Assembly (NCBI GenBank): GCA_026461395.1
Contig: JAPJNA010000044.1
Span: forward strand, 1-41,070
Origin: Chthoniobacterales bacterium
Lineage (GTDB): Bacteria; Verrucomicrobiota; Verrucomicrobiia; Chthoniobacterales; UBA6821
DNA length: 41,070 nucleotides
Reading direction: 5' to 3'
Positions within the stretch are counted from its first letter, which is position 1. Each line of letters starts with the position of its first letter. The translations under genes and the position numbers were made by a program. Positions 1 through 41,070 of this stretch are shown in pieces. The notes under the pieces were generated by a model that was given only the letters and a program-made list of their open reading frames with translations, was not told the origin of the DNA and searched no databases.

Positions 1-98
1 CACAGGGTTGCAATCCACCCAACAACCATCCACAACATCAACCAACCAATACCATCCGAACTTCAGTTTTGATGTGTCCCAACTTTGGGGTCAGGTCA
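1..98 (+). mobile_element. right end of an IS3-like insertion sequence (partial)
   Basis: Bases 87-98 read ttggggtcaggtca; their complement, TGACCTGACCCC, is identical to the first 12 bases of the element that starts at 40974. Similarity continues inward (AAAGTTGGGACAC here, CATAAACGGGACAG there), so these are matching terminal inverted repeats. The orfA start seen at the other copy is absent here, so this should be the right end of a copy in + orientation that continues beyond the window. A frame open from base 1 stops at 70-72 and could be the transposase tail, but I do not recognise its sequence. Confidence 0.7.
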
Positions 99-1085
99 GG
101 AGCCCTTGAATAAGTGATAATTAATCCGGCCAAAGATGCCAATAATCGGTTGATGCCACAGGTAGAGCGAGTAAGAGCGTTCCCCAAGCCACTGAAGAGG
201 ATGCATTTTCAGGAAATACGCAGATACTCCTGTGTCGAAAGCCGTAAAGTAGACGAGAAATGGCAACGCGTAGAGCAAAAGATGAGCGGGCATGTAATCT
301 ATGCAAGTCAGCAGAAAGACGGCAATCGATCCTAATACCATCAGATTAATCACGGCATTTCTTGGCTTCCATTTGGATGGCGTACGGTAAACGGAGCAAA
401 GTAAGAACCCGATTGAGAAACCAAGGATGCCTCGTGCAATATGGCTAGTATCCCAGTGCCAGTGGTAAATCTCTAATGGAGACATCCTATAGCAGAGGAC
501 TAACAGGCGCGTGAAGATAAGTGTAAGCGAGACGTTTGCAAGAACCCCATAACGCTTGTTTGCAAAATAACGATGGAGCTGAATCAGAATAGGGAAAATG
601 GCCAAATAGCAGAAAAACTCCACCCCAATAGACCATGCAGGTCCGTTTATTGTCCAATGCACTCCATCTATGATTCCAGAGAGCACGAAGACATTGGAAG
701 CAAGTCTAGCGGGGTAAACTTGCCCCAGATGGACCTCTCCATGTCTAAATACTCCATACACATCAAAGGGCAGACAAAATGCCAAAGTCAGATAGTAGAG
801 AGGCATGATCCGTGCCACTCTAGCCTTCAAATAAGAAGGCCAGTTGATCAACCCTCCGTCAGGAGAGAGGTAGACCCAGTTCAGGATGAAGCCGCTCAAG
901 ATAAAGAAGAGATCAACACAATGTCCACCCGACTGACAAAACTGGGCTGCGCTATGGTTGATCATTCCGTTAAACCAGCCACTGTTTGCGTGACCCAAAA
1001 AAACGATCATGGCTGCAATCCCTCGCAGGCCCGTGTGGGAGTAAATTTGCCGACTGGAGGTTTTTAAGTTATCTAGCATAACCAT
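96..1085 (-). CDS. acyltransferase-3 family membrane protein, 3' end cut by IS
   Basis: Integral-membrane acyltransferase of the OafA/NodX type, which transfers acetyl or other acyl groups to surface polysaccharide or lipid. The N-terminal motif with RGIAAMIVFLGH (His32 in the position of the family's conserved His) and the segment DLFFILSGFILNW are typical. Several hydrophobic segments follow, ending at a SYSLYLWHQPI motif. Family members usually continue for another 30-60 residues with one or two more helices. Here the frame ends within about 20 residues, and the stop codon (96-98) is the first three bases of the IS terminal repeat, so the gene was probably truncated by insertion. The start may be the codon at 1085 or the ATG at 1079. 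The DNA is visibly more AT-rich than the neighbouring core genes. Family assignment is sure; substrate is unknown and activity doubtful. Confidence 0.85.
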   Translation of the reverse strand: MVMLDNLKTSSRQIYSHTGLRGIAAMIVFLGHANSGWFNGMINHSAAQFCQSGGHCVDLFFILSGFILNWVYLSPDGGLINWPSYLKARVARIMPLYYLTLAFCLPFDVYGVFRHGEVHLGQVYPARLASNVFVLSGIIDGVHWTINGPAWSIGVEFFCYLAIFPILIQLHRYFANKRYGVLANVSLTLIFTRLLVLCYRMSPLEIYHWHWDTSHIARGILGFSIGFLLCSVYRTPSKWKPRNAVINLMVLGSIAVFLLTCIDYMPAHLLLYALPFLVYFTAFDTGVSAYFLKMHPLQWLGERSYSLYLWHQPIIGIFGRINYHLFKGS

Positions 1086-1299
1086 TATATAACGGAATAA
1101 ATATTATTAGTTATACATATTCTATTGCCCTCTGAAGTAAAGTTTCTATTCCCCCAATTGGGTTATATTTTCTTGAAAACCTCTCATAAAAACGAGTTGC
1201 CAGACGGCCAATCCCCGTTGTTCACGGTAGCGGAAGAGATGCCTTTAAAGAGGGGGCAGTAGATAAAAAGCGGCCAGCGACTGGCCATCGCACTTTTTT
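1086..1299. other. AT-rich spacer upstream of the acyltransferase
   Basis: No gene is visible. The part next to 1085 is very AT-rich and probably holds the acyltransferase promoter. A small GGCCAG/CTGGCC hairpin lies at about 1272-1286, followed on the + strand by a run of T at 1293-1299; its role is unclear. Confidence 0.4.
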
Positions 1300-1321
1300 C
1301 TAAAAGAGGCCAATAGCCTCT
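1300..1321 (-). terminator. likely terminator of tRNA-Lys
   Basis: On the minus strand, just past the tRNA 3' end, AGAGGC and GCCTCT form a 6-bp stem with a 5-nt loop, followed by TTTTAG. Position and orientation fit a Rho-independent terminator for the tRNA gene. Confidence 0.6.
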
Positions 1322-1338
1322 AGATCTTTATAGAAACT

Positions 1339-1413
<75 letters not shown>

Positions 1414-1415
1414 AT

Positions 1416-1437
1416 GATCCTGTAAAAAAACAGGATC
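1416..1437. repeat. inverted repeat GATCCTGT/ACAGGATC
   Basis: A perfect 8-bp inverted repeat with six A between the arms abuts the tRNA-Lys 5' side. It could be a terminator for transcription arriving from the right, or part of the tRNA leader; the sequence does not decide. Confidence 0.45.
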
Positions 1438-1569
1438 GAAAGACTTAGCGGAAGAAATCCCCTCTGCAAATTGAAAAGTGCAAAATGTTTTTGATTCGCA
1501 GTCCGCATGGGCGAAGGTGGATTGAACGAATGGCAAGAATTGTCGTCTCACTCTCGTCACTCTCACTCT

Positions 1570-1995
1570 ATGCGTTTTTTCTCACGTCTCTTTCCCTTCC
1601 TCGCGCTCGTCACCACTCTCCTGCTCTCAGGCTGTGTGGCACCCGGTTATCCTTACCCCTCTTTCTCCGGCACCTCTTCCCCTGGCTACGCGCCCTATCG
1701 AGCCGTTCCTCCTGCCCCAGGATCAGGAGCTATGGTTCAGGCTCCCCCATCCTACCCACAGGGGTCCGCTCCTGGTGTCGTAGTGGCTGGACCGGGGTAT
1801 CCATACCCCTATGTCTATGCTCCGGCTCCGGCCCTGATCGCTCCGACCCTCTTCGTGGGCTCGGGTAATGGTTACTGGTATGGAAACCGCTTCTGGCCTT
1901 ATCGCTCTGGCTGCGCCTTCTATGGCGGTCGCTACTACGGGGGCTACGGCAATAACTACTGGCGGCGTGGGTACGGCGGTAACTGGAACCGGTAA
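1570..1995 (+). CDS. Gly/Tyr-rich lipoprotein of unknown function
   Basis: From the ATG at 1570 the protein has a short basic start (MRFFSR), a hydrophobic stretch and the lipobox LLSGC, so it should be a signal-peptidase II lipoprotein of about 141 residues. The same frame is open further upstream (from 1507), but that extension would bury the signal peptide, so the inner start is chosen; no Shine-Dalgarno sequence is evident. The mature part is rich in Pro, Gly and Tyr, and the C-terminus is a run of Gly-Tyr-Asn-Arg patches (GGRYYGGYGNNYW). Small lipoproteins of this composition are common in diderm genomes, but I do not recognise a function. Lipoprotein nature is well supported. Confidence 0.75.
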   Translation: MRFFSRLFPFLALVTTLLLSGCVAPGYPYPSFSGTSSPGYAPYRAVPPAPGSGAMVQAPPSYPQGSAPGVVVAGPGYPYPYVYAPAPALIAPTLFVGSGNGYWYGNRFWPYRSGCAFYGGRYYGGYGNNYWRRGYGGNWNR

Positions 1996-2008
1996 TCGTT
2001 AGAATCGA

Positions 2009-2030
2009 TCGGCCCTCGGGCCTGTCTTTT
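2009..2030 (+). terminator. possible terminator after the lipoprotein gene
   Basis: GGCCC and GGGCC lie back to back in a tight hairpin 15 bases past the lipoprotein stop, followed by TGTCTTTT. The shape fits a Rho-independent terminator, although the T-run is interrupted. Confidence 0.45.
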
Positions 2031-2072
2031 CGCTTGCCGGTGTGAGGGCGCGCCGCATTACTTGTGTGCTGA

Positions 2073-2801
2073 ATGGATACCAAGACACTGGTCGACGCGC
2101 ACCTGATGAATCCGCTGGAGGAGCGGATCGGCTATAAGTTCCGTAACTCCCTGCTGCTGGCTGAGGCACTGACCCATTCGAGCATTTCGCTGGAGAGGAA
2201 GGATTACCCGTTCGATAATCAGCGCTTGGAATTCCTGGGGGATGCAGTCCTCCAACTGGTGATCACGGAGGAGCTCTTTTTGCGTTTTCCGGATTTCACG
2301 GAAGGTCAGCTGACCAAGATCCGGACCCGTCTTGTCTCGCGCACCGCACTCAAGGAACACGCACGGATCCTGCGTCTCGGCGAACATCTGATGATGGGAC
2401 GAGGAGAGGAAACCAGCGGCGGCCGTGATCGGGCCTCCACGCTTGGGGATTCCTTCGAGGCCCTTGTCGGCGGAATCTATGTTGATGGTGGTCTCGCGGC
2501 GGCCAAGCACTTCATTCTCCAAGTAGCCGCGGAGGACCTTGTCACCGTCACCGCCGAACCTGAAGAGATCAATCCCAAGGGGAAACTTCAGGAACTGCTT
2601 CAGGCAGTGGCCCCGAGCTCACCAGTATACGAATTGCTGGATGAGAGCGGTCCGGAGCATCTGAAGAATTTCCGCTGCAAGGTTGTCTGGGAAGGCCTGA
2701 ACCTAGGAGAGGGATCAGGACTCAGCAAGAAGGAGGCGGAGGTCGCTGCAGCCAGCGAGGCTCTCTTAAGGGAGCTTTGGCTGACGAAGACTGCATCCTA
2801 A
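2073..2801 (+). CDS. rnc: ribonuclease III
   Basis: Double-strand-specific endoribonuclease that processes rRNA precursors and other RNA duplexes. The N-terminal RNase III domain contains the signature NQRLEFLGDAVL with the acidic residues E53 and D57, and the second acidic pair D126/E129 in GDSFEALVGGIY. A C-terminal dsRNA-binding domain runs from about NPKGKLQELLQ (residue 168) to the end, with the typical KKEAEVAAASEALL helix. The position equivalent to E. coli E38 is Gln50, a common variant. Length is 242 residues, slightly above the usual 220-230; an alternative ATG at 2106 would remove 11 residues. It follows the lipoprotein gene by 77 bases with a possible terminator between them, so it is probably transcribed separately. 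Confidence 0.96.
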   Translation: MDTKTLVDAHLMNPLEERIGYKFRNSLLLAEALTHSSISLERKDYPFDNQRLEFLGDAVLQLVITEELFLRFPDFTEGQLTKIRTRLVSRTALKEHARILRLGEHLMMGRGEETSGGRDRASTLGDSFEALVGGIYVDGGLAAAKHFILQVAAEDLVTVTAEPEEINPKGKLQELLQAVAPSSPVYELLDESGPEHLKNFRCKVVWEGLNLGEGSGLSKKEAEVAAASEALLRELWLTKTAS

Positions 2802-3059
2802 TTTTCGCGCAGCCGTATCGGACGCGTAGCAACGGCCGGGTATGCAAACGCTGAGAATGAGTGAACAAAAGATATTCGGTGTCATGTGCCTCTGTGATTC
2901 ATCTATAAATTCCTCTCTGCGCCTCAGCGCCTCTGCGGGAGAATCTCTGCTCTGCAACAAGTGAATACACTGATGAACACCTTAAGCCTTTAATGATCGT
3001 TTGCGGTTAATCCCTTTCTCACCTCGCTTTTCCCGTCGTCCTTTATCATCTTCACCCAC
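2802..3059. other. spacer with a repeat-A copy
   Basis: No gene is visible. It contains one copy of the CTCTGCGCCTC-type dispersed repeat (about 2913-2946). A short open frame on the minus strand runs through the repeat and is not credible. Confidence 0.5.
2913..2946 (+). repeat. dispersed repeat A (CTCTGCGCCTCTGCGGGAG type)
   Basis: The copy reads ctctctgcgcctcagcgcct followed by ctgcgggagaat. Related copies occur at 3637-3667, 4288-4322, 21774-21799 and 29239-29271, all between genes and in either orientation. Confidence 0.75.
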
Positions 3060-3620
3060 ATGGAAACGCAGAACTCTTTCACGATCAGTCTCCCCCTCCT
3101 TGCCATCGTGCTCGGAGTGGCTCTCGCGGGAACCCATCTTTTCGGAATCGTAGCATCCAGCTTCCTGATCAAAGAGGCGAAAGCCTTTCCCCGCTCAAGG
3201 TTCTGGGGAACTCTCCTGCTGGGGATCGCGATTCTCTGGGCAATGGGCATCACGGCCACCACTGATCTGGGTGAATTCAGCCCCATCAGAAACATCCTCA
3301 TGCTGGGGGTGATCGGAGGGGGTATTCTGCTCTGGAAATTCGTTCCTGATTTTCTCTCCTCCCGCTCAATCGGCTTACTCTTCTTGCTAGCGGCACACCC
3401 AGTTCTGGAGACAACCTTTCTTCAGCATGGCGTTGCCAAGATCGCTCTAGCCCTGCTCGCTTACGGCTGGGCACTTGCCGGGCTCTTCCTGGTCGGAATG
3501 CCCTATCTCCATCGTGATCTGATCGGCTGGATCTGCGCCCGGAAATGGCGATGGGATGCCGTCTGCTGGGCCGGAGTGGCCTACGGCATCCTCCTGCTTG
3601 TCTCGGGACTGCTGAGCTGA
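3060..3620 (+). CDS. unknown integral membrane protein
   Basis: A 186-residue very hydrophobic protein with five or six predicted membrane segments: about residues 9-36, 45-66, 78-95, 103-115, 123-147 and 165-185. There are few charged residues outside the short loops, and no catalytic motif or recognised family signature. The start ATG at 3060 is followed at once by a short polar stretch and the first helix. It is separated from rnc by about 260 bases that include a dispersed repeat, so it is probably its own unit. That it is a membrane protein is clear; its function is unknown to me. Confidence 0.7.
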   Translation: METQNSFTISLPLLAIVLGVALAGTHLFGIVASSFLIKEAKAFPRSRFWGTLLLGIAILWAMGITATTDLGEFSPIRNILMLGVIGGGILLWKFVPDFLSSRSIGLLFLLAAHPVLETTFLQHGVAKIALALLAYGWALAGLFLVGMPYLHRDLIGWICARKWRWDAVCWAGVAYGILLLVSGLLS

Positions 3621-3636
3621 AATCAGGAAAATAAAG

Positions 3637-3667
3637 GTCTCCCGCAGAGGCGCAGGGGCGCTGAGTC
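3637..3667 (-). repeat. dispersed repeat A
   Basis: Reads tctcccgcagaggcgcaggg followed by gcgctgag on the + strand, the reverse complement of the repeat-A core. Confidence 0.7.
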
Positions 3668-3680
3668 TTAGAGCTGAATC

Positions 3681-3711
3681 ATGGCCACAAGATGCACAGA
3701 ATGCACATAGC
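3681..3711 (-). repeat. dispersed repeat B (GCACAAAAGGCAC type)
   Basis: Reads atggccacaagatgcacaga followed by atgcacata; related in layout to 3769-3801 (opposite strand) and 21647-21684. Confidence 0.6.
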
Positions 3712-3768
3712 TTGTGATTGTTCTTGAGCGACTACCGTAAGAAGAAAAGTTGGTAATGAGCATATTCC

Positions 3769-3801
3769 CCTTTTGTGTTTTTTGTGCCTTTTGTGGCAAC
3801 A
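3769..3801 (+). repeat. dispersed repeat B
   Basis: Reads ccttttgtgttttttgtgcc followed by ttttgtggcaac, the inverse orientation of the copy at 21647-21684 (ggccacaaaaagcacaagag...). Confidence 0.65.
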
Positions 3802-3831
3802 TCTTTTCTTAAGATACTTTATTTTTTGGAC

Positions 3832-3851
3832 TTACTCGCAGCGGAGCGCCT
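3832..3851. repeat. copy of the last 20 bp of the lolC/E-type gene
   Basis: ttactcgcagcggagcgcct is identical to 4344-4363, the 3' terminus of the lolC/E gene including its stop codon (minus strand: ALRCE-stop). The two copies are direct repeats 512 bases apart. Confidence 0.85.
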
Positions 3852-3955
3852 GTAAACACGAATAATCAGTGAGATTAGTTTGGTGAGCAGAATCGCTATG
3901 TTGAATGGGAATTAGAGCATCTTCTGGTCAATCTGTCGCTTGAGAGAGACTGCAT

Positions 3956-3987
3956 GATTAATATGGAACTCATAAACTCAGGAAGGC
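3956..3987 (+). repeat. dispersed repeat C (ATATGGAACTCA..GAACTCAGGAA type)
   Basis: Reads gattaatatggaactcataa followed by actcaggaaggc. Other copies lie at 4167-4193, 29355-29384, 40720-40750 and 40937-40968. Confidence 0.75.
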
Positions 3988-4166
3988 AAATTCAGAACCA
4001 AACCGTCAATTGGTGGAAAGCAATCCAAGGATAAAAACGATCTCTCTACAGAGACTGTCTGCTTAGGTGCATGGAGCGAGAGTTCTCGGTTCTCTGATAG
4101 CATTCACACACTTCTCCAACCTCATTTTTCGTAATGCAACGGATGCGAAACAACGGCCAGACAAGC

Positions 4167-4193
4167 AATTCCTGAGTTCATGAGTTCCAGATT
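4167..4193 (-). repeat. dispersed repeat C
   Basis: Reads caattcctgagttcatgagt followed by tccagat, the reverse orientation of the copy at 3956. Confidence 0.7.
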
Positions 4194-4287
4194 CTTTCTC
4201 TCCTCCTCACCCTTTTTCAGAGCGTCAGAATAAATCAAACAATCTCTATACGTGCTCACGATACCCCTCTCCCCATGCCATTATCTT

Positions 4288-4322
4288 TTCCTCTGCGCCT
4301 CTGCGCCTCTGCGGGAGATTAT
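4288..4322 (+). repeat. dispersed repeat A
   Basis: Reads ttcctctgcgcctctgcgcc followed by tctgcgggagattat; contains a short tandem of ctctgcgc units. It ends 21 bases before the lolC/E stop codon. Confidence 0.75.
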
Positions 4323-4343
4323 CTGTCTCCCCTCTCCATTTGG

Positions 4344-5651
4344 TTACTCGCAGCGGAGCGCCTTGACCGGATCCATCCGGGAGGCGATCCATGCCGGGAT
4401 CAAGGCGGCCAGTGAGCAGATCACAAACGCGCTGACACAGATCAAGGCGACATCTGTCGGCACAATCTCGGCGGGGATTTCGTTGAACTGGTAGACGCTG
4501 CGCGGAAAGATCTCCACACCCAGTACGTTGGCCAGCCACTGGCTGACCTCGTTGCGCCAGCGAATCAGTGTCATGCCGAGCACGAGTCCGCTGGCCACGC
4601 CTATCAAGCCGACCACCATTCCCTGAATCAGGAAGACGGAGACGATCTGCCAGGTGCGCGCTCCCAGTGCCTTGAGAACCCCGATCTCCCGGGTCTTCTG
4701 CACGGTGACGGTGATAAGGGTGTTCATGATGCCAAAGGCGGCCACTAGGATAATGAACATCAGTAAGAAAAACATGACGTGGCGCTCCATGGCGATGGCG
4801 TCGAAGAGCTGCTTGTTGAGATCCATCCAAGTCACGCAGGTGAGCTCCTCCGGAATGTTCTGCCTGAGATCCTCCCGGATCTCGGCCGCTCGGTTGGCAT
4901 CGACTGTCCGGATAGAAAGACCATGGATCGATCCTCCCAACCCATAGAGCTCCTGACCGATATGAAGCGGAACAAGAAGGAACTCACTGTCGTAGAGGTA
5001 GCGGCCGCTCTCAAAGATGCCGGTAACAGTCAGCTGTGTGGGTAGCACCATCTGGCGGATCGTGTCGATGTCACCCCCCTTCGTATTCTTGGATCCTTTC
5101 TCCTTAAGCTTGAGTTTGTCCAACTGCTCGATGACCTCGCCCAGATTCCCCGGGGAATAGACGGTGAGGACATCACCCACATGGACTCCAAGGGTGCGGG
5201 CAAGCTCGGATCCGATCACGGTGCTGTCGCCGCCAAGATCCAGCTTGCCGGAGATGATGAACTTGGAGAGATCGCTCACCTTGAGCTCGAGAGCAGGCTC
5301 GATACCCCGGATCTTCGGAGCGAGACGCTGGTGGTTGAACTCCACGATCACCGGTCCCTGGACAAACGGTGCGACGGCAACCACTCCCGGGGTCTTTTCA
5401 GATCGTTTGACGAGATCCTTCCATCCGTCGATTAGTCCGTTGTTCGTCACCAGCAGGTGGGCGTCGAACCCAATCACCTTGCGCTGCAGTTCCCTCTCGA
5501 ATCCTGTCATCACCGACATGACTAGGATCAGCACAGTGATGCCGAGAGTCACCCCGAGTACGGAGATCAGCGTGATCACCGCCAGGAAGGTGCGCTTCGG
5601 CTTGAGATAGCGAGCCGCTAGGAAGAGGGGTGCTGGCAGACACGAGGACAT
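4344..5651 (-). CDS. lipoprotein-releasing system permease, LolC/LolE family
   Basis: Inner-membrane permease of the LolCDE-type ABC transporter, which extracts lipoproteins from the inner membrane for transfer toward the outer membrane. The start ATG at 5651 gives 435 residues beginning MSSCLPAPLFLAARYLKPK, matching the usual LolC/E start (short amphipathic piece, ARYL, basic residues). The frame is open further upstream, but that extension is atypical. The first membrane helix with ISVLGVTLGITVLILV and MSVMTGFERELQ is characteristic. A large periplasmic domain follows (about residues 50-290), then the three C-terminal helices of the FtsX/MacB fold and the family ending SRMDPVKALRCE. No LolD ATPase is encoded nearby. 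LolC and LolE cannot be told apart here. It follows the MFS gene by about 90 bases, so co-transcription with lysS-MFS is plausible. Confidence 0.9.
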   Translation of the reverse strand: MSSCLPAPLFLAARYLKPKRTFLAVITLISVLGVTLGITVLILVMSVMTGFERELQRKVIGFDAHLLVTNNGLIDGWKDLVKRSEKTPGVVAVAPFVQGPVIVEFNHQRLAPKIRGIEPALELKVSDLSKFIISGKLDLGGDSTVIGSELARTLGVHVGDVLTVYSPGNLGEVIEQLDKLKLKEKGSKNTKGGDIDTIRQMVLPTQLTVTGIFESGRYLYDSEFLLVPLHIGQELYGLGGSIHGLSIRTVDANRAAEIREDLRQNIPEELTCVTWMDLNKQLFDAIAMERHVMFFLLMFIILVAAFGIMNTLITVTVQKTREIGVLKALGARTWQIVSVFLIQGMVVGLIGVASGLVLGMTLIRWRNEVSQWLANVLGVEIFPRSVYQFNEIPAEIVPTDVALICVSAFVICSLAALIPAWIASRMDPVKALRCE

Positions 5652-5740
5652 CAGCTGAGTAAAAAGTGAAATGTGAAACGTGAAAAGGACTGATCGGGAA
5701 GTGCCGAGGAATGAATGTCTCGAGATGAAGCAACACCGCT

Positions 5741-7135
5741 CTAGTCTGCGATCGGTGCTCCCACTCCCCATTCCTCACCACCAGTTTCGTTATCCGCCTT
5801 ACCTTCTCCTTTTCCGTGCCGGTCTGGCTCAATCAGGATCTTGCTAGTGATGAGGGACGCCACGCAGATGAGGAAAATCCCGAGGAAATAAATGCTGTGC
5901 CTCCTGAGGTGGAATGGTCCCTCCACGAGATCCAGCCCACCGAGCGCATCAAGTAGTACACCCCAGAGGAGGGGTGCTAAGCCTGCAGCAAAGCTGGTGA
6001 TGACTGTCGATATCGCGAAGTAGTGGTTCTTTCCCTGCATCGGCACGACGGCCATCATGAGGTGAGCGTTGGCCATGTTGAAACCCGCCATCGCGGCACC
6101 ACCAAGGATATTAAGGAGAAGCACAAGCCGCCAACTTGGCATAATCACACCCGCGGACATCACGAACCAGAGTACAAGCACGATGGAAAAAACGAGCAGT
6201 GAGAGCTGAATGAAGGGGACACTCCCGAAGCGGTCCACACGGACACCCAGGCACTGAAGAATCAGCATCGGCCCGAGAAAGGTGAATGCGGATAGGCCGT
6301 AAATCAGAGAGGGGGAGAAGTGGGCCTGATCCCTTAAATATTCCACAGGGAAAACACCAAGCCCTCCCACCACAAAGACAAAAAGAAGAGTGAAAAGAAT
6401 CCAATGACGAAATGGAGCCAGACGCATCATCGCGATGAGGGGCACATTCTCTGAGGATCTGGCAGTAGTCTCCTTGTGCTTCGTGTCAGGAATGACGCGC
6501 AGATATAATAGGCTGATGGCAGCGCTGATCACGGAAACCCACAGCACCAGCGAATACTTCCACGGCTCCACGTGCCCCTTCATTAGCAACGCCGAGGCAA
6601 GCATCGCGATCAGCGAGCCAGCATTGATGAAGGTGTGATCGATGGAGATGAAGCGTCCACGGATCGGGGCGCTCACCAGATTCGTGATCCAAGGAAGAAA
6701 GCTGGCCGTGGAAATCCCCCGCAAAAAATTGAAAAAGAAGAGGCTAGCGAGCAGCAACCCGAGGCGCACGTCGTTGGAAAAAAAGAAAAGGAGCGGCACG
6801 ACCGCCGCGGTGGCGATGAAGAGCGAACGCAGTCCCCAACCCAGCAGAGCAAAGGATCGGTAACTGTATTTTCCGAGATATCGTGCCGCGGGCAACTGGA
6901 GCACGGTCATCAGTGGCGTGAGGGCCGCGATGAAGCCGAGTATCAGCGAATTGGCCCCCAGGTCCTTGGCCAGCAACACGGTCGGCGCACCCATGATGAT
7001 CTGGAAGCAGATCGCATTGTGCAAATTGAACCAGTGGAAGTTGAATACCCCTTGCGTGTACGGAACGGGAAAAAGGCTCAGAGGCCCTCGGTATTCGTCA
7101 CCATCGAGCAGGCTGGGTTTTCCGCCGTCGCTCAC
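5741..7135 (-). CDS. major facilitator superfamily transporter
   Basis: A 464-residue inner-membrane protein with about twelve hydrophobic segments in two halves joined by a polar central loop (around residues 215-235, TKHKETTARSSENVP). The N-terminal half has an RGRFISIDH-type loop resembling MFS loop motifs. The C-terminal tail is polar and Gly/Glu-rich. The start codon is GTG at 7135, overlapping the lysS stop (GTGA), so the two genes are translationally coupled. Substrate cannot be read from the sequence; coupling to lysS alone does not identify one. Confidence 0.85.
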   Translation of the reverse strand: MSDGGKPSLLDGDEYRGPLSLFPVPYTQGVFNFHWFNLHNAICFQIIMGAPTVLLAKDLGANSLILGFIAALTPLMTVLQLPAARYLGKYSYRSFALLGWGLRSLFIATAAVVPLLFFFSNDVRLGLLLASLFFFNFLRGISTASFLPWITNLVSAPIRGRFISIDHTFINAGSLIAMLASALLMKGHVEPWKYSLVLWVSVISAAISLLYLRVIPDTKHKETTARSSENVPLIAMMRLAPFRHWILFTLLFVFVVGGLGVFPVEYLRDQAHFSPSLIYGLSAFTFLGPMLILQCLGVRVDRFGSVPFIQLSLLVFSIVLVLWFVMSAGVIMPSWRLVLLLNILGGAAMAGFNMANAHLMMAVVPMQGKNHYFAISTVITSFAAGLAPLLWGVLLDALGGLDLVEGPFHLRRHSIYFLGIFLICVASLITSKILIEPDRHGKGEGKADNETGGEEWGVGAPIAD

Positions 7136-8649
7136 GTGTTGGAGGAGGCACTCTGGATTCTCTGCTTGAGATGAGGAAATAGGATAACCTCGCGAATCGA
7201 CTCTGCACCCGTGAGAAGCATCACCAGACGGTCGATGCCGATACCGATCCCCCCGGCCGGAGGCATACCATACTCGAGTGCCTCCAGGAACTCGGTGTCG
7301 ATCTTCTGCTGCTCCTCGCCGGCTTGATGTTCCAGGCGCTCGCGTTGGAGGTCAGGATCATTCAGTTCGGAATAGCCCGGCGAGATTTCCTGGCCATTGA
7401 TGATCAGCTCGTAGACATCGACCTTCGACGGGTCAGCGTCATTGAGACGAGCGAGGGGTACCAGTTCTTTCGGAACATGGGTGACGAAGCAGGGATCGAT
7501 CGTCTTTTCCTCAACGAGCTTCTCAAAGACATGCTGGGTCATCTCAAACTCCTCGGGACAGTGGGAGATATCGAGCTTCAACTCGGCGCAGCGGGCGATC
7601 TTCCCAGCCTTGTCGAATGAGAACCATCCGGGAACAGCTGCCTCGATTAGCTCGTTGTATGAGGCTCGTTTCCAAGGGCGGGAGAGATTGATGGTCTTGG
7701 TGACATTCCCCTCCCCGTCGCGGTGATGAACCTGATGATCCTTGTTACCAAGCATGACCGCCAGATGACAGACCAACTCCTCCACCAGCACCGACATGAG
7801 CTGAAAATCAGCGTAAGCCCAGTAGGCCTCCAGCATCGTAAACTCGGGATTATGACGGCGTGAGATTCCCTCGTTGCGGAAACTCCGATTGAGCTCAAAC
7901 ACCTTGGGAAAACCCGCGACCAGGAGACGCTTCAGATAGAGCTCCGGCGCAATGCGCAGGAAGAAATCCATGCCGAGCGCGTTGTGATGGGTCTTGAAGG
8001 GCTCTGCCGCAGCTCCCCCCGGCACTGCCTGCATCATCGGGGTCTCCACCTCGAGGAAGCCCCGCTCATCCAGGAAGCGGCGGATCTCGCGGACGATGGC
8101 CGAGCGCTGGAGGAAGATAGCTCGCGAGGAGGGATTGGCTATCAGATCCAGATAGCGCTGGCGGTAGCGCGTCTCGGGATCCTGAACTCCATGCCATTTA
8201 TCCGGAAGTGGACGGAGAGACTTGGAGAGAATCTTCAGGCTCCGGACCTTGATGCTCGACTCGCCTGTCCGGGTGGTGAAGCACTCACCTTCCACTCCTA
8301 TGAAGTCACCGATATCGAGCTGGGCAGAAACGGCCAGCGAGGTCTCGTCGACTTCCTTGGCATTCACATAGACCTGCATTCTTCCCCCCATGTCCGAGAG
8401 ATCAAGAAAACGGCTCTTGCCCATGTCACGATATGCCGTGATGCGCCCCGCGAGAGAGACACAGCGTCCCTCCTCAAATCCGTCCCTCACCTCGGCGACC
8501 GTTCCAGTTGATTCAAAGAGCCCTCCGAAGGGATCGATACCGAGATCCCTGATGGCCTGAAGTTTCTGCCGACGGACGGCGACAAGCTCGCTTAGAGGTG
8601 AAGTGGGCGACGCGGGTGATGAGAGAGATGACGGATTTGGCTGTTCCAC
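7132..8649 (-). CDS. lysS: lysyl-tRNA synthetase, class II
   Basis: Charges tRNA-Lys with lysine using ATP. The GTG at 8649 gives 505 residues, the usual length, with a short Ser/Pro-rich start and then the typical RRQKLQAIRDLGIDPFGG. The OB-fold anticodon-binding domain includes LAGRITAYRDMGKSRFLDLSD. The catalytic domain shows class II motif 2 (FRNEGISRRHNPEFTMLEAY) and motif 3 (GIGIGIDRLVMLLTG). The frame is open for 249 more bases upstream, but those lie in a MITE-like element and do not resemble LysRS. The element starts one base before the GTG, so the native leader seems to have been replaced; no Shine-Dalgarno sequence is visible there. The stop overlaps the MFS start. Confidence 0.95.
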   Translation of the reverse strand: MEQPNPSSLSSPASPTSPLSELVAVRRQKLQAIRDLGIDPFGGLFESTGTVAEVRDGFEEGRCVSLAGRITAYRDMGKSRFLDLSDMGGRMQVYVNAKEVDETSLAVSAQLDIGDFIGVEGECFTTRTGESSIKVRSLKILSKSLRPLPDKWHGVQDPETRYRQRYLDLIANPSSRAIFLQRSAIVREIRRFLDERGFLEVETPMMQAVPGGAAAEPFKTHHNALGMDFFLRIAPELYLKRLLVAGFPKVFELNRSFRNEGISRRHNPEFTMLEAYWAYADFQLMSVLVEELVCHLAVMLGNKDHQVHHRDGEGNVTKTINLSRPWKRASYNELIEAAVPGWFSFDKAGKIARCAELKLDISHCPEEFEMTQHVFEKLVEEKTIDPCFVTHVPKELVPLARLNDADPSKVDVYELIINGQEISPGYSELNDPDLQRERLEHQAGEEQQKIDTEFLEALEYGMPPAGGIGIGIDRLVMLLTGAESIREVILFPHLKQRIQSASSNT

Positions 8650-8650
8650 T

Positions 8651-8934
8651 TTAAGAGATTGTCTGAAAAGTCCGCGCCTGGCGAGCAGAGAGGAGTTGGG
8701 GATGTGGGCACGAAGAGAGCGAGGAGCATATCCTCTGCGATACGCGACAAACGAACGACAAAGCTCACGACCCCAAGAACCTCTGCCCTTTACGGGTTGC
8801 GGTTCTTCCGGTCTGATACGGTGTCTATGAGTCGGTCGTGTATGATCTTCATACACTCCCTCCCCATCTCCTTGCCTCAGTTCCAGAATTCCCAGCAACT
8901 CGCCTCGCGGGGACTATTTAGACAGTCTCTAAAA
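8651..8934. mobile_element. MITE-like element with about 35-bp imperfect terminal inverted repeats
   Basis: 8651-8685 and 8899-8934 are inverted copies of each other, about 28 of 35 positions identical. The shared core, read inward from the ends, is AGAGA-TGTCT-AA-AGTCC followed by GCG and GGCGAG. The 284-base unit has no credible gene of its own, and its left end abuts the lysS start codon. I see no clear target-site duplication. It could be a miniature non-autonomous element or the joined ends of a deleted IS. Confidence 0.6.
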
Positions 8935-8981
8935 GAGCAAACGGAGAGGGCCTCCCGATCAATCAAAAACGGAGGAAAGAC

Positions 8982-9086
8982 TCACAGGGATGAATGAGAT
9001 GAAGGGGATTATCACCAACACAGGAAAGTTCCTAAGGACGATCGCGAAGTGCCAACCCATCCCTTTTATCCCCTTAATCCCTGTGA
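8982..9086. repeat. inverted pair of dispersed repeat D (TCACAGGGAT..AAGGGGAT type)
   Basis: 8982-9011 reads tcacagggatgaatgagatg followed by aaggggatta; 9058-9086 is a diverged reverse complement (catcccttttatccccttaa then tccctgtga). The pair lies between the pdxA stop and the MITE-like element and could fold into a long imperfect hairpin, possibly acting as a processing or termination signal for pdxA. Confidence 0.6.
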
Positions 9087-9089
9087 ATT

Positions 9090-9974
9090 TTATTTCTTAC
9101 CACCTATCACCAACTCAGCGGCTAGGCGGATGGCGGAGAGGAAGCTCTCCGCACTGGCCTTTCCAGTTCCAGCAATCTCATAAGCCGTGCCATGGTCAGG
9201 GCTGGTCCTGACAAAGGGTAGACCAAGGGTGACATTCACCCCGTCATGGAAGCCGAGCAACTTCAGCGGGATCAATCCCTGGTCATGGTACATGCAGAGC
9301 ACTCCGTCAAACTCCCCATTGGCAGCACGCCAGAAAACCGTATCGGGACTGAAAGGACCGGCAAAGGTGCTGTCCGGATTCGCGGAGCAGAGCAGAGGCA
9401 TGGCGGGCTCGATAAGACGCTGCTCTTCGTCACCCAGATCTCCTTGCTCGCCGGCATGAGGATTGAGGCCCGCAACAGCGATGCGTGGAGCTATGATTCC
9501 CCGTTGCTTCAGGAATCCCGCGAGCAATCCTCCCACCCGGACGATCTCCGTAGTACTGAGCAGATTGGCCACATCCTTCAAGGGCACATGAGCCGTAACC
9601 AAGGCCACGGTGAGTGGGCCTCCTGTCAGTAGCATAGCAAAGCTTGAGACCCGGGCGCGCGCGGCAAAGAACTCCGTCTGCCCGGGAAAATCGAACCCGG
9701 CCTGATGAAGATGCTTTTTGCTCACCGGTCCGGTGACCACGGCGGCAAGTTCACCCGAGAGAGCACGCGAAGCAGCTTCCTCCAAGCTCGCGATGGCGCG
9801 CACGGATCCCGCTTGGGAAGGATGGCCGGTATCGAGGGGCGAAGGATCCCCTATAACTTCGAGACGCACTCCGGGCAGAGGCTGAGCATGGAAAAATGCC
9901 CGAGCAGCGGCCAGCAACTCGGGACCGATACCGGCCGGATCACCCGCAACAAGTCCGATCACTGCTTCCTTCAT
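9090..9974 (-). CDS. pdxA: 4-hydroxythreonine-4-phosphate dehydrogenase
   Basis: Oxidises 4-phosphohydroxy-L-threonine with NAD(P) in the DXP-dependent pathway to pyridoxal 5'-phosphate. All family landmarks are present: GDPAGIGPE near the N-terminus, TGPVSK at 81-86, PGQTEF, AGLNPHAGE, MYHDQGLIPLK and VNVTLGLPFVRTSPDHGTA. The three metal-ligand histidines correspond to H129, H173 and H230. Length is 294 residues, at the short end for the family (about 310-330) but with nothing essential missing. It ends the long minus-strand run that starts at purA, 78 bases after the SurA-like gene. Confidence 0.95.
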   Translation of the reverse strand: MKEAVIGLVAGDPAGIGPELLAAARAFFHAQPLPGVRLEVIGDPSPLDTGHPSQAGSVRAIASLEEAASRALSGELAAVVTGPVSKKHLHQAGFDFPGQTEFFAARARVSSFAMLLTGGPLTVALVTAHVPLKDVANLLSTTEIVRVGGLLAGFLKQRGIIAPRIAVAGLNPHAGEQGDLGDEEQRLIEPAMPLLCSANPDSTFAGPFSPDTVFWRAANGEFDGVLCMYHDQGLIPLKLLGFHDGVNVTLGLPFVRTSPDHGTAYEIAGTGKASAESFLSAIRLAAELVIGGKK

Positions 9975-10052
9975 GGATGGAATTTTATCTCGAGGAGCGG
10001 GGGCTCTTGATCAGCGTATTCCCTTAAGAATCTTGGAGGATCTTGGGGGCTT

Positions 10053-11048
10053 TTAAAGGATCTTGATGTAGGCCTTTTCGCGAAGCTCCTTGAGCCAACG
10101 CTCCTGGGTCTTGAGTTTTTCTTCCTGAATGAGTTTCTGAACGATCTCCTGCTGAACTTCGGAAAGGGGCTTCGTGACGGCCGGCTTTACAGCCTCAGCC
10201 ATCAGGATGTAGTACGCATTATCGAGAGGAAGCACGGGGCTGATCTCCGAGGGCTTCAGGGAGAAGACAATCTTCGCCAGTTCCTCATTGAGTGTCGTGC
10301 GCTCGACCCATCCCCAGTCGCCTCCCGATTCATTGGTCGAATCCTCCGAATACATCTGGGCAAGACGATCGAACTCGGCGCCTCCGGTTAGCTTTTCCCT
10401 GATTTCTGCAGCCATCTGCTTCTTGCTGATGGAGGAGGAAGCGTCGCCGTTTTCCGAAGAGGCACCCTCCTTGAGGACGATCATGCGCAGCTTGACCTGT
10501 GCCGGGGTGGAATAGGCGACGCGGTGCTGCTCGTAATATTCCCGGATCTTCACCGGGGAGACGATGACGTTCTCGCTTGTCTTGGACTGACGCATGGCCT
10601 GAACGGTGATCTTGTTTTTCTCGTTATCGCGGAAACGCGCCATGGTGTAGCCCTGCGACTGGAGCGTTTTGACGAAAGCCGCGCGGTCCCCTCCGAATTC
10701 CTGGCGGATAATGCGCTGAATGCTGTCGTCAACGATGTAGGAGGGGATGTTGAACTCCTTTTTCCTGAACTCCTGAAGGATGAGATTCCGGTCAATGAGA
10801 TCCCTGACTGCATGCTCGCGCATTACCTTGACCTTAGATTGCAGCTCCTCTCCACGATAAATCTCCGAGGCTGACTTCTCCTGAGAGGCCACCAGTTCAC
10901 GGACTTGGGAAAAGGTGACGACATCCCCGTTCACAATGGCGGCGATCCCGTTGATCACCTCCTCGGCAGCGGGAAGTGTCGCAACAGAAGCCAGTAAGGC
11001 CAAAGCGGCTAGAGAGAGAAAAAATGGTGAAAATCTAATGGAGATCAT
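10053..11048 (-). CDS. SurA-like periplasmic peptidyl-prolyl isomerase/chaperone
   Basis: Periplasmic folding factor for outer-membrane proteins. The ATG at 11048 gives a signal peptide (MISIRFSPFFLSLAALALL...LPAAEE); a GTG 24 bases upstream is possible but would lengthen the n-region. After the signal come the SurA-N core (INGIAAIVNGDVVTFSQV, then helices with LIDRNLILQEF) and one parvulin/PpiC domain at about residues 180-290, including YSEDSTNESGGDWGW and a PVLPLDNAYYILM strand. E. coli SurA has two parvulin domains; this protein, like many homologues in other phyla, has one. It lies 42 bases after mfd and before pdxA, a neighbourhood reminiscent of the surA-pdxA pairing of proteobacteria. 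Confidence 0.88.
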   Translation of the reverse strand: MISIRFSPFFLSLAALALLASVATLPAAEEVINGIAAIVNGDVVTFSQVRELVASQEKSASEIYRGEELQSKVKVMREHAVRDLIDRNLILQEFRKKEFNIPSYIVDDSIQRIIRQEFGGDRAAFVKTLQSQGYTMARFRDNEKNKITVQAMRQSKTSENVIVSPVKIREYYEQHRVAYSTPAQVKLRMIVLKEGASSENGDASSSISKKQMAAEIREKLTGGAEFDRLAQMYSEDSTNESGGDWGWVERTTLNEELAKIVFSLKPSEISPVLPLDNAYYILMAEAVKPAVTKPLSEVQQEIVQKLIQEEKLKTQERWLKELREKAYIKIL

Positions 11049-11090
11049 GATGAAGAGAGTCAGAGAAGGCACACAGGAACAAAACTGTTT

Positions 11091-14000
11091 CTATACCTTC
11101 AACGCCTCCAGAAAGCGCAAAATCTCGGAAAGCTTGGAAGCGGGCTTGGAGGCCGTCAAGCGTGGAAACCGATGACCCATGAGCAGGAAGTCACCGCGTC
11201 GAGTCAGCATCAACCGCTCTCCCCGTGTCTCCACTTTGGTAATTCCCTTGGCAGCAGCCGCCCGACGGATTCTTTCGGTAACGAAAAGATGACTGATCTC
11301 CTGTGGCAACGGGCCGAAGCGATCCCGCCAGGCGGTGGCGATCGTCTCCAGTGCTGCGACATCCGGAGCCGCCGCAAGGGATCGGTGGGCCTCGATCCGG
11401 AGCTTCGACTCGGGAAGGTATGTGGTGGGAATGAACGCCCCGCAACGGCTGATTTGCCCCTTACTCTCGGGTTTGAGAACGGACTGGGAGAGTTCCTCGG
11501 GAGTTATCGCCACAAAATCGAGCCTCAAGAGCGATTGGTTCCCCGGGTCCAGTTCGCCGGACCCTGTGGACTCACCCTTCATCCTAGCAACGGCCTGACG
11601 AAGCATCCGGCAGTACAGGTCGAAACCGACGGCGGCGATCTGACCGCTCTGGGCTGTCCCGAGCAGGTTGCCCGCACCCCGGATCTCCAGATCGCGCATG
11701 GCAATCCGAAAACCTGCGCCGAGCTGCGAGTATTGACGGATCGCCTGCACCCGGCGACGAGCCTCCCCAACCATCATCATGTCGCGCGGGAGCATCAGAT
11801 AGGCATAGGCCTTCTGACGACCACGGCCGACACGCCCCCGGAGCTGGTAGAGATCGGCGAGTCCGAAGCGGTCGGCGCGGTCGATGATGATCGTGTTGGC
11901 ATTGGGGATATCAAGACCGCTTTCGATGATCGTTGTGGAAACCAGAACATCGGCCTCCCCTTCCACGAAGCTCTTCATCACTCCCTCCAGCTCCCCCTCC
12001 TCCATCTGCCCGTGACCGACAAGCACACGCGCTCCGGGACAGAGTTCACAGATCCGAGACGCGACCTTCTCGATCGAGCCGATCCGGTTATGTAGCAGGT
12101 AGACCTGACCTCCCCGTGCGCGTTCCCGCTGGATCGCATCCCGGATCACACGCTCATCATAGGCACAGATGACAGTCTCCACCGGCTGACGGTCGGGCGG
12201 AGGCGTCTCGATGACGGACATATCGCGCGCACCCATCAGGGAAAGATAAAGAGTTCTGGGAATCGGTGTCGCCGAGAGAGTCAACACATCGATCAGGCGG
12301 AAGCGCTCTTTCAGAGCCTCCTTGTGCTTCACGCCGAAGCGCTGCTCTTCGTCCACAATCACCATGCCGATGTCCTTGAAGATAACATCGGGAGAAAGCA
12401 GTCGGTGCGTTCCTACGACCAGATCGACCGAGCCGTCTGCGAGTCCCTTGACCACCTCGCGCTGCTCGGCGGCCGTACGGTAACGGCTCAGCAGCTCGAT
12501 CTTCACCGGATATTCGCTCATCCGCTCCCGAAGGGTCCTCAGATGCTGCTGGGCCAGGACCGTGGTTGGCGCCAGGAAGACGACCTGCTTTCCCCCCATC
12601 AAGGCCTTGAAGGCGGCGCGCAGAGCCACCTCGGTCTTTCCAAAACCGACATCCCCGCAGAGGAGACGATCCATCGGTCGCCGGGATTCCATGTCCTGCT
12701 TGATCTCGGAAATGGAACGGAGCTGATCCGCAGTTTCCTTATATGGGAAGCTCATCTCCAGCTCCCGCTGCCACGGCGTGTCGGGCCCATAGGCATGCCC
12801 CTGTCCTGTCTCCCTCTCGGCCTGAAGTTTCAGGAGACGCCCTGCATAGAGGAAAACCGATTTTTCCGCAGCTTTCCTCGCTTTGGACCACTTGTCGTCA
12901 CCAAGCGACGAGAGATGGGGGGACTGCTTACCCACACCGACATAGCGCGAGACCTGCCAGGCTTGATCGATCGGGACAAAGAGTCGCGAATCATTTGCAA
13001 ATTCCAGTGCCAACACCTCCCCCTCCGTACCGTCGGCGGCGGAGAGACGCTGCAATCCAAGATAGCGCCCGATGCCATGTTCCGTATGAACGACAAGCTG
13101 ACCCTCTTCAAATTCGGTGAAATCGATCGCAGATCGGGAGGCCCGTTGCTTCTCCCGACGAAGGTGAAGCCGACGGAGTCGTTGACTGGCCGATCTGCCG
13201 AAGAGCTCGGCATCGGCAAGCACCGCCAACTTACCCGCAGGAAAACAGAAACCGCGGGAGATCGCACCGATCCTCATTTCCGGGAGATTCTTTCCCGAGG
13301 AGAAATCGGGTAACGTCGAGGCGAGTTCCCGGAAGCGCTCCGCTTCGCCCTCCGTGGCGCTCAGGAGAAGGATGCGCCAACCGTCGTTCCGCCAGGAACC
13401 CAGCTGTCGGAAAAATTCCTGCCTGCGTGCCTCATCGATCACGAAATCACCGGCACCAAAGGAGGCAAAGGGAATCGGATCGAATGCTGTCACTTCGCCT
13501 GTTACTTCGCGTTCTTCTCCTTCATCCAAAGACTCCAGTGTCGGGGCGGAAGAGATGAGCAGGCGCTTTACCGGTGGGATGAACTGATCGGTGGAACTTT
13601 CTACATCTCCCTCTTCCGCATCCTCTGTCACCTCCCATCCGATCTCCACGACCAGATCGTCGGACTTGAGATAATCAGCCAGCCTGACACTCGGACGATC
13701 TGTGTCTCCAAGCTGGATATGACATTCATCGACCTCCCCCACCGAGGTCTGCGTATCGAGATCAAACTCCCGGATCGAGATGATTCCATCCTCGTCAAAC
13801 TCAAGTCGGCAAGGCATCGACTGCTGCCAGGAAAAAAGATCCAGAATCCCACCCCTCAGGGCAAATTCGCCGCGCCTCGTGACTTGGGCCGCCCTCTCAT
13901 AACCGGCATCTTCCAGAGGGAGAATCACGCTTCCGGGTGATCCTTTCCAACCCTTTGGAAGAGAAAGGAGGCTGCCTGTGAGATCAGTGACCGAGGGAAC

Positions 14001-14408
14001 CAGTTCCTCCCATTGGGAGACATTGATGACGGGAGCTAAGACCTCACCACCTGCCAGTCGGCCAAGAAGGGATATTCTTTCCGATGCTGTTTCCGGATCG
14101 GGAAGGCCAAGGCCGGCTGCTGGCACCTCCAGATCCGGAAAAAGGGTTGCCTGATTGATCCAGACCGAAAGCTCCGAGGCGAACTCTTCCTGGGAACGCA
14201 CATCACGACAGACAAACCAGATGCGTGATCCATCAGGCATCCTGCGAGCGGCCACAGCAGCCAAAAAAGGCCAGGCCTGTTCGGAAGCATCCAGGAGCTC
14301 CATGACGCCGGAGCCTGAGCGGGCACTTACACCGGCAAGCAGTGCGCGCAGACGCGGGTGCGATCCCACGGCATCCAGCAAATCGTTATGAGCGCCGGAG
14401 TAGGCCAT
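11091..14408 (-). CDS. mfd: transcription-repair coupling factor Mfd
   Basis: ATP-driven translocase that removes RNA polymerase stalled at DNA damage and recruits UvrA. The UvrB-like N-terminal region is followed by the CarD-like RNA-polymerase-interacting domain (EEGQLVVHTEHGIGRYLGLQ). The helicase core follows, with Walker A GDVGFGKTE, the DEEQRFGVKHKE box, TLSATPIPRTL, STTIIESGLDIPNA and QLRGRVGRGRQKAYAY. The C-terminal TRCF domain is present, ending in a degraded basic stretch. The ATG at 14408 gives about 1105 residues; the frame is open to 14471 but would then overlap the upstream gene by 86 bases, against 23 with the inner start. That overlap indicates coupling with the upstream PLP-enzyme gene. 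Confidence 0.97.
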   Translation of the reverse strand: MAYSGAHNDLLDAVGSHPRLRALLAGVSARSGSGVMELLDASEQAWPFLAAVAARRMPDGSRIWFVCRDVRSQEEFASELSVWINQATLFPDLEVPAAGLGLPDPETASERISLLGRLAGGEVLAPVINVSQWEELVPSVTDLTGSLLSLPKGWKGSPGSVILPLEDAGYERAAQVTRRGEFALRGGILDLFSWQQSMPCRLEFDEDGIISIREFDLDTQTSVGEVDECHIQLGDTDRPSVRLADYLKSDDLVVEIGWEVTEDAEEGDVESSTDQFIPPVKRLLISSAPTLESLDEGEEREVTGEVTAFDPIPFASFGAGDFVIDEARRQEFFRQLGSWRNDGWRILLLSATEGEAERFRELASTLPDFSSGKNLPEMRIGAISRGFCFPAGKLAVLADAELFGRSASQRLRRLHLRREKQRASRSAIDFTEFEEGQLVVHTEHGIGRYLGLQRLSAADGTEGEVLALEFANDSRLFVPIDQAWQVSRYVGVGKQSPHLSSLGDDKWSKARKAAEKSVFLYAGRLLKLQAERETGQGHAYGPDTPWQRELEMSFPYKETADQLRSISEIKQDMESRRPMDRLLCGDVGFGKTEVALRAAFKALMGGKQVVFLAPTTVLAQQHLRTLRERMSEYPVKIELLSRYRTAAEQREVVKGLADGSVDLVVGTHRLLSPDVIFKDIGMVIVDEEQRFGVKHKEALKERFRLIDVLTLSATPIPRTLYLSLMGARDMSVIETPPPDRQPVETVICAYDERVIRDAIQRERARGGQVYLLHNRIGSIEKVASRICELCPGARVLVGHGQMEEGELEGVMKSFVEGEADVLVSTTIIESGLDIPNANTIIIDRADRFGLADLYQLRGRVGRGRQKAYAYLMLPRDMMMVGEARRRVQAIRQYSQLGAGFRIAMRDLEIRGAGNLLGTAQSGQIAAVGFDLYCRMLRQAVARMKGESTGSGELDPGNQSLLRLDFVAITPEELSQSVLKPESKGQISRCGAFIPTTYLPESKLRIEAHRSLAAAPDVAALETIATAWRDRFGPLPQEISHLFVTERIRRAAAAKGITKVETRGERLMLTRRGDFLLMGHRFPRLTASKPASKLSEILRFLEALKV

Positions 14409-15237
14409 GATATTCCAGATAGGAGTGAGAGAGAGTCCGGGAGAGAGCGGGATCGCGGAGAGATATCCCATTCAGCGAGGCGACAGGCATCACCCCGAGG
14501 CGGGAATTCGTGACAGCCATAGCAAGTGCCTTCCTCAGATCGGCAGGACGGAGATCACGCTCCATCACCGGGACTCTCTTCTTCACCCAGCCGAGCACCG
14601 ACCCGGAGCGAGCGCCGCGTGAGACGGGAGGGGTGCACAGGATGATCCCATGCTTTGTACGCATCCAGACCAGCAGGTTCCCCATCGCGCAAGAGAGAGC
14701 ACATCCCTTGGCATCGAGAACAACCCCCTCATCACCTCCATCGGCTCGGGCTTCAGCGAGCGCCTTCAGATGCGCCACGTAGTTTCCAGACTTCTCTCCC
14801 CAAGCATCGCCGAGAAAGGGCTTGGTCAAGACATTGAGACGGAATCCTTTCTCAAGTTGCGCATCGGTCGGAAAATGTACCGGCTCCCAGGTAAGGTAGC
14901 ATCCAGCTGTACGGATAGAAGAGGCAGGAGCCCCCTCACCCGCTGTGAGATAAATCCGTAGCATGCCGTCAGAAAGAGAGACGCTTTCACTAAAACGCCG
15001 CAGTGCAGAATAGAGGGTTCGGCCCAAGGGGAAGCCATTTCGCTTCGCGGCATCGGTCAGAAGCGCAAGATGCTCGCGGGCCAGAAGAGCTTTGTTGTGT
15101 CGGATCGCAATGCTTTCGAAGAGATGCTGCCCGTAACGGAACCCTCGGTCATTTAGTGGCACGCCACCCGCGTGCGGGAGGATCAATCGTCCATTCCAAT
15201 GCCAGGATCGGAAATCCGGAACGGGCGTCTTCCTCAT
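14386..15237 (-). CDS. class IV aminotransferase-fold PLP enzyme with altered cofactor site
   Basis: Belongs to the fold-type IV family (branched-chain and D-amino-acid aminotransferases, aminodeoxychorismate lyase). Seen: the N-terminal NDRGFRYGQHLFES motif and the PLP lysine K149 in the context KSGNYVAHLKALAEA. The canonical segment E-C/V-x-x-x-N-I/L-F, whose Glu contacts the pyridine nitrogen of PLP, here reads LSCAMGNLLVW, so the Glu position is Ser182. The canonical IlvE-like protein in this window (29395-30264) has K149 and E182 at the same positions. At 283 residues it is full length. Position next to mfd would suit a PabC-like lyase, but the substitution makes any normal transaminase or lyase chemistry uncertain. 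Family sure, activity unknown. Confidence 0.8.
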   Translation of the reverse strand: MRKTPVPDFRSWHWNGRLILPHAGGVPLNDRGFRYGQHLFESIAIRHNKALLAREHLALLTDAAKRNGFPLGRTLYSALRRFSESVSLSDGMLRIYLTAGEGAPASSIRTAGCYLTWEPVHFPTDAQLEKGFRLNVLTKPFLGDAWGEKSGNYVAHLKALAEARADGGDEGVVLDAKGCALSCAMGNLLVWMRTKHGIILCTPPVSRGARSGSVLGWVKKRVPVMERDLRPADLRKALAMAVTNSRLGVMPVASLNGISLRDPALSRTLSHSYLEYHGLLRRS

Positions 15238-15254
15238 TACCGGATCACGTTAGG

Positions 15255-16763
15255 CTACTCGCCCGATGACGAGGCGCCCCGTATTCCCAGTCTCTCGAGA
15301 CGCTTGCGGAGGGTCGCACGGGTGATGCCGAGAAGCTTGGAAGACTTCACCTGATTGTTATTACTCAACTCCATCGCCCTCCGAGTGAAGTCCTCCTCGA
15401 CCCAGGGAAGCAGTTCCCGGTCTCCATTCTCACGGGTCAGCGCCTCGAAGAGTGAGCGGGCTGCTTCCTCGACTGTGAGGGCTGTTGGGGCTTTTAGGGC
15501 TGTGAGGGCTGTCAGTTCGGTGGGAGCGGTTCCTTGGATTTTTGGAGAGGCAGATAGATCACTGACTTCGGCACTTTTTGTGACTTGGCCGAGGGGCAGG
15601 TCCTTCGGCAAGAGCACATCGCTTGTCGCCAGTACGGAGGCGCGCTGCAGGGTGTTCTGCAACTCACGGACATTGCCGGGCCAGGGGTAGGCCTGCATGA
15701 CCTTGATGGACTCCCCGGAGAGTTGGAGAAGCGGGCGGTGCTGCTTCTGGGCGATGCGGGAGAGGAAATACTCTGCCAGCAAGGGGATGTCCTCCGTACG
15801 AGCGCGGAGAGGAGGCAAATGGATACCGACGACATTGAGACGGTAATAGAGATCCTCGCGGAATTCCTTCTTGGCGATAGCTTCCTCCAGATTCCTGTTT
15901 GTCGCGGCGACGATCCGGACATTGGACTTGAGAGTGGCATTGCCTCCGACCCGCGAAAACTCCCCCTCCTGGAGGACGCGAAGGAGTTTGCTCTGCACAG
16001 CCAGGGGCATCTCGCCGATCTCGTCCAGGAAGAGAGTGCCGCCGTTGCCCTGCTCGAAGCGCCCGACACGCTGGGTAGCGGCGCCGGTGAAGGAACCCTT
16101 CTCATGGCCGAAGAGCTCGCTTTCCAGCAGGTTCTCAGGAATGGCGGCGCAGTTAATCGCGATGAGGGGCTTCTTGTTTCTCTCGCTGTAATTATGAATG
16201 GCGCATGCGACGAGTTCCTTGCCACAACCGCTCTCGCCCGTGACCAGGACGGGAGCATCACTCATGGCCACGCGACCCACCATTTTAAAGACGGACTGCA
16301 TCGCCTCAGACTGGCCGACAATATCGTCGTGGTACTGCTCAACGGTGAGCGCGGGTTTGACAGGTGCAGCCGAGCGAAGCTCCGCGGCAGCCTTCAGGGC
16401 CGTGTCGACCACGACCTTCATGGTGAAGGGGAGAGACTCCTTGCGCAGGAAGTCAAAGGCCCCGAGCTTCATCGACTCGATCACCGCCTGGGTCGTACCG
16501 AAGGCACTCATGATGATCACCATGGCATTCGGGGATTCGGCCCGGATCTTGGCAAGCAGGTCCAGCCCTCCAGCTGGCCTCAGGTGCATCTCCGCGATCA
16601 CCAGATCGGGCTTCTCGAGACAGAAGATCTTGAAGGCGTTTGCGGAATTCGTCTCCGTGATCACGCGGACTCCCGAGGCCTTCAGTTGCTGGCGCGCCCA
16701 GTCGAGGAAGTCCGTCTCGCTATCGACGACCAGCACTGTTTGATCGATCGGTGTACTACTCAT
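15255..16763 (-). CDS. NtrC-type sigma-54 regulator with non-canonical receiver domain
   Basis: Three-part regulator. A receiver-like domain (about 8-125) leads into a sigma-54-activating AAA+ domain (about 147-380) with Walker A GESGCGKE (176-183), the sigma-54 contact loop GSFTGA (223-228) and Walker B TLFLDE (243-248). A C-terminal Fis-type helix-turn-helix includes NNNQVKSSKLLGITRATLRKR. Aligned with NtrC, the phosphoacceptor Asp is Glu58 (LVIAEMHL) and the acidic pair is D14-S15; Ser86 and Lys108 keep the other switch positions. The linker before the HTH domain is Ala/Thr/Leu-rich and repetitive. No histidine kinase gene is adjacent. It sits 5 bases after uppS in the purA-pdxA run. Normal Asp phosphorylation is unlikely; the Glu may mimic the active state or the input may be different. 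Confidence 0.9.
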   Translation of the reverse strand: MSSTPIDQTVLVVDSETDFLDWARQQLKASGVRVITETNSANAFKIFCLEKPDLVIAEMHLRPAGGLDLLAKIRAESPNAMVIIMSAFGTTQAVIESMKLGAFDFLRKESLPFTMKVVVDTALKAAAELRSAAPVKPALTVEQYHDDIVGQSEAMQSVFKMVGRVAMSDAPVLVTGESGCGKELVACAIHNYSERNKKPLIAINCAAIPENLLESELFGHEKGSFTGAATQRVGRFEQGNGGTLFLDEIGEMPLAVQSKLLRVLQEGEFSRVGGNATLKSNVRIVAATNRNLEEAIAKKEFREDLYYRLNVVGIHLPPLRARTEDIPLLAEYFLSRIAQKQHRPLLQLSGESIKVMQAYPWPGNVRELQNTLQRASVLATSDVLLPKDLPLGQVTKSAEVSDLSASPKIQGTAPTELTALTALKAPTALTVEEAARSLFEALTRENGDRELLPWVEEDFTRRAMELSNNNQVKSSKLLGITRATLRKRLERLGIRGASSSGE

Positions 16764-16768
16764 CGGCT

Positions 16769-17518
16769 TTAGGAGGCGTTCGCTGAGTTGGCGGCGTTCT
16801 CAACCGAGGAACCGAAACGCCGTTCCCGGGAGCCATAGTCCACGATGGCCGCATGGAGATCCTCGGCTCCAAAATCAGGCCACAGCTTGCTGGTGACATG
16901 AATCTCCGTGTAGCTGAGCTGCCATAAAAGGAAATTGGAGATCCTCATTTCCCCCGAGGTCCTGATCAGAAGATCGGGATCGGGCATCTCCCGGGTGTAG
17001 AGATGACTGGAGAGTGTTTCCGTGGTGATCTCTCCCGGCTTCAGCTTGCCCTCTACCACTTCTGCGGCGATAGCGCGCACAGCATCCAGGATCTCGTCAC
17101 GGCCACCGTAGTTCAGAGCTAGGGTCAGGGTGAGGCGAGTATTGTGAGCCGTCTCCTCGATGGCCCGTTCCAGTCGCTTCCGGGCGGCTTCCGGCAGATC
17201 AGCTATCCTGCCAATGGCGGCCAGACGCACCCCGTTCTTGTTCATCATGGTGACCTTTTCCGAAAGGAAGCGCTCGAGCAGCAGCATCAGTCCAGCCACC
17301 TCGAGAGCGGGACGCTTCCAGTTCTCCGTTGAGAAAGCATAGAGCGTCAGGTACTCCACCCCTTCGTGAATGCAGGCCTCGCAGATCGTTTCGACATTGA
17401 GGGCGCCCTGCTCGTGCCCCTTGAGGCGGGGCCAGCCCCTCTCCTTAGCCCACCGGCCGTTGCCATCCATGATGATGGCGGTGTGACGCGGCACCTTGGA
17501 TGGGGAGACGATACTCAC
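16769..17518 (-). CDS. uppS: isoprenyl transferase (undecaprenyl diphosphate synthase)
   Basis: Condenses isopentenyl diphosphate onto farnesyl diphosphate to make the C55 carrier lipid for peptidoglycan and O-antigen. The GTG at 17518 gives 249 residues, the usual size, and places IIMDGNGRWAKERG with its catalytic Asp at residue 18. LTLYAFSTENWKRP and the C-terminal signature DPDLLIRTSGEMRISNFLLW are intact. The frame is open for another 90 bases into purA, but that extension is not family-like. It begins 28 bases after the purA stop and ends 5 bases before the regulator gene. Confidence 0.95.
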   Translation of the reverse strand: MSIVSPSKVPRHTAIIMDGNGRWAKERGWPRLKGHEQGALNVETICEACIHEGVEYLTLYAFSTENWKRPALEVAGLMLLLERFLSEKVTMMNKNGVRLAAIGRIADLPEAARKRLERAIEETAHNTRLTLTLALNYGGRDEILDAVRAIAAEVVEGKLKPGEITTETLSSHLYTREMPDPDLLIRTSGEMRISNFLLWQLSYTEIHVTSKLWPDFGAEDLHAAIVDYGSRERRFGSSVENAANSANAS

Positions 17519-17546
17519 AGCAAGGAATCCGGGTCGGAGCGATTCC

Positions 17547-18946
<1,400 letters not shown>

Positions 18947-19045
18947 TTAGAACTTCACCCCGGCGGACCAGAAGATGTTCTGGCTGACCAGATCGCTATT
19001 TCCCGCCGCGGCGTTATAGAAGAAGGAGGTATAATCACTTCTTGT
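18947..19045 (-). pseudogene. 3' remnant of an outer-membrane beta-barrel protein gene
   Basis: The minus strand encodes 32 residues, including SDYTSFFYNAAAGNSDLVSQ and ending NIFWSAGVKF-stop. Alternating hydrophobic residues and a terminal Phe are typical of the last strand of a beta-barrel outer-membrane protein. An in-frame stop lies immediately upstream (19046-19048) and no start is available, so only the 3' end survives. A second, shorter piece with the same ending is at 20555-20581. Confidence 0.65.
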
Positions 19046-19084
19046 TTAACTCCACGGTCATAGCTAAAGCCCAGGAATCAGGGC

Positions 19085-19142
19085 ATAATCGGGTAATTAT
19101 TCCGGTATTCAAACCGGTATAATCGGGCATATATTCCGGTGT
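19085..19142 (+). promoter_or_regulatory. repeated operator-like boxes and promoter of fic
   Basis: Two direct repeats 34 bases apart, ATAATCGGG..AT.ATTCCGGT at 19085-19107 and 19119-19142, end next to the fic start codon at 19144. Between them CCGGT-ATTCAA-ACCGG forms an inverted repeat. A TATAAT box at 19118-19123 overlaps the second repeat, so a bound protein would block the promoter. The C-terminal winged helix of the Fic protein itself is a candidate binder (inference). Confidence 0.6.
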
Positions 19143-19143
19143 C

Positions 19144-20190
19144 ATGAAAACAGATTCGATTCTCATCACTCCAGAACTGCTCTCTTTACTCTCGGAAATC
19201 GACGAGTTCAAGGGAGCCTGGCGCTTGCTGGGAACTCTTGCGCCAGAACGGCTTAACGCACTACGGCGCGTGGCAACAATCGAGAGTATCGGCTCATCAA
19301 CGCGCATCGAGGGGAGCAAACTGACCGACCGTGAAGTGGAGCAATTACTCTCCAAGCTGGAGATCAAGAAATTCGACGGCCGCGATGAACAGGAAGTCGC
19401 CGGATATGCCGAAGTCATGGAGACCGTCTTCCATGCCTTTGCCGATATCCCGATCACTGACAATCATCTCAAGCAGCTGCACCGCGACCTTCTACGCTAC
19501 AGTACCAAGGACGAGCGTCATCGAGGAGAGTATAAGAGCCTGCCCAATAATGTTGGTGCGTTTGATGAATCAGGGAAGATGATCGGCATCGTCTTTGAAA
19601 CGGCCTCGCCGTTTGACACACCACGCCGCGTGGCCGAGTTGCTGACGTGGCTCAAGGATACCCGGGAACTTGGCCGGATGCATCCCCTGCTGATCGTTGC
19701 CATATTCATCGTGATCTTCCTGGAAGTCCATCCCTTCCAAGACGGGAACGGCCGCTTGAGCAGAATTCTCACCACCCTGCTGTTGTTGCAGGCTGGTTAT
19801 GTCTATGTCCCTTACAGCTCTCTGGAGAGCGTCATCGAGAATAGCAAGGAGGACTACTATCTAGCCCTGCGCCAGACGCAAACCACCATCCATAACGAGG
19901 CTCCAAACTGGCAGCCGTGGCTGATGTTCTTCATGCGCGCCTTACAGCAGCAGAAGCGCCACTTGGCACTCAAAGTCGAGCGGGAGAAGAACGCACTCTC
20001 CGTCCTCTCGGAGCTGGCCATCAAGATAATGGACTACGTGCGTGCCCATGGCCGGGTGGCGACACGCGACATGGTCCGGGAGACAGGCGCCAGTCCCAAT
20101 ACCTTGAAAGCAACGTTCAGCAATCTCGTCGAAAAGAGGCTCTTGATCCGCCATGGCGGAGGAAGGTCAACATGGTACAGCCTGTCATGA
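19144..20190 (+). CDS. Fic-domain protein (probable AMP transferase) with winged-helix C-terminus
   Basis: Fic proteins transfer AMP, or another phosphate-containing group, from a nucleotide to target proteins. The 348-residue protein has the complete active-site motif HPFQDGNGR (196-204). An N-terminal inhibitory motif SSTRIEG (S52...E56-G57) marks it as a self-inhibited class II Fic protein. The region between has the Fic_N-type layout (NHLKQLHRDLL, RGEYKS). The C-terminal 75 residues form a winged-helix-like domain (RVATRDMVRETGASPNTLKA). It needs no separate antitoxin. It lies alone between two outer-membrane-protein remnants in a patch that also holds a toxin-antitoxin pair, which suggests acquisition by transfer. 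Confidence 0.93.
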   Translation: MKTDSILITPELLSLLSEIDEFKGAWRLLGTLAPERLNALRRVATIESIGSSTRIEGSKLTDREVEQLLSKLEIKKFDGRDEQEVAGYAEVMETVFHAFADIPITDNHLKQLHRDLLRYSTKDERHRGEYKSLPNNVGAFDESGKMIGIVFETASPFDTPRRVAELLTWLKDTRELGRMHPLLIVAIFIVIFLEVHPFQDGNGRLSRILTTLLLLQAGYVYVPYSSLESVIENSKEDYYLALRQTQTTIHNEAPNWQPWLMFFMRALQQQKRHLALKVEREKNALSVLSELAIKIMDYVRAHGRVATRDMVRETGASPNTLKATFSNLVEKRLLIRHGGGRSTWYSLS

Positions 20191-20384
20191 CCAAACTCTA
20201 TTTTTACGACAATTTTGTGTGGTAGATACCCAACAGAGAAAGCGGTATACTGCCTTCCATGACCAATCCCGTTTGACCCCTCCGTTTAGCCCCCCCTCAC
20301 CTATTTATGAGAATATATGGGGAAACTTGAGATTAAAGGTAACCAGCCGCAGAAGCTTGTAGAATCTAACTCTAGAGGCGATAA

Positions 20385-20414
20385 GGGCGCTCTATCCAGT
20401 TGAGCTACGGGTGC
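20385..20414 (-). pseudogene. 5' fragment of a tRNA gene
   Basis: The minus strand reads GCACCCG-TA-GCTC-AACTGGATA-GAGC-G, a perfect tRNA acceptor 5' strand plus D-arm. No anticodon stem, T-arm or matching CGGGTGC 3' acceptor strand follows, so the gene is truncated. The amino acid cannot be assigned. Confidence 0.6.
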
Positions 20415-20554
20415 CAAATAGAATAAGTTTGAGGGTAAGTAACCACCGGGTCATTCCCGTTTGGGGAATCCTAGTACCAGATCCAAGATGTTGGCAGTTG
20501 TTCTGTAATGGTAGGATCAGCAAGTGATTGCCCTGAAAGCCTATCTCCTACTCA

Positions 20555-20581
20555 TCAGAACTTCACCCCGGCGGACAAGAA
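20555..20581 (-). pseudogene. second 3' remnant of an outer-membrane protein gene
   Basis: The minus strand encodes FLSAGVKF-stop. About 27 bases match the end of the remnant at 18947 with one mismatch inside the shared block, and the stop is TGA instead of TAA. Upstream codons do not continue the similarity. It is therefore the end of a paralogue or of a rearranged copy. Confidence 0.5.
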
Positions 20582-20654
20582 GACTGCATGGATGGGAGGA
20601 GCCATGAAGCGGGGGAGGTTGACGATCAAATAGGAGAGTGGTACCAGTCTCTGC

Positions 20655-20864
20655 ATGAGCATTACTGAGATCGAAAGCATGACTGTGACGGAGCGTCTGC
20701 AAGCGATCGAAATGCTCTGGGCCTCGGTTTCCCGAACGAAATCAGAGGTCCCGTCCCCCCCGTGGCATAGCAATGTGCTCAATGCGCGGCGTGAGAAGGT
20801 GGAAGCTGGCCATGGAACCTTCTTGCCTCTATCGGAACTTCGCGATCGCCTCAGGACATCCTGA
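20655..20864 (+). CDS. putative antitoxin, addiction-module component (Unstab_antitox-like)
   Basis: A 69-residue acidic/helical protein. The pattern MTVTERLQAIEMLWASV, then PSPPWHSNVLNARREKVEAG, then a closing PLSELRDRLR is that of the small antitoxins annotated as addiction-module component (TIGR02574 type). These neutralise a ParE/RelE-like toxin encoded just downstream. The toxin gene starts 2 bases after this stop. The ATG at 20679 (MTVTER) is an alternative start. Confidence 0.75.
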   Translation: MSITEIESMTVTERLQAIEMLWASVSRTKSEVPSPPWHSNVLNARREKVEAGHGTFLPLSELRDRLRTS

Positions 20865-20866
20865 TC

Positions 20867-21166
20867 GTGAGACCTGTCGTCGTCCTCGCCGAGGCCGCTG
20901 AAGATATCGAAGCATCAAGAGAGTTCTACGATTCAGTCGAAGTTGGTTTAGGTAATTACTTCGCTGACTCGATTATCACAGATCTGGAGAGTCTTGCTCT
21001 CTTTCATGGGGTCCATGCCAAACACTTTAGATTTCACAGGATGCTCGCAAGCCGTTTCCCCTTCGGGATCTATTACGAAGATTCCAATGAAGAGACCCGC
21101 ATCTTCGGCGTTCTGGATCTCCGCGGGGATCCATCACGGATAAGGACTGCGTTGTCCGGACGTTAA
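20867..21166 (+). CDS. ParE/RelE-family toxin
   Basis: A 99-residue protein starting at GTG 20867. It shows the RelE/ParE fold pattern: an N-terminal strand (VVVLAEAAEDIEASREFYD), a central helix (GLGNYFADSIITDLESL), then strands FRFHRMLASRFPFGIYYE and IFGVLDLRGDPSRIRTAL. The partner antitoxin lies directly upstream. Toxins of this superfamily act on DNA gyrase (ParE) or ribosome-bound mRNA (RelE); the ending with LDLRGDP and the antitoxin type resemble the ParE-like branch, but the target cannot be decided here. Confidence 0.8.
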   Translation: MRPVVVLAEAAEDIEASREFYDSVEVGLGNYFADSIITDLESLALFHGVHAKHFRFHRMLASRFPFGIYYEDSNEETRIFGVLDLRGDPSRIRTALSGR

Positions 21167-21174
21167 AGCTACCC

Positions 21175-21594
21175 ATGGCACAGACACATCGACACTGGCT
21201 CGTCAAATCGGAACCCTCGGCCTACGCATGGGCCGACCTCGTGCGCGACAAGAAGACTGCATGGACCGGCGTTCGCAATTTCCAAGCCCGTAATAATCTG
21301 CGCGCCATGAAGAAGGATGACCTCGTTCTTTTCTACCAGAGCGTGACCGATCCCTCGGTGATGGGGATCTCCAAAGTGGTGAAGGAGGCTTACGCCGATG
21401 CCACCGCGTCGGAGGGTGATTGGAGCTGCGTCGATCTGGCCGCCGTGAAGGCACTCCCCGCTCCTGTGACGCTCAAGGAAATCAAGGAGGATCCCTCCCT
21501 CGCAGAGATCTCACTCATCAAGCAGTCCCGACTCAGCGTGATGCCTGTAAAGCCTGAGGAGTATGCAAGGATCCTGGAAATGGGCGGCTTATAG
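21175..21594 (+). CDS. EVE-domain protein
   Basis: A 139-residue single-domain protein of the EVE (PUA-like) family, starting with the typical HWLVKSEPSAYAWADL. It continues with TAWTGVRNFQARNNLRAM, DLVLFYQSVTDPSVMGISKV and the closing LSVMPVKPEEYARILEMGG. EVE domains bind modified nucleobases in RNA or DNA. Stand-alone bacterial versions are widespread and mostly uncharacterised. It starts 8 bases after the toxin stop, so read-through from the toxin-antitoxin operon is likely. Family call is strong; its ligand is unknown. Confidence 0.9.
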   Translation: MAQTHRHWLVKSEPSAYAWADLVRDKKTAWTGVRNFQARNNLRAMKKDDLVLFYQSVTDPSVMGISKVVKEAYADATASEGDWSCVDLAAVKALPAPVTLKEIKEDPSLAEISLIKQSRLSVMPVKPEEYARILEMGGL

Positions 21595-21613
21595 GAAGCG
21601 CTTGTAGGAAACT

Positions 21614-21627
21614 TAAGGAATTCCTTA
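21614..21627. repeat. 14-bp perfect palindrome TAAGGAATTCCTTA
   Basis: Lies 20 bases after the EVE-gene stop. No T-run follows, so it could be a protein-binding site or a weak RNA hairpin. Confidence 0.35.
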
Positions 21628-21646
21628 GAGCGGGTTTAGGGGAGCA

Positions 21647-21684
21647 TTGGCCACAAAAAGCACAAGAGGCACAAGAGGCACACG
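21647..21684 (-). repeat. dispersed repeat B
   Basis: Reads ttggccacaaaaagcacaag followed by aggcacaagaggcacacg, a short tandem of GCACAAGAG units, inverse to the copy at 3769-3801. Confidence 0.65.
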
Positions 21685-21773
21685 GGAAAAGAGGGTGCTT
21701 CCACTTCCGCTGTCGATGCTTTGCCCAGCAATTCCAAACAGCTAGGAGCTGAAAAGAACATCCTGTCTTCATA

Positions 21774-21799
21774 ATCTCTCTGCGCCTCTGCGGGAAAAT
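21774..21799 (+). repeat. dispersed repeat A
   Basis: Reads atctctctgcgcctctgcgg followed by gaaaat. It lies between the convergent EVE and pilus-ATPase genes. Confidence 0.7.
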
Positions 21800-21843
21800 A
21801 TGCAGTCTGTTTAGCGAACTCTGCGCGAGTTTTATCGGATGCC

Positions 21844-23649
21844 CTACTCGTCGAGCACGGCTAGATCGCTTGCGGTAACCCGAAGGACCTCCTCCAGTGA
21901 GGTCAGTCCCATGGAGGCTTTGCGCCATCCATCCTTTCTCAGGGGGATCATTCCGTCGTTGACTGCCTGCTCGGCAAGTTCGTTGCCCGTGGCCCGTCTC
22001 TGAAGCAGTTCCTGCAAGGCATGGGTTACAAGACAGATCTCCATGATGGCAAGCCGGCCGGCATAGCCGCTCTGCCTGCAAGACTGGCATCCCACAGGCT
22101 GCCGCAGACCTCCCGCCAACTCCTTCGGAAAACCAATACCCTCAAGTTCTGTGCTGGATATCTCCGAGGGCTTGGAGCATTTCGGGCAGAGTTTCCTGAC
22201 AAGGCGCTGCGCCAAGAACGCACGGACGGAAGAGCCCACAAGGAATGGCTCTACTCCCATGTCAATGAGTCGGGTGATGCCGCCGACAGCATCGTTCGTA
22301 TGGAGCGTACTGAAGACCAGGTGACCAGTCTGTGCGGCACGAATGGCGATCTCGACCGTCTCCCGGTCGCGCATCTCACCGATCATCACGACATTCGGGT
22401 CACCGCGGAGAATGCTTCGTAGGGCGTTGGCAAAGGTCAGGTCGATCTCCGGCTTCACCGCGATCTGAATGACCCCGTCGATCTTGTGCTCCACAGGATC
22501 CTCGATCGTAATGATCCGGCGTTCTTTCACATTGAGAGCGCTGAGGAATGTGTAGAGCGAGGTACTCTTGCCACAACCGGTGGGGCCTGTCACCAGGACA
22601 ATGCCGTTCGGCATCGCGATCAATGAGCGGATGATCTTCTCGACGCCCTCCTCCAGACCGAGGCGCTTGAAATCGAACTGCTCGGCGCCCAGCAAACGGA
22701 GGCTGACATTCTCCCCGTGCACACAGGGGATCGTCGCGACACGTACGTCGATAGGACGCCCCTTGTGCTCGAGTGCGATACGCCCATCCTGCGGCAATCG
22801 CCGCTCGGCAATGTCCAGTGAAGCCATGATTTTCAGACGCGAGGTCACGGAATCCTGAAGGACCCGGATATTCGGCGGAACGGGGGCCTCGTGCAGCACA
22901 CCGTCGATGCGGTAGCGGATGCGGAGATCGTGGCCGAGTGGCTCGAAGTGAATATCGGTGGCCCCCTGCTGGAGTCCCTCGCGCAGAATCTGATTCACGA
23001 ACTTCATGACCGAGGCCTCGGGATCCTCGCCGTCTAGGACATTGACCTCCTCTTTCTCAACAAAGGCCTCCTCGTCCCGTCCCTCCAGCAGTTCCTCGAA
23101 GGTCTCGGCACCGACGCCATAGGCAGCCTTCACAGCTTCGGTCAGTCGGCGGCGCGTCGTCATCACAAGATGGACAACACCCGGGTGATGATGGGTGACT
23201 GCCTGCCAGGCGGCATGGTCGAAGGGATCCCAGATCAGGAGACTCAGTTCATCTGAGGAAGATGTCGTTTCTTCCTCCGGCGGATTAATCTCATTGCCTT
23301 GTTCCCGGGGCTGCTCAGGCAAGATCTGAAAACCCAGGGCAAGTCTTGCGGGAAACGAGGAACGGACATTCTCGGCCGGAGTCACCTGATCCTCTTCCCT
23401 CCACTCCATACCGAGGAGAGAGGCCAACTCCTTCATGAAATCGTTTTCGGGGACAGTACCCGTGGCGATGACCGCAGCGACCTGGGACTGCTGCGAAAAA
23501 GCCGCGCGAGCAAGGGCCTCCCTCACGACATCCAGATCAGCACAGCCGGCTTTTTCCGCGCCAGAGAGCAGCAGATCGGCCAAACCCTGACTCATTGCTG
23601 GGGCAGGTTTTTGGAGCGTAGTGTTAGACACGGGGTAACTATCCCTCAT
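21844..23649 (-). CDS. type II secretion/type IV pilus assembly ATPase (GspE/PilB family)
   Basis: Cytoplasmic hexameric ATPase that powers pilus or pseudopilus assembly. The N-terminal GspE/MshE-like domain (about 20-180) is followed by the motor: Walker A GPTGCGKST (355-363), the Asp box (IITIEDPVEHKIDGVIQ), Walker B region (NVVMIGEMRDRETVEIA) and His box (TGHLVFSTLHTNDAVGG). A zinc tetracysteine is present (CPKC ... CQSC) before SGYAGRLAIME. The length of 601 residues is normal. An internal ATG at 23595 is an alternative start. No other secretion or pilus genes are adjacent, so PilB and GspE cannot be distinguished. Confidence 0.93.
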   Translation of the reverse strand: MRDSYPVSNTTLQKPAPAMSQGLADLLLSGAEKAGCADLDVVREALARAAFSQQSQVAAVIATGTVPENDFMKELASLLGMEWREEDQVTPAENVRSSFPARLALGFQILPEQPREQGNEINPPEEETTSSSDELSLLIWDPFDHAAWQAVTHHHPGVVHLVMTTRRRLTEAVKAAYGVGAETFEELLEGRDEEAFVEKEEVNVLDGEDPEASVMKFVNQILREGLQQGATDIHFEPLGHDLRIRYRIDGVLHEAPVPPNIRVLQDSVTSRLKIMASLDIAERRLPQDGRIALEHKGRPIDVRVATIPCVHGENVSLRLLGAEQFDFKRLGLEEGVEKIIRSLIAMPNGIVLVTGPTGCGKSTSLYTFLSALNVKERRIITIEDPVEHKIDGVIQIAVKPEIDLTFANALRSILRGDPNVVMIGEMRDRETVEIAIRAAQTGHLVFSTLHTNDAVGGITRLIDMGVEPFLVGSSVRAFLAQRLVRKLCPKCSKPSEISSTELEGIGFPKELAGGLRQPVGCQSCRQSGYAGRLAIMEICLVTHALQELLQRRATGNELAEQAVNDGMIPLRKDGWRKASMGLTSLEEVLRVTASDLAVLDE

Positions 23650-23678
23650 CGGGAAACGGTCGCAAGATCGTATTAACG

Positions 23679-23836
23679 CGAACTCCGAAGATGACAGTGA
23701 TGAGTTGGCATAAGATACTGGCCGATAGGAGTTGCGAAGATTCCAAGGGCGTATCGATTGATACAGGCGAGGATCGATAAGACTTCTTTGCAGTCAGTAG
23801 ATTACGTCAGATCGCTCTGCTCAACTTCGGAGTTCG
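23679..23836. repeat. 158-bp unit bounded by 12-bp perfect inverted repeats
   Basis: CGAACTCCGAAG at 23679-23690 and its exact reverse complement at 23825-23836 enclose 134 bases without a credible gene; a TTAA lies a few bases outside the left arm and TTTAA outside the right. It fills most of the spacer between the MgtE-like gene and the pilus ATPase gene, just upstream of the latter. It may be a small MITE or a regulatory structure. Confidence 0.5.
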
Positions 23837-23839
23837 GGT

Positions 23840-24850
23840 TTAACCCAAAAAGATCCTTGCCGTCACCAGATAACAGGTGACCGTGAAGAGATCGGCTGCC
23901 GCCAGGGTGATCGGGCCCGCCGCAATCTTGGGGTCCCAGTGGACACTACGGAGCAGTACGGGCACGAGCACGCCCAGCAAGCCTGAAACGAGCACGGAGA
24001 GCACAACGCTCCCGCCGATCGAAATCGCTGCCACAGTATCGTGCCAGCAGAGAGAGACCATCAGCGCCACGGCAACCCCGGCAAGCAACCCAAGCAAGGC
24101 GGCCGTGACTCCCTCGCGGTGGAGTCTCACACGGAGCCATTTCCATCGCACCCGGGAATGGGGTAGCGATTGAACCGTCAACGCCAGCGACTGGGCGGCA
24201 ACCGCCTCGCCAAGTCCCAGCACCAAGGCCATGAAGACAGCCAGAACGACCCTTTGCTGGAGGGTCGATGCAAAAGCCCCTGCCAGAACGGCGCAGAGCA
24301 CCCCTCCCGAGACGGTGGCTGCCAACCATGGGAAGCGAATACCGAAGGCCTTCCACGGGGAGGCATGCAGCACTTCCTGCACATGGATGCCGATCGACTG
24401 AAAGAGCTGGTCGTTATTGGTTCCGGTGCTGAGCTCCATCACCTCATCGGTAAAGAGCCCCACATCAATGATGCCACGAAGCCGCTTGTTTCCGTCGACC
24501 ACGGGAATTGCCAGGAACTTATGAAGAATAAAGCACTCGCAGGCCTCCATCAGGGTTGCATTCTCCGGAAGAGAAAGCACCCGAGTCATCATCACCTCCG
24601 AGATCAGACTGTCGAGTGGTTCGGTCAGAAGTTTCCGAGCTGGTACCACCCCGGAGAGATGCTCCTCGGCATCGACGACATAAAAGTAAAAGATCCGCTC
24701 TGCTAATCCGGTGGCGCGGATCGCATCAAGAGCCTGCCTGACAGTCTGATCGACCCTGAGAGGCGGCGGGCCCGGACTGATGAATTCTGAAATCGGGCGG
24801 CCCAGATGTTCCTTGGAAGCGCTCCCCGCAGGCGATGATTTAGGGGACAT
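23840..24850 (-). CDS. MgtE-like divalent cation transporter without N-domain
   Basis: A 336-residue protein with a CBS-domain pair (about residues 18-150: ISEFISPGPPPLRV, EVMMTRVLSLPENATLMEA, LAIPVVDGNKRLRGIID). Five hydrophobic segments of MgtE type follow (starting RFPWLAATVSGGVL, ending HWDPKIAAGPITLAAADLFT). MgtE channels conduct Mg2+ and gate by Mg2+ binding to the N and CBS domains. Standard MgtE is about 450 residues; the acidic N-terminal superhelical domain is missing here. The pore helix keeps an Asp in AAADLFTV, but the usual GGNxGxQ stretch reads GLGEAVAAQS. It is 52 bases after clpC and so may be its last operon partner. Transport of Mg2+ is likely but not certain. Confidence 0.8.
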   Translation of the reverse strand: MSPKSSPAGSASKEHLGRPISEFISPGPPPLRVDQTVRQALDAIRATGLAERIFYFYVVDAEEHLSGVVPARKLLTEPLDSLISEVMMTRVLSLPENATLMEACECFILHKFLAIPVVDGNKRLRGIIDVGLFTDEVMELSTGTNNDQLFQSIGIHVQEVLHASPWKAFGIRFPWLAATVSGGVLCAVLAGAFASTLQQRVVLAVFMALVLGLGEAVAAQSLALTVQSLPHSRVRWKWLRVRLHREGVTAALLGLLAGVAVALMVSLCWHDTVAAISIGGSVVLSVLVSGLLGVLVPVLLRSVHWDPKIAAGPITLAAADLFTVTCYLVTARIFLG

Positions 24851-24902
24851 TGCCCGGAAATTCGCGGAGCGCGCAGTTACCCGAATTGCTTACTGAGAAA
24901 TC

Positions 24903-27431
24903 CTAGCCCTTAGCCTTCCGGGTCTTGGCTGGGGCAGGGGGCGTGCCACCGGGGACTTCGGAAACCTTGAAAGCGAGCTTCTCTCCGTCACGGGTTACCT
25001 GGATCTTGTCACCCGCCTTGAAAGTTCCACGGAGGATCTCCTCGGCCATAGGGTCCTCGAGGTAGCGCTCAACGGCACGACGCATCGGACGGGCTCCATA
25101 CGTGGGATCGTATCCCTTCTCGATCAGGAGTTCATGCGATGCCGCATCGAGAGTGAGATGGATTTCCTTCTCCTTGATCCGATCGACCACCTTGACTACC
25201 TCAAGATCGACGATGCGCGTCAGCATCTCCTTGGAGAGCGTGTGGAAGACAATGATGTCGTCCAGACGGTTCAGGAACTCGGGTTTGAAGACCTTCTTGG
25301 TCTCTTCCAGAATCTTGCCCTGCATCGTGTCGTAACCTTCATCGTGCTTCGGAGCACCGAATCCGAGCGTGGTCTGCTTCTTGATCAGCTCGGCGCCGAC
25401 ATTCGAGGTCAGAATGATGATGGTATTCCGGAAGTCGATCTTGCGCCCGAGACTGTCGGTAATGGTCCCCTCCTCCAGGATCTGGAGCAGGAGGTGCATG
25501 ACGTCGGGATGGGCTTTTTCCACCTCATCAAACAGGACGACGGAATAGGGACGGCGGCGAACGGCCTCGGAGAGTTGTCCTCCCTCCTCGTGACCGACAT
25601 AGCCCGGAGGGGATCCGATGAGCCTCGAGGAGGTGAATTTCTCCATGTACTCGGACATGTCGATCTGGATGAGCGCGTCAGAGTCGCCGAACATGAATTC
25701 CGCCAGCGAGCGGGCCAGAAAGGTTTTACCGACACCTGTGGGGCCGAGAAAGATGAAGGAACCGATCGGGCGGCGTGGATCCTTGAGGTCGGCGCGGGAG
25801 CGGCGGAGCGCCTTGCTGATTGCAGTGACGGCTTCGTCCTGACCGATCACGCGCTTCTTGAGCTCTTCCTCCATGGCTAGGAGTTTTGCAGTCTCCTTCT
25901 GCTCCATGCGGTTGAGCGGCACACCGGTCCACTTGGAGAGGACATGCATGATCTCCTCTTCGCCGACGACAACCTCTCGCTCATCACGCTCTTTCCGCCA
26001 GACAGCCAGCGCCGTTTCCAGATCCTCTTTGGCTTTTTTCTCGGTATCGCGAAGTGAAGCCGCCTTCTCGAAATCCTGGGCCTTGATGGCGGCCTCTTTT
26101 TCACCCCGGATCCGGTCGATGTCGGCCTCGAGATCCTTGGTGGAGGGAGGGCGGGTCATCGCACCGATCCGCGCACGCGAACCGGCCTCGTCCATGAGAT
26201 CGATCGCCTTGTCGGGCAGGAAGCGCCCGGTGAGGTAGCGGTCGGAGAGTTTGGCAGCAGCCTCCAGCGCAGCATCGGTGATGACGGCCTTGTGGTGAGC
26301 CTCGTACTTCGGACGAAGGCCCTTGAGAATGAGAACGGTGTCGGTGACGGAAGGCGCCTCGACCTTCACGGACTGGAAACGACGCTCCAGTGCGGAGTCC
26401 TTCTCGATGTACTTGCGGTACTCATTGAGCGTGGTGGCCCCGATGCACTGGAGTTCGCCGCGACTGAGGGCCGGCTTGATGATGTTGGAGGCATCCATGG
26501 CGCCTTCGGCAGAGCCTGCACCGACAATGGTATGCATCTCGTCGATGAAGAGGATGACATTCTTGTTTTTGCGGATTTCGTCCATCACCGCCTTGATGCG
26601 CTCTTCGAACTGTCCGCGGTATTTCGTGCCGGCCACCATGAGGGCAAGATCGAGCGTGATGACACGCTTGCCGACCAGAAGTTCCGGCACATTACCGGCG
26701 ACAATCTCCTGAGCGAGTCCCTCGGCGATGGCTGTCTTGCCGACACCGGCTTCGCCGATCAATACGGGGTTGTTCTTGCTCCGACGGCAGAGAATCTGAA
26801 TCACGCGCTCGATCTCCTCGGCACGGCCGATCACGGGATCAAGCTCCCCCTTGGAGGCCATCTCCGTAAGGTCGCGTCCAAAGGCTTTCAGGGCTGGGGT
26901 CTTCCCCTCTTTTCGGGAAGAGCTTCCGGAGGCGGAGGCCATTTCCTCTTCGTCACCCGAACCGTCGTGTTCCTGACCCTCCTCGGGGTTGAAGTTCGGA
27001 TCGAGCTCCTTGAGCACCTCGTTGCGTGTGCGGTCGAGATCGACTTCAAGATTCTTCAAAACCTGGGCGGCAACCCCTTCGCCTTCACGGAGCAGGCCGA
27101 GCAGGATATGCTCGGTTCCGACATAAGAATGCTGTAAGGCCTTGGCCTCTTTGCCAGCGAGGGCCAGCACCTTCTTCACGCGGGGCGTGTAGGGGATATT
27201 CCCAACCATCTTATTCTCCTGACCAGAACCAACCTGCTTCTCAACCTCTTGGCGGACAGTCTCCAAATCCAGTCCCATCTTCTGAAGCACATTCACGGCC
27301 ACTCCCTGGCCCAGCTTGATGAGTCCCAGGAGCAGATGCTCAGTGCCGACATAGTTATGGTTAAAGCGATCAGCTTCCTTGCGTGAGAGAGCAAGGACCT
27401 GCTGGGCGCGTGGCGTGAAATTGTTCATCAT
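24903..27431 (-). CDS. clpC: ATP-dependent Clp protease ATP-binding subunit ClpC
   Basis: AAA+ unfoldase that feeds proteins to ClpP. At 842 residues it has two N-terminal Clp repeats (about 1-70 and 78-145), AAA-1 with Walker A GEAGVGKT (226-233) and [15 protein letters not shown], and the ClpC-specific middle domain with a UVR-like coiled coil ([19 protein letters not shown]). AAA-2 has GPTGVGKT and [13 protein letters not shown], and a ClpP-docking loop LGFG follows KKQTT. The C-terminus ends in a Pro/Ala/Lys tail. The N-domain and middle domain are where McsA/McsB adaptors and arginine-phosphorylated substrates engage ClpC in Bacillus. The start overlaps the mcsB stop (ATGA). Confidence 0.97.
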
Positions 27432-28567
27432 GATTCCTCGCTTGTTTCGGATGTGCTGCTTGTGCTCGTGGTGGAGGATCCGTTGGTCGGGATTTTCCCA
27501 ATTTCAGGTTCCGGCATCTGCTTTAACTTCGCTCGAATAAGGGCCGCGCGCAAGGAATCGCGTTCTTCGGCCCCCAATTTCGTGACTTGCAGCCCTTTCT
27601 GGAGATGGGCCGGCTGAGTCTCGATGAAAAGTTCATCCACGTGGAGACGGTTGTTTGAAGGGAAGAGGCCCAGATCGACACCCATCTTGATAAAGGAGAG
27701 GAGATTCAAGGCCTCCTTCGACGTGATCGAATGGGCGTGGCAGAGGATGCCATAGGCTCTTCCGATCTGATCCAGGAGAGTTTCGGCGCGCTGCTGGAGC
27801 AGAATCTGCCGTGCATTCTGCTCATGCTCGAGGATCTGGAAAATGACCTTATTCAGACGCCCGATGATCTCCTCCTCGGTCTCTCCGAGAGTCGTCTGAT
27901 TGGATACTTGGAAGAGGTTCCCCATTGCCTCGGTCCCCTCCCCGTGAAGGCCGCGCACGGCAAGACCGATCTTGTTGACCGAGTTGATGATCTTGTTCAC
28001 CTGCTCTGACATGACGAGGCCAGGCAAATGCATCATCGCGCTGGCCCTCATTCCCGTGCCGACATTCGTCGGGCAGGCTGTCAGGTAGCCGAGATCGTTA
28101 TGGAAGGCAAAGTCCAGCGTGTCCTCCAGCTCTGAATCAGTCTGGTTGATCATGGCAAAGACCTGGTCCAGCTGAAGCCCTGCGCGGATCGCCTGCATCC
28201 GGAGGTGATCCTCCTCATTGATCATGAAGCTGAGAGTCTGGGACGTGTTCATCACGACGGCGCTGCCGGCTCCCTTGGCCGCATGCTCACGGCTGATCAG
28301 GTGGCGTTCGACAAGCACCTGCTTCTCGAGTGACGAAAGATCATCCAGCTTCTCGGAGAAGGATTCCTCCATCTCGGGAAGCTGCTCCACGGCTGTACGG
28401 ATCTCTTCGAGGACCGCCACTCGTTCCGCCTTCTTAGCCCATCCCGGGAATGGTTTGCCTTTCAGATTGCGAGCCAGCCTGACACGACTGCTTACCACGA
28501 TCTGATCATGAGGACCGGCTCCGCTGAGCCACTCGCCTGTGTTGGCAATGATCCGGGAGAGCTTCAC
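27428..28567 (-). CDS. mcsB: protein arginine kinase McsB
   Basis: Phosphagen-kinase-fold enzyme that phosphorylates arginine residues in proteins and marks them for ClpCP. It shows VVSSRVRLARN (ATP-binding arginines) at 24-34, the acidic catalytic stretch INEEDHLRMQ with E118/E119, and CPTNVGTGMRAS with Cys165. The C-terminal RDSLRA (336-341) fits the RDxxRA phosphoarginine-sensing motif known from Bacillus/Geobacillus McsB. It has 379 residues, slightly longer than usual because of a Ser/Thr-rich tail. ATGA overlaps on both sides couple it to mcsA and clpC. Confidence 0.95.
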   Translation of the reverse strand: MKLSRIIANTGEWLSGAGPHDQIVVSSRVRLARNLKGKPFPGWAKKAERVAVLEEIRTAVEQLPEMEESFSEKLDDLSSLEKQVLVERHLISREHAAKGAGSAVVMNTSQTLSFMINEEDHLRMQAIRAGLQLDQVFAMINQTDSELEDTLDFAFHNDLGYLTACPTNVGTGMRASAMMHLPGLVMSEQVNKIINSVNKIGLAVRGLHGEGTEAMGNLFQVSNQTTLGETEEEIIGRLNKVIFQILEHEQNARQILLQQRAETLLDQIGRAYGILCHAHSITSKEALNLLSFIKMGVDLGLFPSNNRLHVDELFIETQPAHLQKGLQVTKLGAEERDSLRAALIRAKLKQMPEPEIGKIPTNGSSTTSTSSTSETSEES

Positions 28568-29175
28568 GATTGCTTGCGGGGTTTTGGAACTCCAAGAGCC
28601 TGGGCAGGCTCGACCGTTCCGAGAGATTGAGTTATTGAGGCAATGCGGTTCACTTCGGCAGAGGGCTCCTGAGAAAGTATCGCCTCGGCATGGGACTCCT
28701 CCTCCAGCTTGCGGATCCGGTCACGCAGGGTTGCCGCCTCTTCGAACTGCTCCTCCTGGACCGCCTTCTGCAGACTTGCCTGCAACTCAGTCATCTCCTT
28801 GTTGCGCAGACGCCCGACACGTAGCTTGGCTGGCACTTTTCCGGTGTGGATGCTGCCACGGTGCATGTTCTTGAGCATGCCGGATAGTCCCTCGGCAAAA
28901 GCGTCATAACAGGCACTGCATCCGAGACGTCCCGTTTTCTTGAAATCGGCCTGTGAGAACCCACAGACCGGACAGCGATTGCCGGCAGGGTTCTTGTCAA
29001 TTTCCTGAGCGGCCCCCAGACCCAGTAAGAGATCCGCCAGAGCGAATCCTGTCGGATCGTTGACCCCCTTCTCCTTCGAGCATCCCTCGCAGAGATTCAC
29101 CTTCTGCATCTTACCCTCCACGATCTGGGTCAGGAAGACAGTGGCCTCCTTAGATTTGCAGACGTCACAGAACAT
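28564..29175 (-). CDS. mcsA: McsA-like zinc-binding activator of McsB
   Basis: A 203-residue protein with four CxxC pairs (C3/C6, C29/C32, C68/C71, C86/C89) that should bind zinc, and a C-terminal UVR motif (about 127-160, LQKAVQEEQFEEAATLRDRI). In Firmicutes McsA stimulates the kinase McsB and acts as a ClpC adaptor. The arrangement MFCDVC...CEGC is exactly the McsA start. It is the first gene of mcsA-mcsB-clpC; no ctsR precedes it. The C-terminal 40 residues beyond the UVR motif are not conserved family features. Confidence 0.93.
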   Translation of the reverse strand: MFCDVCKSKEATVFLTQIVEGKMQKVNLCEGCSKEKGVNDPTGFALADLLLGLGAAQEIDKNPAGNRCPVCGFSQADFKKTGRLGCSACYDAFAEGLSGMLKNMHRGSIHTGKVPAKLRVGRLRNKEMTELQASLQKAVQEEQFEEAATLRDRIRKLEEESHAEAILSQEPSAEVNRIASITQSLGTVEPAQALGVPKPRKQS

Positions 29176-29238
29176 AGCGTTTAGAGCGAGTTTGATACTG
29201 GTCCACCCATTCTCTTTCCTGGCGAATATGGAGTGAGG

Positions 29239-29271
29239 TTTTCGCGCAGAGGGGCAGAGGCGCAGAGTTCA
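29239..29271 (-). repeat. dispersed repeat A
   Basis: Reads ttttcgcgcagaggggcaga followed by ggcgcagagttca, inverse orientation, in the spacer upstream of mcsA. Confidence 0.7.
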
Positions 29272-29354
29272 GCAATGGCATGAGAGCGATGACTGCAATC
29301 ACTCAAAAAAACTCCCGAGGATCTAAGGTGGAATGATCCCCATTCCTTCACCTC

Positions 29355-29384
29355 ACTTCCTGAGTTCCTGAGTTCCATATTAAA
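29355..29384 (-). repeat. dispersed repeat C
   Basis: Reads acttcctgagttcctgagtt followed by ccatattaaa. It ends 11 bases from the ilvE stop codon. Confidence 0.75.
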
Positions 29385-29394
29385 TACTTTCACC

Positions 29395-30264
29395 TCAATA
29401 GATCGGCGTGCCTTCGGTCTGTGTCAACTCGTGGAATCGAGCAATCAGGCGCTGAGTGACTGGGCCGGGCTTACCATCCCCAATCGGGCGCTTATCAAGC
29501 TCCACGGCGGGAATAATCTCGGCGGCCGTCCCGGTCAGGAAACACTCGTCGGCTGTGTAGATATCGTAGCGGGTCATCTGAGGTTCGGAGACCTTCAGTC
29601 CCAACTCCTCAGCGATCTGAATAGCCACGGCACGCGTGACTCCAGCGAGCGCTCCCGAGGAGATCGGCGGCGTGGTGATCAATCCGTCGGAGACAATAAA
29701 GATATTGTCACCAGTGCACTCAGCAACGAGCCCCTGCTCGTTCAGCATCAGCCCCTCGCCTGCTCCGGCATGGGTGGCCTCGATCTTGGCCATGATGTTG
29801 TTGAGGTAATTCAGGGACTTCACCATCGGACTGAGGGCCCCATGGGCAATACGTCGCGTGGAGCAGGTCACGACCTTCAGTCCCTTCTCATAGCTCTCGG
29901 CGGGATAAAGCGTGATCTTGGCCGCAATGATGATAACTGTCGGCTTCGGGCAATGCTCCGGGCTCAGGCCCAGATTTCCCTTGCCTCGGGTCACTACAAG
30001 GCGGATGTAGCCATCCTTCAGCTCGTTGCGGCGGATCGTCTCAAGCAATGCCTCGGTCATTGCGGCGCGATCCAGCGGAATCACCATCCAGATCGCGGCC
30101 GCCGACTTGTAGAGTCGGTCGATATGCTCCTCCAGACGGAAGACCTTGCCGTTGTAGAATCGGATCCCCTCGAACACACCGTCCCCATAGAGAAGGCCGT
30201 GATCAAAGACCGAGATCTTAGCCTCGGATTCAAGGTAGAAAGCACCGTCGATATAGATCTGCAT
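29395..30264 (-). CDS. ilvE: branched-chain amino acid aminotransferase
   Basis: Transfers amino groups between glutamate and the keto acids of leucine, isoleucine and valine. A fold-type IV PLP enzyme of 289 residues with FDHGLLYGDGVFEGIRFY near the N-terminus, the PLP lysine K149 in PMVKSLNYLNN, and E182 in VAECTGDNIFIV. The phosphate-binding TPPISSGALAGVTR and the closing ADECFLTGTAAEIIPA are also present. All catalytic positions are canonical. It lies 42 bases downstream of the acyl-CoA ligase gene and probably shares its transcript. A D-amino-acid aminotransferase is a less likely alternative. Confidence 0.9.
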   Translation of the reverse strand: MQIYIDGAFYLESEAKISVFDHGLLYGDGVFEGIRFYNGKVFRLEEHIDRLYKSAAAIWMVIPLDRAAMTEALLETIRRNELKDGYIRLVVTRGKGNLGLSPEHCPKPTVIIIAAKITLYPAESYEKGLKVVTCSTRRIAHGALSPMVKSLNYLNNIMAKIEATHAGAGEGLMLNEQGLVAECTGDNIFIVSDGLITTPPISSGALAGVTRAVAIQIAEELGLKVSEPQMTRYDIYTADECFLTGTAAEIIPAVELDKRPIGDGKPGPVTQRLIARFHELTQTEGTPIY

Positions 30265-30306
30265 GACTTCTTAAATATGGATTGGAGCAAGGTCGCTGAC
30301 AAGCGA

Positions 30307-32229
30307 CTAGGCGTCAAACATGGCCCCGATTTCCTTACCGTATTTCTCGGCAATGACATGGCGGCGGAGTTTGAAGGTCATCGTGAGCTCGTCGCCGACC
30401 TCAAAGGGCTTCTCGATTAGCTCAAACGCGGCGATGCGCTCGAAGGTCTTGAATCCCGTAGTTTCCCCGACAAGACGCCTGATCTCGAGGCGGAGCATCT
30501 CTCGGGCCTCAGGACGTACCTTGAGTGCTGCAACATCATCGGCAGATATGCCTACTCCAGCAAATCCGGCAAGCGAAGGCACGACCAGTAGTCCGAGATG
30601 CTTCTGATCCTGACCTACGACCATGCATTGGTCGATCAGGTGGGACTCGAGCAGTTTGGACTCGATCGGGAGGGGTTCCACATTCTCGCCGCCTAGCAGG
30701 ACGATGGTCTCCTTGCACCGGCCGACGATCTTCAAACAGTCATTGAAAGTGACAAGTCCGATATCCCCTGTGGCAAGCCACCCATCCTGCAGGACACGAG
30801 CTGTTACCTCGGGATCCTTGTAGTATCCCTTCATGATCTGAGGGCCCTTGGCATGGATCTCACCACGCTTCCCACGGCCGAGATCCCTACGTGTCGGATC
30901 GGGATAGAGAATCGTACCCGTCACGAGATCGACGATCCGGATCTCCGTGCCAGGAAAGACGGGTCCGACCGTGCCGATCACGAGTTTTTCCCAAGTCCGA
31001 ACAGCCAAGACTGGACAGCTCTCTGTGAGCCCATAGCCCTCGAGCACAGGGATGCCGATGTCATTGAAGAAGGTATCGACATGGGGAGGCAGGGCTCCAC
31101 CTCCGGAGATCGTCCCCCGGAACTCACCGCCGACCACGGCACGCAGCTTGGAGAGAACCAAGCGATCCAGCAGTAACGATGGGATCATGCAGAGCGCCCA
31201 GCCTATGGCATGACGAATCGCCATCATCGCCGAGACCAACACATCACGACCCTGGAGATCAATCTGCCTGCCGGAGAAGAAGGAATCGGCAGTGCGCACC
31301 TCGTGGGCTGTGAAGCGGGCCGTCCTAAATAGGATCCTGCGGAGCAGCGGAGCCTTCTCAACCTTGGACAAGATCCGCTGATAGAGCCCCTCCCAGAGAC
31401 GCGGAGCGGAGACCATGATCGTCGGCTTCACGGACTGCAAATCCTCTCCAAGATGTCGAAGCGTCGTGTAGTAGGTATGGACGCCGCAGGCGATCGAGAT
31501 CACCTCAAAGACGCGCTCGTAGCTGTGCCAGATTGGTAGGATCGAGAGGGCCCGGTCCTTGGGTGTCAGCACGAAAGGGAGATTCTGAATCTGCGAGGCC
31601 ATCGCGGCATGGGTGAGCTGGACTCCCTTAGGTACTCCCGTCGTCCCGGAGGTGTAGATGAGGGTGAAGAGATCCTCGGGACTGATGCCTGCGATCCGCT
31701 CCTCAGCGCGCTGATCGCCCTGGAGACGCAACTTCTCCCCCCGGATCTCGAGATCGCGAAGTACGTGGACATTCTTCGGAAGATGCCCCTCCCTCTCTAC
31801 GGGGCTCATCAGAATCAGATGGCGGAGCTTAGGGAGTTGTCCGCGTACGGACTCCACCTTGGCAAGCACGGCATCATTCTGAACAAAGGCCACCTCCACA
31901 TCGGCGTGATCGAGGATATAGGCGATCTCACTGTCCGTCACATCAGCGGCACGCGGCACATCGGCAGCCCCACAGAACTGCACGGCGGCATCGGCCAGAA
32001 TCCACTCGAAGCAATTATCAGAGAGGATCGCGATATGATCGCGCGCATCGACACCGAGCTCGATCAATGCCGTCGCAAGGGCATACGAGCGGTCAATCCA
32101 TGCTCCGAAACTGACGGAGTGAAATGTCCCGTCGACACGACGGGTGGAGAAGGCCGGACACCGGCCCCACCGGTTCCCCGCCTCCGCAAAGAGGGAGGCG
32201 AGGTTAGGAGCGGAAATCCGTCCGGTCAT
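30307..32229 (-). CDS. long-chain fatty acid-CoA ligase (AMP-forming)
   Basis: Activates fatty acids to acyl-CoA through an acyl-adenylate. A 640-residue member of the ANL superfamily with the P-loop-like LIYTSGTTGVPKG, the A4/A5 regions (PIWHSYERVFE, GYGLTESCPVLAV), the hinge segment GWLATGDIGLV and KIVGRCKETIVLLGGENV. The long insertion between motifs and the overall size match the FadD15/long-chain AMP-ligase group. The canonical C-terminal Lys sits in the TMTFKLRR region. It lies between the AT-hook gene (21 bases) and ilvE (42 bases). Confidence 0.92.
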   Translation of the reverse strand: MTGRISAPNLASLFAEAGNRWGRCPAFSTRRVDGTFHSVSFGAWIDRSYALATALIELGVDARDHIAILSDNCFEWILADAAVQFCGAADVPRAADVTDSEIAYILDHADVEVAFVQNDAVLAKVESVRGQLPKLRHLILMSPVEREGHLPKNVHVLRDLEIRGEKLRLQGDQRAEERIAGISPEDLFTLIYTSGTTGVPKGVQLTHAAMASQIQNLPFVLTPKDRALSILPIWHSYERVFEVISIACGVHTYYTTLRHLGEDLQSVKPTIMVSAPRLWEGLYQRILSKVEKAPLLRRILFRTARFTAHEVRTADSFFSGRQIDLQGRDVLVSAMMAIRHAIGWALCMIPSLLLDRLVLSKLRAVVGGEFRGTISGGGALPPHVDTFFNDIGIPVLEGYGLTESCPVLAVRTWEKLVIGTVGPVFPGTEIRIVDLVTGTILYPDPTRRDLGRGKRGEIHAKGPQIMKGYYKDPEVTARVLQDGWLATGDIGLVTFNDCLKIVGRCKETIVLLGGENVEPLPIESKLLESHLIDQCMVVGQDQKHLGLLVVPSLAGFAGVGISADDVAALKVRPEAREMLRLEIRRLVGETTGFKTFERIAAFELIEKPFEVGDELTMTFKLRRHVIAEKYGKEIGAMFDA

Positions 32230-32250
32230 GAGGTGACCGTGACGGAATGA

Positions 32251-32832
32251 TTAATACGAGGCAGGGGCTGCAGGAGCAGCCGCGTCTGTTCCGAAAGTAG
32301 AAACAGGTGCCGGTGCCGTGTGATCGACGGAAGACGTGGAGACCACCTCGGGAACGATCCCCATAGGGATGATCCCATCGGCGACATAGAGTCCTTCGCC
32401 TGTCTTGTTCACTCCGGCAAGCTTGCCGATGCGGACATAGAGGGTCTGCTTGGGGTTCTTGGCGGTCCAGATGTAGTTATCCTGCTCAAGACCGATAAGG
32501 ATCTCCGTCACCTTCATGGGACGGTTGTAGCGATGAAGGACCCTTACCACGGCAGGAGCCAGAGGACCCGAGGGGGAAGTAGGACGAGGGCGGCCGGCTA
32601 GCTTCGAAGTGCTGGGCGTGCCATCGGCGGAGAGCTTGCGGCCGGAGCCCGGTGGACGACCACGGCGGCGGGGGGTCTGAGCTGCCTCCAGAAGCTGGTT
32701 CTTCATGATCACGGTGGCAGGAGGGAGTTCCAGGGTGTCGCCGAGGAGTTCGTGGAGCTTCTGCTGAAGACGCTCGATTTTCGATGCGATCTTCATCGCT
32801 TTCTTCAATGTGACGGAGTCAGGGATGGACAT
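32251..32832 (-). CDS. AT-hook and HARE-HTH-like DNA-binding protein
   Basis: A 193-residue protein of three parts. The N-terminal basic helix (about 8-35, KKAMKIASKIERLQQKL) may form a coiled coil. Next comes a Pro/Arg-rich stretch with an AT-hook core (PRRRGRPPGSGRK, about 53-65) and a second weaker AGRPRP. A winged-helix-like domain (about 90-150: LAPAVVRVLHRYNRPMKVTE, then TLYVRIGKLAG and GEGLYVAD) resembles the HARE-HTH fold. The tail is Ala/Pro/Thr-rich and probably disordered. Minor-groove binding through the AT-hook is likely; the target is unknown. Its leader carries the structured segment at 32880-32990. Confidence 0.65.
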   Translation of the reverse strand: MSIPDSVTLKKAMKIASKIERLQQKLHELLGDTLELPPATVIMKNQLLEAAQTPRRRGRPPGSGRKLSADGTPSTSKLAGRPRPTSPSGPLAPAVVRVLHRYNRPMKVTEILIGLEQDNYIWTAKNPKQTLYVRIGKLAGVNKTGEGLYVADGIIPMGIVPEVVSTSSVDHTAPAPVSTFGTDAAAPAAPASY

Positions 32833-33027
32833 ATCGGTGTAGGGTATCGGGTTTAGGTAATCGGTGATGGGTCTTTAGGGAACCAAGCCCGTGGGAACGG
32901 GCGCGGTAGACTGAGAGCGAAGTGAACAGCCCCGTCAGGGGTGGCACCGCTTGCCGGGAGGCAAGTGCCATCAATCAGGGATGGACATGGTGGGTATTAG
33001 GTTATTGGAATTAGGGTATGGGTAATC
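32833..33027. other. spacer between infA and the AT-hook gene, with predicted RNA hairpins
   Basis: On the minus strand, upstream of the AT-hook gene, three GC-rich hairpins follow one another. One is TGGCAC..TTGCC-TCCC-GGCAA..GTGCCA with a 3-nt bulge (about 32945-32971), then CCCC-TGAC-GGGG (about 32930-32941), then GCCCGT-TCCC-ACGGGC (about 32887-32902). The 14 bases tcagggatggacat at 32819-32832 (the gene's own start) recur at 32975-32988. The remaining bases are GGGTATTAGG-like low-complexity sequence. No T-run follows the hairpins, so this is not a simple terminator. Confidence 0.5.
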
Positions 33028-33246
33028 TTACGCGGTACGGAAAGTGATGCGGGCCTTGGTCAGGTCATAAGGGGACATTTCAACAGTCACCTTGTCACCG
33101 GGGACAATTCGGATGAAATGCTTACGCATTTTCCCAGAAATATGAGCCAATAATACGTGGCCGTTTCCGAGCTTCACACGAAACATGGTGCCGGGTAGAA
33201 CCTCGACGACAACGCCTTCGGTAGTGATTGCTTCTTCTTTAGCCAT
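33028..33246 (-). CDS. infA: translation initiation factor IF-1
   Basis: A 72-residue S1-like OB-fold protein that binds the ribosomal A site and assists IF-2 and IF-3. The sequence [40 protein letters not shown] and [20 protein letters not shown] is unmistakable. It is read from the minus strand, divergent from the exonuclease-like gene, and separated by about 195 bases from the AT-hook gene. Confidence 0.97.
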
Positions 33247-33371
33247 AAAGGAGAAGTTTAATATCTAAAACATCGCTATCTGAAAAGAGAAATATATCAC
33301 TTTTAACAAAAGAGAATAGGTATCACCTCTCTCCAAATCTTTTTACTTTGTAACCTTTTAACTTTTTAGTC

Positions 33372-33387
33372 GGATGCGTTAGCATCC
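33372..33387 (+). promoter_or_regulatory. hairpin just upstream of the exonuclease-like gene
   Basis: GGATGC-gtta-GCATCC is a perfect 6-bp stem ending 7 bases before the GTG start at 33395. No Shine-Dalgarno sequence is seen, so the hairpin may influence initiation. The rest of the 33247-33394 divergent spacer is AT-rich and probably carries both promoters. Confidence 0.45.
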
Positions 33388-33394
33388 AAGTCCC

Positions 33395-33952
33395 GTGTCC
33401 ACATCCAAGAATTCCAAGAACATCGTCTATTTCGATCTGGAAACCCAACGAACCGCCAATGATGTGGGAGGATGGGACAAGAAAGCCGATATGGGGGTCT
33501 CCATCGGAGTCACATACAGCACAGCGACGGAGAGTTACGAGATTTTTACCGAGAAGCGTGTCGGGGATCTCATTGAACTCCTGAGTCGTGCCGATCTGGT
33601 CATCGGCTATAATAATAGGCGCTTCGACTATGAGGTCCTGATGGGTTACACCATTCTGGACCTCCCACATCATCTTCCCACTCTGGACATGCTTGAGGTG
33701 GTGGAGAAAGCTGCCGGGCACCGCCTGCCCCTGGACTCCATCGCAACAGCGACGCTCGGAGTCGGCAAGACTGCAGAGGGACTGGATGCCATCCGCTGGT
33801 GGAGAGAGGGGAAAATCATGGAAGTCGCGGAATACTGCTGCTTCGACGTGAAGGTTACGAAACTGGTTCATGAATACGCTGTGGAGCATGGCAAGCTCCA
33901 CTACATCGACAGGTTCTCCCGCAGGCAGACTCTCACCGTGGAGATTCCATGA
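33395..33952 (+). CDS. DEDD-type 3'-5' exonuclease-like (RNase H fold) protein
   Basis: A 185-residue protein with the three exonuclease motifs of the DnaQ/YprB-like superfamily: VYFDLETQ (Asp and Glu of motif I), LVIGYNNRRFDYEVL (Asp of motif II) and YCCFDVKVTKLVHEYAVEHG (Asp of motif III). It lacks any extra domain. Start is GTG at 33395, directly after a small hairpin. The stop overlaps the next start as ATGA, so the two proteins are made together. The fold is well supported; whether it degrades DNA or RNA is not known. Confidence 0.8.
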   Translation: MSTSKNSKNIVYFDLETQRTANDVGGWDKKADMGVSIGVTYSTATESYEIFTEKRVGDLIELLSRADLVIGYNNRRFDYEVLMGYTILDLPHHLPTLDMLEVVEKAAGHRLPLDSIATATLGVGKTAEGLDAIRWWREGKIMEVAEYCCFDVKVTKLVHEYAVEHGKLHYIDRFSRRQTLTVEIP

Positions 33953-35289
33953 TCCAACCGCTAGATACAGCGCGCAATAGTTGGCGGCTTCTCTGGCTGG
34001 ATCTGGAGGAGCCTGTTCCCAAGCCCAAGCCATCCCTTCTTTCCAATGCGACCGGTGCTTCCCCTGTTTTCTTAGCAGGGCTCCAGGGATCCGAGCAGGA
34101 ATATTATCTTCCCACGTGCCTGCTGGTGACCACATCAGCCGGCAAACCGCTCTGCCCTCCCGAAATCATGGAGGAGCTCGACCAGGTAAGGGCCGAGCAA
34201 CTCCTCGGCCGTCTCTTCGATGAACACGGCGCCCCGGATCGTCTTACCATCGCGGAGAGCGACGACTGGGATACGGAGGCTTGGCAAGCCTTTGCACTCG
34301 ATTGCCGGATCGAGATTGCCTTCGGGGCATTCCCAACCGCGAAGCCCGGGGATCTCCTGCAGTTCGTCCGTAGGATCACACAGCGCCTCCGGGGTGAGGA
34401 ATTCCACTCCCCGAGCGCTATCGCACGGGGCCTAGTGGTCGCCTCTCGCCGACTACGCTCACCAGGAAAAAAGAGCGCCCACTTGAAGAAAGCTCTGGAA
34501 CAGGATGCCGACTGCCTCCTTGCACGGATCGAGCTTGCCGATACTGATTACCAAGCGGCCCGTTGGACGGAATGCCGCCGCGGGTATCAGGAGCTCATTG
34601 ATCGTGAGAAACGCCGCTGGAAGGGGGAATCTCCCGAGTGGTGGACCGATCTGGAAACACGCCCCTTCATGAGAGCACTCTACGGACGGGCCATGACCGA
34701 ATGGCACCAAGGCCACTTTGCGGAGACCGCCAAGGATCTGGAACATCTCCTGACTCTCAATCCCTCGGACAATCAGGGAGTACGTTTCCTTGTCCCCTTG
34801 GTTTATCTCCTAGGAGAGAATGAAAGCAAGGCCCTCAAATCCCTGGAAGATTACGAGAAGAACTATCCCGACGATTACTGCGAACCGGCGCTTCTCTTCG
34901 GAAAAGGACTCACCCTCTGGCGTTCGGGAGACGAGACAGGGGCAGCGGAAGCCTACAAAGAAGCCATGCTCAAGAATCTCTACATCGCCCCCCTGCTTCT
35001 GGACCTGCCGACTCCCTCTTCAGAAATCTGGCATCCCAATGACCGCTCGGAACCAGGATATGCCCAAGATTTTATGCAGTCCTATGCGACTCTCTGGGAC
35101 AGGGATCCGGCGGCCCTTCGTTTCCTCCGGGAAAGCTATACGACATTCCTGCCCTCTGCGGAAAAGGTCATTGCCCACCGCCAACTGATGAGCGAGTGGC
35201 AGGACCAGCGCTACGACCGGGAGTTCAAGAGCCGCTGGAAAGCAATGACCGAGCTCGATGAACAGCTCACCGGCTCTCCGGAAAGGTGA
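33949..35289 (+). CDS. TPR-like protein coupled to the exonuclease gene
   Basis: A 446-residue soluble protein. The N-terminal half (about 1-160) is mixed alpha/beta, with stretches such as PDRLTIAESDDWDTEAWQAF that I cannot assign to a characterised family. The second half (about 175-420) consists of helical pairs of TPR type, for example FMRALYGRAMTEWHQGHFAE, TAKDLEHLLTLNPSDNQGVR and ALLFGKGLTLWRSGDETGAA. It should therefore mediate protein contacts. The ATGA overlap with the exonuclease-like gene suggests the two proteins act together. Function unknown. Confidence 0.7.
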   Translation: MIQPLDTARNSWRLLWLDLEEPVPKPKPSLLSNATGASPVFLAGLQGSEQEYYLPTCLLVTTSAGKPLCPPEIMEELDQVRAEQLLGRLFDEHGAPDRLTIAESDDWDTEAWQAFALDCRIEIAFGAFPTAKPGDLLQFVRRITQRLRGEEFHSPSAIARGLVVASRRLRSPGKKSAHLKKALEQDADCLLARIELADTDYQAARWTECRRGYQELIDREKRRWKGESPEWWTDLETRPFMRALYGRAMTEWHQGHFAETAKDLEHLLTLNPSDNQGVRFLVPLVYLLGENESKALKSLEDYEKNYPDDYCEPALLFGKGLTLWRSGDETGAAEAYKEAMLKNLYIAPLLLDLPTPSSEIWHPNDRSEPGYAQDFMQSYATLWDRDPAALRFLRESYTTFLPSAEKVIAHRQLMSEWQDQRYDREFKSRWKAMTELDEQLTGSPER

Positions 35290-35353
35290 GGCAAGACATT
35301 AGCGTCTTCTCATGAGAAGCCCTTCTCCCATTCCCTTAATCAGCTAAGCGACG

Positions 35354-35764
35354 TCAGTAGCGGAAACCCAGCTTAGCGGGAGTGTTCGTGGCCTGAGCAT
35401 CACTCGCTGCTGTTGGAGCGGCAACGGGCTTGGGTGCAGGAGAAGGGGAGGCCTGCGGTGCGTCCGCGGGTTGGGGAACCGTAGACAGTTTCAGAGCCTC
35501 GTTGGCCACATAACCGTTCTGACCATCAAAGATGCGCACGAAGCTATAGCCGATTTCCTTGCGAAGAACCTCAACCTCATCCCCCTTGGCCAGAGACAAG
35601 TCGGGTCCATTACCCTGCAAAGGCCCATTGCGATAGAAGGGTGTGTGATCTACAGAAACCTCCATCTTAGGGCTGTTCGTAGAGTTATACTCGATAGAGC
35701 TGCAAGCGGCTAGCAACAGCATCGTCACCAAGAAAAGAGTCGAGATAGCAAAGCGCAATTTCAC
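35354..35764 (-). CDS. lipoprotein with SH3-like domain
   Basis: A 136-residue protein with a signal peptide ending in the lipobox LLAAC (Cys21), so it should be lipid-anchored. Residues about 35-95 form a bacterial SH3-like domain (TPFYRNGPLQGNGPDLSLAK, then VEVLRKEIGYSFVRIFDGQN and GYVANEAL). The C-terminal 40 residues are Ala/Pro-rich and probably span or contact the cell wall. Such domains often bind peptidoglycan, but the ligand cannot be shown. It is followed by the glycosyltransferase cluster after about 45 bases on the upstream side. Confidence 0.8.
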   Translation of the reverse strand: MKLRFAISTLFLVTMLLLAACSSIEYNSTNSPKMEVSVDHTPFYRNGPLQGNGPDLSLAKGDEVEVLRKEIGYSFVRIFDGQNGYVANEALKLSTVPQPADAPQASPSPAPKPVAAPTAASDAQATNTPAKLGFRY

Positions 35765-35808
35765 AGCACATTTCTATGCTTGGAAATTCCACCTATGCCA
35801 AGCCCGTA

Positions 35809-36936
35809 TTAATTCCCTCCCAAAACTTCCCCGTAAATCCCCTCGATGCGCCGTGCAATCCCCCTGATATCGTAATTTTGTATTACTGTTCGACGCCCTT
35901 CGGCACCAAGAGTTTCGCGGAGAGACTCTTCGGCAATCAACCGGCATAAAGAATCCCGAAAAGATCCAAGGTCTCCCGGCGGTGAAAGCAAGGCATTCTT
36001 ACCATGGGTGCAAACCTCCGCGATCCCATCCACGGCCGAGGCCACCACGGGAACACCGCTGGACATGGTCTCCAGAAGCGTCATCGGCGTCCCTTCGAAA
36101 TCAGAGGTCATCAGCAAGGAATCCAGCGCATGAAACAGACTGATACGATCCGAGACATGACCGAGGAATCTCACCCGCTCGCCAATGCCGAGCTTCTCCG
36201 CTTCCGCATGTAGCTGAGACTCCAGAGGCCCTGTCCCGGCGATCACAAAAAAGACAGAAGGGTTTCCGGTAACAACCCGCGCCACCACCTTCAGAAAAAG
36301 GGTGAAGTTTTTTTGACTCACAAGACGCCCCACACCACCGATCACAAAGCTCTCAGGAGGCAGGCGCAGGGCAAGCCGCGCTGATCTTTTTTGCTCCAAT
36401 GTCGCAGGTCGGAACATCTCCGTATCGACCCCGTTGGGAATCACCGTGACCAGATCCTCGGGAAGATCCTCGCGATCCAGAAGATAACGACGAGTGCTCT
36501 CCGAAACCGCAATCACCCGATCCGAGCGCCTGTTCCAGAAGGCATCTGCAGCCAGTAAAAGAGGACTTTCCTCACGGGAGGCATCGTTGCATTGATCATG
36601 CACCACGATCGCAGGATGGCCGGCCAGAATGGCGAGTGGCTTGGCGCAGAGATTCGCCCCGAAGAGGTGAAAATGCAGGATGTCATACCCTCCCTTTTTC
36701 ATAAGCCTCCAGAAGTTTGGGATATACATCGGGGGGAACTTTCCAGGTGAAAGCGAATGAATCGTGATGCCTGCTTTTTCAAAGACATCGGCATAGACAC
36801 CCCGTCCATGCATTGCCGCGACCTCGGGAAGATATCGCGAGCGGTCGTGGTGCCTGACCAGATCCAGCAGGAATGTCTGAGCCCCACCCAAGTCGAGGCT
36901 ATCGATCACATGGAGGACTTTCTTGGCCTTCGACAT
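35809..36936 (-). CDS. glycosyltransferase family 4 (GT-B)
   Basis: Retaining glycosyltransferase using a nucleotide-sugar donor. The N-terminal half begins KVLHVIDSLDLGGAQTFLLD, the GGAQ loop typical of GT4. The C-terminal half has VIPNGVDTEMFRP, VGRLVSQKNFTLFLKV and the donor-site segment SDFEGTPMTLLETMSSGVPV with the E-x7-E pattern. The ATG at 36936 overlaps the upstream stop by one base (TGATG); a GTG directly before it is also possible. It is the last of three overlapping glycosyltransferase genes. The sugar and acceptor are unknown. Confidence 0.9.
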   Translation of the reverse strand: MSKAKKVLHVIDSLDLGGAQTFLLDLVRHHDRSRYLPEVAAMHGRGVYADVFEKAGITIHSLSPGKFPPMYIPNFWRLMKKGGYDILHFHLFGANLCAKPLAILAGHPAIVVHDQCNDASREESPLLLAADAFWNRRSDRVIAVSESTRRYLLDREDLPEDLVTVIPNGVDTEMFRPATLEQKRSARLALRLPPESFVIGGVGRLVSQKNFTLFLKVVARVVTGNPSVFFVIAGTGPLESQLHAEAEKLGIGERVRFLGHVSDRISLFHALDSLLMTSDFEGTPMTLLETMSSGVPVVASAVDGIAEVCTHGKNALLSPPGDLGSFRDSLCRLIAEESLRETLGAEGRRTVIQNYDIRGIARRIEGIYGEVLGGN

Positions 36937-38018
36937 CACTTAAGACCCTCCAGATATTTCTGCACATTGGCACGATTATTGAGCCACTCCTCAACCATCC
37001 GGGCACTCCCCTCCTGCATCGATGAGAGGAGGATTGGGTCTGAAAGCATGGCCCTCGCGCCTTGAATCATTTTCTCCATGGAACCATCGGCAAGAATGCC
37101 GGAGCCGAAAACCTGTATCATGCTGTCGGGATCAATGCACAGCGAGAGAAGGGCGGCATGGCCCATGCCGGATTGGATAAAGCTGTTTGGGAACCCCTCG
37201 AACGTTGACGAATTCACGAACACGCGAGCCCTGTCGTAATACTCTTGGATCTCGTGGTAGGGAACCTTTTCGATGAACTCTAGGTTAGGCAGCTTGGCGG
37301 CACGCTCGGCAATCGAATCCCAGAGCTCCTTGTCCTCGCAGGGACAGATCATCGTACACCGTGCATCCGGCAAGGCCTCCACTAGCTCCAGGAAAAGATG
37401 CGGACGCTTGAGTTGCTGACAACGCGATACCCAAAGCAGATCGATCTGCTTTTCTGAAGTCCTCGGTGTATTCCTCGGGATCAGCAGATACCTGTAAAAG
37501 GTGGCCTCCATTCCCCGCTCTCGGAACACTTTCTCCTGATCTGCGGTGATGGAATGCCGGGCGTCGCATCTCCTCACGGCAAATTCAAAGAGCGCTCCAA
37601 AAATCGGGTTCTCCCTGCGGTACTCCCCATTAATTTCTGAATCAAGGGAACAGATGAAATCGAGTTTGAAGCCAAGGAATGGCCTGAGAACCCAGAGTAC
37701 AAAAAGCCACGCTGTCCACCCCATCACCACGACCCACTCGGGATGTTCCTCACGGATCACCTGAATTACTCGCGGAATCGTGGCCAGCATTTCTAGTAAA
37801 CGTCCTGTGTGAAATTTCCCGGCATTCCGTGTCATGACGCCATCCAGAACGACATGATCTGCCTGACCAACATCACCTCCGGCAATCACGACTTCGTGAC
37901 CACGCTCAGCCAATTCCCTAGCCAGAAGAGCTACCTGCAACTCGGCTCCTCCCGAGGTACGAGTCTGGTTTTTCTGCAACACCAGATGAGCAAAACTGGA
38001 AAAGAAGAGGATCTTCAT
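36936..38018 (-). CDS. glycosyltransferase, GT4-like
   Basis: A 360-residue GT-B protein. It starts MKILFFSSFAHLVLQKNQTR with the GGAELQVALLARELAERGHE acceptor-side motif. The donor half includes DLLWVSRCQQLKRPHLFLEL, YHEIQEYYDRARVFVNSSTF and EGFPNSFIQSGMGHAALLSL, in which the second Glu of the usual E-x7-E pattern is not obvious. It overlaps both neighbours (ATGA with the GT2 gene upstream, one base with the GT4 gene downstream). Probably builds a surface polysaccharide with them. Confidence 0.85.
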   Translation of the reverse strand: MKILFFSSFAHLVLQKNQTRTSGGAELQVALLARELAERGHEVVIAGGDVGQADHVVLDGVMTRNAGKFHTGRLLEMLATIPRVIQVIREEHPEWVVVMGWTAWLFVLWVLRPFLGFKLDFICSLDSEINGEYRRENPIFGALFEFAVRRCDARHSITADQEKVFRERGMEATFYRYLLIPRNTPRTSEKQIDLLWVSRCQQLKRPHLFLELVEALPDARCTMICPCEDKELWDSIAERAAKLPNLEFIEKVPYHEIQEYYDRARVFVNSSTFEGFPNSFIQSGMGHAALLSLCIDPDSMIQVFGSGILADGSMEKMIQGARAMLSDPILLSSMQEGSARMVEEWLNNRANVQKYLEGLK

Positions 38019-38941
38019 TGGACTGAGGGGCGCAACCTGCGGCGACTACGCCCGCTAACAATCGCAGGAAGCACATTCGTGCCAAAAATGGAATCGAAAG
38101 CAGCCACGGGAAAGGCGGCAAGCGATTGAGGATTCCTCAGGGGCGCCGTGATCCAGGACCTCCAGAGGAGTGAGCATCCCTCCACCGACCGTTTGTGCCG
38201 AAAAAATGTGCGCGCTGCATTTTCATAATGCTGGGAGATCACCTTGGCGGCATGTCCGCGCCCGTAGACGAGGAATTCTTCCGCGTGCTTTGTTAGGAAA
38301 TAACTGAGACTCCGTGCCGTCTCATCAGCATCCGAGGGATTATTCTCATGGATGATCGTCAACTGATCCGGCAGAACATGGATCGGGTACTTCTTGGAAA
38401 TACGTAGCAACCAGTCCCAATCCTCCAGAACCCGGAGATTCTCATCGAAGAAGCCGACAGATTCCAAGACCTCCCGCCTCACCACGGATGTGGAGGCCCC
38501 GTGAAAACTCTCGGCAATGTGCAGCTCCTTTCTCCAATCAGCCGGATTTTTACCGGGATAAGGAATCCGCTCACCATCCCGGCTCACAAGTAGATGCCCC
38601 GAGCCACAGAGCTTGATCTCCGGATTCTCTTCAAGAAAGTGGATCTGGGCCTCGAGTTTTCCAGGCGCCCATTCGTCATCGGAATCGAGAAAGGCGATGT
38701 AATCACCCTTCGCGAGCTTCAGCGCCGCATTCCTTGCAGCAGAAGCCCCCTGGTTTACTGAAAGGCAAGCAACTTTGAGTCCCGGCAGTAGTGTAGACGC
38801 CAGCTCCACCGTGGAGTCCGTGGAAGCATCATCTCCGAGGATCACTTCCAGATCAGCAATCCCCTGAGTCTTCACACTCTCCAGCGCACGACCGAGACAA
38901 CCGGCACGGTTGTAAGCAGGGATGATAATGCTGATCAGCAT
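38015..38941 (-). CDS. glycosyltransferase family 2 (GT-A)
   Basis: Inverting glycosyltransferase. The ATG at 38941 gives 308 residues starting LISIIIPAYNRAGCLGRALE, the canonical GT2 beginning; the frame is open 72 bases further, but that extension is not family-like and would cross the start of the divergent gene. The motifs LEVILGDDASTDST, GASAARNAALKLAKGDYIAF and LDSDDEWAPGKLE (DxD) are intact, and VLEDWDWLLRISKKY supplies the catalytic ED. It is the first gene of the minus-strand glycosyltransferase operon. Confidence 0.92.
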   Translation of the reverse strand: MLISIIIPAYNRAGCLGRALESVKTQGIADLEVILGDDASTDSTVELASTLLPGLKVACLSVNQGASAARNAALKLAKGDYIAFLDSDDEWAPGKLEAQIHFLEENPEIKLCGSGHLLVSRDGERIPYPGKNPADWRKELHIAESFHGASTSVVRREVLESVGFFDENLRVLEDWDWLLRISKKYPIHVLPDQLTIIHENNPSDADETARSLSYFLTKHAEEFLVYGRGHAAKVISQHYENAARTFFRHKRSVEGCSLLWRSWITAPLRNPQSLAAFPVAAFDSIFGTNVLPAIVSGRSRRRLRPSVQ

Positions 38942-39025
38942 GATGCATGAAAGATTGGGCGATGATGATGAACCAAGGCCATCTTTTTCATAAAGTCCTT
39001 GCGGCTTCTTCATTTATTCAACTTC

Positions 39026-40678
39026 ATGGCATTCATGATGACTGTGACCTTTCTTCAGCGACACGGGCTACTCCGGGGGCGTTATCTTCTAGCGCTGGCC
39101 CTGCTACTGGCACTGGGCCTCTCCACCATCGGCATCACTTGGGGGCGCTATCAGGATTGGCATTTTGACGAGATCGCCTATATCGGCATCAGACCGAATG
39201 GTATGGCATATCTTTATCTCAAGCCGCCGCTTCACACCTACCTGACTGAATTCCTTGTTATCCGACCGATTCATCTGATTGCCCAGATTTTTCCGGAAGG
39301 CCCCAATCATCCTAACAGATGGCTCGCTATCACCATGGTCTGCGGTCACCTGTTCACGATCCTGCTTTTCTGCGGAAGCGTTGCCCTGATCTACAGAATT
39401 GTCAGGAAATCGTGTGGTGAAAAATCCGCCTCCATTCTCGCATTGGTCATGGCGACGAGCGCTGGGCTGATTCAATTCAACCACTGGGGAACCGTCGACT
39501 CCCCCCTGCTATTCTGGATGCTGGCTTCCTTTGCCTTCTCGATCAGGGCATCTAGCACAGGAGCTCTGACGGACTCGATTTTGGCGGGCCTCTTGGCAGG
39601 ACTTGCTGCTGCGGACAAATATAATGGACTCGGTGTTGCTGCGGCGCTTCCTGTCGCCTTATTCATGCACTCTGGATGGAGAGCATTGTATCGCCTGCCG
39701 TTAATCCTAGGATGTCTTGCAGTGCCTCTGGGATTCTTGATTGGGTGTCCAGGAGCCGTTTTCGACCATGATCGATTCGTTCAGCAGTTCCTCTACAATC
39801 TCTACACAACACCAGTTTACTACGGCAGCACCCATAAGCTGGGTTACCTTGATTTCCTGGCCTCCTTTCCCGAATTGATCGGCTTGCCTGCTTCCATTGC
39901 CCTTGCGGGCGCAGTTGTAGGAACGCTTCTACTGCTCAAGAAAAGAGTCCTCGCTCCCGCCGAACGCACACTTCTTGCATGCGCCGGCATCGTCTTTCTG
40001 GGCTATTATATCAACATTGGTAGTTTTCCCCGAATGGAGGCTCGTTTTGTGCTCCCAGTCGTTCCTTTTGCGTTGATGCTAGCTGCACCTGCCCTTCAAC
40101 GGATCCGAATGACGGATAAGGTACCTTCGAGAGTCTTTTCAGCTATTCTTCTCTATAACGTCATCTGTTGCGTCATCCTGGGTGTCCGTTTCCTTTCAGA
40201 TCCCAGAATGGATGCGCAGCTCTTTGCGATGAAAAACTTCCCGCACAACGCAACGGTAGAGAATACCTATGCTCCAGAATGGAATGTCCTTCCAGGGGTT
40301 TCAGTGCAGGAAACAAAACTGACCTGCGACTGCGGCTACGACCAACGCTTCACCAAGATCTTTGGTAATAATGAGATAATCAAAAAGGGTCTCAAAGACT
40401 GCGCCTCTCATGATCCTGCTGATGTTTTTACGGAGTATTCCCTCAAACTAAGAAATCCCGACTTTATTGCGTTCAGCTGGGTTACTTATGTGAATGCTAG
40501 CGATCCAAAAACCTTCCACTTCTACAAGGATCTCGAGGATGGAAAGCTTGGATACGTGAAGGTCTTTGACAAGCACCTCATGAAGGCCCCCATCTGGGCT
40601 TATCCCCGTGAATCCGATGCCCTGATGCCCAGGATGGTGATTCTACAACGGGAAACTAAATCGCCATCACCTCTCTAG
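39026..40678 (+). CDS. GT39/ArnT-like membrane glycosyltransferase
   Basis: A 550-residue inner-membrane protein of the GT-C fold, which uses polyprenyl-phosphate sugars on the periplasmic side. After the first helix comes WGRYQDWHFDEIAY with the Asp-Glu of the first periplasmic loop. About nine to eleven hydrophobic segments follow, with FNHWGTVDSPLLFWMLASFA and GLAAADKYNGL of the family pattern, then a soluble C-terminal domain (from about residue 400). The start at 39026 is one of several in-frame candidates (39026, 39035, 39038, and TTG 38999). It diverges from the GT2 operon through a short shared promoter region. Confidence 0.82.
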   Translation: MAFMMTVTFLQRHGLLRGRYLLALALLLALGLSTIGITWGRYQDWHFDEIAYIGIRPNGMAYLYLKPPLHTYLTEFLVIRPIHLIAQIFPEGPNHPNRWLAITMVCGHLFTILLFCGSVALIYRIVRKSCGEKSASILALVMATSAGLIQFNHWGTVDSPLLFWMLASFAFSIRASSTGALTDSILAGLLAGLAAADKYNGLGVAAALPVALFMHSGWRALYRLPLILGCLAVPLGFLIGCPGAVFDHDRFVQQFLYNLYTTPVYYGSTHKLGYLDFLASFPELIGLPASIALAGAVVGTLLLLKKRVLAPAERTLLACAGIVFLGYYINIGSFPRMEARFVLPVVPFALMLAAPALQRIRMTDKVPSRVFSAILLYNVICCVILGVRFLSDPRMDAQLFAMKNFPHNATVENTYAPEWNVLPGVSVQETKLTCDCGYDQRFTKIFGNNEIIKKGLKDCASHDPADVFTEYSLKLRNPDFIAFSWVTYVNASDPKTFHFYKDLEDGKLGYVKVFDKHLMKAPIWAYPRESDALMPRMVILQRETKSPSPL

Positions 40679-40719
40679 ATCTTCCTCCGGCTGATCTGTT
40701 GTCCAAGACGACATTGGAT

Positions 40720-40750
40720 GATCAATATGGAACTCAAGAACTCAGGAAGC
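40720..40750 (+). repeat. dispersed repeat C
   Basis: Reads gatcaatatggaactcaaga followed by actcaggaagc, nearly identical in core to the copy at 3956-3987. Confidence 0.75.
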
Positions 40751-40936
40751 AACAGCTACCTAAGCAAAGTGGATTTAAGATAGCCGTAAGCATTAGAACT
40801 ACGATGACGATTAATCATAGAGTGCTTCTGCAGGCGGCTTTCCAAGTGTGAGTTTTCTTTCAGCCTAGAGCTGTTTAAAAAACCAAAGCCTCACGGCAGT
40901 ATCATATTGACGGGTATTTTTTGGATGCGTCCCTCA

Positions 40937-40968
40937 CAATTCCTGATTTCTTGAGTTCCATATTCAAT
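40937..40968 (-). repeat. dispersed repeat C
   Basis: Reads acaattcctgatttcttgag followed by ttccatattcaatc; it is inverted relative to 40720-40750. Confidence 0.75.
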
Positions 40969-41011
40969 CTCCCTGACCTGACCCCCATAAACGGGACAGT
41001 TGAAAAATGAA

Positions 41012-41040
41012 GTTCTGCTGGGCAATAAGGAGAGCAGAAC
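41012..41040 (+). promoter_or_regulatory. stem-loop around the orfA ribosome-binding site
   Basis: GTTCTGCT (41012-41019) pairs perfectly with AGCAGAAC (41033-41040). The ribosome-binding sequence AAGGAG (41027-41032) is at the edge of the loop, 11 bases before the orfA ATG. Such structures in IS leaders usually limit translation from read-through transcripts (inference). Confidence 0.55.
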
Positions 41041-41043
41041 AAC

Positions 41044-41070
41044 ATGAAAAAAAGCAGATACAGCGAAGAG
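41044..41070 (+). CDS. IS3-family transposase OrfA, first nine codons
   Basis: MKKSRYSEE is the typical opening of IS3-family OrfA helix-turn-helix proteins (commonly continued by QI and a helix). Only the start lies in the window; it is the DNA-binding part of the transposase. Confidence 0.75.

Follow-up and report, generated by a model that had tools for sequence, protein, structure and literature searches.

Why does a block of hairpins stand between infA and an AT-hook gene in a bacterium that has never been cultured? In the window (the whole stretch of DNA analysed, 41,070 nucleotides of contig JAPJNA010000044.1 from a Chthoniobacterales genome), a sequence-only reading had noticed three hairpins lying between two copies of a 14-base sequence, one of them the start of the AT-hook gene, and had proposed either an inserted element with target duplication or a structured RNA controlling the gene. 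Comparison among genomes gives a direct answer to the first part of the question: the block is one copy of an approximately 90-letter element scattered in genomes of uncultured lake bacteria. What the element is, where exactly it begins and ends, how it may move, and what it does to the neighbouring gene are considered in turn below.

The locus, the four hairpins and the family

The AT-hook ORF is found in all 16 genomes of the source genus (protein identity to the source genome 94% in G004 and 90% in G010). It has no match in Pfam or NCBIfam, and a protein search returned eight relatives, from Spartobacteria or Verrucomicrobia metagenome-assembled genomes (MAGs). The interval between the ORF and infA (32833-33027) folds better than shuffled sequences on both strands (z = -2.45 on the + strand, -2.23 on the - strand), and an Rfam scan of 32240-33300 gave nothing above chance (top score 15.3 bits, vs a gathering score of 50).

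Features of the window locus and of the loci compared with it (window positions unless a locus or genome is named)
Feature	Position	Strand	Evidence or remark
AT-hook ORF	32251-32832	-	193 aa; downstream of infA; ORF list
14-mer copy 1	32819-32832	+	AT-hook ORF start
Degenerate short-period leader, native leader of the gene	32833-32879	+	TRF 32832-32866; matches the element-free G004 leader
Target trinucleotide on the left, GAA (some copies CAA)	32880-32882	+	Copy starts; column frequencies, 90 copies
Mobile hairpin element, unit CCAAGC...TCAA, 92 nt here	32883-32974	+	R1 match 32880-32974, 95.2 bits; abutting tandem copies; two clean empty sites
Hairpin H1, GGGA loop	32887-32902	+	Outer CC/GG pairs 32883-32884 with 32905-32906
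Hairpin H2	32911-32929	+	Variable in length and sequence; weak in the window copy, outer pairs alone kept
Hairpin H3, CCCC GTCA GGGG	32930-32941	+	95.5% of cells paired
Hairpin H4, TGGCA-CCG-CTTGCC GGGA GGCAAG-TGCCA	32942-32970	+	3-nt bulge; two helices
Right terminal TCAA	32971-32974	+	Copy ends
14-mer copy 2	32975-32988	+	Starts right after the element end (32974/32975); - strand reads ATGTCCATCCCTGA
Further leader-like stretch, to the element's right	32989-33027	+	Flank-to-flank alignment
infA, translation initiation factor IF-1	33028-33246	-	PF01176, E 4e-27
Locus 8 copies, other side of infA	G010:C67:9929-10016 (L064); G001:C5:12383-12470 (L162)		
RAYT-like transposase genes, G007	L045:1242-2180; L046:1295-2353		Apparent terminal inverted repeats with GGGGTC

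The secondary structure was assessed on an alignment of 22 copies built without reference to structure, in which the copies run from GAACCAAGC to TCAA with four hairpins in between. The hairpins of the sequence-only reading are thus real, but their number, once copies are compared, is four instead of three. Both sides have changed at 18 of the 26 pairs, with 95.4% of cells paired, a result reached by 0 of 500 shuffles, while structures slid along the alignment were paired in at most 48.5% of cells. By hairpin, such two-sided changes concern seven of eight pairs in H1, four of four in H2 and seven of 11 in H4 (whose two helices are paired in 97.3 and 98.5% of cells); H3 has none among the 22 copies, and two of its three pairs show them in a larger set of 104 distinct copies. 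This larger set consists of the distinct alignment rows among 132 matches from a model search of 75 loci; it shows such changes at 23 of the 26 pairs (413 cells), in an alignment fitted to the model. Distant relatives were aligned by the covariance model, MAFFT having misplaced their H4.

The family measures approximately 85-95 nt and carries the four hairpins. Forms of about 126 nt also occur in G007 (L175, L176, L177), and their H2 region contains a longer hairpin module with GCGAAGCAACGGC; a like module is present in the flanks of other copies (L073, L049), so that the element family is modular. Four other places (L082, L122, L109:3105-3192 and L097) have similar flanks (e.g., GCCGTAGCAGTTCTACGCCGAGTGAGCGGCAACGACGC), which suggests a second dispersed repeat beside the element.

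BLAST located eight places in the source genome, the window included, and a DNA search of 58 genomes (with the source genome) found matches in 14, all from the source genus. At E 0.01 or better, a covariance model, R1, gave at least 454 matches, spread over 15 of the 16 genomes of the genus: 25 in the source genome, at least 140 in G007, 53 in G004 and 51 in G010; in the window itself, no element match was detected besides 32880-32974. Over the order, 36 of 213 genomes match R1 at 1e-4, strongly only in the source genus. In another family, the two best genomes (G125 and G127) keep GAACCAAGC, GCGCGGTAGA and TCAA, and further relatives in that family vary more, one match having no TCAA end. A second model, R2, built in part from these relatives, matched 22 of 384 genomes of the class at 1e-5, including two from a family outside the order, and also matched in the sister genus g2 (both as model matches alone). 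The genomes compared are MAGs and incomplete; in the source genome, contig C17 starts and C34 stops inside a copy, and C11 stops 2 nt past one, so that copy numbers in MAGs are probably lower bounds. Covariation and further genomic copies, the two checks that had been suggested along with the sequence-only reading, were hence both found.

Borders, empty sites and flanking repeats

Among the 104 distinct copies, starts are mostly GAACC (72) or CAACC (7), and ends GTCAA (66), ATCAA (24) or TTCAA (3). The borders follow from copies that abut, as on contig C36 of the source genome and C27 of G007, where ATCAA or GTCAA is directly followed by CCAAGC and the TCAA of one copy occupies the place of the left (G/C)AA of the next. 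The repeating unit is therefore CCAAGC...TCAA, and the preceding (G/C)AA is part of the target or of the previous copy.

At the window locus, the element is carried by two of the 16 genomes (the source genome and G010) and is missing from the other 14, and each of eleven other loci compared has both carriers and non-carriers. Carrier status does not follow similarity, G004 being nearer to the source genome by AT-hook protein than G010 and yet without the element here, so that loss, replacement or repeated gain must have occurred. Two loci are clean enough to read the empty site. At locus B (C24:48104 in the source genome, compared with G004), the insertion follows GAA and nothing is duplicated: the source genome reads ...GCCAAGTGAA/CC..TTCAA/GCTGTA (slashes mark borders) and G004 ...GCCAAGCGAAGCTGTA, at a site without an array. 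The same holds for locus 2 (G004 C15:5446, compared with the source genome and G010), where G004 reads ...GGCTGAA/CC..TCAA/TGTTGAA and the other two ...GGCTGAAAGTTGAA; this empty site already holds the units ACCTGAA GGCTGAA AGTTGAA, and the carrier differs further downstream too.

The lack of duplication is a result from these two clean loci out of 12, the other ten having diverged flanks or extra units. The carrier has one extra 8-nt unit at locus 9 and approximately 12 nt of extra array at locus 10, and about 60 nt are extra beside the element at the window locus. Locus 8 lies upstream of infA; an insertion at the same junction is common to G010 and G001 there, and the non-carriers (the source genome, G004 and G002) show a degenerate version of the array. 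Two genomes at locus D have GAAGAGTT-type arrays and no element, and G006 has a separate copy there in the opposite orientation; at locus A, G006 is the non-carrier, and the number of array units varies among carriers. The flanks of loci 1, C, E and 11 are too diverged to call a junction. These alignments of carriers with non-carriers show that the element has been mobile over evolutionary time, with the precise ends GAA/CC...TCAA/. The inserted element of the sequence-only reading is supported by its copies elsewhere in the genome, its polymorphic presence and its precise junctions.

What, then, is the 14-base repeat? Exact copies of TCAGGGATGGACAT do bracket the hairpin block, and the one at the gene is the reverse complement of the AT-hook ORF start, both as had been noticed from the sequence. 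They are spaced by 156 nucleotides, and an exact 14-mer pair would be expected by chance in some 170 bases with a probability below 1e-4 (a rough estimate). On the - strand, copy 2 runs into the TTGA of the element and forms a five-codon frame, MSIPD followed by a stop (32971-32988), and it does likewise in G010. Outside the 14-mer, the left and right flanks are weakly similar (p = 0.025 by shuffling), and the doubled gene start and leader also lie beside the element in G010. The two 14-mers are identical within each of these genomes and one base apart between them. On the simplest view of these alignments, leader and gene start would have been duplicated locally, next to the insertion, and the 14-mer copies have possibly been kept alike by copying between them. 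The repeat is not a standard target duplication: of that proposal, there remains that a longer segment, gene start and degenerate leader, is doubled here, whereas the two clean empty sites elsewhere show no duplication at all.

The flanks of the family carry another repetition. The element lies immediately 3' of (G/C)AA, often where two units of a short tandem array meet, the units being mostly 7 nt long. This was quantified on 94 places, overlapping loci being counted once and copies from G005, as well as 13 matches that were weaker or cut (54.4 bits at most), being left out; four places with short flanks were dropped, leaving 90 copies, which are interrelated and include the same site in sister genomes counted twice, so that the counts are not independent. 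The lag-7 identity reaches 0.428 in left flanks, vs 0.257 for random stretches and 0.278 once flanks are shuffled, and 0.314 in right flanks. Across the junction, the first bases of the right flank and the last seven of the left flank are identical at 0.483, so that an array from which the unit is removed tends to stay in register. A strict array threshold is passed by 24 of the 90 left flanks and six of the 90 right flanks, and junction repeats of 6 nt or longer occur in 31 copies (vs about eight when partners are shuffled) and are missing in 59; array residence is thus a tendency. Such junction repeats hinted at a constant 7-bp target duplication, a candidate ruled out by the two clean empty sites; since nothing is duplicated at these, the junction repeats are read as array register. 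Further short-period arrays are present in the window at 5658-5687, 15473-15512 and 21652-21682 (AGTGAAA, CTGTTAGGG and CACAAGAGG).

Possible routes of mobility

How could such an element move? We consider it reasonably probable, from its ends, fold and insertion sites, that 32883-32974 is a copy of a non-autonomous mobile DNA family moving as a folded single strand by means of a Y1 transposase acting in trans. The element would fold and move as a single DNA strand, and a HUH (Y1) transposase supplied in trans would cleave it 3' of (G/C)AA at the left end and 3' of TCAA at the right end, as in IS200/IS605 elements, the 7-nt arrays serving as landing sites. The end sequences of IS608 are TTAC and TCAA, and guide sequences pair with its cleavage sites. 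The landing between infA and the AT-hook gene would have taken place in an ancestor of the source genome and G010, adjoining the doubled copy of gene start and leader, and any effect on the AT-hook gene, through extra hairpins or the five-codon decoy frame, would be a side effect.

Candidate enzymes are scarce in the genus. A profile search for the Y1 transposase (PF01797) found none in the source genome or in 13 further genomes of the genus (14 of 16), so that IS200/IS605-like movement is something we infer. The domain is present in G007 (two genes, whose proteins match a REP-associated transposase model) and in G004 (one gene, whose protein matches an IS200 transposase model), all below curated cut-offs. 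An element search in 2.6-3.3 kb around each of these genes (L042-L047) gave no match; the nearest element matches on contig C33 of G007 lie approximately 3.6 kb from the PF01797 gene, and in L046 the left end of the gene is just downstream of a truncated element start. Both G007 genes seem to possess terminal inverted repeats of their own, which speaks against their acting on the element. As only these two genomes have a Y1 transposase, and no element match surrounds its genes, it was set aside as the obvious mover. G007 and G004 rank first and second in element number, a post hoc observation; G010 has its 51 copies without a PF01797 gene. Some enzyme of an unrecognised kind, or host replication, may instead mobilise the element.

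Could the element spread, and the arrays grow, without any dedicated enzyme, replication slipping or switching template at hairpins and short repeats? No transposase is common to all carriers, the number of array units varies at orthologous sites, and the 14-mers agree within a genome while a single position distinguishes those of different genomes, as mutual copying would give. The constant ends in unrelated sequence contexts speak against this route, as does the clean insertion at locus B, a site without an array, and we regard it as unlikely.

Spread through an RNA intermediate, similarly improbable in our judgement, is the route that has been proposed for the small dispersed repeats (SDR) of cyanobacteria. 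According to work by Elhai and colleagues in 2008, SDR are reportedly tiny (21-27 nt), hairpin-forming and mobile, with compensatory changes, and often lie in tandem heptamer arrays. The heptamer setting would be common to both, although SDR are far shorter (21-27 vs 85-95 nt) and belong to another phylum. The array position, the compensatory changes and the presence of G...A loops on one strand are compatible with an RNA step; on the other hand, a reverse transcriptase domain (PF00078) was found in only one of the 16 genomes of the genus, no A-tail was seen by eye in the copy flanks listed, and G-U pairs are rare. Pair cells in the 104 distinct copies are 2466 Watson-Crick, 48 G-U, 30 A-C and 80 others. 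G-U accounts for 1.9% of canonical pairs, vs 9.3% in tRNAs (28 of 300 pairs; Fisher p ~8e-10, only a guide since copies are related), and its excess over A-C is not significant (p 0.054, with the same reservation). The tRNA control comprises 14 genes, most of them from one locus of another genus (L146), and only ARAGORN-marked pairs were counted, so that its A-C count of 0 means nothing. That locus (G037:C67) is a dense tRNA gene array with at least 11 entries, beside a distant relative of the element.

The second proposal of the sequence-only reading, a structured RNA controlling the gene, would make the block a cis-acting leader RNA for the AT-hook gene, such as an attenuator or riboswitch. 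The hairpins do fall within the presumed transcript ahead of the gene, folding exceeds that of shuffled sequences on both strands, covariation is strong, and the five-codon repeat of the gene start could serve as a decoy. Nevertheless, 14 of the 16 genomes have the gene and no element at the locus, no Rfam family is matched, G-U pairs are few, and copies lie beside unrelated genes. Of the 94 places, 20 within 500 nt of a sequence end were skipped, and of the remaining 74, 22 inside ORFs (from a crude caller, many of about 100 codons and probably spurious) and two at an ORF edge were set apart; the other 50 are close to even in orientation: 11 on the same strand as the flanking genes, 12 opposite, 11 between convergent and 16 between divergent genes. 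The loops GGGA, GAA and GNNA mark the + strand as the folded one, which is antisense to the AT-hook gene; G...A-type loops are also stable in DNA. By direct reading, the window copy has no T-run after H4 and hence is no intrinsic terminator. The few G-U pairs, the even gene orientation and the missing T-run favour a DNA hairpin element, and a gene-specific RNA leader, which distribution, orientation and pairing speak against, is very improbable. Least credible of all is a classical MITE of a DDE transposase: the element is short, non-coding and dispersed, but CCAAGC... and ...TCAA, its two ends, do not form inverted repeats on direct reading, and neither of the two clean sites has a target duplication.

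Relation to described repeats, and significance

Known bacterial repeats offer several points of comparison with the element. REP, BIME and REPIN sequences, associated with RAYT transposases, are short, palindromic, mostly non-coding and high in copy number, are thought to be non-autonomous mobile DNA, and occur as single copies and tandem clusters (PMC3733652, PMC3116915, PMC8266576); the element is likewise short, palindromic and non-autonomous, with single and tandem copies. The verrucomicrobium O. terrae is highly enriched in GTAG repeats (PMC3733652), and GTAG and CGTC repeats are the nearest class described. There are also differences. GTAG repeats have an unpaired terminal GTAG tag, a single palindrome of 20-40 bp, and a RAYT gene flanked by repeats, whereas the element has no such tag, comprises four hairpins over 85-95 nt, and lives in genomes of which only two of 16 have PF01797, with no element match around the genes. 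An internal tetranucleotide before H2 is GAAG in 38 and GTAG in 36 of the 104 distinct copies. CGTC repeats have an unpaired terminal CGTC tag; in the element, H4 pairs the base that precedes TCAA (GTCAA in 66 and ATCAA in 24 of 104). The fixed TCAA end and the 7-nt array setting also set the element apart from REP repeats.

The likeness to IS200/IS605 (PMC8266576) consists of conserved hairpins near both ends (H1 and H4 covary), a position 3' of a short fixed motif without target duplication at either of the two clean sites, and a fixed short right terminus. The element differs in that no cognate full-length IS was found, in its target trinucleotide (G/C)AA and in its four hairpins, and IS200/IS605 need a Y1 transposase, for which 14 of 16 genomes of the genus have no PF01797 match. 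Heptameric repeats of Xanthomonas and Nostoc are 7-nt tandem intergenic units whose number varies between relatives (PMC4692102); as far as the accessible part goes, these are GGGNATC-type G4 arrays without a hairpin element, whereas here many different heptamers flank one. In the open literature on palindromic or miniature repeats in Spartobacteria, Chthoniobacter and Verrucomicrobia, partially accessible and including few subscription journals, the element is undescribed among the matches listed.

A more speculative, and in our view doubtful, possibility is that the element and the 7-nt arrays form one co-evolving system, with insertion at xxxxGAA unit borders, register kept, and repeated insertion and loss helping to build heptamer arrays. 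If true, such mobile DNA would not depend on every host having a dedicated transposase gene, and it might represent convergence on the heptamer association that is reported of the cyanobacterial SDR.

Whichever route is followed, the element bears on two questions, the spread of tiny palindromic repeats and the origin of bacterial heptamer arrays. Its ends, its target and two empty sites can be read from sequence alone in uncultured Verrucomicrobiota, so that the cutting rule GAA/CC ... TCAA/ is open to a direct oligonucleotide test. It has a practical side as well, as assemblies of genomes bearing the element break at it. Finally, it stands as a warning that well-supported, covarying leader hairpins can be mobile DNA, and not riboregulators.
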